NCBI GenBank assembly: GCA_027317185.1
Contig: DAHVFB010000002.1
Span: 22,672-86,671, forward strand
Direction: 5' to 3'
Origin: Deltaproteobacteria bacterium
GTDB taxonomy: Bacteria > Desulfobacterota > Binatia > Binatales > Binataceae
Length of the DNA: 64,000 bases
Shown: piece by piece, positions 1-64,000 of the stretch
How positions within the stretch are numbered: the stretch's first letter is position 1
How the letters are laid out: every line of letters begins with the position of its first letter
The notes under the pieces: model-generated
The model's database searches: none
What the model saw: the letters and a program-made list of their open reading frames with translations, nothing else
Told to the model about the DNA's origin: nothing
Position numbers and translations under genes: made by a program

Positions 1-14
1 AACAGAAGGAGCTG

Positions 15-1508
15 TTGGCCTCCACGCGGACCAAGCCCTCTTCCGAGCATGGCGGTCACGGAAAACCTACGCCAAGCCCGACGCCGACTCCCACGTCGAC
101 TCCCACGCCCGCACCGCCGGTGCCGATCAGTCAAACCGGGACCTCTCCGACCGCAGTTAATTTGACTGGCGCTTTCGTCGGAACTGGCGACACGCTTTAT
201 GAACCACCTGATACGCAGATAGCCGCCGGGTTGAACGGCTCGACAACTGAATTGCTTGAGGCGGTGAATTTGACCGGCCAGGTGTTCAGTACCAGCGGCA
301 CCCTACTCACGACGTTGAACCTGTCCCAACTCACGATCGATCCGTCCACCGATAGCGTGAGCGATCCGCGGGTGCTGTACGACGCCGTCTCGCAACGCTG
401 GCTGATATTGTTGATCACCTTTTCGCCCACCACGGATTCGGGATGGGATCTCGCGGTCTCGCAGACCAGCGACCCGAGCGGGGGCTACAACCTGTATACG
501 ATCTCCACCGCCAACGTCGTGAATCCCGACGGTACGAAAGGAAATTTCCCGGACTTTCCGAAAATTGGTTTCAACGGCAATAAGGTGGTAATCACCGGCG
601 ACGCATTCCACGCGATCCAAAAGCACTCCGGGACCTCCTACAAGTTCGAAGGCACTGAATTCGTCGTGCTTAACAAAAGCGAACTGGTGAGCGGCGATTC
701 CTCCGCCAGCGCCGTGATGTTCCTGCCTGACCAGGGAGACCTTGCGATAGAACCGGCGCTGCATCTCAATCCCACGTCAACCCCTGGAGTTTCACCGGCG
801 GACAATCTGTACATGGCGGCGGTTAACGGGACCCTGGCCTCCACCTCAACCATCGACGTGTGGACGGTAACGGGGGTGCCTGGCGTAAGCACCGTCGGGG
901 CCGTTCGCACTTCGCTGCCGATTGGAACGCTTTCGATTCCACCCAACGCCCAGCAAGCCGGCAGCGGCGTGCTGATCGACACCAACGATGACAGCCTGCT
1001 CGATGCCGTCTTCCGCGACGGCTCGATTGCGGGATCGTTGTGGGTTTCGGCCAATGACGGATGCGTCCCGCCCAGTGACAGCGCGGTGCGTTCGTGCCTG
1101 CGCTTTATCGAGGTGTCGGTCGGGAGCGGTGGAACCAGCGGGTTGAGCGTCAGCCAGGATTTCGACTATGCGGGCCAGCCGGGTCTCTATTATTATTATC
1201 CGGCCCTCCGGACCGATTCATCCGGTGACCTTGCGACAGTGTTTTCCGGGTCTTCCACCAGTTCGTTCGCGTCGGTCTACTCGGCGTCGCGACTGGTTGG
1301 CGATACTGCGAATACCCTGACAAATTTTTCGACCATCGAATCCGGCGCGGCCGCCTACACCACGTCGCCGCCGCGATGGGGTGACTACTCAGGCGCGGGA
1401 ATCGATCCCGACGACAGCACTATCTGGATCGGCGGCGAGTACGCGGCGTCCGACAATCCAATCCTCGGTTCGCTTTGGGGCACCTGGATCGCCAGCGTAC
1501 AGCCATAG
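15..1508 (+). CDS. Secreted/surface hypothetical protein with N-terminal Pro/Thr-rich linker; probably 5'-truncated by the window edge
   Basis: Long ORF; PTPSPTPTPTSTPTPAPPVP low-complexity stretch; frame is open back to base 3 and the reported start is TTG. Confidence 0.75.
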   Translation: MASTRTKPSSEHGGHGKPTPSPTPTPTSTPTPAPPVPISQTGTSPTAVNLTGAFVGTGDTLYEPPDTQIAAGLNGSTTELLEAVNLTGQVFSTSGTLLTTLNLSQLTIDPSTDSVSDPRVLYDAVSQRWLILLITFSPTTDSGWDLAVSQTSDPSGGYNLYTISTANVVNPDGTKGNFPDFPKIGFNGNKVVITGDAFHAIQKHSGTSYKFEGTEFVVLNKSELVSGDSSASAVMFLPDQGDLAIEPALHLNPTSTPGVSPADNLYMAAVNGTLASTSTIDVWTVTGVPGVSTVGAVRTSLPIGTLSIPPNAQQAGSGVLIDTNDDSLLDAVFRDGSIAGSLWVSANDGCVPPSDSAVRSCLRFIEVSVGSGGTSGLSVSQDFDYAGQPGLYYYYPALRTDSSGDLATVFSGSSTSSFASVYSASRLVGDTANTLTNFSTIESGAAAYTTSPPRWGDYSGAGIDPDDSTIWIGGEYAASDNPILGSLWGTWIASVQP

Positions 1509-1514
1509 CGTAGC

Positions 1515-1544
1515 CGCGGCGCAGTGAACTTCAGTGCAGCCGCG
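1515..1544 (+). terminator. Weak stem-loop between convergent genes
   Basis: cgcggcgca...tgcagccgcg inverted repeat followed by ttt, just after the stop at 1508. Confidence 0.3.
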
Positions 1545-1600
1545 TTTCGATCGCGCAATGCGCGTTACTTTCGCGAACCAGCTACCCTCCGGCAATAGGC

Positions 1601-2239
1601 TTACCTGTCAGTATCGCGAGCGGCGCGGGGGATCGGCTTGAGATTAAGGTAAAACTTTTTTATCGGAGTGTCCCATAAGAGTGGGATGCCGCATCGGGCA
1701 ACTGCTTTTGCAGGATTACCCTGCACCATAGTCATCGCGGGGATTGATCGGGTCACGACGCTTCCGGCGGTAATCACCGCACCGCGGCCAATAGTAACGT
1801 TAGGCAATATTATCGATCCGGCGCCGAGGTAAACCTCGTCTTCTATCTTTACCGATACGTAGTTACTTAGATCTTCTTCATGGGGAAGCAGACTATGTAT
1901 ATGGGCGATTATCAAACACCTGATTCCGACCTGAACATCATTGCCGATCGAAATCCATTGCGGGTATGCAGTTTCCATCATCACGTCCGAAGCGATATGG
2001 ACGCGCTCACCGATCTTCACTCCTCGCTGGCGATGGGCCCAAATTCGGAAGCCGGTAGCGCCCGGCATCGAACGGGCAAGACTCTGCAGGATGCGGTTTT
2101 TCAGGGCTCGCCCGATGGACTCCTTGAACGCCGGCTTGTTGTGCGATTCCAAGCCATAGGCGGCGTCGGGCGTGATCTGATTGACGTCAAGAGGAAAGTT
2201 CTTATCCATGTTTCGTGACCGGGCAACTAAGCCGAACAT
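1601..2239 (-). CDS. Hexapeptide-repeat (LbH) acyltransferase
   Basis: Left-handed beta-helix repeats and C-terminal GSVVTRSIPAMTMVQGNPAKAV; ATG at 2239 overlaps upstream stop as TGATG. Confidence 0.85.
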   Translation of the reverse strand: MFGLVARSRNMDKNFPLDVNQITPDAAYGLESHNKPAFKESIGRALKNRILQSLARSMPGATGFRIWAHRQRGVKIGERVHIASDVMMETAYPQWISIGNDVQVGIRCLIIAHIHSLLPHEEDLSNYVSVKIEDEVYLGAGSIILPNVTIGRGAVITAGSVVTRSIPAMTMVQGNPAKAVARCGIPLLWDTPIKKFYLNLKPIPRAARDTDR

Positions 2240-2538
2240 CAAGGCTGATCCGGGTGCTTATTATCGGTCGGGGTTTGACTTCTATCCGCGATATATCGGC
2301 AAAACGAGCCCAGGACGGTAAGTTGTTCCGGGTCAAGCTCAGAAAAGTCAATCACGATCCCAAAAGTCTGTTCGACAGTTGAGATAAGCTCGACGATATC
2401 GACCGAATCGATAATACCTTCGGTCAACAAGTCCAGGTCATCGGGCAGATCGTCAAGTTCGCGTCCTGCGGCAAGTATCGAGTTTTCCAGTCGAGAGACG
2501 ACAAGCGCCCTGACCTGCTCAGCGGAAACCACAGTCAT
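2239..2538 (-). CDS. Acyl/peptidyl carrier protein
   Basis: 99 aa acidic helical protein with phosphopantetheine-type motif GIIDSVDIVEL; ATGA overlap with upstream gene. Confidence 0.88.
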   Translation of the reverse strand: MTVVSAEQVRALVVSRLENSILAAGRELDDLPDDLDLLTEGIIDSVDIVELISTVEQTFGIVIDFSELDPEQLTVLGSFCRYIADRSQTPTDNKHPDQP

Positions 2539-4139
2539 CCCAGTTCCTCCAGGTGCTTCTGCAATTGGCGACGATCGATTTTACCATTGGCGTTCAGCGG
2601 CCATTGTTCAATTTTGTGAATCCTGCGGGGTACCGCGTAACGGGGGAGCCGATGCTTAAGTTTATCGCGCAGCAGACCCATATCGGCTTTCGCGCCGGCT
2701 ACAAAGACTTCGATCGCCGCGGCGCCCGTACTGGTTAGAGGCCATCCCAGTGCAATGGCCACCTCTACGCCGGCTTCCGCCCGCAGTACGGCTTCGACCT
2801 CCTCCAACTCGACTCGATGTCCCTGAACCTTGATTTGATGATCGAGTCTGCCCAAATAAGTCATCGAACGATCGTCCTTGGACGACCGCACCCGGTCACC
2901 AGTGCGATAATAAAGCTCTTGTTTGGCCGCCGGCACCACAAAGCGCGCCGCGGTCTGTTCGGGATCCCGCCAATAGCCCAGCGATACCTGCGGGCCCGTC
3001 AACAGAAGTTCGCCCTCCTCACCCGGCGCAACCTCGACGCCGTTCGCATCGGCAACCATCGCCACCATACCCGGTATCGGATCACCGATGGGAACTATTT
3101 CGCGCTCGCATTGCGCTGGTGAGCTGGCCGGATCCCAGCGATAGATAGTGCAGGCAATAGTCAATTCGGTGGGCCCGTATAGATTTTCGACAATGCTGTT
3201 CGGTGCGGCAGCAGCCCACGTCGAGGCGATCTCAGCCGGCAAGGGTTCGCCGCAGAACAAACTCAGCCGCAAGTTCGGATAGTGACCGGCCCCCAGCGAC
3301 CCCAGTCTTTTCATCAGGACGCCTACCGATGGAACTGAAAACCACACGGTAATACGAGCTTCCTGTATAAAGGAGCCGGGATTCAACATCGTCCGCTGCG
3401 ACGGGCAGCACACGCACGCACCCGCCTCCCAGGCAACGAACATATCGAACACGGAGAGGTCGAAGGTCATATCGAAAGTCTGTGAAAAGCGATCGCCGCA
3501 GGTTACTCGATAACGATCCATTATCGCGTCGACAAAATGAGTGACGTTGCGCTGGGCAACCATCACCCCTTTTGGTATTCCCGTGCTGCCCGAGGTGAAC
3601 AGAACGTAGGCCAATGCGTCTCGAGTTTTCGGACGCTCCCGCCACGCAGCCGCCGGGTCCAAATCCTTCCGCGCGATAAACCGATGGGCCGGCCAGCGTA
3701 ACTTCAAATCGCCTGGTTCATCGCGATCGGCAAGTATAATGAGCAGTGGATAGTCAATCCCGTGAAGTAGTTCCGCAAGCTGCGGTTCGGACGCGCCATC
3801 AACGATGATCGAGCGGCACTCCGATCTGGCAAGCATCGTACGTGTTCGCTCCGGCGGGAATCCCCGATTCAGCGGCAAATAGCCATTGCCCGCCAGAAGG
3901 GATCCCAACACGCCAGCGAAGGCCGCGGGGGATCGGTATGCGAACACCCCGGTCATCGCGGGACCTCCCTCCGGAGTATGACTTTGGATAGTCGCGGCGA
4001 GCCGCGTGGCCGCCTCGCGTAGCTCGCGATACGTTACACATACGCCAGCCACGTCCACCGCGGGACGATCCGGGTGAGTTTCAGCCGAACGTAGAAACCC
4101 GTGGTAAAGCGGGCGATTCGGATCGTCTGCCGCAGTCAT
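2535..4139 (-). CDS. Stand-alone amino-acid adenylation enzyme (NRPS A-domain/DltA-like AMP-binding)
   Basis: Core motifs LFTSGSTGIPKGV, NLYGPTE, YRTGDRVR, GRLDHQIKVQGHRVE, NANGKIDRRQL. Confidence 0.93.
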   Translation of the reverse strand: MTAADDPNRPLYHGFLRSAETHPDRPAVDVAGVCVTYRELREAATRLAATIQSHTPEGGPAMTGVFAYRSPAAFAGVLGSLLAGNGYLPLNRGFPPERTRTMLARSECRSIIVDGASEPQLAELLHGIDYPLLIILADRDEPGDLKLRWPAHRFIARKDLDPAAAWRERPKTRDALAYVLFTSGSTGIPKGVMVAQRNVTHFVDAIMDRYRVTCGDRFSQTFDMTFDLSVFDMFVAWEAGACVCCPSQRTMLNPGSFIQEARITVWFSVPSVGVLMKRLGSLGAGHYPNLRLSLFCGEPLPAEIASTWAAAAPNSIVENLYGPTELTIACTIYRWDPASSPAQCEREIVPIGDPIPGMVAMVADANGVEVAPGEEGELLLTGPQVSLGYWRDPEQTAARFVVPAAKQELYYRTGDRVRSSKDDRSMTYLGRLDHQIKVQGHRVELEEVEAVLRAEAGVEVAIALGWPLTSTGAAAIEVFVAGAKADMGLLRDKLKHRLPRYAVPRRIHKIEQWPLNANGKIDRRQLQKHLEELG

Positions 4140-5398
4140 TCGCGCCCTCTAGTCGTTGCGATCGCTTTAGCCGCGCCGGGCAATACTGGAGGATTCGCCG
4201 CCAGCGCGGTAAGCGGAATTGTCCTTGATAAGGTGTTGGCATCCGCCGACGCCAGGCTGGCTGCCGCCATGCGAAATGCCGTCTGGCAGGAATGTAGATC
4301 CCGTTCTGCGAGGGGGATATCGAGAATATACCGGGTGAACCCTGCTCGCATATATTTACTAATCTCATTTGATACCGTTTCGTAGCCGCCGACCAAATAG
4401 GGACAAAAAGTGTTGTAATTCTTGAATGGCCATAGCCAATAGACACTGCGTTGACCGCTGGTGTCCTGTTCCATCGCCGACAATTGTTTATGCCATTGAG
4501 AATCTGAGAGTTTCATCGCCAGTGCATGACGGATCTGACCTTTGCGATCGGCGGGAAATCTCTGCTGCGCCAGTTGCCATGCTTGTTCGTCAGTTTCAGC
4601 CGCGATGATTCCGATGCGGATCCCCATGTTGCAGCGCGGCTCAAGCGGCGGATATTCCTCGCCCGGCTTCGGGTACTCGACTGCAACCGCATTGAGGGCC
4701 GCGGCGGTTTTCATGCCTGCGGGTGAAGAACCCGAAACGAAAACTCCAGGCATCAGATCGGAGGGGAGCAGCGGTTGTAAGCTGAGGTTCTTCACCCGGT
4801 AAAAGTCGCCGGCGAAAGTGACTGGCGTTTTCCCAGTCAATAGTTGCTGAATGATGGAGGTATATTCGGAAATTCTGGCATAGCGCTGATCGTGCGGAGT
4901 CTCGTCGCACAAGGCGGTTAGATCGTTGCGAAAGCCACCCGCTATCATATTCAGGTAGATTCGGCGGCCGTATAGATATGCCAATGAAGTCACCATCCTG
5001 GCGACCGAATAGGGATGCATATATGCAGGCTGCACTGCTACCAGTGGACATAGGCGCGCGGTGTTGGTGAGTACGATCTGGGTGGCTATCCATGGATCGA
5101 TCAGCCGGTTGTCGGAGTAAATTAGAATGCCGCTGCAGCCTGCCTCTTCGCTCCAGCGCGCCACTTCGGCGAGATGGGCCGCATAAACCTTGCCCGCATA
5201 GGCGGCAGACTGAGGCGCGGTGGAAAATAATGAAAACCGAAATGGCTCAGCTTCAGTGGTGTTTCCAGGCTGCAACACGGTCAACCCTCTAGAGGCTCCC
5301 GCCTCGCTGCGGGCCGGCATCCGTGATTTGTTCTCGATGATTCCCAAGCGGTAGCCATCGATTGCGCATCCGGCAAATAAATTCTCCGACCAGTTCAC
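4136..5398 (-). CDS. LLM-class flavin-dependent monooxygenase (luciferase-like, SsuD-type)
   Basis: TIM-barrel LLM pattern (RIYLNMIAGGFRNDL, RYARISEYTSIIQQLLTG, VFVSGSSPAGMKTA); ATGA overlap with downstream A-domain gene. Confidence 0.85.
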   Translation of the reverse strand: MNWSENLFAGCAIDGYRLGIIENKSRMPARSEAGASRGLTVLQPGNTTEAEPFRFSLFSTAPQSAAYAGKVYAAHLAEVARWSEEAGCSGILIYSDNRLIDPWIATQIVLTNTARLCPLVAVQPAYMHPYSVARMVTSLAYLYGRRIYLNMIAGGFRNDLTALCDETPHDQRYARISEYTSIIQQLLTGKTPVTFAGDFYRVKNLSLQPLLPSDLMPGVFVSGSSPAGMKTAAALNAVAVEYPKPGEEYPPLEPRCNMGIRIGIIAAETDEQAWQLAQQRFPADRKGQIRHALAMKLSDSQWHKQLSAMEQDTSGQRSVYWLWPFKNYNTFCPYLVGGYETVSNEISKYMRAGFTRYILDIPLAERDLHSCQTAFRMAAASLASADANTLSRTIPLTALAANPPVLPGAAKAIATTRGRE

Positions 5399-5612
5399 GA
5401 CAAATTCACTCGCAGTACGTCACGTTTCCATAACTTAGACTAGAACTGCATACTCGTGACGGCGCTAAGAATAGAACGTTTCCGCCTCCGCTAACTGGCT
5501 GTTGGGCTGCGAATAATGCGAATTTTTGGGCATAATTCACGAAGGAAAAGGACGTTTTTGGAAGTTTTAACACCAGATCGTGCATCCCCTTGCGATGGGC
5601 GAGCTTACCCAT

Positions 5613-6836
5613 CTACCGAGCAGGGCGCTCAGGCGCGGTATGCGGTTGCGGAAGATCGCCGATCGGGGCGTCTTTAATCAGCGCGGCAACTGCATCACAA
5701 AGGTTTTCCCGTTGAGCGTTCCATCCAAGGCCGGTCATTATCGAACCTGCTCGTTGGACGATCCGGGCACGATATTCCGGATGGTCGTGAAGTTCTGCGA
5801 TCGCGGCCGCCAACGAGGCGACATTGCCGGGCTCGAAGTAACGCACCGCATCCTCGGGAAAAAAATGTTCTATCGTACGCAGGCGTGCCGTAATCACTGG
5901 AATTCCCAGCGCGGCATATTCCAGCAGCTTCACCGGCAGCATCAGGTGGGTCGCGCTGCTCGGAGGATTCGGCACCAGGCCGGCCGAGACCGTGGAGAGC
6001 GCCGCGGGCAGTTGCTCGAGCGGAACCTGACGCTCGAACCGCACGCGATCATCGAGTTTGAGCCGCGCGCAAAGCGCTTGGGCTGCTTCCCAGAAATCAC
6101 CGGTGCCCAGCAATCGCAGCCGCAATTGCGGAATGCGATCGCGCAGCTCATGGATGGCGTAGAGCGCGGTATCGATACCCAGCCGGCGGCTGACGGTGCC
6201 ATGAAATACCAGGGTGAAATGATCGTCTTTGGGCGGCGAGCCGTACAGATCACCGATTGGCTTGAAAATTTCTGGGTTGGGAGAATTCAACACCACATCG
6301 ATTTTCTCGCGCGGTATTCCGGACTGCACCAGACGCTGCGCGTGCGGCTCATGCACCGCGAGTATCCGATCGGCAAGCCACGCGCTGGCGCGCTCTTCGA
6401 GCATCAGCAAGCGTGCGCCAGCCGCTCCCAATCGTCCATCGAACTTGTCGCGGTAAAGCTCGGGCATGGTGTCGCGGATATCGAGCAGAATCTTACTGCC
6501 GAGTAGCTTCGGAATCAGGGCGCTTAGCACCGCGGCGTCCGGCATGGTGCACACGATCACGAGGTCATACTTCTGTCGCAGGGACAATCTGGCGGCGGTC
6601 ACCGAGGCTAAGGCAAAAAATCTCAGGTAGCTGAACAGGTAGCCGACTCGGCTGGCGCCATGGTATTTCGGCATCGGCAGCCAGATCACATTGATGCCGT
6701 TACGCTGACCGCGGACCTTGGTGGCGACGCAGATTACGTCAACCGAGTGACCTTGTTGAGCGAGGGCCTCCGCATGACGCTTTGATCGCGCGTCGGAAAC
6801 CCAGGTGTTGTAAGTGATCATTAAAATCCGCGCCAC
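5613..6836 (-). CDS. Glycosyltransferase family 4 protein
   Basis: GT-B pattern: N-terminal QGHSVDVICV, C-terminal PVKLLEYAALGIPVITARL. Confidence 0.88.
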   Translation of the reverse strand: MARILMITYNTWVSDARSKRHAEALAQQGHSVDVICVATKVRGQRNGINVIWLPMPKYHGASRVGYLFSYLRFFALASVTAARLSLRQKYDLVIVCTMPDAAVLSALIPKLLGSKILLDIRDTMPELYRDKFDGRLGAAGARLLMLEERASAWLADRILAVHEPHAQRLVQSGIPREKIDVVLNSPNPEIFKPIGDLYGSPPKDDHFTLVFHGTVSRRLGIDTALYAIHELRDRIPQLRLRLLGTGDFWEAAQALCARLKLDDRVRFERQVPLEQLPAALSTVSAGLVPNPPSSATHLMLPVKLLEYAALGIPVITARLRTIEHFFPEDAVRYFEPGNVASLAAAIAELHDHPEYRARIVQRAGSIMTGLGWNAQRENLCDAVAALIKDAPIGDLPQPHTAPERPAR

Positions 6837-6922
6837 CGGAATATCTCCTCGCAGTTCTGCGCATCGCTCTCCGTCTTACCTGTCGCACATGTTGGTTCAG
6901 TGATCGGTAGCTATCGAAGCTC

Positions 6923-8692
6923 TCACACCGAGTTGCTCAGGCGGGTCACCAGCATGTTCTCAAGAAAAAGGCAGTCGATTCCCGTGTTCAGAAAGGTTTC
7001 CAGCGCTTCACGTGGAGTGTTAACGATCGGCTGTCCCTTGACGTTGAAGCTGGTATTGAGGACCATCTCGCGGCCGGTCGCCCAGCCCACCGCGCGAAGC
7101 AGATTGTGAAAGTCGGGATTGTCGGTAGCTGAAACCGTCTGCATGCGTGCGGAGCCATCCACATGCGTGATAGCCGGCAGCGTCGCGCGATGTTCGGGCC
7201 GCACATCCACGGTCGCAATCATGTAGGGATAGAGCGCCCCCGGCGCCACTTCGAACCAGCGATCGGCCTCCTCGATCGTGACCGCCGGTGCGAACGGCCG
7301 GAACGCCTCACGCTTTTTGACCATTGCGTTGATCCGATCACGCATCTCGGGATGGGCCGGATCGGCGAGAATACTGCGATTGCCGAGTGCGCGTGGTCCG
7401 AACTCCATTCGTCCGCGGTACCACGCCAGCACCTTCCCTTGCTTGATGAAATTGGCGGCTTCGCTGCTGGTCTGATCGAGGTCGTTGAAGCGTCTCACTT
7501 TGATTCGATCCGCGAACTGTGCGACTGCGGTATCGATCGCCGGCTGGGAATATCGGGGGCCGAGAAACGGGACCGGCATGCGCTGATTCATCACCTCACC
7601 CTTAAGCGCAGCGCGATGAAGCGCCGCACCGAGCGAGGTGCCATCGTCGCCGGCCGCGGGCTGCACATAGATTTCGTCGAACAATCCGGACCGCATGAGT
7701 CTGCCATTGGCGGTACAGTTAAGCGCGACGCCACCCGCCATCGCGAGTCTGCGCAATCCGGTTTCGCGGGCGAAATGGCTGACGATGTGCATGATCACCC
7801 GATCGAGACAAGCCTGCAGCGCCGCCGCGACATCGCAGTGATCGCGGCTGATTTCGTCAGCCGGATCGCGCCGGGCAATTAGATTGTCGGCCAGCCATTG
7901 ACGCGTTTGCAGATAATTTTCGCGTTCATCGCGAGTGCGATTCAGGCGCAGAATCGGGATGTGCACGGAGCCGTCAGGGCGGCACTCAATGGCATTGCGG
8001 AAGACCGGTTCGTAGTGCGCCGGATCGCCGTAGGGCGCCAACCCCATGATTTTGTATTCATCGGAATTGAAATCGAAACCGAGATGAAGCGTAACCAGCG
8101 AATATAGGATCCCGATGGAATCGTTGGCCGATAGCTCACGCAGCTTCTGCAACCGTCCTTCGTGCGCTCGATAAATTGAGACACTCTGCGACTCCCCCAT
8201 CCCATCGATCACGATTACCAGGCACTCGTTCCATCCGGAGGTGAAGTAGGCGCTCGCGGCGTGACATAAATGGTGATCGACCTGATGAACCGATGCGGGT
8301 GGAAAGTCTGGACAATGACGGGCTATCTGTTCCAGCAGGGCGTGCTTCGAGTAAACCGTCTCATAGCGACGAGCGTAGAGCGGATCGAGCGAAAAAACGG
8401 CCTTGTGACGGGAATAATCGAAGGAATGGGCAACCTCGCTGACATCGCCAAGTGAAATGCCGGCTTCTCGCAGACAATAGTTGATCGCTTCGATGGGGAA
8501 ATCGCCGCAATGCTTCTTGCCATTGAAGCGCTCTTCGGCTGCGGCCGCGACCACCGTGCCGTCGACGATCAACGCTGCGGCGGCATCAAACCCCTGCAAA
8601 ATTCTGTACTCACGCTCATCCAATCCGGACCAATTCGCCTGCTTAAAACTGAGCGAATTGGCCAGTCCGCTGATTCCGAGGATTGCACTCAT
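6923..8692 (-). CDS. Carbamoyltransferase (NodU/CmcH/TobZ family)
   Basis: Start MSAILGISG; VDHHLCHAASAYFTSGW, MAGGVALNCTANGRL, GRMEFGPRALGNRSILADP, C-terminal LNTSFNVKGQPIV. Confidence 0.95.
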   Translation of the reverse strand: MSAILGISGLANSLSFKQANWSGLDEREYRILQGFDAAAALIVDGTVVAAAAEERFNGKKHCGDFPIEAINYCLREAGISLGDVSEVAHSFDYSRHKAVFSLDPLYARRYETVYSKHALLEQIARHCPDFPPASVHQVDHHLCHAASAYFTSGWNECLVIVIDGMGESQSVSIYRAHEGRLQKLRELSANDSIGILYSLVTLHLGFDFNSDEYKIMGLAPYGDPAHYEPVFRNAIECRPDGSVHIPILRLNRTRDERENYLQTRQWLADNLIARRDPADEISRDHCDVAAALQACLDRVIMHIVSHFARETGLRRLAMAGGVALNCTANGRLMRSGLFDEIYVQPAAGDDGTSLGAALHRAALKGEVMNQRMPVPFLGPRYSQPAIDTAVAQFADRIKVRRFNDLDQTSSEAANFIKQGKVLAWYRGRMEFGPRALGNRSILADPAHPEMRDRINAMVKKREAFRPFAPAVTIEEADRWFEVAPGALYPYMIATVDVRPEHRATLPAITHVDGSARMQTVSATDNPDFHNLLRAVGWATGREMVLNTSFNVKGQPIVNTPREALETFLNTGIDCLFLENMLVTRLSNSV

Positions 8693-8966
8693 TATTACAC
8701 CTATTCGAGGCGATTGAGCCGCGCCATTGCCGACAGTCGCCTTTTCCAAACGGCGCTCGCTTGCCTTGGACCGATACTGCCATTTTCAGCAATTTTAAAA
8801 TGGATAAAACCTACGTCTGGGAGTGCCGCTTTGGTTCACCGTTGCCATTCAAGGCGAAACGGTTTCGCTCTTTGGTACGAATCGGCAGGCGAGGCCGAAA
8901 ATGCCCCGTAGCGGTTGGTTCTTTTCCCAAACAGGACCAGGCGGACGCGACTTGGGCCCGGCGCGG

Positions 8967-9179
8967 TCAAAGTGTCCAGCGCTCGAGGTCGGGCGGAGAA
9001 TCGAGTTGCACGCGATCGCCGTTGCTCGGCGCATCACCCGGCGCTGCCGGTATCCATCCCGCGCCAACCTGCCGCAGCTTGACGACCTTCAGGGCCCCAT
9101 CATCGGTCACGTGGAGCTTGTAGCGATGCCTCCCGTTGGGCGACTGCAAGGTGATTTCGGCGTAAGCGAATTCGTCCAC
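8967..9179 (-). CDS. Small hypothetical protein
   Basis: 70 aa ORF with protein-like composition (YAEITLQSPNGRHRYKLHVTDDGALKVVKL) in an otherwise empty interval. Confidence 0.45.
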   Translation of the reverse strand: MDEFAYAEITLQSPNGRHRYKLHVTDDGALKVVKLRQVGAGWIPAAPGDAPSNGDRVQLDSPPDLERWTL

Positions 9180-9337
9180 TTCGGTTCACCATCCGATCAG
9201 ATTCGCCAGGCTAAACGCATTGATGCCTGCTTTTTCGATTATTATTGCTTCCGCAGTGGGTGCATGCCCGAGTCAAACCGAAACGCTATCGGGCATTGCT
9301 ACGCTGAACATGCTGAACGCGAGAGGAAGATTGGAAC

Positions 9338-10528
9338 ATGAAGATATTTGCATTTTGCGCGGGGCTGGCACTGGCGATTTCGTTGGCAAGCCTGAGTCGC
9401 AACGCTCAGGCACAAACATCGCCTCTGCCACCGCTCAACGATCCGCTTTACATCCGGCTGATGGCCCAAACTTCTCCAACCCAAGCGGAAGTTGTGGAAG
9501 GAGCCAGCGTGAAGCATTCCGCCTATGAGCTTTACATCGCTAATTACGGTGGCACCCCGATGAAGATTGCCGAAGTGACAATCAGCGGCAAACATCGGGG
9601 CAAACTGACGCTGGAGGAACATCATGCCGGGGAGGACTTGAAAAATATGTTCAAGTTGGCTTCCGGCAAAACGGAGCAGGAATCTCAAGCAATATTGGAA
9701 CCTGGTGCGAGTGCGGCGATTTTTTTATTTCCAGCGCTGACTTCGGATCGCCCAACGCCGGACCGGTTTGAAACCGCAATCAAAGTCGAGGGGCAGGGCG
9801 ATCACGGCGGTTCGGGCACGATTCACGTTGCGCCCATAATGGTCGATCGCGCTCCTCCAGTCGTAATCACTTCGCCGGTAGATGGGCCCGATTGGCAGGC
9901 GGCGAATGGTCCGTCAAATACCTCCGCGCATCGCCGCGCTCTCCTGTTCGTCAACGGGCGCGGCCGAATTGGACAACGGTATGCAATCGACTGGGTTCAG
10001 TTGGGCAATAATGGCCTGACCTACCGGGGCGATGAACACCGCAACGCCAGCTATTTCGCGTACGACCACGAAATCCGCGCCGTCGCCGACGGGACCATTG
10101 TCGATGTTAAAGATGGAATACCTGAAAATACGCCGAACTCAGACAAGACTGCAGTGCAAATTACCTATGACACGCTGGCAGGTAATCGCATTGTCGAGGA
10201 CCTCGGAGGCGGCCGCTTCGCGGCGTATGCCCATCTTCGCCCCGGCACGATCACAGTCAAACGTGGCAGCCACGTTCATGCGGGCCAGATAATCGGGCGC
10301 CTGGGCAACACCGGTAACTCCAGCGAGCCACATCTGCATTTCCAAATTTGCGATGCGCCGTCGTTCGTCGACTCGGAAGGTCTGCCGTTTGCGATAGACC
10401 GTTTTACCCGTCAGAGCTATCGGATCAGCACGGATACGGCGGGCAAGCAGCACCTGACGACCGGTTCCGGTGTCCAGATTTCCAACCAGGAACCGATGGA
10501 AAACGAGCTCGACAACTTCAGGCGCTAG
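9338..10528 (+). CDS. M23-family (LytM) metallopeptidase, secreted
   Basis: N-terminal signal peptide; GRFAAYAHLRPGTITVKRGSHVHAGQIIGRLGNTGNSSEPHLHFQICD. Confidence 0.92.
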   Translation: MKIFAFCAGLALAISLASLSRNAQAQTSPLPPLNDPLYIRLMAQTSPTQAEVVEGASVKHSAYELYIANYGGTPMKIAEVTISGKHRGKLTLEEHHAGEDLKNMFKLASGKTEQESQAILEPGASAAIFLFPALTSDRPTPDRFETAIKVEGQGDHGGSGTIHVAPIMVDRAPPVVITSPVDGPDWQAANGPSNTSAHRRALLFVNGRGRIGQRYAIDWVQLGNNGLTYRGDEHRNASYFAYDHEIRAVADGTIVDVKDGIPENTPNSDKTAVQITYDTLAGNRIVEDLGGGRFAAYAHLRPGTITVKRGSHVHAGQIIGRLGNTGNSSEPHLHFQICDAPSFVDSEGLPFAIDRFTRQSYRISTDTAGKQHLTTGSGVQISNQEPMENELDNFRR

Positions 10529-10941
10529 TGACTATTCGACCACTCCAACGAAGTGAAATTCTGAATTTTCCAATTAACGAAATCGGGCTGAGTAGCGGGA
10601 TTCATCACCTGCTCAGCCCGAGCAATCTGTTCCAGCGCCGTCCGCAACCTCGCCGGTTCAATTTCGAGGGCATCACAAATCGCTTCGTAACTGAACGGAC
10701 CTACGCCGCCATCGCTTCTGATCCAATTTTCAGCCTCATGCGAAAGCATCAGGTCCCGGGTCTTGTTGGAGCCGCGCTTTTTCAGGTAACAAACGATGGC
10801 GTCTTCGAGCACGGCGAACAGCAGCCGGCGCTCGCCTTCGAGCGCCCGGCGCCGTCTCGTCAGATCGTAAAACTGGCCCGGCAGCAGACACATGTACTCG
10901 AGATCTTGGCCAAGGATGTCCGTGTCGCCATTGAATAGCAT
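10525..10941 (-). CDS. Hypothetical protein
   Basis: 138 aa ORF convergent with the M23 gene, sharing palindromic CTAG stop. Confidence 0.7.
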   Translation of the reverse strand: MLFNGDTDILGQDLEYMCLLPGQFYDLTRRRRALEGERRLLFAVLEDAIVCYLKKRGSNKTRDLMLSHEAENWIRSDGGVGPFSYEAICDALEIEPARLRTALEQIARAEQVMNPATQPDFVNWKIQNFTSLEWSNSH

Positions 10942-10948
10942 AGAACCC

Positions 10949-11035
10949 TCAGTACTTTTGACGCAGGCGCTGAATTCTGTATCGGCGTTTCCAGCGCGTG
11001 GGCTCAGATTGATACGTCTGCTGATCTTGCGTCAT
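10949..11035 (-). CDS. Candidate 28-aa basic microprotein MTQDQQTYQSEPTRWKRRYRIQRLRQKY
   Basis: ATG with upstream GGAAAG; stop lies 7 nt before the ATG of the 138-aa gene. Confidence 0.35.
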   Translation of the reverse strand: MTQDQQTYQSEPTRWKRRYRIQRLRQKY

Positions 11036-11129
11036 GGTCTGCTTCTTTCCAGTCACTTTCAGGATGATGGTGGGCAGGAGCGGGTTCATGCAGGCACTGA
11101 CGCGGATGGACGATTAGCGGGATATCCAT
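11004..11129 (-). CDS. Candidate 41-aa small ORF MDIPLIVHPRQCLHEPAPAHHHPESDWKEADHDARSADVSI
   Basis: ATG with adjacent AGGGG; overlaps the 28-aa ORF in another frame. Confidence 0.25.
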   Translation of the reverse strand: MDIPLIVHPRQCLHEPAPAHHHPESDWKEADHDARSADVSI

Positions 11130-11251
11130 AACCCCTAAAAAATGTTTGATTGCTCATTTGGGCAATCTTAGCGAAAGAAATCCCTTTTCATCAGAAGCAT
11201 AAATTGCATTGGTCATCGTGAAGCCCTTCTGGTTGTTATGGGGAATCTATT

Positions 11252-12550
11252 TTGAGTAGCCGCCTTGCAGCTACTCAAGCTCGTTCGCCAAAGGCCGCGC
11301 CCGGTTCGGCGCAAAGCCGGCTGCTGGCTGCCGGCCTAATCGGAAACGTTCTGGAATGGTATGACTTTTCGCTGTACGGATATTTCGCCGCCTCGATTGG
11401 ACAGCACTTTTTTCCCTCGCGCAGTCCCGCGGTATCATTGATGGTGGCGTTCGCCGTCTTCAGCGCGGGCTTCCTGACCCGTCCGCTGGGCGCGATCCTC
11501 TTCGGCTATATCGGCGATCACTATGGCCGCGAGCGCGCCTTGATGCTGTCCATACTCGCGATGGCGGTGCCGACCTTCGTCACCGGATTGTTGCCCGGCT
11601 ACGCCAAAATCGGCGCGGCGGCCTCGATCCTGATGGTTATTCTTCGGCTCACCCAGGGGCTTTCCGCCGGTGGCGAATACACCACGTCAATCGTGTTTTT
11701 GGCCGAACGTTCGACCCAGATGGGACGCGGCTTCATGGCCTCGTGCGGACTGTTTGGCAGTATCGCGGGTGGGATGCTCGGCTCGGCGGCCGGCGCGCTA
11801 CTGAGTCATTTGATGACACCGGAAAATGTGGATGCCTGGGGATGGCGAATACCCTTCGTACTCGGCATTGTGCTCGCGTTCGTGGGCATACTGATCCGGC
11901 GCGATTTACCGCATACCGCGCATCCTCGCAGCGAGCCGGCAGCCGCGATGGCGCGCGCGATCATTACGCAATGGCGGGCGTTGCTGCATGTAACTGGGTT
12001 CGAGTTGCTCGAAGCGGTGGGGTTCTACACGACCTTCATATATCTGGCCACCTACATGACACAGGTGGTTCATCTTTCTCAGCCACACGCCTTCGCGGTT
12101 AATACCTTGAGCATGGGTTTCGTACTGTTCATCATTCCGCTGGCTGGATGGATGTCGGACCGGATCGGACGCAAGCCGGTTTTGCTTACCGCCGCCGTCT
12201 GCGCGCTCGCGTTCGCCTGGCCATTATTCCGCCTGTTCCAGCGCGGTTCGTTTGGCTCCGCGCTGTTCGCCGAGCTGGGCCTGGCGGCAATTATCGGATG
12301 TTACGAGGGTGCAACTCCCGCAGCCGCCGCGGAAGCTTTTCCGGCCGGTATTCGAGCCACCGGCGTTGCCGTGGCATTCAATCTCTGTATGACGCTGTTT
12401 GGTGGAACCACTCCGATGGTGGCAACCTACCTGATTGAACGTACCCGCAGTCCCATGGCGCCGGCGGTATATCTAATGATTGCGGCTGCACTTTCAACAA
12501 TCGCGATACTTACCTTATCGGAAACCGCACACGACCCCCTGAAAGATTGA
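11252..12550 (+). CDS. MFS transporter, metabolite:H+ symporter (MHS/ProP-like) type
   Basis: 12-TM pattern; GNVLEWYDFSLYGYFA, GYIGDHYGRERALMLS, GWMSDRIGRKPVLL. Confidence 0.93.
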   Translation: MSSRLAATQARSPKAAPGSAQSRLLAAGLIGNVLEWYDFSLYGYFAASIGQHFFPSRSPAVSLMVAFAVFSAGFLTRPLGAILFGYIGDHYGRERALMLSILAMAVPTFVTGLLPGYAKIGAAASILMVILRLTQGLSAGGEYTTSIVFLAERSTQMGRGFMASCGLFGSIAGGMLGSAAGALLSHLMTPENVDAWGWRIPFVLGIVLAFVGILIRRDLPHTAHPRSEPAAAMARAIITQWRALLHVTGFELLEAVGFYTTFIYLATYMTQVVHLSQPHAFAVNTLSMGFVLFIIPLAGWMSDRIGRKPVLLTAAVCALAFAWPLFRLFQRGSFGSALFAELGLAAIIGCYEGATPAAAAEAFPAGIRATGVAVAFNLCMTLFGGTTPMVATYLIERTRSPMAPAVYLMIAAALSTIAILTLSETAHDPLKD

Positions 12551-14454
12551 ACAAGCTATTGGCTCGGCATTTGCTTCCTTCTCTGCCCGGTCATTGCTTG
12601 GAAACCACCAATCAGAACTCCAACCCTGAACTCGTCGAAGACGGACATGTCGGCGTCAGCCGCGCGGCGCGCCCAATTATCGGCGTGATCATCGGAACCG
12701 CGGTCCTTTATTTCGGGCGTGAGGTTCTTCTTCCACTCGCGGTCGCCACCATTTTGGCGGTGATCTTCAGCCCTATCGCAGATCGACTAGAGCCGTGGCT
12801 GGGCCGTCTGATCAGCACTGCGCTGGTGGTTTTGACCGCAATCGTGGTGGCCGCCGGCATCGGTTATTTCCTGACCGTCGAGCTGGCTTCGGTCGCCCTG
12901 CAGATGACCGACTATACCGATAACATCGCGCGCAAAGTATCGGCGGTCGAGAGAAGCCAGCCGGCATGGCTGCAACGGGTCGAAAACGCCATCAAGGAAG
13001 TCGAAAACCAGGTGCAACGTTCGCAGCCCCGCGTACGGCAGCGAAAACCGACGATGGTACAGACGGTGCCTGCTTCACCCCAGGTTCAGGAGGTGGTGAA
13101 GAGCGTCCTCCCGGTGTTGTCCGGCGTGATCGAAACCCTGCTGATCATCGTGCTGTTGTTTTTTATGCTGCACGAACGCCGAAACCTGCGTGATCGATTT
13201 GTCAGATTGTGCGCACGGGGGCGGATCACAGTAGCGGCGGAGGCGATCGATACCGCCGGACATGCGGTCAGCCATTATCTATTTTTAATTTCAGTAATCA
13301 ATTTTGCTTTCGGCGTTTCGATTGGAATTGTCCTCGCGATCCTCGGCCTGCCGAACCCGTGGCTATGGGGCGTCATCGCTTTTTTGCTGCGGTACGTGCC
13401 CTATGTCGGGGCGTTCATGGCGGGATTATTGCCGACTTTGGTGGCTTTTGCGGTATTTCCCGGATGGGGTAAGTCGCTCGAGGTGTTGGGCGCGTTCATT
13501 GTGTTGGATCAAGTGTCGGCACAGTTCCTGGAGCCAGTTCTGGTCGGGCGCGGAATCGGCGTTTCGCCGGTAGCGCTACTGGTCTCGGCCATGTATTGGG
13601 CGTGGCTGTGGGGGCCGGCAGGCTTGCTCCTGGCGACGCCACTGACGACTTGTTTCAAGGTCGCGGGAGACTACCTTCCAGCCCTCGGGTTCTTTTCGAT
13701 CCTGCTAGGGGCAGATGGCAAACTTGAAGATTACAACGATTACTACCGAATGTTGCTTGAACTCGATGAATCAGGCGCACGCGCACTCGCAATCCGCTAC
13801 TGCAACGAGCACGGCCTGGAAGCGACTTTCAACGATTTGCTGATTCCCGCCGTGATGCTGGCCGGCGACGAGCGCGCACAGAACCATATTCCCGAGGAGA
13901 ACGAGCGCTTCGTGATGGACGTCACGCGCCAGTTAATTGCTGATCTTGGAAGTCGTTTCAGCAAGGCCCGGATCATCCCTAATCTGCGCATCTTCGGCAT
14001 CTGTGCGCCCGGCGAGGTACACAATATCGGCCTTCTTATCCTGCTCGAGCTGCTGCGGCTCGATGGCGCCGCTGCCCGTTACTCAGGCGATAATCAATCG
14101 CGCGACGAGATTCGCGAATACACCAGACGCTATTCACCCGATGTGCTGTGCATTTCATGTGTCAGCGATCAGAGCCTGCCGGTAACGATCGAGCTTACCC
14201 GGGAGCTCAAGCTGGATCTGCCCAATCTGGCAATCTTCGCCGGCGGAACCGCCGCGATGGCCGGATCGAATGAACTCCTGAAGGCTGGATGCATGCAAGT
14301 ATGCGCGACCAAGGAGAAAGCCAGACGCGATATTCTGCGCTTCGCCCAACGCCGCTTTCGCCTGCGCGCGGTCCCCCCACCATCGCCTGCGACGGAGCGT
14401 CAACCGGCTGCCGCCGGGGCGGAAGCCGCGCCTCGTCAAAATCGCAACATCTGA
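12547..14454 (+). CDS. AI-2E family transporter with C-terminal cobalamin-binding-like domain
   Basis: AI-2E-type TM region (ILGLPNPWLWGVIAFLLRYVPYVGAF); C-terminal ~130 aa resembles a B12-binding Rossmann fold; TTG start overlaps upstream stop. Confidence 0.88.
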   Translation: MNKLLARHLLPSLPGHCLETTNQNSNPELVEDGHVGVSRAARPIIGVIIGTAVLYFGREVLLPLAVATILAVIFSPIADRLEPWLGRLISTALVVLTAIVVAAGIGYFLTVELASVALQMTDYTDNIARKVSAVERSQPAWLQRVENAIKEVENQVQRSQPRVRQRKPTMVQTVPASPQVQEVVKSVLPVLSGVIETLLIIVLLFFMLHERRNLRDRFVRLCARGRITVAAEAIDTAGHAVSHYLFLISVINFAFGVSIGIVLAILGLPNPWLWGVIAFLLRYVPYVGAFMAGLLPTLVAFAVFPGWGKSLEVLGAFIVLDQVSAQFLEPVLVGRGIGVSPVALLVSAMYWAWLWGPAGLLLATPLTTCFKVAGDYLPALGFFSILLGADGKLEDYNDYYRMLLELDESGARALAIRYCNEHGLEATFNDLLIPAVMLAGDERAQNHIPEENERFVMDVTRQLIADLGSRFSKARIIPNLRIFGICAPGEVHNIGLLILLELLRLDGAAARYSGDNQSRDEIREYTRRYSPDVLCISCVSDQSLPVTIELTRELKLDLPNLAIFAGGTAAMAGSNELLKAGCMQVCATKEKARRDILRFAQRRFRLRAVPPPSPATERQPAAAGAEAAPRQNRNI

Positions 14455-14534
14455 TTCATTGGGCCTTTTTACAAAGAAGCGGACACAACTTAGCCGTCGT
14501 GCCTGCCCGCGAGCGAATCGCCAATCTTTAATAG

Positions 14535-14720
14535 TTAACGGCGGACTTTGTAGGGTGAAACTTCACTGCTACAAAGAGCCGTACCTATTGAAGCGGGGTT
14601 AAGCCGATCGAACAAGCAAAAGCTCACGATGCCATCATCGTAGCCCGTGGCATATATCGTGCGTCCGCGATCATCATCTATAAGCGTATAGTCGTTGGCG
14701 TATCGCAGATCAGTGGAACA
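14535..14720 (-). pseudogene. Possible gene remnant (stop-to-stop ORF without clear start)
   Basis: Reverse strand reads CSTDLRYANDYTLIDDDRGRTIYATGYDDGIVSFCLFDRLNPASIGTALCSSEVSPYKVRR*. Confidence 0.3.
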
Positions 14721-14801
14721 TTAAGCGGTTCGCAACCATTTTCTTCGCGCGAGCATACTTAATCGTTCACTTCCGCTGCGAAACGCTCAAGCTGACGCTT
14801 T

Positions 14802-14874
14802 GGTCCCGCCGACCCGCGTAGGACCGTAAACAAACAACACACTTAGCGCTCCGGCCTGGAGTCGGAGCCTTTTT
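14802..14874 (+). ncRNA. Candidate small RNA or leader ending in an intrinsic terminator
   Basis: Hairpin ggtcc(14802-14806)/ggacc(14821-14825), then gctccg(14848-14853)/cggagc(14863-14868) followed by cttttt. Confidence 0.3.
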
Positions 14875-14943
14875 CCCGGTACGTCCTTGGCCGCGCTACC
14901 GCGATGGTACTGCGCCGTTTTTCGTTGAAGGAATTTAGTTAAG

Positions 14944-15966
14944 ATGATTTCCGCAGCTCACCACAATGAAGTTGCTTGCGGCGACCAGAGCGCCATGATC
15001 GGACGTTCGCCGGCCATGCGCGCGGTGATGGCGACGATTGAAAGGATCGCACAATCTCCGGCTTCGGCCGTGATCACCGGCGAGAGCGGGACTGGAAAGG
15101 AACTGGTAGCCCGTACCATTCATCAACTCTCAGCGCGCCGGGATGCCCCCTACGTAGCCGTTAACTGCGCGGCGATCCCTGAAAGCCTGATGGAAAGCGA
15201 GCTTTTCGGACATGAGCGTGGTGCTTTCACCGGGGCGGATCGCAGGCAGGAAGGCTGCTTCGAGATGGCCAACGGCGGCACTCTGTTGCTCGACGAAATT
15301 ACCGAGATGAAGGCTGGTCTGCAGGCGAAGCTTCTGCGAGTACTGGAAGAGCATCGTCTGCGCAGGGTCGGCGGTTCGGTCGAGCTCTCGCTGGACGTGC
15401 GGGTGCTGGCGACCACCAATCGCAATGTCGAGCAGACCGTCCGTGAGGGCCGCCTGCGTCCCGACCTGTACTATCGGCTCAATATCTTCACCGTTCATCT
15501 GCCCCCGCTTCGCGAGCGAGTCGAAGACCTGCCGATGCTGATCGAGGCGTTTCTGCGGCAGTTCTCGCGCACGGGAGCAAAGGAAATAACTGGCATCGAC
15601 GAAGCCTGCCTCGATTTACTACGCGCGCATCCATGGCCCGGGAATGTCCGCCAGTTGCGCAACGTGATCGAACGGGCCTGTATCGTGTGTCAGGGCGGAC
15701 TGATCCGCAAACAAGATTTGCCCGAGGAGTTTCGCAACTGCGGACCGCAGGGCAATGGCTACTTCATGGTGCGGCTGGGAACCTCGCTGACCGAGGTTGA
15801 ACGGGAGCTGATTTCGCGAACAATCGACTACGCCGGCGGAAACAAAACCAGGGCAGCACAGATTCTGGGCGTGAGCACACGCACGATCTACAATAAACTC
15901 GACCAATACGCGCAGCCCGATAGCCAGGATGGAACCCACGCCCACTCGCGTGAAACTTTGAACTGA
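14944..15966 (+). CDS. Sigma-54 interacting transcriptional activator (AAA+ plus Fis-type HTH, no receiver domain)
   Basis: GESGTGKELVAR Walker A, HERGAFTGADRRQEG (GAFTGA), GTLLLDEI, C-terminal GGNKTRAAQILGVSTRTIYNKL. Confidence 0.95.
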   Translation: MISAAHHNEVACGDQSAMIGRSPAMRAVMATIERIAQSPASAVITGESGTGKELVARTIHQLSARRDAPYVAVNCAAIPESLMESELFGHERGAFTGADRRQEGCFEMANGGTLLLDEITEMKAGLQAKLLRVLEEHRLRRVGGSVELSLDVRVLATTNRNVEQTVREGRLRPDLYYRLNIFTVHLPPLRERVEDLPMLIEAFLRQFSRTGAKEITGIDEACLDLLRAHPWPGNVRQLRNVIERACIVCQGGLIRKQDLPEEFRNCGPQGNGYFMVRLGTSLTEVERELISRTIDYAGGNKTRAAQILGVSTRTIYNKLDQYAQPDSQDGTHAHSRETLN

Positions 15967-16232
15967 TCCCATTGAACCAATCCGCGGTGGAGCTTCGGCG
16001 TGCTCTGCACGCTGCCGGCGCCTTCCGCGCTTCCACGCCAATTGCAATTCCCTCTTCTCTGGGCTATGGGGAAACGAACGCTTGCAAGGATAATAGGTAT
16101 CCAGGGCCGTTGCCTGTGCGATCGGGGCATGTAGCTCATCCCTAAGCCATACCCAACACCTGATCCTCACGACTACAGCTCTGTAACGCTCTCTTACGCG
16201 GAGACGCCATAGAGAGAATGAGGGAAAGTGCC

Positions 16233-17717
16233 ATGGCGGTAAAGAAAACCGAACTAGGAACGGGTTTTGGATGTCCAGCCGACCTGCGGGAATACCTCGA
16301 AGTTCTCGAGCGCGCAGGTGAACTTCGGCGGGTAAAAGCCGAGGTCGATTGGCAATATGAGGCTGGCGCAATCAGCCGGCTGGTCAACGAGCGCCGAGGT
16401 CCTGCCCCTCTTTTCGAAAATGTCAAGGACTATCCTGGCCAGCAGATAGCGGCGGTGTTGATGGGGCCCAGCAAGCCGGCGCTCCATGCCCGCATCGCTT
16501 TGGCGCTGGGTTTGGATAAGAACACTCCCACCCTCGACCTGATCGAAATCGTGCGGGCGCGGCTGAAAACTCCGTGTGATCCGGTGGTGGTCAGAAAGGA
16601 GCAGGCGGCATGTAAGGAAGTGGTGCTGACCGGCAAGGACATCGACCTTAACAAGTTCGCCTTCCCCTGGATTAAAGAGACGCTCGATGGCGGACGCTAC
16701 CTCGGGACCTGGGATATCGTTGCGCTCAGAGATCCCGATACCGGATGGCTCAACTGGGCCACTTATCGCTGCATGGTCAAGGACGGGAATCATTTCGCCA
16801 TACTGTTGATGCCGGCGGCCCAGCATGGCGGCGCGATTTTGCGCAAGTACGAAGCGATGGGCAAGCCGATGCCGATCGCGATTATGATCGGCGCCAACCC
16901 GGCTTGTCATCTTGCCGCCGTCACCGCGATGGATCATGGCGTAGCCGAAGTCAGCGCAGCCGGCGGACTGATGGGTTCGCCCATTCCGATAGTGCGATGC
17001 GAAACCAGTGACCTCGAGGTCGCGGCCAGCGCCGAAATGGTGATCGAAGCGGAGATCCTGCCAGGCGATCGCGTTGATGAGGGCCCCTTCGGCGAGTACA
17101 CCGGGCATTCCGCCCATCGCGAAAAGTGTCCGCAGGCGCGCGTGACCTGCATCACACATCGCAAGAACCCGATTCATACGATGGCTAACATGGGTAAGCC
17201 GTGGGATGACGCCGCCGCCAATATGTCGGTGATGACTCCCGCGCAAGCCAAAAATCGCCTCGAAGCGCATGGATTGGCGGTCAAAGCGGTTTACACGCTG
17301 CCCCCGGATGTCATGGTGGTCTCGTTGAAATCAGGGCCCGGATTGCAACAGCGGGTGGTTTCGACGCTAACTTCGGTACCGCGCCTCGCAATGAGAGGGA
17401 TTGTGTTTGTCGACGAGGACGTTGACGTTACTGACGTCGAAGATGTCTGGTGGGCGATTGCGAGCCGTATGAACCCGGAGAATTTCGATACGATTAAGGG
17501 AATCGGGGCCAATACTTTATACCCGTGGCTGACCCCCGAGATGCGTGAGCGAAAACAGCTTCCCTTCTTCATCATCGATGCCACATTTCCCTATCATTGG
17601 CCGCAAGAGTATCGCGACGCGCACACCAAGGTCTCGGATTTCAAACACGGATGGACAGAAGAGACCAAGCGAAAGGTTTTGGCCCGGTGGAAGGAATACG
17701 GCTACGGTGACCTTTAA
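16233..17717 (+). CDS. UbiD-family decarboxylase
   Basis: UbiD pattern: DLREYLEVLERAGELRRVKAEVDWQYEAGAI, EFGPFGEYTGH-like GPFGEYTGHSAHREKCPQARVTCITHRKNPI. Confidence 0.93.
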   Translation: MAVKKTELGTGFGCPADLREYLEVLERAGELRRVKAEVDWQYEAGAISRLVNERRGPAPLFENVKDYPGQQIAAVLMGPSKPALHARIALALGLDKNTPTLDLIEIVRARLKTPCDPVVVRKEQAACKEVVLTGKDIDLNKFAFPWIKETLDGGRYLGTWDIVALRDPDTGWLNWATYRCMVKDGNHFAILLMPAAQHGGAILRKYEAMGKPMPIAIMIGANPACHLAAVTAMDHGVAEVSAAGGLMGSPIPIVRCETSDLEVAASAEMVIEAEILPGDRVDEGPFGEYTGHSAHREKCPQARVTCITHRKNPIHTMANMGKPWDDAAANMSVMTPAQAKNRLEAHGLAVKAVYTLPPDVMVVSLKSGPGLQQRVVSTLTSVPRLAMRGIVFVDEDVDVTDVEDVWWAIASRMNPENFDTIKGIGANTLYPWLTPEMRERKQLPFFIIDATFPYHWPQEYRDAHTKVSDFKHGWTEETKRKVLARWKEYGYGDL

Positions 17718-17858
17718 CCGGATTTGGACAAGGATCGAATAACCGGCGCAGGTGAGCGGCGCGCAACCGCTCACCTGCGGCAGATTGATGGAACCGTCGC
17801 GGCCTGGACGAGCGTTGCTGCAGATTCGCGTGGTGACCATCCAACGCCGACGCCTGAA

Positions 17859-18002
17859 CTAGAAGTCCGCCCGCTCAACGAGGCTGATATAGGCCAGGAT
17901 GCTTCCAGCAAGCTCGCCTTTCTCGACGGCCAGACGGAGCGCTTTAACCAAATTGCGAGTGAGTTCTTTTTCGGCAAGAGCAGTTGATGGGGACTGCGGC
18001 AG
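17859..18002 (-). pseudogene. Possible small gene or gene remnant
   Basis: Reverse strand reads LPQSPSTALAEKELTRNLVKALRLAVEKGELAGSILAYISLVERADF*; strongly protein-like but no ATG. Confidence 0.3.
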
Positions 18003-18056
18003 TCATGCTATGTTTTGGCAGCCTTCAAGGGTAAATTCGGCCCGGCGGTGAGGACC

Positions 18057-19103
18057 ATGGAGCAGATCAGTTTCGGAGTTTTCGACCATATCGAGCGGAC
18101 CAGCGGCAGCGCCAATTTGCATACGCTTTATCATGAGCGGCTGCGGATGATGGAAGAGTACGACAAGGCGGGCATGTTCGCGGTTCATATCGCGCAGCAT
18201 CATGCCACGCCGCTGGGGATGGCGCCGTCGCCCAACGTATTTTTGGCCGCAGCCGCGGAGCACACCAAGAAGCTGCATTTTGGACCGCTGGTTTATCTGC
18301 TGCCGTTTTATCAGCCGTTACGCCTGATCGAGGAAATCTGTATGCTCGATCATCTTAGCGGTGGCCGTTTGGAAGTCGGCGTCGGGCGCGGGGTTTCGCC
18401 CTTTGAGCTGGGACTGCATCGGATTCCTTTCTACGATTCGCGCAATATTTATAATGAGGGGCTCGAAGTGCTCCGGCGCGGCCTCAGCAATGACCACCTC
18501 ACCTTCAATGGCAAGTACTATCAGTTCGAGAACGTGCCGATGGAACTGCGGCCGCTACAGCAGCCGCATCCGGATTTCTGGTACGGCACGATTAACGTCG
18601 AGAGCACGATATACGCGGCGAAGCATGGAATGCATGTGGTGACGCTGGGACCGGCCAGCGATGCCGCGAAAGTCGTGGCCGCATATCGCGAGGCCTGGGA
18701 TCCGAAGGGTCCGGATAATCTGAATCCGCACGTGAAGTCGCCGAAAATCGGAGTGCAGCGCCATATCTTCGTGGCCGAAAGCGACGCGGAAGCCTATCGC
18801 ATCGGGAAAGAGGCGTTCAAAGTTTTCTTTCATAATATTCAGAAGATCTGGGCTGACTTTCACACTTCGACCAGCGTGTTCCCGAATGACTTCGACCTCA
18901 TGCTGAAGGCGGGCGCGTTCATTGTCGGATCGCCTTCGAAGGTGCGCGATGAACTGGCGCGCGTCGCCGAGGTAACCCGGACCAATTACCTGGTGCAGGT
19001 GTTTTCGTGGGGCAACCTGACGCTCGATCAGTCGCTCGGTTCGCTGAATTTGTTCGCAAGCAAGGTGATGCCCGATCTGCAGAAGATTGCGCTCGCGGCC
19101 TGA
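18057..19103 (+). CDS. LLM-class flavin-dependent oxidoreductase
   Basis: ISFGVFDHIERT, HHATPLGMAPSPNVFLAAAAEHTKKLHFGPLVYLLPFYQPLRLIEEICMLDHLSGGRLEVGVGRG. Confidence 0.93.
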   Translation: MEQISFGVFDHIERTSGSANLHTLYHERLRMMEEYDKAGMFAVHIAQHHATPLGMAPSPNVFLAAAAEHTKKLHFGPLVYLLPFYQPLRLIEEICMLDHLSGGRLEVGVGRGVSPFELGLHRIPFYDSRNIYNEGLEVLRRGLSNDHLTFNGKYYQFENVPMELRPLQQPHPDFWYGTINVESTIYAAKHGMHVVTLGPASDAAKVVAAYREAWDPKGPDNLNPHVKSPKIGVQRHIFVAESDAEAYRIGKEAFKVFFHNIQKIWADFHTSTSVFPNDFDLMLKAGAFIVGSPSKVRDELARVAEVTRTNYLVQVFSWGNLTLDQSLGSLNLFASKVMPDLQKIALAA

Positions 19104-19104
19104 G

Positions 19105-19803
19105 TTAAGCGGGGGCGCGATACCGTATGGGATCGCGCCTCCCTGCTTCCGCGAAACCCTTCAAACGCAGAATGCAGGAATCGCAGTGTCCGCAGGCCTC
19201 GCCGGCCGGCGATGGATCGTAGCAGCTGATAGTGAGTGCGTAGTCAACCCCGAGCGCTAAACCGAGTTGTATGGTTTCGGCCTTGGTCAGATCGATCAGC
19301 GGCGTATGTATCGTCAGCCGATGGCCTTCCACGCCGGCCTTGGTGGCGAGATTCGCCATCCGCTGGTAGGCCTCGATATAATCCGGGCGGCAATCCGGAT
19401 AGCCGCTGTAGTCGAGCGCGTTAACGCCGATAAAGATGTCGTTTGACCCTGATACTTCGGCCTGCGCGAGGGCGAACGAAAGAAAGATTGTATTGCGCGC
19501 GGGCACGTAGGTAATCGGAATGTCCTGCGCCAACCCTTGAGCGGGACGGTCCTTTGGCACCGCGATAGCGCTGGTCAGCGCCGATCCGCCGAACACGCGC
19601 AAATCTATCTCGGCGATAACATGGTGGGTCACGCCCATCCGCTGGGCGATCTGCCGCGCCGCATTAACCTCGATTTCATGGCGCTGGCCATAACGGAACG
19701 TGATCGCCGAGACTTCATAGCCATCGCGGAAGGCGATCGCGAGCGTGGTGGTCGAATCGAGCCCGCCACTTAGAAGCACTACCGCTTTTCGCGCAGCCGA
19801 CAT
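19105..19803 (-). CDS. queC: 7-cyano-7-deazaguanine synthase QueC
   Basis: [19 protein letters not shown]-loop, [29 protein letters not shown]-terminal Cys cluster [17 protein letters not shown]. Confidence 0.96.
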
Positions 19804-19867
19804 CTATCTACCGAACAATCGAGTCCATCCTGCGAACCCATACCGCCGAATCCATCCCGGCTGAGCT

Positions 19868-20662
19868 TCAGCTTTGCCGGTCCACCTCATCGATGAAGCC
19901 GAGTACGGTGTCGTTGAACTCGTGCGGCTGTTCCAGATAGCTGATATGCCCAACGCCGGCAATCTCGACCAGCCGGGCGCCGGGAATGAGCGCGGCGGTT
20001 TCGCGGCCGCCCTCAGGCGGTATTACCCGGTCAAGCTCGCCGGTCAGTACCAGGGTTGGAATACGGATCGAGCGAACCTGCTGGCGAACGTCGAATCCCT
20101 GCAATCCTTCCGTGAATGCCTGCGCGTAAACCTCGCGATCGTTGCCGGCGATTATGTCGCATAGCCATTCGTGCACCGCCGGACGGACGTGAACCGCCAA
20201 GGCCTGATCGCACACCAGATGCGCATACTGGGTCATCGACTTTTTGCGCAGAGTTTTAAGCCGCACCTCACGCACCTTGGCCGGAATATCGGTAACGCTT
20301 GCCGTATGACATAGCGACAGGCTGCGGCACAGATCGGGCCTGCGAAGCGCAACCGCCTGGCCGATAAAACCGCCAAGCGAGGTTCCGACATAGTGCATCG
20401 GCGCGATTCCGAGTTTCTCGACCAGTGCGATTATGTCGTTTGCGAAATTATCGATCGCGTAAGAACCGGGTGCGGTGGGCTTCGATGACTTTCCGAAACC
20501 GCGCAGATCAACCGCGACCACACGATGCTTTTCGGCGAACAGCGGAACCTGGTTGATCCATCCATCGCCATTCAGCCCGATGCCATGCACCAGCACAATC
20601 GAGGTGCCAGTGCCCGTATCCTGAATGTTGATCGAGATCTCACCGAGATCCACCAAAGACAT
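19868..20662 (-). CDS. Alpha/beta-fold hydrolase (candidate N-formylmaleamate deformylase-like or lactonase)
   Basis: VLVHGIGLNGDGW, HYVGTSLGGFIGQ nucleophile elbow, GVGHISYLEQP; adjacent to NicX-like gene. Confidence 0.88.
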   Translation of the reverse strand: MSLVDLGEISINIQDTGTGTSIVLVHGIGLNGDGWINQVPLFAEKHRVVAVDLRGFGKSSKPTAPGSYAIDNFANDIIALVEKLGIAPMHYVGTSLGGFIGQAVALRRPDLCRSLSLCHTASVTDIPAKVREVRLKTLRKKSMTQYAHLVCDQALAVHVRPAVHEWLCDIIAGNDREVYAQAFTEGLQGFDVRQQVRSIRIPTLVLTGELDRVIPPEGGRETAALIPGARLVEIAGVGHISYLEQPHEFNDTVLGFIDEVDRQS

Positions 20663-20686
20663 AACCGTTTCCACTTTCGGTTCCGT

Positions 20687-21820
20687 TTAGCGTCCCGCGG
20701 CGCGCATGTCTTCCGGCATAACTTCACCGTCGCGCAGGATCAGATCATCATCGAGATACAACGTGCAGTTGCGCATCGGCAAATCCAGATGGCAGGCGGT
20801 ATCGTTGTCGCCGCCCAGTTCAGTGTTGGGACCGGTCGAAAACAGCACGTTGCCATAAAACGCGCGCCCCTCGATCCCGATTCCGGGCACGCCCTGGGCA
20901 TGGCAGGTCCAGTTCGCCCGCTCGTTGAGGCCCCATCCGATATGAGAAATCCCGTAAGCTTTCGGATCGCGATAGCTCGCCATGTAGTCGCGCAGCATCT
21001 CCGCGTCGAGTCCGCCTTTGGTTTCGACGATCCGACCTTCGCGTATCGTGAACTCGATCGGATCGCGCAGGTAGCTCGCGAACGGATAAATAATGTCGCC
21101 GCGGTCCATCACCACCTTGCCATTCACCTCGGTCTCGCCCGCGCCGGTAAAAGCAAATCCGCTGGGCCAGTGATCCCATCGTCCGGGGGTGTCGGTGTAT
21201 CCGTACTCGGACATCGCGGGAAACTTGCCGAGTTTGTAGGTGACGTCGGTGCCCGCCCGATTGGTGAATCGCAACTGATGACCGTTGGCGAGCCGCCGCT
21301 CGGCCGCCTCAACCCGTTCCCGCAAGTCTGTGGTGGGGAACAATCGTTGCAGAATTTCAGGAGGTTCCACGCACAACAGAATCCGCGCCCCAGCCTTCTG
21401 CATCTCGAGCTGCTCCTTGGAGAACAGCAAAAACATCAGATCGACCACCAGGTCGGCGCTCTTGAGCGCTTCGATCGCCGGCCGATTGCCCGCCAGCGCC
21501 GCCGCGCCACCGAAACCAAGCAGGCCTGCGCCCCGGCCCGGCAGCAGATTGACATTGAACACGTGGGCTCCGAGATCGCGCGCCGCAACCATGAAGGCGC
21601 TGGCGTACTCGACGTTCTTTTCGGCCTCCGAAAGGACCGCGACCGTTTCGTCTTCCTTCACCCGGCATAGTTCCAGTTCTCGGCGAAATAGCAATACGAG
21701 TTCGGTCGATTTCAAGGACATCGCAATTGCCTCCATGGCCAATCCGGGTTCGTGAACTCCGACTGCCTTTCGTTCGAATATAGTTCCGTTTTCCGGTGGA
21801 TTGAAACCTCGTGCATCCAC
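20687..21820 (-). CDS. M29 aminopeptidase-like / 2,5-dihydroxypyridine 5,6-dioxygenase (NicX)-like protein
   Basis: FTNRAGTDVTYKLGKFPAMSEYGYTDTPGRWDHWPSGFAFTGAGETEVNGKVVMDRGD, HIGWGLNERANW, FSTGPNTELGGDNDTACHLDLPMRNC; inner ATG starts possible. Confidence 0.75.
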   Translation of the reverse strand: MDARGFNPPENGTIFERKAVGVHEPGLAMEAIAMSLKSTELVLLFRRELELCRVKEDETVAVLSEAEKNVEYASAFMVAARDLGAHVFNVNLLPGRGAGLLGFGGAAALAGNRPAIEALKSADLVVDLMFLLFSKEQLEMQKAGARILLCVEPPEILQRLFPTTDLRERVEAAERRLANGHQLRFTNRAGTDVTYKLGKFPAMSEYGYTDTPGRWDHWPSGFAFTGAGETEVNGKVVMDRGDIIYPFASYLRDPIEFTIREGRIVETKGGLDAEMLRDYMASYRDPKAYGISHIGWGLNERANWTCHAQGVPGIGIEGRAFYGNVLFSTGPNTELGGDNDTACHLDLPMRNCTLYLDDDLILRDGEVMPEDMRAAGR

Positions 21821-21928
21821 TATAAAGAAGGCCTGACGCAGATTTTTAACCGAGGCTATGCGATAACCGAACTCGCCAATGCCCTCGAAATCGCAATGGT
21901 GGATCGATCGACATAAGGAGGTCTGACA

Positions 21929-22777
21929 ATGGCTACTGGTTTTATCGAAAAGCGTATTCCTTCAGGCAAGCTAACGAGCAATGCCCTGATCGCGGGCGAT
22001 CCCAAGTCACCCGCGTTGATCCTGCTTCACGGCGCCGGACCGGGAGCGAGCGCCGCTTCGAATTGGCAGAACTGCATCCCCGATCTAAGCAGTAAGTTCT
22101 ACGTGGTTGCGCCGGACATGGTGGGCTTTGGCCAGTCTGACTATCCCAACCCGCTACCAACCCACGCGATGACCTGGATGGGTTTACGGGTCGAACAGAT
22201 ATTGGGCATGATGGACCATCTGGAGATCAAAACCGCCCATATCGTGGGAAATTCGATGGGCGGAGCGCTGACGTTGCATCTGCTGCTGGAAGCGCCGCAA
22301 CGCTTCAAACGGGCGATGCTGATGGGTGCGGTAGGCGCGCCGATGTCGCGCACGCCGGAACTGGTTCGTCTGCTGTCATTTTATCACGACCCGCGATTGG
22401 GCCGTTATCGCGAACTGATCCACAGCTTCGTCTGCGATCCCGCCCAGTTTCCTGGGCTGGAGGATATCGTGCAGGCCCGTTTCAAGACTGCGACCGATCC
22501 CAAGGTGCGCGCGATTCAGGAGAATGCTTTCGAGTCGATGCGAAACGGCATGGACTCGCTGATTGTCCCGCCCTCGTTTTTGGCCCGTATGCCACACAGG
22601 GTGTCGCTGATTCACGGCCGTCAGGACCGCGTGGTGCCGCTGGAGACCAGTTTGTATTTCCTGCAGCATCTGAAAAACGCTGAGTTACACGTGCTCGACC
22701 GCTGTGGCCATTGGGCCCAGCTACAGCGTTGGGATGCGATGCTCCCGATAATCATGGATCACTTCGTAGAGGAATGA
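21929..22777 (+). CDS. Alpha/beta hydrolase, meta-cleavage-product hydrolase type
   Basis: LILLHGAGPGASAASNW, VGNSMGGALTLHLLLEAP, GHWAQLQRWD. Confidence 0.88.
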   Translation: MATGFIEKRIPSGKLTSNALIAGDPKSPALILLHGAGPGASAASNWQNCIPDLSSKFYVVAPDMVGFGQSDYPNPLPTHAMTWMGLRVEQILGMMDHLEIKTAHIVGNSMGGALTLHLLLEAPQRFKRAMLMGAVGAPMSRTPELVRLLSFYHDPRLGRYRELIHSFVCDPAQFPGLEDIVQARFKTATDPKVRAIQENAFESMRNGMDSLIVPPSFLARMPHRVSLIHGRQDRVVPLETSLYFLQHLKNAELHVLDRCGHWAQLQRWDAMLPIIMDHFVEE

Positions 22778-22784
22778 GAGGTCT

Positions 22785-22838
22785 GGCCGGAAAGCCGGCA
22801 GCGCGCCCTAACCTTCGGTGACGCTGCCCTTTCCGGCC
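22785..22838 (+). promoter_or_regulatory. Long intercistronic stem-loop without a T-tract
   Basis: ggccggaaagccggcagcg (22785-22803) pairs with cgctgccctttccggcc (22822-22838) with a 2-nt bulge. Confidence 0.5.
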
Positions 22839-22856
22839 TGAACGATGGTGCCAGAC

Positions 22857-23660
22857 ATGCTCGATAATGATGCGGTAAAGCGACTGGCGGCGGAGTTGAA
22901 CTCCGCTCAGAAGCAGCGCAAACAAATCAGCCAGCTTTCAAAACGTTTTCCGGAAATGACGGTTGCCGACGGCTATCGAATCAACCGCGCCTGGGTCGCA
23001 ATAAAGCATCAGGAAAGCCGTGTCACGCAGGGACATAAGATCGGTTTAACCTCGCGCGCGATGCAGCAGATGGCGCAGCTTACGGAACCTGATTATGGAA
23101 CTCTTTTTGACGATATGTTTTTCAGGGAAGGCGGTGAGGTGCCGTTCGACCGGTTCATCGCGCCGATGGTCGAAGTTGAACTTGCATTTGTCCTGGGCAA
23201 ACCGCTGAGAGGACCGCAGGTCACCATCTTCGACGTACTCGCAGCCACCGATTTCGTCGTGCCGGCGGTGGAGATCATCGATACCCGGATCGAACGCTTC
23301 GACCCGGAAACGAAAACGATGCGCAAGGTGCAGGACACTATCGCGGACAATGCCGCCAGCGCGGGCGTCGTGCTCGGATCGAGCCCGATCCGGCCCGAAA
23401 AGGTGGATCTGCGATGGGCGTGCGCGCTGCTTTCCAAAAATAGCGTAATCGAGGAGACCGGCGTCGCGGCAGGGGTGCTTAATCATCCCGCGAACGGCGT
23501 GGTCTGGCTGACGCATAAACTCAGCCAGTGGGACGAATATCTGGCGGCGGGTGAAATCGTGCTCGGTGGTTCTTTCACGCGCCCGGTCAGTGCCGCGCCG
23601 GGCGATACTTTTCATGCCGACTATGGAACCCTGGGTTCGATCAGCTTCAGATTCGTCTGA
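22857..23660 (+). CDS. hpaH: 2-oxo-hept-3-ene-1,7-dioate hydratase-like (HpaH/MhpD/DmpE family)
   Basis: VTQGHKIGLTSRAMQQMAQLTEPDYGTLFDDM, VEVELAFVLGKPL, PAVEIIDTRI, GEIVLGGSFTRPV. Confidence 0.88.
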   Translation: MLDNDAVKRLAAELNSAQKQRKQISQLSKRFPEMTVADGYRINRAWVAIKHQESRVTQGHKIGLTSRAMQQMAQLTEPDYGTLFDDMFFREGGEVPFDRFIAPMVEVELAFVLGKPLRGPQVTIFDVLAATDFVVPAVEIIDTRIERFDPETKTMRKVQDTIADNAASAGVVLGSSPIRPEKVDLRWACALLSKNSVIEETGVAAGVLNHPANGVVWLTHKLSQWDEYLAAGEIVLGGSFTRPVSAAPGDTFHADYGTLGSISFRFV

Positions 23661-23741
23661 TCTCGCCCGGCGCGATCAGCATACGCAAAATGTGCTTAAG
23701 TGGGGATCCGGATGATCCAGCTTGCGTATCCATGAGGATTT

Positions 23742-24512
23742 GTGAAAACACCCGTGAATCGTTTCAAGTTGGCGCTCAAGGCAGGGCAGGTTCGGATCGG
23801 CTTCTGGCTGGCGCTGACTGATTCCTACACCGCCGAGATTTGTGCGGGCGCCGGCTTCGATTGGCTGCTGATCGATGGCGAGCACTCGCCCCATACCCTG
23901 GTCACGATCGCCGGGCAGTTGCAGGCGATCGCCGGTTACTCCGAATGCGATGCAATTGTGCGGGTGCCGTGGGCGGATCAGGTCACGATCAAACAATATC
24001 TCGATCTGGGAGTGCAGACGGTGCTGGTTCCGATGGTGGAGACCGCCGAACAGGCGGCTGAAGTGGTGCGGGCATGCTATTACCCGCCCGCCGGTATCCG
24101 CGGCGTGGGGGGTGCGCGGGCGGCGCGCTGGGGGCGCTATCGGAATTATGTGACCGAGAGCAACGAACAGATGTGCGTACTGGTGCAGGTCGAGAGTAAG
24201 CGAGGACTGGACAATCTCGAACAAATTGCGGCGGTTGCGGGGGTCGATGGAGTTTTTATCGGCACCGCCGATCTCGCCGCCTCGCTCGGATATCCCGGCG
24301 ATGCCGCGAACCCCGTGGTGCAGGATGCGACCCTCGATGCCTTCCGGAAAATCCTGAGCATCGGAAAGGCCCCGGGCGCCCTGGCTCGCGATGAAGCCCT
24401 GATCTGGCGATACCGGGATAACGGAGCGCTGTTCGTGGCCGTGGGATTGGATGCTCATCTGCTGGCCGCACAAACCAGCGCCCTGGCTGCCCGCTTCCGC
24501 GCAGCTCGTTAA
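23742..24512 (+). CDS. hpaI: HpcH/HpaI-type aldolase (4-hydroxy-2-oxoheptanedioate aldolase-like)
   Basis: GFWLALTDSYTAEICAGAGFDWLLIDGEHSPHT, VLVPMVETAEQA, GVRGARAARWGRY-like region, DGVFIGTADLAASLGYPG. Confidence 0.92.
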   Translation: MKTPVNRFKLALKAGQVRIGFWLALTDSYTAEICAGAGFDWLLIDGEHSPHTLVTIAGQLQAIAGYSECDAIVRVPWADQVTIKQYLDLGVQTVLVPMVETAEQAAEVVRACYYPPAGIRGVGGARAARWGRYRNYVTESNEQMCVLVQVESKRGLDNLEQIAAVAGVDGVFIGTADLAASLGYPGDAANPVVQDATLDAFRKILSIGKAPGALARDEALIWRYRDNGALFVAVGLDAHLLAAQTSALAARFRAAR

Positions 24513-24588
24513 TAGGGTCGTGAGAAGCATGCCGTTGGCCTGAAATCGCAATAAGCCTGCGGCTTAACTGGCAGTCGCGGCGCCAACG

Positions 24589-25476
24589 ATGGTAACTTTG
24601 CAGTTGATCGACGGAGGCCGCTGTCCGATGGCTGACCACGCCCCGCGCCTGCGCGCACGCCTGGATCATATCGCGATCAATTCGCCGGAGCCTGAGCGGA
24701 TGGCCGAGTTCTACCGGCTCGCGATGGACCTGCGGCTCGAGCGGTTGAGCAACAATCTATGGTTGTGCGAAGCCCCGCGCCGCCGGCTTTTGATCGTTAA
24801 GGGCGAGGCCAAAACCCTCGCGTTCGGAGCCTATGCGGTCGATGAGCCGGACTTACTGGCAGCGGTTCGTAAACGCGTGGTTGACAGTGGTGCGAAGCTT
24901 GAGCGATCGGAAAGTTCGCTGCTGACCGGCGATAGCTTGATGGTGAAAGATCCGGATGGCAATCGGATAGCATTCGGGATGCCGGTCCCGGAAAAATCTT
25001 CCGATACTCCCGCGCTGCCGGCCCGGCTTCAGCATCTGGTATTTGGCAGCGACGAAGTAAGCCGCATCGCCGACTTTTATGAACGGGTTCTGGGCTTCAC
25101 GGTCAGTGACCGCGTGTTCGACAAAACCGGCAAGCTGACCAATTGCTTCTTCCGCGCCGATCGCGGCGACCATCATATACTGGCGATTTTTCCGTCCGAT
25201 CAAAAAAAGCTTGACCATCATTGTTATGAGTCGATCGATTGGGGTTCGATTCGCGACTGGGCCGATCAATTATCCAGCCGTGGGGTTTCCATCGCCTGGG
25301 GACCGGGCCGCCATGGTCCAGGGGCCAACCTGTTTATCATGGTCCGCGATCCGGACGGCAACTGGGTCGAGATTTCCGCCGAGCTGGAACAGGTCGAGGC
25401 CGAGCATCCGGCCGGCGTATGGGAACATGGTCCGCTGGTGGCTAATCGATGGGGCCAGCCGCGCCTGACTGTGTGA
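24589..25476 (+). CDS. VOC-fold type I extradiol dioxygenase-like protein; actual start may be MADHAPRL at 24628
   Basis: Two VOC domains: RLDHIAINSPEPERMAEFYR and RLQHLVFGSDEVSRIADFYERVLGF, MVRDPDGNWVEISAE. Confidence 0.88.
   Translation: MVTLQLIDGGRCPMADHAPRLRARLDHIAINSPEPERMAEFYRLAMDLRLERLSNNLWLCEAPRRRLLIVKGEAKTLAFGAYAVDEPDLLAAVRKRVVDSGAKLERSESSLLTGDSLMVKDPDGNRIAFGMPVPEKSSDTPALPARLQHLVFGSDEVSRIADFYERVLGFTVSDRVFDKTGKLTNCFFRADRGDHHILAIFPSDQKKLDHHCYESIDWGSIRDWADQLSSRGVSIAWGPGRHGPGANLFIMVRDPDGNWVEISAELEQVEAEHPAGVWEHGPLVANRWGQPRLTV
25453..25469. repeat. Left copy of 17-bp direct repeat flanking hicBA
   Basis: ggccagccgcgcctgac, identical to 25964-25980; lies at the 3' end of the dioxygenase CDS. 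Confidence 0.95.
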
Positions 25477-25552
25477 GCGGCAAAGAACTGCTGGCTCGGT
25501 GAGTCAACCTGTTCTTAGCTGGTTTTCTGGATCGAATCAGGGAGTAACGATT

Positions 25553-25756
25553 ATGAAGATCAGAGTCGTGGTTCATGAAGCAGAAGAGGGAGGTTACTGG
25601 GCCGAGGTTCCGTCAATAATTGGCTGCGCGACCGAGGGAGCAACCTTCGAGGAGCTGCTCAAGAATCTCTACGAAGCTATCGAGGGCTGCTTGTCAGTCG
25701 ATATCAGCGTGCCAAAGGCCACCGGGAAGGATCGAGTCGTCGAGATCATCGTGTGA
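25553..25756 (+). CDS. hicB: HicB-family antitoxin
   Basis: MKIRVVVHEAEEGGYWAEVPSIIGCATEGATFEELLKNLYEAIEGCL. Confidence 0.93.
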   Translation: MKIRVVVHEAEEGGYWAEVPSIIGCATEGATFEELLKNLYEAIEGCLSVDISVPKATGKDRVVEIIV

Positions 25757-25962
25757 AGCAGCTTTCCGGCAAGGCATTCATCAGCATCGTGGAACGCCGG
25801 GGATGGATGCTGCTGCGTGTACATGGTAGCCATCACATCTATGGTAAGCCTGGCAGCATAGTGCGGCTTTCGATCCCGATACATGGAAATCAACCGCTGA
25901 AGCGGGGACTGCTCGCATATTTGATGAAGGCCGCGGATCTCAAGGAGGGTGATTTGGAATAG
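25753..25962 (+). CDS. hicA: HicA-family toxin (mRNA interferase)
   Basis: LSGKAFISIVERRGWMLLRVHGSHHIYGKPG ... VSIP-like LSIPIHGNQPLKRGLLAYLMKAADL; GTGA overlap with hicB. Confidence 0.93.
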   Translation: MKQLSGKAFISIVERRGWMLLRVHGSHHIYGKPGSIVRLSIPIHGNQPLKRGLLAYLMKAADLKEGDLE

Positions 25963-25963
25963 A

Positions 25964-25980
25964 GGCCAGCCGCGCCTGAC
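25964..25980. repeat. Right copy of 17-bp direct repeat flanking hicBA
   Basis: ggccagccgcgcctgac, followed by cttctgag versus tgtgtgag at the left copy. Confidence 0.95.
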
Positions 25981-26049
25981 CTTCTGAGTTGCCAGCTCGA
26001 GATTCTGAGAAAATCCGATCCAGGGTTGAGTAGCCTTTAGGAGCTAACC

Positions 26050-27153
26050 ATGAACGATGAATTAAAAGCCGGATTCGAGGATCGCACCGGGCAGGCGACG
26101 CCAGGTGTGAACCTGTGGCCGTCGATCGTAATCCCGAAAGAGGACATCGATGCGCAAATTGAGCGCCTCGCCAGTCTGCCGCCGCCGATCAATGGACGGC
26201 GTCGCGCGCTCGTGGTCCATCCGATGGCCGACAGCGGGCGCGGACTGGCCCCCGGAATCCAGGTTTCGATCGACGTTCTAAAACCGGGCGAGCGCACCCG
26301 TCCGATTCGCCACAACTCATCGCAGGTGAACTTCTGCATCGGCGGCGCCGGACGGTCGCTAATCGGTGGCAAGCAGATCGTATTTTCGCAGTACGATGTA
26401 TGGAATACGCCGTCGATGGCGATCTATCAGCATTTCAACGACACCAACGGTCTCCAGGTGCGGCTCACCTACAGCAACGCGGCGCTGCTCGAGAAAATGA
26501 ACGTCCACTATATCGAAGATGATCCGCCATCCGGGCCGGCCGCGCATTCCGAAGCTGCCGAAGTCGCGGACCCCAACGATCCTTCGCGCGTGAATCCATT
26601 TGGGACCTTCCGAATCTCGGATGATGGCGCATACCTGATGCCATACGAGAAGCTGATTAACCCCGACGTGATCGAATCGAAAGCGCTGCACTGGCCATGG
26701 AAAATCGTCAAGGAGCATCTCGATAAACTTACGGCTCTGGGTTCCTCATACGTGGGACGGCGTTTGTATCTGCTTTATAATCCGGTTTCGGGCCGCACCA
26801 ACGGCACCACGCACAATTTTTTCGCGACCATGACGGTGCGTCCGCCGAACATCGTGGACCGGCCGCATCGGCACGCCGCCGCCGCGATCAACTACTACTT
26901 CTCCGGCAGCGGACGGAGCACGGTCGAGGGCAAAATTTACCGATGGAAGGCGGGCGACCTGATGCTATCGGCGCCGGGACTGGCGGTGCATAACCATGCT
27001 TCTAACGATGAGCCGGTTTACGAGCTGACCATCCAGGACAGCCCGTTGAATATCGCGATGGACTCCTTGCTCTGGCAGGAGAGCCTGAAGGGTCCGATAA
27101 CGCTGCTGGGATCGCATACCGGATTCCAGACCAATCGCGCCAAGGCAGCATGA
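26050..27153 (+). CDS. Bicupin protein (gentisate/1-hydroxy-2-naphthoate 1,2-dioxygenase-like)
   Basis: Two cupin halves: LKPGERTRPIRHNSSQVNFCIGGAGRSLIGGK and RPHRHAAAAINYYFSGSGRSTVEGKIYRWKAGDLMLSAPGLAVHNHAS. Confidence 0.85.
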   Translation: MNDELKAGFEDRTGQATPGVNLWPSIVIPKEDIDAQIERLASLPPPINGRRRALVVHPMADSGRGLAPGIQVSIDVLKPGERTRPIRHNSSQVNFCIGGAGRSLIGGKQIVFSQYDVWNTPSMAIYQHFNDTNGLQVRLTYSNAALLEKMNVHYIEDDPPSGPAAHSEAAEVADPNDPSRVNPFGTFRISDDGAYLMPYEKLINPDVIESKALHWPWKIVKEHLDKLTALGSSYVGRRLYLLYNPVSGRTNGTTHNFFATMTVRPPNIVDRPHRHAAAAINYYFSGSGRSTVEGKIYRWKAGDLMLSAPGLAVHNHASNDEPVYELTIQDSPLNIAMDSLLWQESLKGPITLLGSHTGFQTNRAKAA

Positions 27154-27195
27154 ATGCCTAAACCCGCGATATCTACATGATGAGAGAGTAAGAAA

Positions 27196-28188
27196 ATGGG
27201 CAATATCCAGCTAAGCGTGGGCATTGGCGATTACTACCATGTCCGTCCGCTGTTCGATGGCTCGGTGCAGGTCGAGGGCGTGGATCTGATTCACGTCGCC
27301 ACCGGAACCGAGGAAATTTTCTGGCGGTTCGGTAAATATCGCGAATGGGATGTTTCCGAAATGTCGTTCGCAAACTACAGCGCGCAACGCTCGCGCGACG
27401 ACAGCGTGATGGTCGCGATACCGGTGTTTCCGTCGCGGGTGTTCCGCCATTCCTCGATCTACGTGCGCAAGTCGAGCGGCATTTCCAAGCCGAAGGATCT
27501 CGCCGGTAAAAAGGTCGGGGTGCCCGAATGGGCGCAGACCGCCGGTGTGTATGCGCGCGGCGAACTGGTGCATCAGGAAGGCCTGCGCCTGCAGGATATC
27601 GAATGGATTCAGTCGGGCGTCAACGAGCCTGCCCGTCAGGAGAAATTCACCTACCAGCTTCCCCCGGGATTACACGTCACGCCGCGGCATGAACGATCGC
27701 TCAACGATCTGCTGGTCGAGGGACAGATCGACGCGATCATCACGGCGCGGACGCCGCTCTGCTTCGATCAGGGCAATCCCGAGGTGGTTCGGCTGTGGCC
27801 CGATTATGATCAGACCGAGGAAGAATACGGGCTGAAGACGGGAATCTTTCCGATCATGCATCTGATCGCGATCCGCGGCGAAGTTTATCGCCAGTATCCA
27901 TGGGTCGCGATGAACCTGTTCAAAGCCTTCGACGCCGCCAAAAAACTTGCGGTCGAGCGGCTGTTTCAGTTCACCATTTCGTGGCTGCCGATGGCGTGGC
28001 TGCCGCGCGCCGCGGAACGCACGCAACGGCTGTTCCAGGGCCATGAGTATTGGCCCTATGGAATCGAGCCGAACCGCATCACGATCGAAGCTTTTCAGCA
28101 ATATCTCCATGAACAGGCGATCACCACCCGGCGATTGACGCCCGAGGAACTGTTCGCCAAAGAAACTCAAACGTTCGCGCGCATCTGA
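27196..28188 (+). CDS. 4,5-dihydroxyphthalate decarboxylase-like / substrate-binding-fold protein
   Basis: LSVGIGDYYHVRPLFDGSVQVEGVDL, EMSFANYSAQRSRDD, DLAGKKVGVPEWAQTAGVYARGEL. Confidence 0.87.
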   Translation: MGNIQLSVGIGDYYHVRPLFDGSVQVEGVDLIHVATGTEEIFWRFGKYREWDVSEMSFANYSAQRSRDDSVMVAIPVFPSRVFRHSSIYVRKSSGISKPKDLAGKKVGVPEWAQTAGVYARGELVHQEGLRLQDIEWIQSGVNEPARQEKFTYQLPPGLHVTPRHERSLNDLLVEGQIDAIITARTPLCFDQGNPEVVRLWPDYDQTEEEYGLKTGIFPIMHLIAIRGEVYRQYPWVAMNLFKAFDAAKKLAVERLFQFTISWLPMAWLPRAAERTQRLFQGHEYWPYGIEPNRITIEAFQQYLHEQAITTRRLTPEELFAKETQTFARI

Positions 28189-28218
28189 CCGTCGGTCCAG
28201 TCAGGAGGAGGTTCAGGA

Positions 28219-28980
28219 ATGAGAATCGATAAAAAAGTGGCGTTAATCACCGGTGCGGGATCGGGAATCGGACGGGCAACCGCGAAATTGTTTGCCGAAA
28301 ATGGCGCGACGGTCGCGCTTGCCGATCTCAATGCTGAGGGCGGACGCGAAACCGAGCGGATGGTAACCGCGGCCGGCGGCAAGGCGCTTTTCGTTCAGAC
28401 CGACGTAACCAAAGTGTCGGAAGCGAAACGGCTGGTGGACGCCGCCGTAGAGAAATTCGGACGCCTCGACATTCTGGTGAATGCGGCCGGCGTGTTTCTG
28501 TTCAAAGCGATCGCCGAGTGTACCGAGCAGGATTGGGACCACGTACTTGGCGTCGATCTCAAGGCGGTGTTCTTCGCTTCCAAATTCGCGGTCGCCGCGA
28601 TGGAACAATCCGGCGGTGGTACGATCGTGAATATCTCGTCCGGATGCGGTCTGATTGGGATTCCGGAAAACACCATCTATACGGCGGCCAAAGGCGGCGT
28701 GATTGCGATGACGCGCGCCTTCGCGGTGGACTGCGCGCCGAAGAAAATTCGCGTCAATTGCATCTGCCCCGGCGTGATCGATACTCCGATGAGCCGCGGC
28801 GCCTTCAAATCGCTACCGGATCCCGAGATGGCGGCCAAGGCCAACATGGCGCACACGCCGATGGGCCGTTTCGGCGAGCCGGAGGAGATGGCCAACACGA
28901 TCCTGTTCCTCGCCAGCGAGCAGTCGTCGTACTTCACCGGCGGAATTCTCGCCCCCGACGGCGGCTTCAGCGCCTGCTGA
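28219..28980 (+). CDS. SDR-family oxidoreductase
   Basis: ALITGAGSGIGRATA, NAAG, IYTAAKGGVIAMTRAFA, C-terminal DGGFSAC. Confidence 0.96.
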   Translation: MRIDKKVALITGAGSGIGRATAKLFAENGATVALADLNAEGGRETERMVTAAGGKALFVQTDVTKVSEAKRLVDAAVEKFGRLDILVNAAGVFLFKAIAECTEQDWDHVLGVDLKAVFFASKFAVAAMEQSGGGTIVNISSGCGLIGIPENTIYTAAKGGVIAMTRAFAVDCAPKKIRVNCICPGVIDTPMSRGAFKSLPDPEMAAKANMAHTPMGRFGEPEEMANTILFLASEQSSYFTGGILAPDGGFSAC

Positions 28981-29019
28981 CGCGATAACGATACCGGTCT
29001 GGTGAAATGGATATGAGAA

Positions 29020-29049
29020 GGGCCCCGGAACGGTCGAGTTCCGGGGCCC
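29020..29049. terminator. Stem-loop between convergent genes (likely bidirectional)
   Basis: Perfect 12-bp stem gggccccggaac/gttccggggccc with 6-nt loop; short T-rich tail. Confidence 0.7.
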
Positions 29050-29078
29050 CATAGTTTAACGATCAGGGATTGTGCGAA

Positions 29079-30167
29079 TCAGTTCAGACCGTAGAAGCGG
29101 CGCGAATTATCGTACAAAATCCCGCGCTTGTCGCTCTCCGTGAGCTCCGACGATTCCAGCACCTCGTCGATCTCATGCTTGCACAATTTGGCATCGACCT
29201 CATGCGGGAAATCCGATGAGAACAGGAAAGGCTCGCTGCCGAGCGTCTTGACCGCATGCGCCAGGTCGGGCTCGTCGCCTTCCACCCCGACGTAGATCCT
29301 GCCGTCGTGAATCAGCTTGCGCACATAAGCGCGAAAGTCGCCGTCTTTGGAAACCTTAACCAGCCGATGATCGGGATCGAATGGCGTATGGATCTTGAAC
29401 GATCCTTCGGCGCGCTCGATCGCGGTCAGAAACCAGCCGACTCCCGCTTCGAGGTAGGCAACCTTGAGACCCCCAAAGCGATCGAAAATCCCGTTGTAAA
29501 CCATGCTCACCAGCGCCCGCATCATGCCCATCGGATGGCCCAGCGCGTGATAGGCGGCGAACACATTAAGGTCGTCGAGGCCCATCTGATCGTGACATCC
29601 GCCGTGAAATGCGACACAGGCGCCGAGCTTGTCGGCCTCGGCATACAGCGGCCAGTAATCCTGCGAACCCGGATGGGCCTTGATGCCGTTGCTCGGCAGC
29701 ATCACGCCGCACATCCCGAGGTCTTTCACCGCGCGCCGCAGCTCCTTCACCGCGCCGTCCATGTCGCGCATCGGAACCAGGCCCATTCCCTTCAAACGGG
29801 AACTCTTGCGCAAATAGGCGTCCTGGAGCCAATCGTTATAGCCGCGCACGGCGGCGTTGGCGAAATAAGCGTCGGTGATCTTGCCGCAGGCGAGCCCGGC
29901 CGTAGGGTACAGGACCGAGTACTCGATCCCGGTATCCTCAAGGAACTGCACCCACTCCTCGGGCCCGACCCGTTTCACGCTCGCCCGCGTCATCATCTCT
30001 TCGATAAAGCCATTATCGATAAAAGCGGTATGGAAGTGATCAAGCGGCGGAAAAGTTCCAGTCAGCCGCGCATAGCGTTTGTACGGCTCGGGAATATAGT
30101 CGGCGATCGCCGCATTGTCCTCGAATACGTGTCCGTCCCCATCAATAACTTTCATGTTTGCGGTCAT
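29079..30167 (-). CDS. Amidohydrolase family (amidohydrolase_2, decarboxylase-like)
   Basis: VIDGDGHVFED, VAFHGGCHDQMGL, VAYLEAGVGWFLTAIER, FLFSSDFPHEV. Confidence 0.92.
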   Translation of the reverse strand: MTANMKVIDGDGHVFEDNAAIADYIPEPYKRYARLTGTFPPLDHFHTAFIDNGFIEEMMTRASVKRVGPEEWVQFLEDTGIEYSVLYPTAGLACGKITDAYFANAAVRGYNDWLQDAYLRKSSRLKGMGLVPMRDMDGAVKELRRAVKDLGMCGVMLPSNGIKAHPGSQDYWPLYAEADKLGACVAFHGGCHDQMGLDDLNVFAAYHALGHPMGMMRALVSMVYNGIFDRFGGLKVAYLEAGVGWFLTAIERAEGSFKIHTPFDPDHRLVKVSKDGDFRAYVRKLIHDGRIYVGVEGDEPDLAHAVKTLGSEPFLFSSDFPHEVDAKLCKHEIDEVLESSELTESDKRGILYDNSRRFYGLN

Positions 30168-30246
30168 GAGACGCTCCCATTCCTTGATGCCCCATCAACT
30201 AGCACATTCGAGTTTGCGCCGTACAGCCGCCGATACGGAATCCGGC

Positions 30247-31629
30247 TTAACTGTTCGGCGGCACCGGCACAGCCGGTTGTAGCCATTTGGACAGGAAATA
30301 CCAGGGCAGGCCAAAGGCGACCACCGCCAGACTGGTAAGGGCTTCCTCGGGACGGGTAAAAAGTACATACAGTACGATCCACGACAGGACCGCGACGTAT
30401 GCCGCCGGCAACCAGGGATGGCCGGGAATGCGAAATGGCCGCGTCATCCCGGGCCGGCGCACCCGCATCACGATCAATGAGGTAACGCTTAACCCCGAAA
30501 AGATGATAACTGCGAACCCGGTATACAGCACCACTTTTTCGAACGCACCAAAGAACAGAATGAGAACGCTCGACCAGATGGCCTGTAACACCATCGCACG
30601 TGCGGGCGTGCCGAAAAACGGATTGATGGAAGCAATTCCTGACGGAAATACCCGATCGCGCGCCATCGCGAAGTACACCCGCGGCCCCGCGACCACCATC
30701 GCACTGGCCGAGTTCAGTATCGCCAGCGCCAGCACCGCCGTGATTCCTACCGCGGCGGCCGGCCCAAACAATTTTACCGAGGCTTTTTCCGCGACGGCCA
30801 GCACCCCGCTCATGGCGGGAATCGGCAACGCGTAAAGGTACAGCAGGTTCATGCCGGCATATAGAAAGATCACGACTGCGATGCCGATCAGCAGGGCGCG
30901 CGGAAGGTTTCGCTGCGGATCGCGAATCTCCTCGGCGACGTATGCGGCGGAGTTCCATCCGCTGTAGGCATAAAGCACGAAAATCAGGGAGACGGCGGCG
31001 TTGCCGTGCGCCCGGCCATGCGAACCGAAGTTGGCGAAATTGCCATGCCCCGAAAGGAACCCACCTACGATTAGCGCGACGATCGCAGCGATGGTGCCGA
31101 CAGTCAGTATCCGTTGCAGCACACCACCCGCGCGCAGGCCAGAGATATGCACCGCGGTGAGCACAGCGAGCACCGCGATCGCGATGAGCTTGCCGCCGAT
31201 TCCACTGGCATCGGGGATCGCGGTCAAATGATGCATATAGCCGATCAGGGCGAGCGCAGCGGCGGCAATCGCACCGCTAAAGCCGACGAAAAACGAGGTC
31301 CACCCGCTCAGGTAGGACACCAGCGGACCGAAGGCCTCGCGCAGATAAACATATTCACCGCCGGCCTCGGGCATCGCGGCGCTGAGCTCGCTGTAGGACA
31401 GCGCGCCAATTGATTCGATCAGGCCGCCGGCGATCCACAGGCCGATCAGCCACCACGGCGATCCGATATCGCGCGCGATAAACCCGGAGGTGGTGAAGAT
31501 GCCGCTGCCGATCGTGTTCGCGACCACCAGCGCCACTGCGACGTCGAGACCGATTGTACGGCGCAGTGGCGCGCGGCCGGGCCGCGCGCCACCTGCTCCT
31601 GCTTCCGAAGCGGCAGCCGGTATCGCCAC
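30247..31629 (-). CDS. APC-family amino acid permease
   Basis: 12-TM; TIGSGIFTTSGFIA, SYSELSAAMPEAGGEYVYLREAFGP. Confidence 0.94.
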   Translation of the reverse strand: MAIPAAASEAGAGGARPGRAPLRRTIGLDVAVALVVANTIGSGIFTTSGFIARDIGSPWWLIGLWIAGGLIESIGALSYSELSAAMPEAGGEYVYLREAFGPLVSYLSGWTSFFVGFSGAIAAAALALIGYMHHLTAIPDASGIGGKLIAIAVLAVLTAVHISGLRAGGVLQRILTVGTIAAIVALIVGGFLSGHGNFANFGSHGRAHGNAAVSLIFVLYAYSGWNSAAYVAEEIRDPQRNLPRALLIGIAVVIFLYAGMNLLYLYALPIPAMSGVLAVAEKASVKLFGPAAAVGITAVLALAILNSASAMVVAGPRVYFAMARDRVFPSGIASINPFFGTPARAMVLQAIWSSVLILFFGAFEKVVLYTGFAVIIFSGLSVTSLIVMRVRRPGMTRPFRIPGHPWLPAAYVAVLSWIVLYVLFTRPEEALTSLAVVAFGLPWYFLSKWLQPAVPVPPNS

Positions 31630-31638
31630 GATTTTACG

Positions 31639-33813
31639 CTAGAAAAATCGTGGCACCAGGAAGGAATAAATGCCGTTGCGCACGCTGTCCGTAGTGAAAA
31701 TTTCTCCATGCGCCGGATCGATCGCGATACCACTGGGATGGATCAGATCGGTACCCGCGCCTCGAATGATCGCACGCGGCGCGATGTCGCCATTGTCACC
31801 GATGTTCCAGACGCCCACGAAGCCGAGCGGTCCGATCCATGGCAGTGGCGGCCCCTTGCAATCCTTCGCCGGTGCGAACCCACCGGGATCGTAGGGCGGA
31901 AGATATTTGATGTTGGTGGCAATCGCGTAAATTTTGCCATCGTAGACCTGGACGTGCCACACCCCCACGATTCCGGTGGTCGGACCCGCGATCACGTCGC
32001 GCGGCGCAACGTTTCCGTTGTCCGTACGGTTGAACACGAACAGTCCGCCGTTATGATGCCAGGTGTTTCGGCCGAGCAGGCTGCCGACCACGGCCAGATT
32101 GCGATCCGTGTCGATCGCAACTCCCGCCGTATACCACAGTCCTGTCTTCGACCCCATGATGATGCGTTTGGGCGCAATGTTGCCGTTGCCGTCGAGCGGA
32201 AACACCAGTAGGGCATCGGTCCGCGAGTCGGCGACCCACAGTTCATTATTCTTAAGGTCCACCGCAGGCTGATATGGCCCGTGAAGCTGGGTCTTGGGTC
32301 CCTGGATCACCCGAATCGGCGCAGCTTCGCCGGACGCATCGCCCCGGAAAAAGGTGATCGAACTGGCCAGCGGTTCGGTGGAGATGATTACATCGTGCGC
32401 CGGATCGTAGACGATTCCATGCGCGACGCGTGTAAGCTTGGTCTTCTGTCCTTCGATTATCCGTTCCGGCTCGCTATTTCCACTTGCCATCCTGGCAAAT
32501 GCCGCAATACGCGGATCGCTTACTCAGTTCGGGACTAGCAATACGTCCCGCTTGGTGTCGTACGCTATCGCCATCGGATTGCCGAAGCCGGCGGCGGGAG
32601 TGCCGGCGGGCGCGTTGCGCAAGATCCGTTTTGGAGCCACGTTGCCAGAGGCGTCAAGGTCAAACACCTCGGCCTCATGGCCGAAGTTTGCCACCCATAG
32701 CTCCTTGCGAATCGGATCGAACGCCACGCCCATCGGATGGATGATGTGGGTCAGTGGCCCGCTGAGCGTGCGTACCGGCGCCACATCGCCGTTATCTCCG
32801 CGATGAAAAATCAGAACCTCGTTCGACGGCTCCTGGGCCACGGCGATTAAATTGTTCAGATTGTCGACCGCGATTCCGGTCGGCCAGTCGAGCTGGGTTT
32901 TCGGCCCTTGAATTACCTGCAGCGGGGCCGCATCCCCCTTCGCATCGCCACTGAACACTTCGACCGACGGGGGATAGTAATGTCCGCCGCCGTTGTAGTC
33001 CGCGTCCCAGTAGCCGCGCGACCAATTGCCATAATTGGTCACGAAAATCTTATCGCTCTTTTCGTCCCAGGCCACCCCATGCGGGTCGGCGAGTTTAGTC
33101 TTTAGTCCGCGGATCGACCGCAACGGTAACGCAGCGCCCTGCGCACCGAGGCGATAGAAGATAATCTGGGCGTTATGCTGGATTGCAACCGCCATCTGAT
33201 GGTGCTTCTGGCTGAGTGCAATTCCATACGCGCCATGCGGTACGGCCAAAGCGCGCGATTTGAAGTCGCCGTTCGCGGTATAGGGAAACGCGGCGACATC
33301 ATCGCCAATATCGTTTTCGGTGGTATACAGTTCATGCCGAACCGGGTCGAGCGCCACTCCGGCCGCGAAGGACAGATAGGTGGCGGGCCCCTTAATCCAG
33401 CCCTTGTATGGGGTTATGTCTTTCGCTGATGGCGGTCCGCCGGCGTCGATCGAGTAGACCAGCGCGCTTTTCAGATTGGTATCGCTTAGAACCGCCACCC
33501 CGTTGCGCGGATCGAGCGCGATGCCATTGAACTCGGGATATGGATCTTCGAGCGCACGGCATGGAGCTACTTCACCGCCCGGAATCTTCGACAAGACGGC
33601 TTCGAACTTCTCCGACACGCCTAAATTGTTAACCGAGGCATTCACCGGCGATCGCGAAGGTTGATTCATGCCGGATGGCGCAGCGCTGCCGTCCGGGGAG
33701 GACGCCGCGATTGCTTGATTCGATGAAAACCGGTTGCTGCCGTTGGTAGGTAAGAGCGCGAAGGCCGTGATGACGGCCGCGCCAATAGCTATCCTGAACC
33801 TTATCGATCTCAT
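31639..33813 (-). pseudogene. NHL/SMP-30-like beta-propeller protein interrupted by one in-frame TGA (32524-32526)
   Basis: ORFs 33813-32524 and 32490-31639 share one frame; across the TGA the protein reads KRDVLLVPN*VSDPRIAAFARMASGNSEPERIIEGQ and completes the repeated blade pattern. Confidence 0.75.
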
Positions 33814-34005
33814 GCTTTGCGAATAGTGAATGCCTACTCAGGTGTCAACCTTTATCGCGTAAAAACGCACGGATCGGGTAAATTCGCCGCTCCTTGACTT
33901 GAAAGCGATCACCATGTTACGCCGCTCGCAGTAGCCCAGCGACTCCTTTATAACTCTGTTAATAAGAAGCTTCTCAGGTGCACTCACGGTCGAGGAAGAC
34001 AGGTT

Positions 34006-34869
34006 ATGCATCATAATCGATTTGACTATACGCCGGTTTCGAAACGGCCAATCATTAAATGGCCGAACGGCGCCCGGCTGGCGGTGTGGGTCATTCCTAA
34101 TATCGAATGGCACGAGTTCGATGGTCCCGGGGTCGGAACCAATCCACCACCCGGGTATTTGCCGGACATCCTGAATTTCGGTTGGCGCGATTACGGACTG
34201 CGTGCGGGTATCTGGCGCATGATGGACACCCTCGACCGTTTCGGCATGCGCGCCACGGTGGCCCTCAACGCGCTGGTCTGCGAGCACGTTCCGGAGATCA
34301 TCGCGGAGGGCAAAAAACGCAATTGGGAGTTCATGGGCCACGGCATGACGAACTCCCAACTGCTGGCCGGTCTCAGCCTCGACGACGAGCGCCGCGTAAT
34401 CAATCAGGTTTGCGATACGATCAAAAAACATGTCGGCACGGCTCCCAAAGGATGGCTCGGGCCGGCGCTGGCCGAGACCGTCAACACGCCCGACCTGCTG
34501 GCTGAGGCCGGCGTCAAATATGTCTGCGACTGGTGTAACGACGATCAGCCATACCCATTCAAAGTGAAGCAGGGCAGCCTGATTTCGGTGCCTTATTCGA
34601 TCGAGATCAACGACATACCGTTCTTTGTCGGCAAAGGCGCTACGGGCAAGGACTTTGGCGATGCCATCCAGGATCAGTTCGACGTGCTGTATGAAGAGGG
34701 CGCGAAGACCGGCAAGGTGATGGCGCTCGCGCTGCATCCGTTCCTCGTCAGCGTGCCTCATCGCCACAAGCACTTCGTGCGCGCGCTGGAGTACATCACG
34801 CGCCATCGCGATGTCTGGTTGACCACCGGCGGCGAAATCGCGGATTGGTATTACAAGCATTGTATGTAA
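34006..34869 (+). CDS. Polysaccharide deacetylase-family protein (PuuE-like)
   Basis: RDYGLRAGIWRMMDTLDRFGMRATVALNALVCEHVPEII, EFMGHGMTNSQ, GWLGPALAET. Confidence 0.9.
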   Translation: MHHNRFDYTPVSKRPIIKWPNGARLAVWVIPNIEWHEFDGPGVGTNPPPGYLPDILNFGWRDYGLRAGIWRMMDTLDRFGMRATVALNALVCEHVPEIIAEGKKRNWEFMGHGMTNSQLLAGLSLDDERRVINQVCDTIKKHVGTAPKGWLGPALAETVNTPDLLAEAGVKYVCDWCNDDQPYPFKVKQGSLISVPYSIEINDIPFFVGKGATGKDFGDAIQDQFDVLYEEGAKTGKVMALALHPFLVSVPHRHKHFVRALEYITRHRDVWLTTGGEIADWYYKHCM

Positions 34870-34903
34870 CCGGAGCCATCCGATGGCCCCCAAGGAGAAC
34901 GTC

Positions 34904-35614
34904 ATGAGGATTTGGGATTCATTCATCACCGATCGTGACAGGAAGATTTTCTCGGCGGCTGGGATGGGTCAGAAGGCGGGCTTTGGCAGCAATCTGGCTC
35001 TGATTATTATCGATGTTACCTACGCATTCACCGGCGAAGGCGATCCGATCGAGGAATCGGTCAAGCGCTATCCCATGAGTTGCGGCACGGAAGCCTGGGT
35101 TGGCGTCAAGCACAACCAGCAGCTTCTGGAAGCTGCGCGCCGCACTGGCATTCCGGTTTTCTACACCTTGACCGAATATCGCACCGACAAAGCCGATGTC
35201 GGTGGATGGGCCGGCAAGCAGGCGCAGGCCGCGCATCCTTCAATGATCGAAGGTTCCAAGGGCGCGCTAATCGTCGAAGATCTGACCCCCGCCGCGGGCG
35301 AACTCGTGATCTCGAAGAAAAAGCCCAGCGCGTTCTTCGGCACCCCAATCGTCTCGTATCTGGTTGAGCGGAAGATCGATACGGTGATCATCACCGGATG
35401 CACCACCAGCGGATGCGTGCGCAGCTCGGTGGTCGACGCTTTCTCGCTTAACTACAAAGTCATCGTGCCCGAGGAATGCTGTTTCGATCGCGGACAGGCT
35501 TCGCATGCGCTCAACCTGTTCGACATGCATCAGAAGTATGCTGATGTGATCCCGACTGCGGAAGTTATCGCGCAATTGGGTAAGCGGCCCTCGGCGCGGC
35601 AGGCGGCAGCTTAA
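34904..35614 (+). CDS. Isochorismatase-family amidohydrolase (N-carbamoylsarcosine amidase/maleamate amidohydrolase-like)
   Basis: LALIIIDVTYAFTG, VISKKKPSAFFGTPI, DTVIITGCTTSGCVRSSVVDAFSLNYKVIVPEECCFDRG. Confidence 0.92.
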   Translation: MRIWDSFITDRDRKIFSAAGMGQKAGFGSNLALIIIDVTYAFTGEGDPIEESVKRYPMSCGTEAWVGVKHNQQLLEAARRTGIPVFYTLTEYRTDKADVGGWAGKQAQAAHPSMIEGSKGALIVEDLTPAAGELVISKKKPSAFFGTPIVSYLVERKIDTVIITGCTTSGCVRSSVVDAFSLNYKVIVPEECCFDRGQASHALNLFDMHQKYADVIPTAEVIAQLGKRPSARQAAA

Positions 35615-35661
35615 CTTTGCCAACGCACTGAGCTGAGTCCGACTTGGATTGTTTCCCGAAG

Positions 35662-35699
35662 CTGGCGTCCGGCGGTTGCCGGGCGCCAGTTTAGTTTTT
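35662..35699 (+). terminator. Rho-independent terminator
   Basis: ctggcg-t-ccggc-ggtt-gccgg-g-cgccag followed by tttagttttt. Confidence 0.85.
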
Positions 35700-35722
35700 C
35701 ACTGATCACCTATCGGCCGCCG

Positions 35723-37531
35723 CTACCACGGCCGGACCGTGCGCACGTCGATCACCGCGACGCCGCCTTGTTCGACGATCGCAACCGCTTCGCTCAGCGC
35801 CGTTTCCAGATCCTTCGCCGTGTCGATCGGACCTTTCGCCCACGCGCCGAAGCCTCGGCTCACGGTGGCGAAATCGATCTCGGGATTAAACATCGCGGTG
35901 CCAATCCAGGCGTTTTCCAGCGGTCGTTCCCGATGGCGCGCCATTTTCCGCTGATGCTCCTCATCGTTCATAAAGGAAAGATTGTTATCGATAATCGCCA
36001 GCAACGGAATGCTATAATGCACCGCGGTCCATAGCGCCGCCGCGGACATCACCATGTCGCCGTCGCCCAGAATCGCAACCGGAAGCTTGCCCTGCCGATG
36101 GGTCGCTAGCGCAGCGCCAACCGACGCGCCCGGCCCGTAGCCGATTCCGCCGCCGACGTTCGCGCCGAGGTAGTCGCCTACGCCCTGAAACTCCCACACG
36201 CCCTCGGGCCATCCTTTGATGGATCTTCCCGAAAGCACGTATTCCCGCCCCTTTAGCGCGTGCCACAACATATCGACCAGCCGCGCCCTTGAGACCCCCG
36301 ATTCGTTTGCGCGAGTAATTGCAGATTCGGCTTGATGGGCGCGAAGCGCGCGATGACGGTCGGTTAGCTTTGCGATTCGCGCCTGAATCCTGGCAGCGAT
36401 TTCCCGGTCAGCAGTGCGGGACTTAACCGCTTCGATCAACTGGCGCAGGCCGGCGATCGGATCGGCCAGCAGACGGATATCGGCGGGCGAGATATCACCG
36501 CCAACTCGCGACCATGAACGAAACGCGAAGTCATTCAATGACAGATCGATTACAGTCAGATTGGGCAGCGTAGCCGGGCGTCGTCCCTCCTCGTCGCCAT
36601 AGAGTCCCACCAGGTCGGGCACGTCGAGTACGTCGACCGCCAGCACCACATCTGCTTCCTTAAGAATCTGCGAATCGCCATTGAGGTTTTGTGGATGGCG
36701 GCTCGGAAACGATACGTGATTCATTTGATCGATGTAGGCCGCGCCGGTGGCCTCGACCAACTCGATCAGCGGAGCGGTTGCGCGCGGATCGTAGGCCAGG
36801 CTGCCGGCCGCGATCAGCGGCAGTTTCGCCGACAGCAAGGCCTCCGCCGCGCGCGCAATGGAAGCGGTATCGGCGCAGATCGACGCAGGCGCTTGGTAGC
36901 GCGGCAGCTTCACGTCGGGAAGCGGTAGCGGTCCCGCTAATGCGGTCTCCTGCAAAATCTTGTCGAGCGCGATATAGACCGGCCCATAGGGCGGCGTGGT
37001 GGCGATCTTATGTCCGCGCAGAATCGAACTGATCGCCGCCGCCGGGGTAGTCGGTTCATCCTCCCATTTGACAAATGGCCGGACCAGTTCACCCTGAGTG
37101 CTGGCCGAATGCGTGAAATCGATCCATCGCCGCCAGTTGGGATCGGACGGGCCTGCGCCGCCAAGGATCAGGAGCGGAGTGCGATCGCACCACGCGTCGT
37201 AGACCGCCATCGAGGCGTGCATCAATCCGACCAGGTTGTGACAGATCGCCAGGCCCGGCTTTTGCGCCACTTTCGCATAGCCATGCGCGAACGCCACCGC
37301 AATTTCCTCATGCGTGCACAGCAACACCTTGGGCGTTTGATTGCGATGGTGGTTGATTAATGAATCGTGCAGCCCGCGAAAGCTCGATCCGGGGTTCAGG
37401 GTGACGTATTCGTAGCCCAGCGCACCCAGCAGATCGACGATCACGTCCGATACATACTGCGGCTCTGGCCGTGGTCCCGCGAGCCCGACCGGGGTCTCGA
37501 TCTCACTGGTTTTGATGGTTCTGTTGTTCAT
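35723..37531 (-). CDS. Thiamine-pyrophosphate-dependent enzyme (acetolactate synthase/benzoylformate decarboxylase-like)
   Basis: LCTHEEIAVAFAHGYAKV, GGAGPSDPNWRRW, ILGDGDMVMSAAALWTAVHYSIPLLAIIDNNLSF. Confidence 0.92.
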   Translation of the reverse strand: MNNRTIKTSEIETPVGLAGPRPEPQYVSDVIVDLLGALGYEYVTLNPGSSFRGLHDSLINHHRNQTPKVLLCTHEEIAVAFAHGYAKVAQKPGLAICHNLVGLMHASMAVYDAWCDRTPLLILGGAGPSDPNWRRWIDFTHSASTQGELVRPFVKWEDEPTTPAAAISSILRGHKIATTPPYGPVYIALDKILQETALAGPLPLPDVKLPRYQAPASICADTASIARAAEALLSAKLPLIAAGSLAYDPRATAPLIELVEATGAAYIDQMNHVSFPSRHPQNLNGDSQILKEADVVLAVDVLDVPDLVGLYGDEEGRRPATLPNLTVIDLSLNDFAFRSWSRVGGDISPADIRLLADPIAGLRQLIEAVKSRTADREIAARIQARIAKLTDRHRALRAHQAESAITRANESGVSRARLVDMLWHALKGREYVLSGRSIKGWPEGVWEFQGVGDYLGANVGGGIGYGPGASVGAALATHRQGKLPVAILGDGDMVMSAAALWTAVHYSIPLLAIIDNNLSFMNDEEHQRKMARHRERPLENAWIGTAMFNPEIDFATVSRGFGAWAKGPIDTAKDLETALSEAVAIVEQGGVAVIDVRTVRPW

Positions 37532-37739
37532 CAGTCACCTGCACTTCTGCCCGGTTTAACGAAGAAATCGATCATGGGTTATGTTCAAACGGGGCTACTA
37601 TACAACAGCCATCGGCCGGCGCGAGCGCCGTGTCAGATGACGGCCCAGCGGCGGTCGTGATAGCGCGTCGGCGCCAAATCACCGATCGGGACTGGTACTG
37701 GCCCGCGAGACTCACTGAATCCAACCTTTTCAGCTCTCC

Positions 37740-38420
37740 TCACGCCGAGAGCATTGAATCGAAGCCTTTCCAGAAGCCATGACACAGTGTGCGCGCCTCG
37801 ACCAGGAACTCCTCCTCGTGGCCGGTGCCGGTCACCAGCCGATCGATCAGCCAATGTCCGGTCTCGCTGTGATCCTTGTCGGCTTCGTAATGGACGTCGA
37901 GAAACCGCAGATCGGATGGCTTCATGCCGTAATGCTCCTGCAGTCCGATTTGGAGCTTTTTGTAGGCGTGCACCTCCATCTCTTCGGACAGCCCAAAGCC
38001 GCCCAGGTAGCGCGGCTTCAAATAAGCAATCCGATAGAACAGGGCGTTGGAGGCGAGCGATTCTTCCGAACCGATCGAGTCGAGAAGCTGCGGGCGGGGC
38101 ATCCCCAGCGCCTGTTCCCACATCTCGCACAGCAATTCAGTATGGCCGGCGCTGTGGCTTAGCAATCCCAGCGCTTCTTCGGCAAAGTTTTGCGCGATAT
38201 GTTGTGCGGCATCCAGATCGAGTTCACGCAGCCGCAGGTAGGCCAGCGCCGCGAGCGGTCCCGAGTCCTTCACCGTCATCGCATAATGTTCGATCGGATA
38301 ACGCTTGAGTTGCTCCCTGGTCGCTTCGCCCCGGCTGACGAGCTCCACGTAAGGGTGCTTGGTCAGGTCGTACTCCCTGACGATCTTTTCGATTTCAGCA
38401 TAAAATTGTTTCTTATCCAT
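37740..38420 (-). CDS. TenA/PqqC-like iron-containing redox enzyme family protein
   Basis: MDKKQFYAEIEKIVREYDLTKHPYVELVSRGEATREQLKRYPIEHYAMT, FAEEALGLLSHSAGHTELLCEMWEQAL, DVHYEADKDHSETG. Confidence 0.8.
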   Translation of the reverse strand: MDKKQFYAEIEKIVREYDLTKHPYVELVSRGEATREQLKRYPIEHYAMTVKDSGPLAALAYLRLRELDLDAAQHIAQNFAEEALGLLSHSAGHTELLCEMWEQALGMPRPQLLDSIGSEESLASNALFYRIAYLKPRYLGGFGLSEEMEVHAYKKLQIGLQEHYGMKPSDLRFLDVHYEADKDHSETGHWLIDRLVTGTGHEEEFLVEARTLCHGFWKGFDSMLSA

Positions 38421-38707
38421 GGGCTCACCTCCCGCTGAACACACTGTTTGTCCAAGAGGATCCGGCGACGTACGACTCCGGCGCCGACTCCATCGGGGAT
38501 AGATAATCAAACCGGCATTGTGCGTCTGTCAAACAAAAAGCTCTACGCCGCAATCGCGCCCCAGCCCAATAAGCGCCCCGAGTCTTGTCGATCGGTGAAC
38601 GGAGACTACAATCAAAGCCCCTGATAACCGCAAAAAACCTCGAACGGATTTCGCGCGGACGGCCGCTGTATACCGATGCAGGGAGCATACTGCCGGAAGG
38701 ATTTTGA

Positions 38708-40846
38708 ATGATGGATTATCTGGTCGGAATCGATATCGGTGGCACCTGCACCGATTGCGTCGTGATTGCAGGCGATGGGCGGGTGACGGTCGGCAAAGCC
38801 TTTTCCAGCCCACCGGATTTCTCGAGGGGCATTCTCGATGCGCTTTCGGTTGCCGCGCAATCGATCGGAATTACCTCGCGCGACATTCTCGCCAATACTC
38901 GCCTGTTCCTGCATGGCACCACGGTTGCCGAGAATGCGATGGTCGATGGCAACCTGGCGCGCGCCGCTCTGATCACCACCCGCGGCTTTGAGCATACGCT
39001 CTTCACTACGCGGGGCGGCTACGGCCGCTGGTCAGGACTGACGGAAGACGAAAAGCGCGATCCGGTCAACACCGACAAGCCTCCGCCAATTATTCCAATT
39101 GCGAATATCCGTGCGGTGCGCGAGCGCACCGACCATAACGGCCGCCTGCTGGCAAAGGTCGGCGAAGAAAACATTCGCGCGGCGGTTCGCAGTCTGGCGG
39201 GCGAGCAAATTGAGGCTTTGGGAATCAGTCTGCTGTGGTCATTCGTCAATCCGACCAACGAGCAGATCGTCGCCAGTATCGTGCGCGAAATGCGTCCCGA
39301 TTTGTTCGTTACGCTTTCCTCGGACATCGCGCCGATTCTGGGCGAATACGAACGCACGTCAACCGTCGCTTTGAATGTTTCGCTGGGCCCGGTGATCGCA
39401 CGCTATTTGAGCAATTTACTCGATGGACTCCGCCAGCTTGGTTTTGGAGGTAATCTGCTGGTGATGCAGGCGCACGGCGGATTGCTGCCGTTGGAGCAGG
39501 CGGCCGCACGACCAATTGGGATGGTGGAATCGGGGCCGGTAGGGGGACTGGTCGGATGCAAGCGGCTGGGCGACTTGATCGGCATCCGCAACGTGATTTC
39601 CGCCGACATGGGCGGCACCACGTTCAAAGTCGGCACCGTGCGCGACGGACTGATCGAGTATCAGCGTGAGTCGATGGTCCTGCGGTATCATTATTCGCTG
39701 CCTAAAATGGACGTGGTCAGCCTCGGCCTGGCTGGTGGCAGTGTGATTTCGATCGAACCGCGCACCCGTTCGCCGCGGGTCGGGCCGCGCAGCGCGGGTT
39801 CGTATCCGGGCCCGATCTGTTACGATCATGGCGGTACCGAGCCCACCCTGACCGATGTCGATGCGATCCTCGGCTATCTGAACCCAAGCTATTTTCTTGG
39901 CGGGCGCGCCCGGCTGAATATCGAAAATGCCCGGCATGAATTCGAGGCCCAAATCGCGAAACCATTGGGTATGCCGTTGATCGAGGCGGCCGCCGCGATG
40001 CACAAACTCGCCAATTCGATGATTTACGACCTGCTGCATAAAACCACCGTGCAGCGCGGCCTGGATCCCCGTGAATTCGCTCTGTTCTCGACCGGCGGCA
40101 CAGCCGGGATGCATCTGCCGGCGGTAGGTCAGGAATTGGGCGTCAAGAGTATCGTGGTGCCGCACTCGGCCTCGGTTCACGGAGCCTTTGGGCTGGCTAC
40201 CTCGGACATCGTCCATGAGGAACTGATCACCCGTCCGCAACGCCATCCGGCTGACTATCGAATGGTCGATGGAATTTTTAACGAAATGCTGGAGCGAATA
40301 CGCATCCAGCTCGAAGCCGAAGACTTCTCCAACGAGCGCGTCGAGTTCCATCGATCGATCGACGTGCGCTATCGCCGTCAGGTCCACATCCTGACCGTCC
40401 CGCTGGATGAAGGTTCACCTGCCATGCGGCGCAACCATCCCGCGTCAGTCACGGGCGAGATGCTTGACGCCACCGTTGCGCGGTTCGAGGCGCTCTACAA
40501 ACAGAAATATGGCGCCGACTCGACTTTTCGAGAGGCTGGGGTCGAGTTGGTTACCTTCCGGGTGCGCGGCGTCGGCCTGGTGCACAAGCCCGAGCTGCAA
40601 ATGGCGCCGCTTGGCGACCGTGACGCAAGCCCTGCTATTGTCGAGCGGCGCCCGGCCTACGTTCCCGATCTGGGACGGGTGGTCGAAACCACCGGTTACG
40701 ATTTCGAACATTTGCGCCCCGGCAACGTGATTCCGGGACCCTCGATTATTTGGACCCCGATTACGACCGTAGTGGTTGGCAGCCGTCAGACCACTGTCTG
40801 CGACGGCCTCAGGAATCTTATCATCACGGCTGCCGCCGCCGCGTGA
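38708..40846 (+). CDS. Hydantoinase/oxoprolinase/acetone carboxylase subunit A (HyuA family)
   Basis: VGIDIGGTCTDCVVI, LFLHGTTVAENAMV, VISADMGGTTFKVGTV. Confidence 0.95.
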   Translation: MMDYLVGIDIGGTCTDCVVIAGDGRVTVGKAFSSPPDFSRGILDALSVAAQSIGITSRDILANTRLFLHGTTVAENAMVDGNLARAALITTRGFEHTLFTTRGGYGRWSGLTEDEKRDPVNTDKPPPIIPIANIRAVRERTDHNGRLLAKVGEENIRAAVRSLAGEQIEALGISLLWSFVNPTNEQIVASIVREMRPDLFVTLSSDIAPILGEYERTSTVALNVSLGPVIARYLSNLLDGLRQLGFGGNLLVMQAHGGLLPLEQAAARPIGMVESGPVGGLVGCKRLGDLIGIRNVISADMGGTTFKVGTVRDGLIEYQRESMVLRYHYSLPKMDVVSLGLAGGSVISIEPRTRSPRVGPRSAGSYPGPICYDHGGTEPTLTDVDAILGYLNPSYFLGGRARLNIENARHEFEAQIAKPLGMPLIEAAAAMHKLANSMIYDLLHKTTVQRGLDPREFALFSTGGTAGMHLPAVGQELGVKSIVVPHSASVHGAFGLATSDIVHEELITRPQRHPADYRMVDGIFNEMLERIRIQLEAEDFSNERVEFHRSIDVRYRRQVHILTVPLDEGSPAMRRNHPASVTGEMLDATVARFEALYKQKYGADSTFREAGVELVTFRVRGVGLVHKPELQMAPLGDRDASPAIVERRPAYVPDLGRVVETTGYDFEHLRPGNVIPGPSIIWTPITTVVVGSRQTTVCDGLRNLIITAAAAA

Positions 40847-40866
40847 ACCGTCGCAGGAGATAGGAA

Positions 40867-43032
40867 ATGAACAATGCAGTGGACGCGGTCACTTTCGAGA
40901 TCATTCGTCACCGCCTGAACCAGGTGATCGAGGAAGCGATCGTCGCGTTGGAAAATGTATCAGGCTCGCCGATCACCAACGAAGGCCACGACATGATGGT
41001 TTCGCTGTATCGGGCGGACGGCGGCCTGATGGTTGGCGGAATGGGTTTTCTGCATCATCTGACCAGCGCGGCGCAGGCGGTCAAGCATATTCTCGCCACT
41101 TATTCGGAAGATCCCGGAATCGATCAAGACGATGTCTTCATGCTCAACGATTCCTATACCGCCGCCCTTCATCCGCCCGATGTGTACCTTATCTCGCCGG
41201 TGCATTATCAGGGGAGGCTAACCGGATTCGTCGGCAACTTCGTGCATATGACGGACATCGGAGCGATCGATCCGGGTGGCTTTTCACCCAACGCCCGCGA
41301 AGCTTTTCAAGAAGGCTTCGTCACGCAGGGCTTGAAGATCGTCGAACGTGGCCGGCGGCGGCGCGACGTCATCGAAACGTTTTTGCGCAACGTGCGCGAT
41401 CCGGGGATGACGGGTCTCGATTTAAAATCGCAACTGGCGGCGAATCACGTCGCCAAGGAGCGTCTGCGCAAGTTGTACGATGATTATGGCGTGCAGGCAG
41501 TCGATCAAGTTTCGGAAGAGTTGATCCGGCAGTCGGAACGGCTGATGCGCGAGCGGCTGCGCGAATTGCCTGATGGCGTATGGCGCGCCCGCCAATATGT
41601 CGATATGCCCGAGGGGCTTTACCGGGTCGAGCTGGCGGCGATCAAGGAAGGCGACACTCTCACCTACGACTTCACCGGGACCGATCCGCAAGTCGACAAA
41701 GGTATCAACTCTTGTTACTGGGGCAGTTGGGGCGGAATTTTCGCGCCGATCTTCCCATTGTTGGCATGGGATGTGGGCTGGAACGAAGGCGTCACCAAAC
41801 CGATCAGGATCATCGCGCCCGAAGGCACCTTGGTGAACTGTATCCGTCCGGCGCCGGTTTCAGTCGCGACCACCGGCGTGATTCAGATCGTCAATAACCT
41901 GTCGGTCAACGTATTGTCGCGCATCCTCGGCGCGAGCGAGCGTTATCGCGATCGCGCCACCGGCGTATGGCACGGCAGCCATCTGCCACTGATGATTAGC
42001 GGTCTCGACGAGCACAAAGACTACTTCGTAACCTTGCTCACCGACACCTTCGCGGGCGCCGGGGGTGCGCGTGCTTTCGCCGATGGGGTCGATAACGGCG
42101 GCGAAATTCCGAATGTGGTTTCACGCTGGGCGAACGTCGAAACCGAAGAACTGCATCGGTCGATAGCCTATCTTTATCGTAGCCCGGTGCCGGACTCGGG
42201 CGGACCGGGTAAGTATCGCGGCGGGGTTAACCACGAATTCGCTTTCACGCCTCACGATACTGGCACCGGCGCAATCCATCTTGGGCTTACCTCAAAGGGA
42301 CTCAAAGTTCCGCTGAGCCTGGGAATTTTCGGTGGCTTACCGGGTAGCACTATCGCGCAACTGATCTTTCGCAAGGCCAATCTGGAAGATATGCCCACAA
42401 GTTTTACCGAAACGCGTGGCGAGAAAGTTGAGGCGGTTCATTGGGGCGATTATTCGGTCAGCGAAGGCGACATCGTTTATATCCGTTTTCAGGGCGGCGG
42501 CGGATATGGCGATCCGATCGATCGTGACCCCGAGCGCACGCTGCGTGATGTGCAGATCGGGATGGTATCGCCAGCCGCGGCGCATGCGATCTACGGCGTG
42601 GTGTTGGATCCGGCCAATGCGCGGGTTGACCATAGCGAGACGCGGGCGAGACGCGCGAAGATCCGCCACGAGCGAATCGGCCACCCGGTCGCTGCCGAGC
42701 TATACGATCGCGGCAACATCCCGCCCAGCCATCAGCCGCTCGGCGAATATCTGCAGCAGGTCGGCGACGCAAAAAGCGTATTTGTCCAGTGTACGTGGTG
42801 CGGTCACGAGCTCTCACGCGCGGGCGAGCAATGGAAGGACAAGGCCATCGCGCGGGCGCTTCCAATCTCGGCGGCGGGCGATTTCCGCGATGCTGCGCCG
42901 GGCTTGATCATGCGGCAGTTCTATTGTCCGCGATGCGCCACGCTGCTCGATACCGAGGTGGTGCTGGAGTCCGATCCGCCACTCTATGACGATGTGCGCC
43001 GCTGGCCGCGCCCGGAAAACGGGAACGTCTGA
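40867..43032 (+). CDS. Hydantoinase B/oxoprolinase family (HyuB) with fused acetone-carboxylase-gamma-like zinc domain
   Basis: TFEIIRHRLNQVIEEA, FSPNAREAFQEGF, C-terminal QCTWCGHELS...FYCPRCATLLDTEVVLESDPPLYD. Confidence 0.94.
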   Translation: MNNAVDAVTFEIIRHRLNQVIEEAIVALENVSGSPITNEGHDMMVSLYRADGGLMVGGMGFLHHLTSAAQAVKHILATYSEDPGIDQDDVFMLNDSYTAALHPPDVYLISPVHYQGRLTGFVGNFVHMTDIGAIDPGGFSPNAREAFQEGFVTQGLKIVERGRRRRDVIETFLRNVRDPGMTGLDLKSQLAANHVAKERLRKLYDDYGVQAVDQVSEELIRQSERLMRERLRELPDGVWRARQYVDMPEGLYRVELAAIKEGDTLTYDFTGTDPQVDKGINSCYWGSWGGIFAPIFPLLAWDVGWNEGVTKPIRIIAPEGTLVNCIRPAPVSVATTGVIQIVNNLSVNVLSRILGASERYRDRATGVWHGSHLPLMISGLDEHKDYFVTLLTDTFAGAGGARAFADGVDNGGEIPNVVSRWANVETEELHRSIAYLYRSPVPDSGGPGKYRGGVNHEFAFTPHDTGTGAIHLGLTSKGLKVPLSLGIFGGLPGSTIAQLIFRKANLEDMPTSFTETRGEKVEAVHWGDYSVSEGDIVYIRFQGGGGYGDPIDRDPERTLRDVQIGMVSPAAAHAIYGVVLDPANARVDHSETRARRAKIRHERIGHPVAAELYDRGNIPPSHQPLGEYLQQVGDAKSVFVQCTWCGHELSRAGEQWKDKAIARALPISAAGDFRDAAPGLIMRQFYCPRCATLLDTEVVLESDPPLYDDVRRWPRPENGNV

Positions 43033-43035
43033 TTA

Positions 43036-45249
43036 TCAATGGGCTGGCGAAGCGGAAGCCTCTGCTTTTGCGAAATGAGCCAGCGACTCTCCCATGAAGT
43101 TGGTTGTCAGTTCTGGCGGTGGCGATGACTTAAGCTGATGGGCAATCGCTGTGATTTGAGAAGGTTGAAAAATCAGCACCATCGGTTTGACCACATTGGC
43201 GGGCGGCTTCGACCCGGATTGCCATCGAACTGCCCCCGGATAGGTGATCTCGTAAGCCGCCCGGTTATAGCGATCTATCAGCACTTTCGCCGCTCCAAAT
43301 GAGCCACGCAGCACAATCGCGATCTGCCCACGGTATGGTTTCACGTCCCAGTCCGTGGTCGCGTTCGGCGCTTGATAGATAGTCCAGCCGGCTGGCAGCA
43401 GGTTAAGACGCTTCAGCTCGAGCGGGGAAAGTTTACGGATATCCCGCCCCTCGGCGAGATAATTTTCTATCGCTGTCACGATCGCGTCAAAGCGCAGCGT
43501 TAAGGCGCGGGATTCAAGGTATACAGGGCTGATTTTTCCATACTCCGCGAAAGCTCCTGCTGGGATGTTATAAATCCCAACCCCGCCTTGCTGGATAGGT
43601 GGGATACCAAGGGAATCGAGTACCGGGCGCCATTGGAAGGCTTGAATATCGCGCTCATCGAGGAGGACCGCCTGGACTCCAAAACGGGCAATGTAAGCTT
43701 TGAGCTGATCGCCAGCTTCAGGCAGATCGATTTGGCGGGATAGGAAACCCACTGCGGGCATCCGGTCGAACTCAAAAGGCGTCAGGCCCGTATAGCCACC
43801 CGCCATCCTGAAGTACATGTTGGTGGCCGCCTGCCAATACATCGAGATGCCCCGTTCGCCAAAAGGTACCGGCAGAATAACTTCGCCGGGCGCGATCTGC
43901 TGACGATATTGGCCGCTGCTGAAAAACGGCGGCAGATTGATCGGCGAAACCCAGAAGGACGCGCTGGGATTGGGCAGAATCGAGAGGATAATCGCCGCGG
44001 CCGCCAGGCATTTGACCCATGCGCGGGCGGCCCAACTCGCGAACACGATCGCGGTGATCACCCCGATTATCAGGAACGCATACAGCATCAGCCGGATCGG
44101 CAATGCTTCCGAAAGAATTGGCAGCTTCGAAACGATAGCCCATGGCATCGCGAAGCCCGCGCGACCGCCGATATGGAACAATGGCCCCATCGCTGCAATC
44201 ACAATCAGCAGTAGCAGCAGCAGCATAAACTTACCCGCTGACGAGGCCCAATTACGCCGGCGATAAGCCTCCACCGTCGCGAGCAGCGCGATTCCGAGGT
44301 ATTCTCCTTTTTCCTCGACGATGCCGCGGTAGTCCCTGGCCAAGGCCATGAAAGGGCGTGCTGTTCCAATCCAGTTGATTTCGGTTGGCGCCACGAAGCT
44401 CAACAGGTCGGCCGAAAAACGCTCGGGACTCCAAATCGGCTCGTGTGGGAAACTGTGCGCCAGCATCGCATAAAGATATGGCGAAACCGCCACGGCCATG
44501 ATCGCATACGCAAGCGCGCTTGGGATGACGATCGAAACGATTCTGCGGCGGGTGTCGCCGCTGAACAAAAATAAACCGAGCACGAAGGCCGCGCCCGCCA
44601 CCGCCGTCATCAGCGCCGCGACCTCGACCGAGCACAGAAACTCGGCGGTCAGCAGCAATGCCAGCCAGCCGGTATAACCGCGCGCCGAAATCGATCCGTC
44701 AATCCGCCTCACTACCACTAACGCAATCAACGGCACCGGAAAGATCGCGACCAGCACCAGGTGGCCCAGCGACTCCGCCAACATGTAGGGCGAGAACCCG
44801 AAGACATAGCCGCCCAGCACGGACGGCCAGAACGAGTTCGTAACCCGCCGGCACAGCGCGAAAGCCGACACCCCCGCCAAAGGCATCGCGAGAGTGCACA
44901 GCAGGTTGTAAGCGGTGCGCACGCCGAACATGCGTTGCAGAGGAATCGAAACCACCCCCGGCAATGGCACAAAGGTGGTCCACGCCAGATTGGTGCCGAG
45001 CGGCGTCCAGACCAGATTTGTCCAGAATGGGTTGAGCCGGTGAGCGATCGCATAACGCCACCAATTGAGGAACCAAACGAATAGTGCCGGATCCGTATCC
45101 TGCCCGACATGACAATTGACGCAATGCCCGAACAGGAGGCCGCGATCAAGAATAATTATCGAAAACAGCAGATATAATACGAATACCGCTATACCTTCGT
45201 GCCATCGGTTGAAGAAAATATCAGGATGCGAATGGCTATCATTTTCCAT
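43036..45249 (-). CDS. Polytopic membrane protein (GT-C glycosyltransferase-like), paralog A
   Basis: 737 aa with many TM helices; GQDTDPALFVWFLNWWRYAIAHRLNPFWTNLVWTPLGTNLAWTTFVPLPG; near-identical to the next gene. Confidence 0.85.
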   Translation of the reverse strand: MENDSHSHPDIFFNRWHEGIAVFVLYLLFSIIILDRGLLFGHCVNCHVGQDTDPALFVWFLNWWRYAIAHRLNPFWTNLVWTPLGTNLAWTTFVPLPGVVSIPLQRMFGVRTAYNLLCTLAMPLAGVSAFALCRRVTNSFWPSVLGGYVFGFSPYMLAESLGHLVLVAIFPVPLIALVVVRRIDGSISARGYTGWLALLLTAEFLCSVEVAALMTAVAGAAFVLGLFLFSGDTRRRIVSIVIPSALAYAIMAVAVSPYLYAMLAHSFPHEPIWSPERFSADLLSFVAPTEINWIGTARPFMALARDYRGIVEEKGEYLGIALLATVEAYRRRNWASSAGKFMLLLLLLIVIAAMGPLFHIGGRAGFAMPWAIVSKLPILSEALPIRLMLYAFLIIGVITAIVFASWAARAWVKCLAAAAIILSILPNPSASFWVSPINLPPFFSSGQYRQQIAPGEVILPVPFGERGISMYWQAATNMYFRMAGGYTGLTPFEFDRMPAVGFLSRQIDLPEAGDQLKAYIARFGVQAVLLDERDIQAFQWRPVLDSLGIPPIQQGGVGIYNIPAGAFAEYGKISPVYLESRALTLRFDAIVTAIENYLAEGRDIRKLSPLELKRLNLLPAGWTIYQAPNATTDWDVKPYRGQIAIVLRGSFGAAKVLIDRYNRAAYEITYPGAVRWQSGSKPPANVVKPMVLIFQPSQITAIAHQLKSSPPPELTTNFMGESLAHFAKAEASASPAH

Positions 45250-45398
45250 GAGATTGCATAGGTGTGGGTCTGCTGTCTGTCAGGTCTGTTATTTTAACTG
45301 CGGATACTTTAAGGAAGCTAAGAACATCCGACTGAATCGCGGTACTGCAAAGTTTTTCACCTTCGGGTGGCGTATGAACCCGATCTCCCGCGCGTCCG

Positions 45399-47612
45399 TT
45401 AGCGGTCAGACGAAACTGTAGCGCCTGCGTTGGCGAAGTGAGCTAGCGACTCCCCCATGAAGTTGGTTGTCAGCTCCGGCGGCGGCGACGACTTAAGCTG
45501 GCGGGCGATTGCTGCAAGCTTGGAAGGTTGAAAGATCAGCAACATCGGTTTGACCACATTGGCGGGCGGCTTCGACCCGGATTGCCATCGGACCGCCCCC
45601 GGATAGGTGATTTCGGAAGCTGTCGGACCATAGCGATCAATCAGCACCTTGACGGCTCCCAACGAACCGAGCAACGCAATAACGATTTGCCCATGGAAGG
45701 TTTTCACCGTCCAATCCGCAGCCGCATTCGGAGCCTGGTAGATGCTCCACCCGGCTGGTAGCAGGTTGAGACGCTCGAGCTCCCGCGGCGAAAGCTTTTG
45801 GAGTTCCCGCCCTTCGGCCAGATAATTTCCTGTCGCTGCCGCGATCGCGTCAAACCGCAGCGTTAAGGCGCGGGATTCGAGGTACATGGGACTGAGTTTC
45901 CCATACTCCGCAAAAGCTCTCGGCGGAATGTTATAAATGCCTACCCCGCTTTGCAGGATCGGTAGAAAACCCAATGCGCCGAGAGCGGGGCGCCATTGGG
46001 CAGCTTGGGGGTCCTTTTCATCGAGGAAAACCGCCTGGACTCCAAAGCGGGCGATGTAGGCTTTGAGCTGATCTCCAGCTTCCGGCAGATCGATTTGGCG
46101 GGACAGGAAACCCACCGCGGGCATCTGTTCGAACTCGAAGGGCGTGAGGCCCGTATAGCCACCCGCCATCCTGAAGTACATGTTGGTGGCTGCCTGCCAA
46201 TACATTGAGATGCCTCGCGCACCAAAGGGTATCGGCAGGATGACTTCGCCGGGCAAGATCTGCTGCCGATATTGGTTGCTGCGGAAGAACGGCGGTAGAT
46301 TGATCGGCGAGACCCAGAAGGATGCGCGGGGATTGGGCAGGATCGAAACAATGATCGCCGCCGCCGCCAGCCACTTGACCCCTGCACCGGCGGACCAACT
46401 CGCGAATACGACTGCGGTAATCACCGCAATTAACAGGAACGCATACAGCATCAGCCGGATTGGCAATGCTTGCGAAAGAATCGGCAGCTTCGAAACGATC
46501 GCCCATGGCATCGCGACGCCCACGCGACCGCCGACATGAACCAGCGGACCCATCGCCGCAATCACAATCAGCAGTAGCAGCAGAAGCATGAACTTACCCG
46601 TTGACGACGCCCAGTTACGCCGGCGATAAGCCTCCACCGTCGCCAGCAGCGCGATTCCGAGGTATTCTCCTTTTTCCTGGAGGATTTCGTGATAGTCCCT
46701 GGTTAAGGCGATGAAAGGGCGTGCGGTTCCGATCCAGTTGGTTTCGGTCGGCAGTAAGAATCCCAGCAGATCGGCCGAAAAGAGTTCGGGACTCCAAATC
46801 GGCTCGTGTGGGAAACTGTGCGCCAGCATCGCATAAAGATACGGCGAGACCGCCACGGCCATAATCACGTAGGCGAGCGCACTTGGGATGACCATCGAAA
46901 CGATTCTGCGGCGGAGATCGCCGCAGAACAAAAATAATCCGAGCACGAAGGCCGCGCCCGCCACCACCGTCAGCAGCGCCGCCACCTCAGCCGAGCACAG
47001 AAACTCGGCGGTCAGCAGCAATGCCAGCCAGCCGGTGTAACCGCGCGCCGAAATCGATCCGTCAATCCATTTCAGGATCATCAGCGCAATCAATGGCACT
47101 GGAAAGATCGCAACCAGATGCAGGTGGCTTAACGACTCCGCCAACATGTAGGGCGAGAACCCGAAGACATAGCCGCCCAGCACGGACGGCCAGAACGAGT
47201 TCGTAACCCGCCGGCACAGCGCGAAAGCCGATACCCCCGCCAGCGGCATCGCGAGGGTGCACAGGATATTGTAAGCGGTACGCGCACCGAACATGCGCTG
47301 CAGCGGAATCGAAACTACGCCCGGCAATGGCACGAAAGTGGTCCACGACAGATTGGTGCCGAGGGGCGTCCAGACCAGATCGGTCCAGAATGGGTTGAGC
47401 CGGTGAGCGATCGCATATCGCCACCAATTGAGGAACCACATGAATTGGGGCGGATCGGTATCCTGCCCGACATAGCATTTGACGCAGTGCCCAAGCAGGA
47501 TCGCGCGGTCGAGAATGATTACGGAACAAAATAGAAAAAGCGCGAATACCGCCAAATCTTCCCACCACCAGTTAAGAAAACCCGTGGCGCGCGAGTCATC
47601 ATCATTCTCCAT
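45399..47612 (-). CDS. Polytopic membrane protein (GT-C glycosyltransferase-like), paralog B
   Basis: 737 aa; same length, orientation and order of motifs as 43036-45249. Confidence 0.85.
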   Translation of the reverse strand: MENDDDSRATGFLNWWWEDLAVFALFLFCSVIILDRAILLGHCVKCYVGQDTDPPQFMWFLNWWRYAIAHRLNPFWTDLVWTPLGTNLSWTTFVPLPGVVSIPLQRMFGARTAYNILCTLAMPLAGVSAFALCRRVTNSFWPSVLGGYVFGFSPYMLAESLSHLHLVAIFPVPLIALMILKWIDGSISARGYTGWLALLLTAEFLCSAEVAALLTVVAGAAFVLGLFLFCGDLRRRIVSMVIPSALAYVIMAVAVSPYLYAMLAHSFPHEPIWSPELFSADLLGFLLPTETNWIGTARPFIALTRDYHEILQEKGEYLGIALLATVEAYRRRNWASSTGKFMLLLLLLIVIAAMGPLVHVGGRVGVAMPWAIVSKLPILSQALPIRLMLYAFLLIAVITAVVFASWSAGAGVKWLAAAAIIVSILPNPRASFWVSPINLPPFFRSNQYRQQILPGEVILPIPFGARGISMYWQAATNMYFRMAGGYTGLTPFEFEQMPAVGFLSRQIDLPEAGDQLKAYIARFGVQAVFLDEKDPQAAQWRPALGALGFLPILQSGVGIYNIPPRAFAEYGKLSPMYLESRALTLRFDAIAAATGNYLAEGRELQKLSPRELERLNLLPAGWSIYQAPNAAADWTVKTFHGQIVIALLGSLGAVKVLIDRYGPTASEITYPGAVRWQSGSKPPANVVKPMLLIFQPSKLAAIARQLKSSPPPELTTNFMGESLAHFANAGATVSSDR

Positions 47613-47704
47613 GGAATCGCATAGCTAGCGGGGGGTTCCTTGTCTGTCAACTACCTATGTGAAACGTTGTGGCTCTCGAAGATTTCGGGCCGGAGCTATA
47701 AAGG

Positions 47705-48586
47705 ATGCCTAAGATCGCAGTCGCGCAGTTCAGCGGCAGTATCAATTGGGAAGATAACATCGCGGCGGTCAGCCGGCTCGCGGCGGCAGCGGCCGAAGCG
47801 GGCGTGAACATCCTCGGCTTTCACGAGCTGGCCAGCACCGTTTATATGCCGTACGTCGAGAACCCCGAGCTGTTCAAGCTGGCCGAGCCCGACAACGGTC
47901 CCTCGGTCGATGCCGCCTCGAATATCGCGCGGCAAAACGAATTAGTGATGGTTTATCCGTTTTACGAACGCGACGGCGATCGGCTTTACAACAGCGCGAT
48001 GGTGTTCGGACCGCGCGGCGAGCGGCTGATGAAATACCGCAAGACCAGCGTGCCGGCCTCGCGCCTGCTGCCCGATGCCAGCGAGCGCTATTTTTTCAGC
48101 CCCGGCGATCTTGGCTTTCCAGTGGTCGAAACTCCGTTCGGGGTGCGCGTCGGCATGATCATCTGTTATGACCGCAACCTGCCGGAGCCGGCGCGATGCG
48201 TCGCCATGAATGGCGCGGATGTCATGTTCGTCCCGGTGGCGACGGTCAAACTGGTGCGGCCATGGTGGGAATTGCTGCTGCGGGCGCGGGCGGTCGAGAA
48301 TGTGATGTACGTGGCGGCGCCGAGCCGGATCGGCGAGGATCGCGGCGGCGCCCCCGGCGTGCATTACTTCGGCGAGAGCCTGATAGTCGCTCCGACCGGC
48401 GAGGTGATAGCCCATGCCAGCGATCAGCGCGAGGATCTGGTCGCGGCCGAGCTCGACCTGGATTTGCTGCGCCGCCAGCGCAAGACGTGGCTGTTTTTCG
48501 AGGACCGTCGGCCCGAGCTGTATGGATCGTTGGAAGATCCCGACAAGCTGCCGCGCTTTGGACGCGGCCCGGCGCAAAGAGGTTGA
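47705..48586 (+). CDS. Nitrilase-superfamily carbon-nitrogen hydrolase (N-carbamoyl amidase-like)
   Basis: Catalytic E/K/C context: GFHELAST, KYRKTSVP, GMIICYDRNLPEPAR. Confidence 0.93.
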   Translation: MPKIAVAQFSGSINWEDNIAAVSRLAAAAAEAGVNILGFHELASTVYMPYVENPELFKLAEPDNGPSVDAASNIARQNELVMVYPFYERDGDRLYNSAMVFGPRGERLMKYRKTSVPASRLLPDASERYFFSPGDLGFPVVETPFGVRVGMIICYDRNLPEPARCVAMNGADVMFVPVATVKLVRPWWELLLRARAVENVMYVAAPSRIGEDRGGAPGVHYFGESLIVAPTGEVIAHASDQREDLVAAELDLDLLRRQRKTWLFFEDRRPELYGSLEDPDKLPRFGRGPAQRG

Positions 48587-48642
48587 CTCCACGGGCTTGC
48601 TTGCGCGATAGGAAGGACTGAGGCCGTCGCTCGGAGGAACCA

Positions 48643-49095
48643 ATGGAAAAAAGTCTTGAAGAAAAAGTTCAGGAATTATGGGATCGCGAACAGATCCGAT
48701 CGCTGACCTATGCATACGGACAGTGCCTGGAACAAATGGACGCGGAGGCGCTGTCGCAGCTCTTCACCGAAGATGGAGCGGTCGATTTCAGCTCCCGCGG
48801 ATGGGGCCTCAAGCAGGGACGCGAGGCAATCAAGGAATTCTACCCGACCACCTGGCAGCAGCGGGTGAAGCCGTTCTTCACCAATCATTACATCGAATTC
48901 GACGACGCCAATCACGCCCACGGCTGGTGTTGGCTGGATAACCGCGCCAAGCAGGGCGATAAGAGCCTGATGGGCTGCGGCCGGATCAACGACCAATACG
49001 AGAAGGTCAACGGTAAGTGGCTCTTCAAGCGCCGTGGAATCGAAATCTTCTTCATGGTTCCGATTAACGAGGGCTGGGCAAAAGAGATGAAATAA
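48643..49095 (+). CDS. SnoaL/NTF2-like protein
   Basis: REQIRSLTYAYGQCLEQMDAEALSQLFTEDGAVDFS...GCGRINDQYEKVNGKWLFKRRGIEIF. Confidence 0.88.
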   Translation: MEKSLEEKVQELWDREQIRSLTYAYGQCLEQMDAEALSQLFTEDGAVDFSSRGWGLKQGREAIKEFYPTTWQQRVKPFFTNHYIEFDDANHAHGWCWLDNRAKQGDKSLMGCGRINDQYEKVNGKWLFKRRGIEIFFMVPINEGWAKEMK

Positions 49096-49114
49096 TTGCG
49101 GCGAAGCGGCGGCT

Positions 49115-49927
49115 TCAATGCAATCGCAAAAAACTGAAGACGATCTCGGCAAAGATCAATACCACCACCGCGACTTCGAGTAATAGCAGGCGTCGATCGC
49201 GGCCAACCTCGAGCAGAAGCTGTAGTGCCTCCTGGATGCTGCGCAGCTTCAGCTCGAGCGCGGAGTAACGATCAACCAAATCGAACTCGGCTCGCAGATC
49301 ATCATAGATACGGTCCATGGCGGAGTCTTCCCAGGCCGCATCGGGCTTATCCAGCAGATGCAGAACCGAGAGCACCTCGCTGCGCGTGGCGATCGCCTCA
49401 CCGATAAAACGGTTGAGCGGCCGGATCATGAAAGGCACACTGCCGCGGCGCTCCAATCTTTCGACCAGCGTGTTGGTACGGGCGAAAAGCTGATCCACCA
49501 GCCGCTCGTAGTATTCCATCGCGGCGCTCTGAGCGACGGTCAGGGCGACGATTCCCGCGCGCGCCGGTGTGAATCGATCCACCCGCAGGGCTCCATCGAA
49601 GATTCCGATGGGCTGATCGGGCGCTTCGACCACCGCGTAATCCTCCCGAATCACCTGCGTAGTCAGGCGCGGACGAAAGCGGCGCAGGCGCAATAATTCC
49701 GCTTCGCGCTTCTCGGGCGGCAGGTCGTAAGTAACTACCGCTCCGAAAGGAAAAATATAGATGGCGCCGGAATCGACCGGCAGATAAAGCTCGTGCGGCG
49801 TGATACGGGCCTGCGGGAAGGCCGGCGCCAGTTGCCTCAAGGCGAGATTCTCCTCGAACGCGACCGCATAAAACTGATGGACTATCGGCATCGCACCGCC
49901 GCTTGCTTCAGGTCGCGCCACCGCCAT
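49115..49927 (-). CDS. RMD1/YagE-family (DUF155) protein
   Basis: IYIFPFGAVVTYDLPPEKREAELLRL, VLHLLDKPDAAWED, C-terminal TM. Confidence 0.85.
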   Translation of the reverse strand: MAVARPEASGGAMPIVHQFYAVAFEENLALRQLAPAFPQARITPHELYLPVDSGAIYIFPFGAVVTYDLPPEKREAELLRLRRFRPRLTTQVIREDYAVVEAPDQPIGIFDGALRVDRFTPARAGIVALTVAQSAAMEYYERLVDQLFARTNTLVERLERRGSVPFMIRPLNRFIGEAIATRSEVLSVLHLLDKPDAAWEDSAMDRIYDDLRAEFDLVDRYSALELKLRSIQEALQLLLEVGRDRRLLLLEVAVVVLIFAEIVFSFLRLH

Positions 49928-49931
49928 CGCA

Positions 49932-50423
49932 TCAGAGATGGCGCAAAATCTTAGGCGTGGCAAACCATTGCAACACGCTGCGCGTGGGATTGGGTGATAA
50001 ATCAATCTTCAGGCAGGCGACGGCGCCCTTTTTGAAATCGAATTCGCAATGGCGTTCCGATCCGGTCAACAGCAGCGACAACATGTAACCAAGGCTCGGC
50101 TGATGTCCCACCAGAGCCACACTTTTGTGCTTGGCATAGGCCCGCAAAGCGTCGATTGCTTTTGAGGGCGCCGCCCCCGGCGCCAACTCCGGCATCAATT
50201 CGATTTTCACGCCGGCCAAGCCGCCGGACACAATTTCGGCAGTCTGGTGAGCGCGCTTGAGGGGACTCGTAAGGATTAGCGCCGGGCGAATCTTCAGCTT
50301 ACGAAGACCCTCGGTAGTCCGCATCATCCTCGATTTTCCGGTATCGGTCAGAGCACGATCATGGTCGTTAATTCCCGGAGCGGGGTCTTCGGCGATTGCG
50401 TGACGTACGAGGTAAAGCTTCAT
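49932..50423 (-). CDS. sixA: SixA-like phosphohistidine phosphatase
   Basis: MKLYLVRHAIAEDPAPGINDHDRALTDTGKSRM, ILTSPLKRAHQTAEI, VALVGHQPSLGYM. Confidence 0.92.
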   Translation of the reverse strand: MKLYLVRHAIAEDPAPGINDHDRALTDTGKSRMMRTTEGLRKLKIRPALILTSPLKRAHQTAEIVSGGLAGVKIELMPELAPGAAPSKAIDALRAYAKHKSVALVGHQPSLGYMLSLLLTGSERHCEFDFKKGAVACLKIDLSPNPTRSVLQWFATPKILRHL

Positions 50424-50562
50424 CGATGAACAATCTCCGCAACTTAGACTATGACTTGCACAATCAGGAGGCACGGTCTTAATGAGACAGGTGCGGCCGC
50501 TGCTAAATCATATGTGCCGGTCTCATCCGTGGCAAAAGAACATACTTGAAATTGATTGCCGG

Positions 50563-52230
50563 TTATTTGTGCCGTCCCCGCGCTTGGTTGACCGGATTAA
50601 GGCCCGATGGGAGTGGGAAAGGCGTGCTCTCACCCGCGGGACGGCGGCGCGGACCCGAGTTCATGATCCGGAACTGGATGTTGCCGAACAGCTTTTCCCA
50701 TAGATCGCTCTTACGCTCGGCCGCCCACAGTTCAAGTTCAGCATCGCGTTGCTGGGTGTCGAGCGCGACCACAATCCCGGCGCCGCCGCGCGTCACCCGA
50801 ATCGCACGCACGACGCTGTGATGGCTGCGATCGAGCGCATCCGCAATCCGCAAAATGGCCGCCAGACCGATTAGCCTTTGGCGCAATCCGGCGGACATTT
50901 CACTCAATTCGGGGCTCGACAGCTTGGGCAGCGCGCCCTTATGAAAGCGCGCCAGCACTGCGATTGCCTGGGTCTCTTCCGGAGTGAAGCCGCGCAGAAT
51001 CTCGCTGTAACTGATGAGGTACTGTGAGTGATGGTGATGGCGGCGATGGCTCACCTGCAAGCCCACATCGTGCAACAAGGCCGCGAATTCAAGCAACTCG
51101 CGCTCGGGGCTTCCGTATCGATGGATAGTGGAGGTGGCGTCGAACAGCCTCACGGCGAGTTTCGCCACTTGCGCGGCATGGTCACCGGATTCGAATCGGC
51201 GCGTCATCTCGATCACGCTGCGTCGCCGGATATCCGGCAGCCGCTCGACAGTTTCGGCGTAATCGGGAAACCGCGCCAGAAAGTCCAGGATGACGCCCTC
51301 GCGCAGGCCCCATTCACAGGCCCGCATCTGCTCCATCTCCAAGCCTTCGAACATCACCTGGGTCAGGACCGCGCCGGCCGGTATCAGATCGACGCGCCGG
51401 CGATCGAGTCCCACGAGATCCGCCCGTTCTTCGGCGGTTCGCCCGAGAATTTGCGCCGTCAGTTCCCGCAGGTCTTCGAGCCTCAGCACCAGGTTGTTGA
51501 GCGTCTCGGGCTGTTTGCCACCGCGCAACGCCGCCGCCATCGCGGTCAGATTCAGCAGCGTGCCCGACGTCCCGACCATCATGGTTGGTTTTATCCGCCG
51601 CGCCTTCTTGAAGGCTGACGCGAGCTTGCGCCGCGCATGCGATCTGAGCGCGGCAATCTCGCTCTTTTTTGGCGGATCCGATGAGATGAAGCGATCGGTC
51701 AGACGCGCAACGCCCAGTTTTAGACTTTCCTGCCATTCGATTCGCGGTCCGATGCTTTGAATCACCTCGACGCTGCCGCCGCCGACATCGGTTATGACCG
51801 GGCGCTGGCCGCGGAAGTCAATTGAGTGCCGCGCACCCTCGAAAACCAGGCGCGCCTCCTCCAGCCCGGTGACCACATCGACCCGCAAACCAAGCTCTTC
51901 CCAGGCTCTCAGCACGAAGTCGCCACCATTGGAGGCCTCGCGTATCGAACTGGTCGCGATTGCCAAAATCGGATCGGCGCCCTCGCGCCGCGCGAGCTGG
52001 GTAAATTTCGACAACGCGCCAAATCCCGCTTCGATCGCGGCGTGCGAAAGATAGCCCTTTACCAGAGTGCCCCGGCCCAGTCCGACCATCTCCTTGGCCC
52101 GGTCGACAATCTCGAATTGTCCACCGCTCAGGACCCGCGCGGTAACCATATGAATCGAGTTGGAGCCGATATCGATCGCGGCTACTTTGGTTGGCGGATT
52201 GCCACGGCGGCGATTGCTGCCATTGAGCAT
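50563..52230 (-). CDS. ppx: Ppx/GppA-family exopolyphosphatase with HD-like C-terminal region
   Basis: AAIDIGSNSIHMVTARV, ITDVGGGSVEVI, GTSGTLLNL, C-terminal ALLHDVGLQVSHRRHHHHSQYLI. Confidence 0.93.
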   Translation of the reverse strand: MLNGSNRRRGNPPTKVAAIDIGSNSIHMVTARVLSGGQFEIVDRAKEMVGLGRGTLVKGYLSHAAIEAGFGALSKFTQLARREGADPILAIATSSIREASNGGDFVLRAWEELGLRVDVVTGLEEARLVFEGARHSIDFRGQRPVITDVGGGSVEVIQSIGPRIEWQESLKLGVARLTDRFISSDPPKKSEIAALRSHARRKLASAFKKARRIKPTMMVGTSGTLLNLTAMAAALRGGKQPETLNNLVLRLEDLRELTAQILGRTAEERADLVGLDRRRVDLIPAGAVLTQVMFEGLEMEQMRACEWGLREGVILDFLARFPDYAETVERLPDIRRRSVIEMTRRFESGDHAAQVAKLAVRLFDATSTIHRYGSPERELLEFAALLHDVGLQVSHRRHHHHSQYLISYSEILRGFTPEETQAIAVLARFHKGALPKLSSPELSEMSAGLRQRLIGLAAILRIADALDRSHHSVVRAIRVTRGGAGIVVALDTQQRDAELELWAAERKSDLWEKLFGNIQFRIMNSGPRRRPAGESTPFPLPSGLNPVNQARGRHK

Positions 52231-52361
52231 GGCGCGGTCCGCCCCATCACCTTTGGGGCGCGATGTTATATACTGGCGCGTTAGCAAATGGTGTGCTGTT
52301 GAAAGGGTTTTCGTAGCTGGCCTTGGAATTATTCTGCCTGACTCGATCCGCGTTTAGAAGC

Positions 52362-53453
52362 ATGGCAATCGATCACCATCACGATTCATCAGCCTACACC
52401 GGCGGCCAAGCGGTGAATGATGCGGTCGATCGGGCTGCGCCGGAAGCGATCGCGGCTGACGATCAGAAGCTGAAACGCCATGCCCGGCTTGCGGGGCTGC
52501 TGCGCAAGGGATTGCAGCGGTTCGTGGGTAATGTCGCCAGTGTGCTGACCAGCGAAGATCGGCGTGCGATTCACGATTTACGCGTATGCAGCCGCAGGGT
52601 TCAGCAGATACTGGTCGCGACGTATGGGGAAACCCTGCCGCGGCGAGCACGCGCGATTCGCCGCCGGATGCGCCGGACGCGCCGGGCGGTGGGCGAATGG
52701 CGCAGTTATGACGTTGTAATCGCGATGCTGGAAAGCCGCCTGCAACGGGCCCGCGACGACGATCATCGCCGGGCATGGTCGATCGTGCTCAAGTGTGCCG
52801 AGCAAGCGCGCCATCGCGAAATCCGCCGCGCCCGACGGCGCTTGACCAGACTCAATGTGTTCGGGATCAAAGACACCGGCGCGCTGCTGATCGAAAGCGG
52901 TGCATCGCGCCATCTGCCCACTGACACCGCCTCACGAAATGCGATCGCCAAGGCCCATGATCGCTGGTGCGAAGCTTATGCCACGGCGGAATCAGGACGC
53001 GCGGAGGATATTCACGCGTTCCGAATCCGCACCAAGGGTCTTCGTTATCGTATCGAGTTGGCGCGCGAATTGGGGACTGCGGATACCAAACCGCTGATCG
53101 AATGGTTCAAGAAGTTGCAGGACGATCTCGGACGATGGCGCGATCGCATCGAACTGGCCCGGATAATAGCCTCATCGATCGCGGATCCCGAGCGGCTGCT
53201 GACTGAGTCGCGGGCGTCGATCATCCTACTGACGGAACTCGAGCGTATTCTTAAGCGCGCCGGCGGCGAAATCCAACGGCAGCTTGATGCTGCCCGGCTA
53301 TCGCCCGGATTCGCGCAATGCAACGCCTGGGTAAGATTATATGTGTCGCAAGTTGCCAGCCCGCAGGCTGACAACGAAGCCGGGGAAGGAACCGAAACAA
53401 TAAGCACCGACGCTTCGCCGCCTATCGTCGCGCAAAACGAGCGCGAATCGTAG
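52362..53453 (+). CDS. CHAD-domain protein
   Basis: AIHDLRVCSRRVQQILVAT, DIHAFRIRTKGLRYRIEL (conserved His/basic signature). Confidence 0.9.
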   Translation: MAIDHHHDSSAYTGGQAVNDAVDRAAPEAIAADDQKLKRHARLAGLLRKGLQRFVGNVASVLTSEDRRAIHDLRVCSRRVQQILVATYGETLPRRARAIRRRMRRTRRAVGEWRSYDVVIAMLESRLQRARDDDHRRAWSIVLKCAEQARHREIRRARRRLTRLNVFGIKDTGALLIESGASRHLPTDTASRNAIAKAHDRWCEAYATAESGRAEDIHAFRIRTKGLRYRIELARELGTADTKPLIEWFKKLQDDLGRWRDRIELARIIASSIADPERLLTESRASIILLTELERILKRAGGEIQRQLDAARLSPGFAQCNAWVRLYVSQVASPQADNEAGEGTETISTDASPPIVAQNERES

Positions 53454-53462
53454 TTAGCTGCC

Positions 53463-54125
53463 TCAGTCCTGCCGCCAGGCCTCGCCCCAGCGGTCATGAA
53501 ACGTCACCTTCCGTACCGGCTTGCGCGTGACGCGGCGGAATTCCTCGATCGGATATCCCATCGGCATCATCGCGAACGTCAGATAATCGTCCGGAATGCC
53601 CAGCAGGCGCCGCACCTGGCCCTCAAATGACATATGGGTCGTGGTCACCACCGTGCCGATACCAAATGAGCGCGCGGCGAGAATTATGTTTTGAATCGCC
53701 GGATACATGCTGGCGCCGGCCAGCCGCATTGCATAAAGCGTAGTATCCTCCTCGGACATACCCGGAATTTCGATCGGAAACATCTGGAGACACGGAATCA
53801 GTATCACCGGCGCTTCGTGATAGTGATCGACCAGATACAGCGCGGAATCGAGCTGGGATTGATTTTCGGCCGGCGTGACGTGCGGCGGCAGGGCGCGATC
53901 CGAATACACCCTGCGCACGGCATCCGCGCCCTGGCGGAAAATATCGGCCAGCGCTTTGCGCTGGACGGCATCGGTGATTACCAGAAAGGTCCAGTGCTGG
54001 TTGTTAAGCGCGCTACCGGCGCGGATACCGGCATCGAGGATTTTGGTGACTACTTCGGGTGCGATGGGGTCGGGCCGTAGCTTGCGCATCGTGCGCGCAG
54101 TGTAGATCGCGTCGAAAAGGTCCAT
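53463..54125 (-). CDS. Nitroreductase-family protein
   Basis: FDAIYTARTMRKLRPDPIAPEVVTKILDAGIRAGSALNNQHW, GIPDDYLTFAMMPMGYP. Confidence 0.93.
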   Translation of the reverse strand: MDLFDAIYTARTMRKLRPDPIAPEVVTKILDAGIRAGSALNNQHWTFLVITDAVQRKALADIFRQGADAVRRVYSDRALPPHVTPAENQSQLDSALYLVDHYHEAPVILIPCLQMFPIEIPGMSEEDTTLYAMRLAGASMYPAIQNIILAARSFGIGTVVTTTHMSFEGQVRRLLGIPDDYLTFAMMPMGYPIEEFRRVTRKPVRKVTFHDRWGEAWRQD

Positions 54126-54283
54126 CGTTTGCGAGGCCTCGCCGGTTGAGCCGCCTGCGCGGCTGTTTATAGCGCCCCAGTCTAGCAGGCAGCCGATGGA
54201 TTGAGGAAAATCACCATCGTTTCGGGGATTCCTCGATCTTTTTGCTGGCGTATCGAGATACGAAATAGTTCAATTACCGGAGC

Positions 54284-55516
54284 ATGGTCGAAAAACCCAG
54301 AATCCGTGCGGTCGAGGCCTTTCCGCTCGAACATAACGGCCAGCAGCTTATCTGCCTGCGCGACCCGGGTGGGACGGCGCCCGAACCGATCATGGTTGGC
54401 GCCGGCGCGTACTTTCTAATCACACGCTTCGATGGCGCCCACGATATCGCCGCGCTCCAGGCGGCCTTCGCCCGGCAATTCGGGGAGCAGGTGACGGCCG
54501 CGCAGGTGCGTGAACTGATAACGGCGCTGGACCAGGGGTATTTTCTTGAATCGCGCAGGTATGCGGCGCGCGTCCGCGAGATTCGCGCTCAGTTTGCGGC
54601 GAGCCCGGAACGTCCAGCCGCCCATGCGGGCCTTTGCTATGCGGATCAACCGGAAAAATTGCGCGCCGAGATGGATCGGTTTTTTATCAAAGCCGGATGC
54701 GCCCTCGAATCGATTAAAGTCCGCAATGGGAAGCCGCTGGCCGGCTTAGTCGCTCCGCATATCGATCCGCCCCGCGGCGGCCTCGCCTATGCGCACGCCT
54801 ATGCCGAGTTAGCCGCGCATGAGCGCCCCGAGCTGGTGATCATCCTGGGGACGTCTCACTATGGCGCCGGGCCGGAACTCTTCACCGCCACGCGCAAGGA
54901 CTACGCGACTCCGCTGGGCGCGGTGACTACCGATCGTGAATTCGTCGATCGGCTGGCGCGCCGGTATCGCGAGGGAAAACTCTTCGGCGACGAGCTGCTG
55001 CATCGCAACGAGCATTCGATCGAGTTTCAGGCGCTGTTTCTCGCCCATACGATCGGAGTGCAGAACTACCAAGTCGTCCCGGTTCTCGTAAGCTCGTTTC
55101 ATCAAATGGTTTTGAGCGGTAAATCGCCCGCTTTAGATCGCCGCGTAGGAGATTTCCTCGAGGCGCTTACGGCTTTGATCGCAGGTGAGCGCCGCCGGGT
55201 CGCGATAATTGCGGGAGTGGATTTCGCTCATATCGGACGGAAGTTTGGCGATGATTTCGGCGTCGACAGCCGCAAACGTAAAGAACTGCACGCCGCGGAC
55301 CATCGGTTGATCGGCCATCTCGAGGGCGGCGACGCCGAGGGCTTCTTCGGTGAGATCGCCCATGAACGCGATCGATGGCGGGTATGCGGGGTGGCGCCGC
55401 TCTATACGCAACTCGCCCTGCTGAAAGGACATCGCGGACGGCTGCTCAACTACGATGTTGCGATGGAGCCTGCCACCGAATCCGCGGTTTCCTTTGCCAG
55501 TCTCGCGATCGAATAG
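54284..55516 (+). CDS. Memo-family protein (AmmeMemoRadiSam system protein B) with ~110-aa N-terminal extension
   Basis: GLVAPHIDPPRGGLAYAHAYAEL, ILGTSHYG, HRNEHSIEFQALFLAH, AIIAGVDFAHIGRKFGD. Confidence 0.93.
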   Translation: MVEKPRIRAVEAFPLEHNGQQLICLRDPGGTAPEPIMVGAGAYFLITRFDGAHDIAALQAAFARQFGEQVTAAQVRELITALDQGYFLESRRYAARVREIRAQFAASPERPAAHAGLCYADQPEKLRAEMDRFFIKAGCALESIKVRNGKPLAGLVAPHIDPPRGGLAYAHAYAELAAHERPELVIILGTSHYGAGPELFTATRKDYATPLGAVTTDREFVDRLARRYREGKLFGDELLHRNEHSIEFQALFLAHTIGVQNYQVVPVLVSSFHQMVLSGKSPALDRRVGDFLEALTALIAGERRRVAIIAGVDFAHIGRKFGDDFGVDSRKRKELHAADHRLIGHLEGGDAEGFFGEIAHERDRWRVCGVAPLYTQLALLKGHRGRLLNYDVAMEPATESAVSFASLAIE

Positions 55517-55619
55517 TTTCCGCTTTTGATTTTTCTCACGTTCGAGGGCAACGCCTTAGTTGTTCCCGGTGCGGATTCCCATACTTCTTCTCTTATCCTT
55601 ACTTTACTCACTATTGCCC

Positions 55620-56927
55620 ATGTCATACTCTCCGCGAGACGGGTCCGGCGCGACCACGAAGGAGATAGCGCCGGACACCCAGGGGAATTCGTTGAACGCA
55701 AGCAGACGCCGTTTAGCCTCTTTTTACCTCGTCAGGACTGGTTTTGTGGCCGCAATCAGCCTTGTTTTCGCCGCAGTTCCATCGTTCGCCCAGCAGAATA
55801 ATGTGCCGCTACAGCTCAAGGGCTACAGCAAAACAATTCCATGGCACGGGGTCACGAACGGGGCCACGAATAATGAAGCGGCCGCCCCGATGAATGGGAC
55901 GGCATCGTCGAGCACCATCCCGCTGTGGCAATTCAGCATCAATTCGCCAATTGACGGAAATACTTATACGGGTCAGATGGTGGGCCGCAGTCCGTTTTTT
56001 CACGGTGCGCGCACCACAAACATTCCTACTATCGTAGTCCCGCTCATCATCCAGATGTCGGATGGCACAACCTTCGACCCGACCGCCACAAACAGCACAT
56101 GCACTCCTACTGGAATACCGCTAACGCTGTTCAACAATTCTCCAATTTTCCAGAGTGCGAGCTTCACTTTCGGCGGCACCAACGCGGGGACTGGACAATA
56201 CGTAGACGTCTTTCAGCGTGCGAACTTCTGGACCAACGTCAATGTCACCGGCAGCCGTTATCATACGGCGCTCGCTCCAGTGACCACACTTGCCGCCGTT
56301 ACGATCAATGTGCCTAGCAACGAGGGTCAGGCCTTCAGCGTCAGCGCATGCGGGCATAGCGGCAAACTTGGCGTCGTGAATGTCGATTGGTTGGATAACT
56401 ATATCTCTGGCAGTAACGGCTTGATCTCACGTTTAGGCGGCACTGGCAGCAGTCATATTAATCCGACCACTTTTCCGATTTTTCTTATGTGGGACGTGGT
56501 AATGAGTTGGAGCACTCCCCCAAGCCTCAACGCTTGCTGTTATCTCGGTTATCACAGCTCAGCGAATTCTCCCGTGCAGACCTACGCGACCTTGGAATTC
56601 GATACCACGGGCGTTTTCCCTGGTGTTTCCGACGCATCGGTCGCGGCCCACGAGGTCGGCGAATGGATGGACGATCCAGATGGGTCAAATCCCACCCCGG
56701 CGTGGGGACATGTCGGGCAGGTCAGCAGTTGCCAGAACAACCTTGAGGATGGCGATCCGCTCAGCGGAACTCCAAACATCACCAAAAAGATGTCTAACAA
56801 CGTCACCTACAATCTGCAGGAACTGGCGTTCTACTCATGGTTCTTCCGCCAGAATCCATCGCTGGGCGTGAATGGATGGTTCTCGGATAACGGCACCTTC
56901 ACCACCGACGCGGGACCGGTCTGCTAG
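55620..56927 (+). CDS. Secreted hypothetical protein with HExxEW metallopeptidase-like motif
   Basis: Signal-like segment GFVAAISLVFAAVPSFAQ; VAAHEVGEWMDDPDGSNPTPAWG near C-terminus. Confidence 0.8.
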   Translation: MSYSPRDGSGATTKEIAPDTQGNSLNASRRRLASFYLVRTGFVAAISLVFAAVPSFAQQNNVPLQLKGYSKTIPWHGVTNGATNNEAAAPMNGTASSSTIPLWQFSINSPIDGNTYTGQMVGRSPFFHGARTTNIPTIVVPLIIQMSDGTTFDPTATNSTCTPTGIPLTLFNNSPIFQSASFTFGGTNAGTGQYVDVFQRANFWTNVNVTGSRYHTALAPVTTLAAVTINVPSNEGQAFSVSACGHSGKLGVVNVDWLDNYISGSNGLISRLGGTGSSHINPTTFPIFLMWDVVMSWSTPPSLNACCYLGYHSSANSPVQTYATLEFDTTGVFPGVSDASVAAHEVGEWMDDPDGSNPTPAWGHVGQVSSCQNNLEDGDPLSGTPNITKKMSNNVTYNLQELAFYSWFFRQNPSLGVNGWFSDNGTFTTDAGPVC

Positions 56928-56967
56928 ATTTTCCTGCTTGATTCAGGCGCGAGGAGGGGAGCGCTCG

Positions 56968-58302
56968 ATGTCTTACAATTCTGTCATCCGATTTCTATCC
57001 GGTGTCGCGGCCGCGCTTTTAATAGCCGCCACTCCGGCTTTGGCCGATTCGCTTCAATGGATTTCCAGTTCCGCATCGCAAAACTCGAACGATTCGATCA
57101 ATTGGCAGCAACTCGGCGCCGATGCTTCCCCGCTCAACCCCAGCTTCAATGTTACCTCGGCAAAACTTCTGAAGGCGACGGGTAGTCTGACCGGATCGGG
57201 CAGCCTGACCGCCGTCGTATGTCCGGCGACTGTCTGTAGTTGGGCGGGAGCGCAGTCAGGTTTCATTCCGGGGGAGACCCTGATTTGGACCTCCGATACC
57301 GGCAATAGCGGCAACGGCCCGCTCACCATCGACTTCGCCCAGAAAGTCGCGGGCGCCGGCGCGTTTATCCAGGCCGACGGACCTTCGCAGTTCACCGCGC
57401 AACTTCAAGCTTTCGATGGCAGTACCATGCTCGGCAGCACCACCGAGACCAGCGACTCGAACGGCGATCCGATCTATTTCGGGGTGAACGACAGCACCGG
57501 CGCGAACATCAGTTCGATCGTTTACAGCATCACCTCATGCGAGGGCGATTGCTCCGATTTCGCCATCGATACGATGCTGGTGAATAATCCGAGCGTCAAT
57601 CCCGGCAACACCGTGCTGCACTGGGCGCCGCATTCGATACTGTTTCCACGACAGCATTACGGAATGCTTGCGGCCACCTCCAGCAAGTCGCCATCGCCAT
57701 TTCGCGTCAAGGTGATAAATCCGAACAAAAAGACCAATACGACCGTCACGATGAACACGCCGTCGTTCGACATGAGCGACTACAGCGTCGATCCCGGCAC
57801 CACCACTTGCGGTAGCGACATGCCCAGGTTGAACCCAGGTCAGTCGTGTTTCATCGGACTGGTGTTCAAGCCAACCGCACTTGGCGTTCGTCTTGGCCAC
57901 ATGATGATTAACGACAACGCCTCGGCGGCACCGCAGATCGTCACTCTGCATGGGGTGAGCATCCCACCGATTCTTCAGAGATCGCCATCGATTCTGATGT
58001 TCGGTGGCGTAATGGTTAATACCATCAGCGCCGTGAAGACGGTCAGCCTGAAGAACAACAGTCCGATTCCGATTTCGTTGGGATCCCCATCGATCGTGGC
58101 CAGCGTCAGTGGAGCATTCAATATCGCCAGCAACGACTGCGGCTCGACTCTGAGCAACGTCGCGGGTTCCAACATTTGTCATATCGGAGTGACCTTGACC
58201 CCGTCCGCGACCGGACGGGCAATCGGTTTTCTGCTGATCTATAACAATGATAACCAGCAGCATTCTCCGCAGCAGGTGAAGCTGGTCGGCCGCGGCAAGT
58301 AA
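56968..58302 (+). CDS. Secreted choice-of-anchor-D / ASPM-SPD2-Hydin-like repeat protein
   Basis: Signal peptide LSGVAAALLIAATPALA; repeated TTCGSDMPRLNPGQSCFIGLVFKPTALG and NDCGSTLSNVAGSNICHIGVTLTPSATG units. Confidence 0.88.
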   Translation: MSYNSVIRFLSGVAAALLIAATPALADSLQWISSSASQNSNDSINWQQLGADASPLNPSFNVTSAKLLKATGSLTGSGSLTAVVCPATVCSWAGAQSGFIPGETLIWTSDTGNSGNGPLTIDFAQKVAGAGAFIQADGPSQFTAQLQAFDGSTMLGSTTETSDSNGDPIYFGVNDSTGANISSIVYSITSCEGDCSDFAIDTMLVNNPSVNPGNTVLHWAPHSILFPRQHYGMLAATSSKSPSPFRVKVINPNKKTNTTVTMNTPSFDMSDYSVDPGTTTCGSDMPRLNPGQSCFIGLVFKPTALGVRLGHMMINDNASAAPQIVTLHGVSIPPILQRSPSILMFGGVMVNTISAVKTVSLKNNSPIPISLGSPSIVASVSGAFNIASNDCGSTLSNVAGSNICHIGVTLTPSATGRAIGFLLIYNNDNQQHSPQQVKLVGRGK

Positions 58303-58365
58303 GCCGGCGGATCTCACCCGGAACGCAACGGGCGCAAACGCGAGCAGACCGCCGGGCCACGAGCA

Positions 58366-59361
58366 TCATCCGGGCGGTATAATGGGATGGCGCAGCGCCC
58401 GCGCGAGATCCTGATGTCTCAGCATCGTCAGATCGCGCCTGATATACCACGTGATCGAGCGGCCGATTGCGCGCAGCCGTTGCTCGAACGAGGGCATCAG
58501 GCGATGGTCGATCAAGTCGTCTTCGTCATCCATCGGCGTGGCGCGCTCGCCGATTAACTCGACCCCGATACTGATCCGCTCAAGCCCCGGTGCGTGACAA
58601 ATCGCGCCCCAGTGATAGACCTCGGAATCCCAGCACAGGATCGATCCGGCGCGGGCGGGCAACGGGCGCGCCATCTGCATCGCCTCGGCGATTTCCGAAA
58701 CCGGCGTCGGCGAGGAAAAAAACTTTCGCACCCTGGCCGTACCGAGGTCCTTTGGAATTACGTAGATACAGCTATTGTCGAGCGTAACCTCTGTAAGCGG
58801 AATCCATACATTCAGGCGATCGGTAACGCCGGGGGCATCGGAATGCAGCGGGAAGCCGGCCGCGCCGCGCACCGGCTGGACATGGAACACCCACACGCGC
58901 TGCGGAACGATGCGATAGCCCGGGCCGAGAAAAGCCGAGGCCATTCGCACCAGGGCGGGCACCCGCCAGGCGTACCAGAACTGATCGTATACAAATGCCA
59001 TCGCCAGCGGCCATTTGTAATCGCGCAAGGTGGTAAGCAGGCTCAGCATGGCGGGAAGCGCCGGCCGCGCGATCACCGAATCGAGATGCACGTAACCTTC
59101 GCGCGACAGTTTTGCGCAAAGCTCATTGCAGCGCCGCGAGCCGATGCTTTTCGCCGGCAACGCACCGGTATCGTTCCCGATCGACAGTTCCGGAGCGAGC
59201 GCGCGCCAGTATTCGGGATCGAGAGCCTGCGCCACGCGTGACGCCACCTCGTCCGGAGCCGGGCGCAGCCCGCGCAACAGCTTGAGCAACGCCTTGCGAT
59301 GCAGCTCGCGCTGAGCGGGACTGAGCGATGAAAGTTCTTTCTCGCTATCGCTCATCAGCAA
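58366..59361 (-). CDS. Phytanoyl-CoA dioxygenase (PhyH)-like protein
   Basis: FPLHSDAPGVTDRLNVWIPLTEVTLDNSCIYVIPKDLG, SILCWDSEVYHWG. Confidence 0.85.
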   Translation of the reverse strand: MLMSDSEKELSSLSPAQRELHRKALLKLLRGLRPAPDEVASRVAQALDPEYWRALAPELSIGNDTGALPAKSIGSRRCNELCAKLSREGYVHLDSVIARPALPAMLSLLTTLRDYKWPLAMAFVYDQFWYAWRVPALVRMASAFLGPGYRIVPQRVWVFHVQPVRGAAGFPLHSDAPGVTDRLNVWIPLTEVTLDNSCIYVIPKDLGTARVRKFFSSPTPVSEIAEAMQMARPLPARAGSILCWDSEVYHWGAICHAPGLERISIGVELIGERATPMDDEDDLIDHRLMPSFEQRLRAIGRSITWYIRRDLTMLRHQDLARALRHPIIPPG

Positions 59362-59417
59362 ACTAGATCCCCCAAACTCGATCCCGATGCTGCGGCCGTT
59401 GAATCACCGGCCAGGAA

Positions 59418-60263
59418 TTACTCCTTATATTTCTCGGCCCGATCGAGTATCTCGCTGGCGCCCAAGGTATCGGTAATCTCGGGTAGAATCTCGAAACCGG
59501 GCGCGTCGGCGATGGTACCGGTGCGTTTCAGCTCGGCGTAGGCGTCGCGCAGCCAGACATAGCCGGTGAAGAGCGTACTGATATGGATGATCAAGCTGAA
59601 CCGCAGCTTCATCAGCTCCGGGATGGTCAGCAATTGGCCGTTATATAGCAGTGGCAAATCGCCCAGGGTTTCTGAGTACTGGTGGAGATCGTCGAGGGTG
59701 ACGATACCGTCAACAAAGATCACGTCGGCGCCGGCCGCGCGATAGGCGCGGGCGCGGCGTTGCGCTTCCGTCCATCCATGCGGAGCCAGGGCATCGGTAC
59801 GCGCGATAATCACGAGGTTAGGGTCGCGGCGCGCATCGCAGGCGGCGCGGATCTTCGGCACCATGGTTTCGAGAGGCACCACCTGTTTACCGGCCATGAA
59901 GCCGCACCGCTTGGGCCACACCTGATCCTCAAGATGGAGCGCCGCCGCGCCCGCATCTTCATATTCCTGAACCGTGCGCCACACGTTGATCGGATTGCCG
60001 TAGCCGGTATCCGCATCGCAGATCACCGGCAGCCTCGACGCGCGCGCCACCACGCGCACGTTGTCGACCATCTCGCTCATGGTGAGCAATCCCAGATCAG
60101 GATAACCACGCGCGGCGGCGGTACCGAAGCCGGTCATATACACCGCCTCGAAACCGGCGGTACGCGCCAGACTGGCGGTGAGTCCATCGTAAACAAAGGG
60201 CGCCACCAGCGGACGGCCGCAGTCGAGCGCCTGGCGCAATCGCAATCGTGATTCGTTCATCAT
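59418..60263 (-). CDS. Isocitrate lyase/PEP mutase superfamily protein
   Basis: VYMTGFGTAAARGYPDLGLLTMSEM, VICDADTGYGNPINVWRTVQEYEDAGAAALHLEDQVWPKRCGF. Confidence 0.95.
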   Translation of the reverse strand: MMNESRLRLRQALDCGRPLVAPFVYDGLTASLARTAGFEAVYMTGFGTAAARGYPDLGLLTMSEMVDNVRVVARASRLPVICDADTGYGNPINVWRTVQEYEDAGAAALHLEDQVWPKRCGFMAGKQVVPLETMVPKIRAACDARRDPNLVIIARTDALAPHGWTEAQRRARAYRAAGADVIFVDGIVTLDDLHQYSETLGDLPLLYNGQLLTIPELMKLRFSLIIHISTLFTGYVWLRDAYAELKRTGTIADAPGFEILPEITDTLGASEILDRAEKYKE

Positions 60264-60291
60264 GTACTCAATTTACCGGCGAACGCAGTAT

Positions 60292-60948
60292 TCACTGACC
60301 GTCCGAACTGCGCGCTTTGATCTTGCTGAGCAGCACGTGGTTACTTTCAATGTTGCGATCGATAGCTTCCACCTGCGCCCGAGTCAGCGGATGCAACTCG
60401 CCATGGTAGTCCACGTTATTGTGGCCGTCACCTTGCCAGTAGGTATAGCCGTCGACGTCCGCGCGCATTGAGTTCTTGCCTGTCAGCGTGAGGGTGGTGA
60501 CCTCGACCTGGCGGCCTGGCGGTTGGCATGAGATGCACGACGAATCGAGCTGAAAACGCACTCGCCGCGAATCAAGCAGTTTCACATCGGTCTTGACCAC
60601 CGGCCACTTGGCGTCGCCATAAACCGAGGTGCTCAGATAGACCGTGCCACCACGTTCGCCGAAATAGTAGCTGGTCGGCAACCGGGTAACGGTAGCGTGC
60701 TGCGCCTGCGCAGGATTGACCTCAAGCGAGCCGCCCCATGCGCCGATAAAACCCCGATCGGCATGCGGCAGCGGAACCTGCTCCGAAGCGGTCGACATGA
60801 GCCCCGCATGAAAGCCATGCGGGATCGCGACGTGGGCCGCCTCGGCCATCGATTGCGGAGCGGAAGCCGGATGCCGGGAACATCCCGCACCCCAGATTAC
60901 GCCCAATCCGAATGCGATCGTTAGGCTGATTTTCGCAAGCCTTCTCAT
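60292..60948 (-). CDS. Putative lipoprotein
   Basis: MRRLAKISLTIAFGLGVIWGAGCSRHPAS lipobox. Confidence 0.8.
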   Translation of the reverse strand: MRRLAKISLTIAFGLGVIWGAGCSRHPASAPQSMAEAAHVAIPHGFHAGLMSTASEQVPLPHADRGFIGAWGGSLEVNPAQAQHATVTRLPTSYYFGERGGTVYLSTSVYGDAKWPVVKTDVKLLDSRRVRFQLDSSCISCQPPGRQVEVTTLTLTGKNSMRADVDGYTYWQGDGHNNVDYHGELHPLTRAQVEAIDRNIESNHVLLSKIKARSSDGQ

Positions 60949-61034
60949 GGCGATTGAGCTGGCCACGCCCGGTTCCATCGACGATCAGACTACAGCTTGG
61001 CGGCTACGGATTAAAGAAATGGCGCACTTGGCGC

Positions 61035-61499
61035 TCACCTCGCCGGTATGACGACAGCCTGGCCCTTTTTGATCACAAGGACAGCGAGCAGTTTAGCCGG
61101 CTCGGTGCTGCTGGCGTTGCGCGAGATGCGATGCGTGTGCCGCGGCAACTCGTACCAGGTTTGGCCTTTGGTATAGATCCGCGGCTGGCCGGGTTCGACC
61201 TGGCTTTCGATCGATCCTTCGAGCACATAGGCGAAAGTCGATCCGGGATGGCGATGGGCGGTGGATGAAGCGCCCGGCGCGTACTCGACCGTGACCATCG
61301 CCGCCTCGTGACCGGGCGCGTCCGGCAAAGCGTGGCGCAACAGTTCGGTGACCGTGACGCCGTTGTCCCTTGCGGTTGGATTCGCGGCGGGATGGCCGGC
61401 CGGCTGCTCGACCGCCGAGGCGATGCCCGAGCTGAGCATCGCGGCGAAAGCAGCCGATCCCGCCGCGACGGTCTTCATCATCTGACGCCGTGTAATCAT
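61035..61499 (-). CDS. Secreted cupin-domain protein (twin-arginine-like N-terminus)
   Basis: MITRRQMMKTVAAGSAAFAAM; APGASSTAHRHPGSTFAYVLEGSIES. Confidence 0.9.
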   Translation of the reverse strand: MITRRQMMKTVAAGSAAFAAMLSSGIASAVEQPAGHPAANPTARDNGVTVTELLRHALPDAPGHEAAMVTVEYAPGASSTAHRHPGSTFAYVLEGSIESQVEPGQPRIYTKGQTWYELPRHTHRISRNASSTEPAKLLAVLVIKKGQAVVIPAR

Positions 61500-61540
61500 T
61501 TCACTCCTTTTCCGCTTAATCCAATCACAAACTGGGGCAA

Positions 61541-61900
61541 TTACTGCATTTGAGTGAAATAGGCCCAGCCGATTGCTGCGATAGCAATCGAACTCAAGGA
61601 ACTGGAAAGGCTGAACGATCCGGAGATCGCCGCGTACAGAATGCTCAACACGGTCATCGCGGAGTATACGTACACGCCCCAGCGGCGCATCATCCAGTAG
61701 CCGGCCAAGCCAGCCAGACCGAGCGATCCAAACAACGAGGCCGCAATGAAAAATGAGGGCCCATTGTAGGCGAGTACCGCCGCGCGATTGACAATCAACA
61801 GGTAAGCGGCAACCGGCAGGCCGGCAAAGCCGAACAGACAGGCTATCGTGATTAAAATTGGCCGCCGCGGACGTTCTGCCGCAGTTTGAAGCGCTTCCAT
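61541..61900 (-). CDS. Small membrane protein
   Basis: 119 aa with about four predicted TM segments. Confidence 0.75.
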   Translation of the reverse strand: MEALQTAAERPRRPILITIACLFGFAGLPVAAYLLIVNRAAVLAYNGPSFFIAASLFGSLGLAGLAGYWMMRRWGVYVYSAMTVLSILYAAISGSFSLSSSLSSIAIAAIGWAYFTQMQ

Positions 61901-61915
61901 GATAAACCTCCCGAT

Positions 61916-63892
61916 CTAGCTGGCGCGCGGGATCGCCTTGATCGCGGCGGGATTTTCAAGTGCCGAGAGGTCGCCGGGATCGCGTCCCAGATGGACCGCA
62001 CGGATCACCCGCCGCATGATCTTGGCATTGCGCGTCTTTGGCAGTTCGTCGACGAAATAAACCTGTTGTGGACGTAACGGCTTGCCGAGCGCCGCCGCGA
62101 TCCGGTCGGAAACCTTGCGCTCCAGCTCGGCCGACGCCTGCTCGCCGGGCATCAGCACCGCGAACACCACCGGCACCTCGCCCTTGGCCGGATGCGGCAC
62201 GCCGATTACAGCCACTTCGCGAATCGCATCGATCTCGCTGGCGGCGGTTTCAATTTCCGATGGTCCGACCCGCTTGCCCGCGATCTTGAGGGTATCGTCC
62301 GAGCGTCCGTACAACATCCAATAGCCATCGCTATCCACCGAGGCGAAATCGCCATGCACCCAGACGCCATCGAAGCGGCTCCAATAACTTTCCAGATAGC
62401 GATCGGGGTCATTCCAAAAGCCGTTGGTCATGCCCGGCCATGGATTCATCACGGCCAATTCGCCAACTTCCCCGATAGTCGGGACGCCGTGCTCGTTGAG
62501 AACGGCGGCTTTCATACCGGGGATTGCGGTATTGAAGCCGCAGGCCTTGATCGGACGAAATACGACGCAGCCGAGAATCCCGCCGGCGATCTCGGTGCCC
62601 CCCGTATAGTTTATGATTGGGCAACGCCGTTTACCTGCGTTCGCGAACAGCCATTCGTAGGCTTCCGGATTCCACAGCTCCCCAGTGGCGCCCAGAATTC
62701 GCAGCGACGATAAATCGTGCTGTTCGACCGGAGCGGTCCCATGTGGGATCAGCCCGCGCACCAGCGTCGGCGAAAGTCCGGCGTGAGTGACGCGATGGTG
62801 CTCGATGATGCTCCATACGCGGTCCGGGGCGGGATAATCCGGCGCGCCTTCGTAAAGCACCGCGGTTGCACCCAGGGTCAGTGCGCCAACGATTAGCCAC
62901 GGCCCCATCATCCAGCCCATGTCGGTGAACCAGAACAACACTTCGCCGACCCGCAGATCGAACAGATGGGCGAGGTCCTGCGTGGCTTTGAGCGGAAATC
63001 CGGCGTGATAGTGGACGGTGCCCTTCGGACGGCCGGTGGTGCCCGAGGTATAGATAACGAGGCACGGGTCCATCGAATCCATCGGCTCGATTCGGGTCTC
63101 CGGCGGCTGCTCGCCGACCAGCCGATCCCAGAACAACCCCGGCGCATCGTCGTGAGCGCCAAGTCTTCGCACCGTCACGATTTGTTCGACGCTGCCCGCC
63201 AGCTTCGCCGCTTCGCGCGCGTAATTCCCCAGCGGCACGATCTGTCCCCGGCGATGGAATTCGTCAGCCGTGATCAAGACCTTCGCACTCGCATCGCGCA
63301 GCCGAACTGCGGCGGCCTGCGCGGCATAGCCTGAGAAGACCGGGATGAAAATCGCGCCGATCGCGGTAATCGCGAGCGTGGCGATCGCGGTTTCCGGAAT
63401 CATCGGCAGGTAGATTCCGACCCGATCGCCTTTACCCACTCCAAGTTTGCGCAACGCGTTTGCGGCCCGGCCGACCGCGTCCGCCAGTTCAGCGTACGTC
63501 AACTTAACCGTCTCACCGTCTTCGCCTTCCCAGATGATCGCGGTCTGCCGCGCTCGTTCACCCTGCAGATGGCGATAAACCGCATTATGGGTGAGATTGA
63601 GCTTGCCGCTAGGAAACCATCGGGGCCACTGCGGACCGGCGGACAGATCGACCACCTCACGATATGGCGCGAACCATTCGATCCCGATCAGGTCGAAGGT
63701 GGTGCGCCAGAAACGGTCGGGTTCATCGAGACTGATCCGGCAAAGCTGCTGGTAGCCACGATCGGGGTTCAGGTAATCGATCGCCACCCCCATCGCTTGC
63801 ATCAGGCGTTCAAGATGGCTTCCTCGAACATATTCTTCAGAGGGGAACCAGATCGGCAGGTTGCTACTCGAATTTGCGACAGAGGTCATCAA
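61916..63892 (-). CDS. AMP-dependent acyl-CoA synthetase (acetyl-/acetoacetyl-CoA synthetase-like)
   Basis: CLVIYTSGTTGRPKGTVHYHAGFPL, WFTDMGWMMGPW, YGRSDDTLKIAGKRVGPSEIE, RNAKIMRRVIR. Confidence 0.94.
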   Translation of the reverse strand: MMTSVANSSSNLPIWFPSEEYVRGSHLERLMQAMGVAIDYLNPDRGYQQLCRISLDEPDRFWRTTFDLIGIEWFAPYREVVDLSAGPQWPRWFPSGKLNLTHNAVYRHLQGERARQTAIIWEGEDGETVKLTYAELADAVGRAANALRKLGVGKGDRVGIYLPMIPETAIATLAITAIGAIFIPVFSGYAAQAAAVRLRDASAKVLITADEFHRRGQIVPLGNYAREAAKLAGSVEQIVTVRRLGAHDDAPGLFWDRLVGEQPPETRIEPMDSMDPCLVIYTSGTTGRPKGTVHYHAGFPLKATQDLAHLFDLRVGEVLFWFTDMGWMMGPWLIVGALTLGATAVLYEGAPDYPAPDRVWSIIEHHRVTHAGLSPTLVRGLIPHGTAPVEQHDLSSLRILGATGELWNPEAYEWLFANAGKRRCPIINYTGGTEIAGGILGCVVFRPIKACGFNTAIPGMKAAVLNEHGVPTIGEVGELAVMNPWPGMTNGFWNDPDRYLESYWSRFDGVWVHGDFASVDSDGYWMLYGRSDDTLKIAGKRVGPSEIETAASEIDAIREVAVIGVPHPAKGEVPVVFAVLMPGEQASAELERKVSDRIAAALGKPLRPQQVYFVDELPKTRNAKIMRRVIRAVHLGRDPGDLSALENPAAIKAIPRAS

Positions 63893-64000
63893 TATTCCCT
63901 ATGATTTTGCAATATGTGATGAGACCGGCGGCTTGAAACCATCTTGTAGCGAAAAAATTACAATTACTCGATGATGAAGTGCATGGTACGAGGATATTGG

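Follow-up and report, generated by a model that had tools for sequence, protein, structure and literature searches.

The DltA-DltC pair, which serves the D-alanylation of teichoic acids, is the closest described case of a stand-alone adenylation enzyme for a small amino acid acting with a small carrier protein. In DltA, the amino group of D-alanine contacts Asp197 and its methyl group is surrounded by a Leu, Met200 and Cys268/269; it is the Cys that selects the D over the L form (PMC4176424, PMC8972799). Among luciferase-like monooxygenases (LLM), sulfonate binding by MsuD depends on W195, on R225 and on the RGGA loop with its R296 (PMC8234197). Two further systems are comparable in part to the locus described here: the XrtA/PEP-CTERM polysaccharide clusters, in which an adenylate-forming enzyme (the acyl-CoA ligase TIGR03098) is found with an Asn-synthase-like amidotransferase, FemAB/GNAT proteins and a sugar transferase, and the NodU/CmcH/TobZ superfamily of O-carbamoyltransferases.

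We analysed a stretch of 64,000 nucleotides (the window) from a bacterium of the family Binataceae. An earlier note, made from the sequence alone, had described a compact and possibly undescribed cluster of six co-oriented genes near its start. The open reading frame list and Pfam/NCBIfam scans confirmed the six genes, their coordinates and their families:

1601..2242, minus strand: left-handed beta-helix (LbH, hexapeptide) acyltransferase; Hexapep 4.8e-13; His114 in the motif IAHxH
2239..2538, minus strand: stand-alone carrier protein (ACP), 99 aa; PP-binding 3.4e-7; predicted phosphopantetheine (Ppant) site Ser45 in GIIDSVD
2404..2406, minus strand: codon of the predicted Ppant-attachment serine (Ser45) of the ACP
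2535..4139, minus strand: stand-alone amino-acid adenylation enzyme (A); AMP-binding 9.7e-69; TIGR01733 above cut-off; pocket DLFSLCLIAK
4136..5398, minus strand: LLM flavin monooxygenase with a predicted SsuD/MsuD-like fold; Bac_luciferase 1.3e-31
5613..6836, minus strand: GT4 glycosyltransferase, by Pfam
6923..8749, minus strand: NodU/CmcH-type O-carbamoyltransferase (CarbT) of a distinct subfamily; Carbam_trans N and C domains (1e-54 and 2e-68)

Since neighbouring genes overlap by 4 bp at the LLM/A, A/ACP and ACP/LbH junctions (at the last, the LbH start lies over the ACP stop), these four genes look like one translationally coupled unit. CarbT and GT4 lie upstream of LLM, with at least 214 bp between GT4 and LLM and 86 bp between CarbT and GT4. 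The LLM start is probably annotated too far upstream, because homology begins near residue 50; the real start would lie about 120-150 bases inside the reading frame. As had been claimed, the locus has no NRPS condensation domain and no PKS domain, according to a Pfam scan of all six proteins, and it is thus not a modular NRPS.

Around the cluster, the sampled neighbours (peptidase M23, MFS, AI-2E/B12 and UbiD genes) were unrelated and gave no polysaccharide context. The adjoining gene (15-1508) encodes a 497-aa protein with a proline/threonine-rich N-terminal start and no Pfam family. Further along, a single 635-aa reading frame (12547-14454) holds an AI-2E family transporter domain fused to a B12-binding domain, an unusual fusion, and a second luciferase-like monooxygenase (18015-19103) has genes for a UbiD-type decarboxylase and for a sigma-54 activator in its vicinity.

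The A enzyme scores 333 bits against TIGR01733 (cut-off 317) and has the pocket residues D227 and K520 of amino-acid-type NRPS adenylation enzymes. Its pocket code DLFSLCLIAK corresponds to residues 227, 228, 231, 271, 294, 296, 320, 328, 329 and 520. At the places that contact D-alanine in DltA we observed Asp227, Leu228, Phe231 and Cys296, of which Asp, Leu and Cys are near-invariant in relatives; the same Asp, Leu and Cys surround alanine in DltA. The A-domain of LgrA module 2, whose substrate we take to be glycine, has Ser-Leu-Cys at the matching places and shares much of its pocket with the window type. The pocket residues, from which a prediction of specificity had been called for, thus suit a small amino acid, with D-alanine and glycine as the likeliest candidates; we did not assign a single substrate because both kinds of pocket share features with that of the window enzyme. 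The enzyme scores far below the cut-offs of these related families: 250 bits against the DltA model TIGR01734 (cut-off 560), 261 against PRK04813 (cut-off 476) and 208 against TIGR03098 (cut-off 592). The score of the ACP for DltC also falls far below the NCBIfam cut-off. DltB (MBOAT) and DltD were found neither among the six window genes nor among those recurrent families of 83 related loci that were annotated, and the cassette differs further from the Dlt system in having an LLM and acyltransferases of cytosolic LbH or GNAT type.

The AlphaFold2 model of the LLM (pLDDT 89) has the TIM-barrel fold of the superfamily, with MsuD as best PDB match (TM about 0.70, 24% identity); for MsuD and SsuD together the TM score is about 0.7 and the identity 22-24%. 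These best solved relatives raise the question of an ordinary alkanesulfonate monooxygenase involved in sulfur scavenging and standing beside NRPS-like genes by chance. Among 60 members of the LLM family, the equivalent of MsuD R225 is kept in 58, but it is the sole residue of the sulfonate site to be retained: the place of W195 is occupied by Tyr in 57, that of SsuD H228 by Gly in all 60, and the RGGA loop is replaced by TFCPY, its Cys-Pro-Tyr being present in 60/60. In the window protein these residues are Cys332-Pro333-Tyr334 and lie where MsuD has its sulfonate-binding loop. The LLM scores far below the equivalog cut-offs, no NCBIfam model comes near its cut-off, and an A-domain constantly adjoins the gene, a setting of aminoacyl-carrier genes that differs from that of SsuD and MsuD. 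With RGGA, W195 and H228 lost and Cys-Pro-Tyr fixed, we therefore rejected a standard alkanesulfonate enzyme, a reading to which we give hardly any credence; the LLM has its own conserved active-site loop.

The earlier note had suggested a search for co-occurrence of A, ACP, LLM and LbH. An alignment of 9 LLM sequences was used to scan 84,980 species genomes, which gave 186 related places, spread over about 15 phyla. Because the scan used LLM peptides only, the genes beside each LLM are independent evidence. The best 80 of the 186 places were kept as loci, with phyla assigned from record titles; they represent Acidobacteria, Gemmatimonadetes, Planctomycetes, Nitrospira, Rokubacteria, Chloroflexi, Actinobacteria, Verrucomicrobia, Latescibacterota, Deinococcus relatives, Bacteroidota, Myxococcota and Proteobacteria, and a genome of the Binataceae that is close to that of the host is also among them. 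Together with the window, one further genome of the family and five plasmids, 87 loci were examined. In 80 of them LLM has an A gene within 6 kb, and in 74 this gene is directly adjacent on the same strand, at less than 400 bp; an ACP is present within the same 6 kb in 69, and the LLM-linked ACPs keep a DS[L/V/F] motif around the Ppant serine. The linkage of LLM, A and ACP thus recurs across phyla, and this core is a deeply conserved cassette common to many unrelated phyla. The other genes of the proposed unit fared unevenly: LbH accompanies the core in a subset (9/87), CarbT within 6 kb in part of the loci (22/87), and GT4 is not conserved, so that the six-gene unit as a whole was rejected. 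The objection foreseen in the earlier note, that homologues would fail to co-occur across genomes, does not hold for LLM, A and ACP, for LbH in a subset and for CarbT in part, but it does hold for GT4. In the open-access literature searched, no account of the LLM cassette came up; the LLM-A-ACP gene set is apparently undescribed.

In the A tree, the 71 LLM-linked A-domains analysed group together as one clade (support 1.0), apart from the 13 other A-domains, and the type found in the window makes up a sub-clade with 19 members (support 1.0). Nearly all LLM-linked A-domains have the pocket DL[F/H]SLCLIAK, with minor variants, though the two main A groups share only about 30-35% identity. Agreement between the LLM and A trees is weak (r 0.26, against 0.27 for the top of 999 shuffles); strict coevolution was therefore rejected, and the partners have been exchanged over time. 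In the order and family of the host, LLM is present in 4 of 41 genomes, the same four that carry the cassette-type A and the CarbT subfamily, and the one other genome of the host genus lacks the cassette; such patchy occurrence would be expected of a mobile accessory pathway. The hosts are mostly uncultured soil and water bacteria. The carriers also include Methylocaldum, Thioalkalivibrio, Bradyrhizobium, Tritonibacter and Streptomyces, named strains with sequenced genomes, which makes the cassette testable.

These neighbourhoods bear on a simpler possibility, in which A, ACP and LbH would put unoxidised D-alanine or glycine on a glycan, much as in the Dlt system, and the LLM would act on another substrate of the pathway. 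The A enzyme does resemble DltA in its pocket and DltA is among its best family matches; moreover, gene order alone, here the position of LLM beside A, is no proof of a shared substrate. However, no other neighbour of this A clade is as constant as the LLM, and the A-domains found elsewhere in the same loci fall outside the LLM-linked clade, mostly with unrelated pocket codes. Weighing the two sides, we consider unoxidised transfer quite unlikely. The cassette is best read as working like a Dlt-type activation pair to which an LLM oxygenase and an acyltransferase would be added.

An acyltransferase or formyltransferase was recognised near LLM in 41 of the 65 loci with room downstream. The types, which alternate among loci, are LbH, a single GNAT (family F13), a tandem GNAT (family F8) and/or a formyltransferase; F8 is the commonest, being found in 24 of the 87 loci, followed by the formyltransferase (19) and F13 (17). 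In its structural model, F8 would be a tandem GNAT resembling N-myristoyltransferase. FemAB-like genes also occur near the cassette in some loci. The LbH family counts 10 members with the motifs IAHxH and AGSVV; the window protein has the hexapeptide repeats (Pfam Hexapep) and, in His114, a catalytic-type His. Binatota, Acidobacteria and Actinobacteria all have examples of the quartet with LbH, and the order LLM-A-ACP-LbH-CarbT was observed in two sister genomes, with CarbT directly after LbH. The fourth partner is thus usually an acyltransferase, LbH here and GNAT-type elsewhere, often with a formyltransferase. That these enzymes recur near LLM suggests that the group on the carrier passes directly to an acceptor. 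This argues against the sequence of steps proposed earlier, namely release followed by glycosylation, the more so as GT4 is not conserved.

Both Carbam_trans domains (N and C) place CarbT in the NodU/CmcH/TobZ superfamily of O-carbamoyltransferases, and carbamoyl transfer is predicted. It differs from the named members in scoring far below the NodU cut-off. Its homologues near the LLM cassette are mostly 52-68% identical and the next matches in the host family 41% or less, which sets it apart as a separate subfamily. CarbT is a recurrent partner of the cassette. GT4 has a 44% fragment beside LbH in a single locus (L017) and is otherwise absent from close cassette relatives. Could GT4 and CarbT then belong to an envelope unit of their own, with no relation to the LLM-A-ACP-LbH operon? 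The gap of at least 214 bp, the lack of conservation of GT4 and the many loci without CarbT within 6 kb of LLM would fit such a unit, but the CarbT subfamily is near LLM in 22 loci, directly follows LbH in the two sister genomes and shares its 4/41 genomes with LLM. We find a separate unit improbable; of the two genes that had been placed in the pathway, CarbT keeps its place and GT4 does not.

The CarbT type serves secondary metabolism too, because a second copy (66% identical, on another contig of the same genome) precedes genes for an A-T protein and for a PKS, and in Burkholderia glumae PKS genes are preceded by a 46% relative. The operon of the second copy (locus L108, contig C12 of the host genome, 525-10661, cut by the contig end) has a one-module PKS with KS, AT, KR, DH, ACP and TE domains and would be a further natural-product operon. 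On plasmids of Rhizobium, Tritonibacter and Gemmobacter, the clusters around LLM relatives (46-51%) contain different combinations of genes for A, ACP, P450, acyl-CoA dehydrogenase, halogenase and PPTase, and two A-domains of these clusters have the DltA-like code DVFSLCTVAK.

At least one recurrent glycan gene was found near 28 of 83 LLM genes; for loci at least 17 kb long the count is 20 of 43. Several relatives belong to polysaccharide clusters whose other genes encode an XrtA-type amidotransferase, a sugar-phosphate transferase, a tyrosine kinase, a Wzy-like ligase, a DegT aminotransferase and a weakly matched possible deacetylase. These clusters recall the XrtA/PEP-CTERM systems; the window's A differs from their adenylate-forming enzyme in being of amino-acid type (TIGR01733), an LLM is added and several homologues lie outside such clusters. 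A recurrent soluble family (F47, about 455-507 aa) lies near the cassette in L015, L031, L036, L075 and L089; it has no Pfam or NCBIfam family except a marginal polysaccharide-deacetylase match.

Since about half of the longer relatives lie in or beside exopolysaccharide or XrtA-type clusters, the product may be a glycan decoration instead of the free small molecule first proposed. That earlier model, a diffusible natural product made by loading and oxidising an amino acid, then freeing, glycosylating and carbamoylating it, would account for the CarbT copies ahead of the A-T/PKS operon and the Burkholderia glumae PKS, for the LLM relatives in NRPS, halogenase or P450 clusters and for a window copy outside any polysaccharide cluster. 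It is at odds with a conserved unit that has no thioesterase, condensation domain or exporter, with the frequent acyltransferase partners, with the polysaccharide genes in about half of the longer relatives and with the loss of GT4 from the set; we regard it as unlikely.

We favour, at a probability of roughly 45%, a carrier cassette in which D-alanine or glycine is loaded, oxidised and transferred to an acceptor, either a glycan or a small molecule, the product being carbamoylated. The A enzyme would activate the small amino acid and load it on the Ppant arm of the ACP; the LLM, dependent on FMNH2, would oxidise the ACP-bound aminoacyl group by N- or C-oxygenation; LbH, or a GNAT-type enzyme elsewhere, would pass the modified acyl on to the amine or hydroxyl of an acceptor, which is probably a sugar; and CarbT would O-carbamoylate the same product, with the local GT4 as an optional extra. 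A wider proposal, doubtful in our opinion and put forward tentatively, is that of a widespread glycan decoration, in which the LLM would represent a new flavoenzyme class with a Cys-Pro-Tyr active-site loop, oxidising an amino acid on its carrier protein, and exchangeable acyltransferases would pass the resulting acyl group, an unusual one such as N-hydroxy, oxime, formylated or deaminated, to a sugar. Several observations count against the favoured reading: about half of the longer relatives have no recognised recurrent glycan gene, the window copy lies outside a polysaccharide cluster, the LLM and A trees agree weakly, and a few LLM homologues stand within halogenase/P450/NRPS clusters.

The near-fixed amino-acid pocket across about 15 phyla points to one conserved chemical step. 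If the proposed reading is true, it would add an enzyme class, LLM enzymes acting on carrier-bound amino acids, and the cassette could explain a common, so far unexplained modification of exopolysaccharides.
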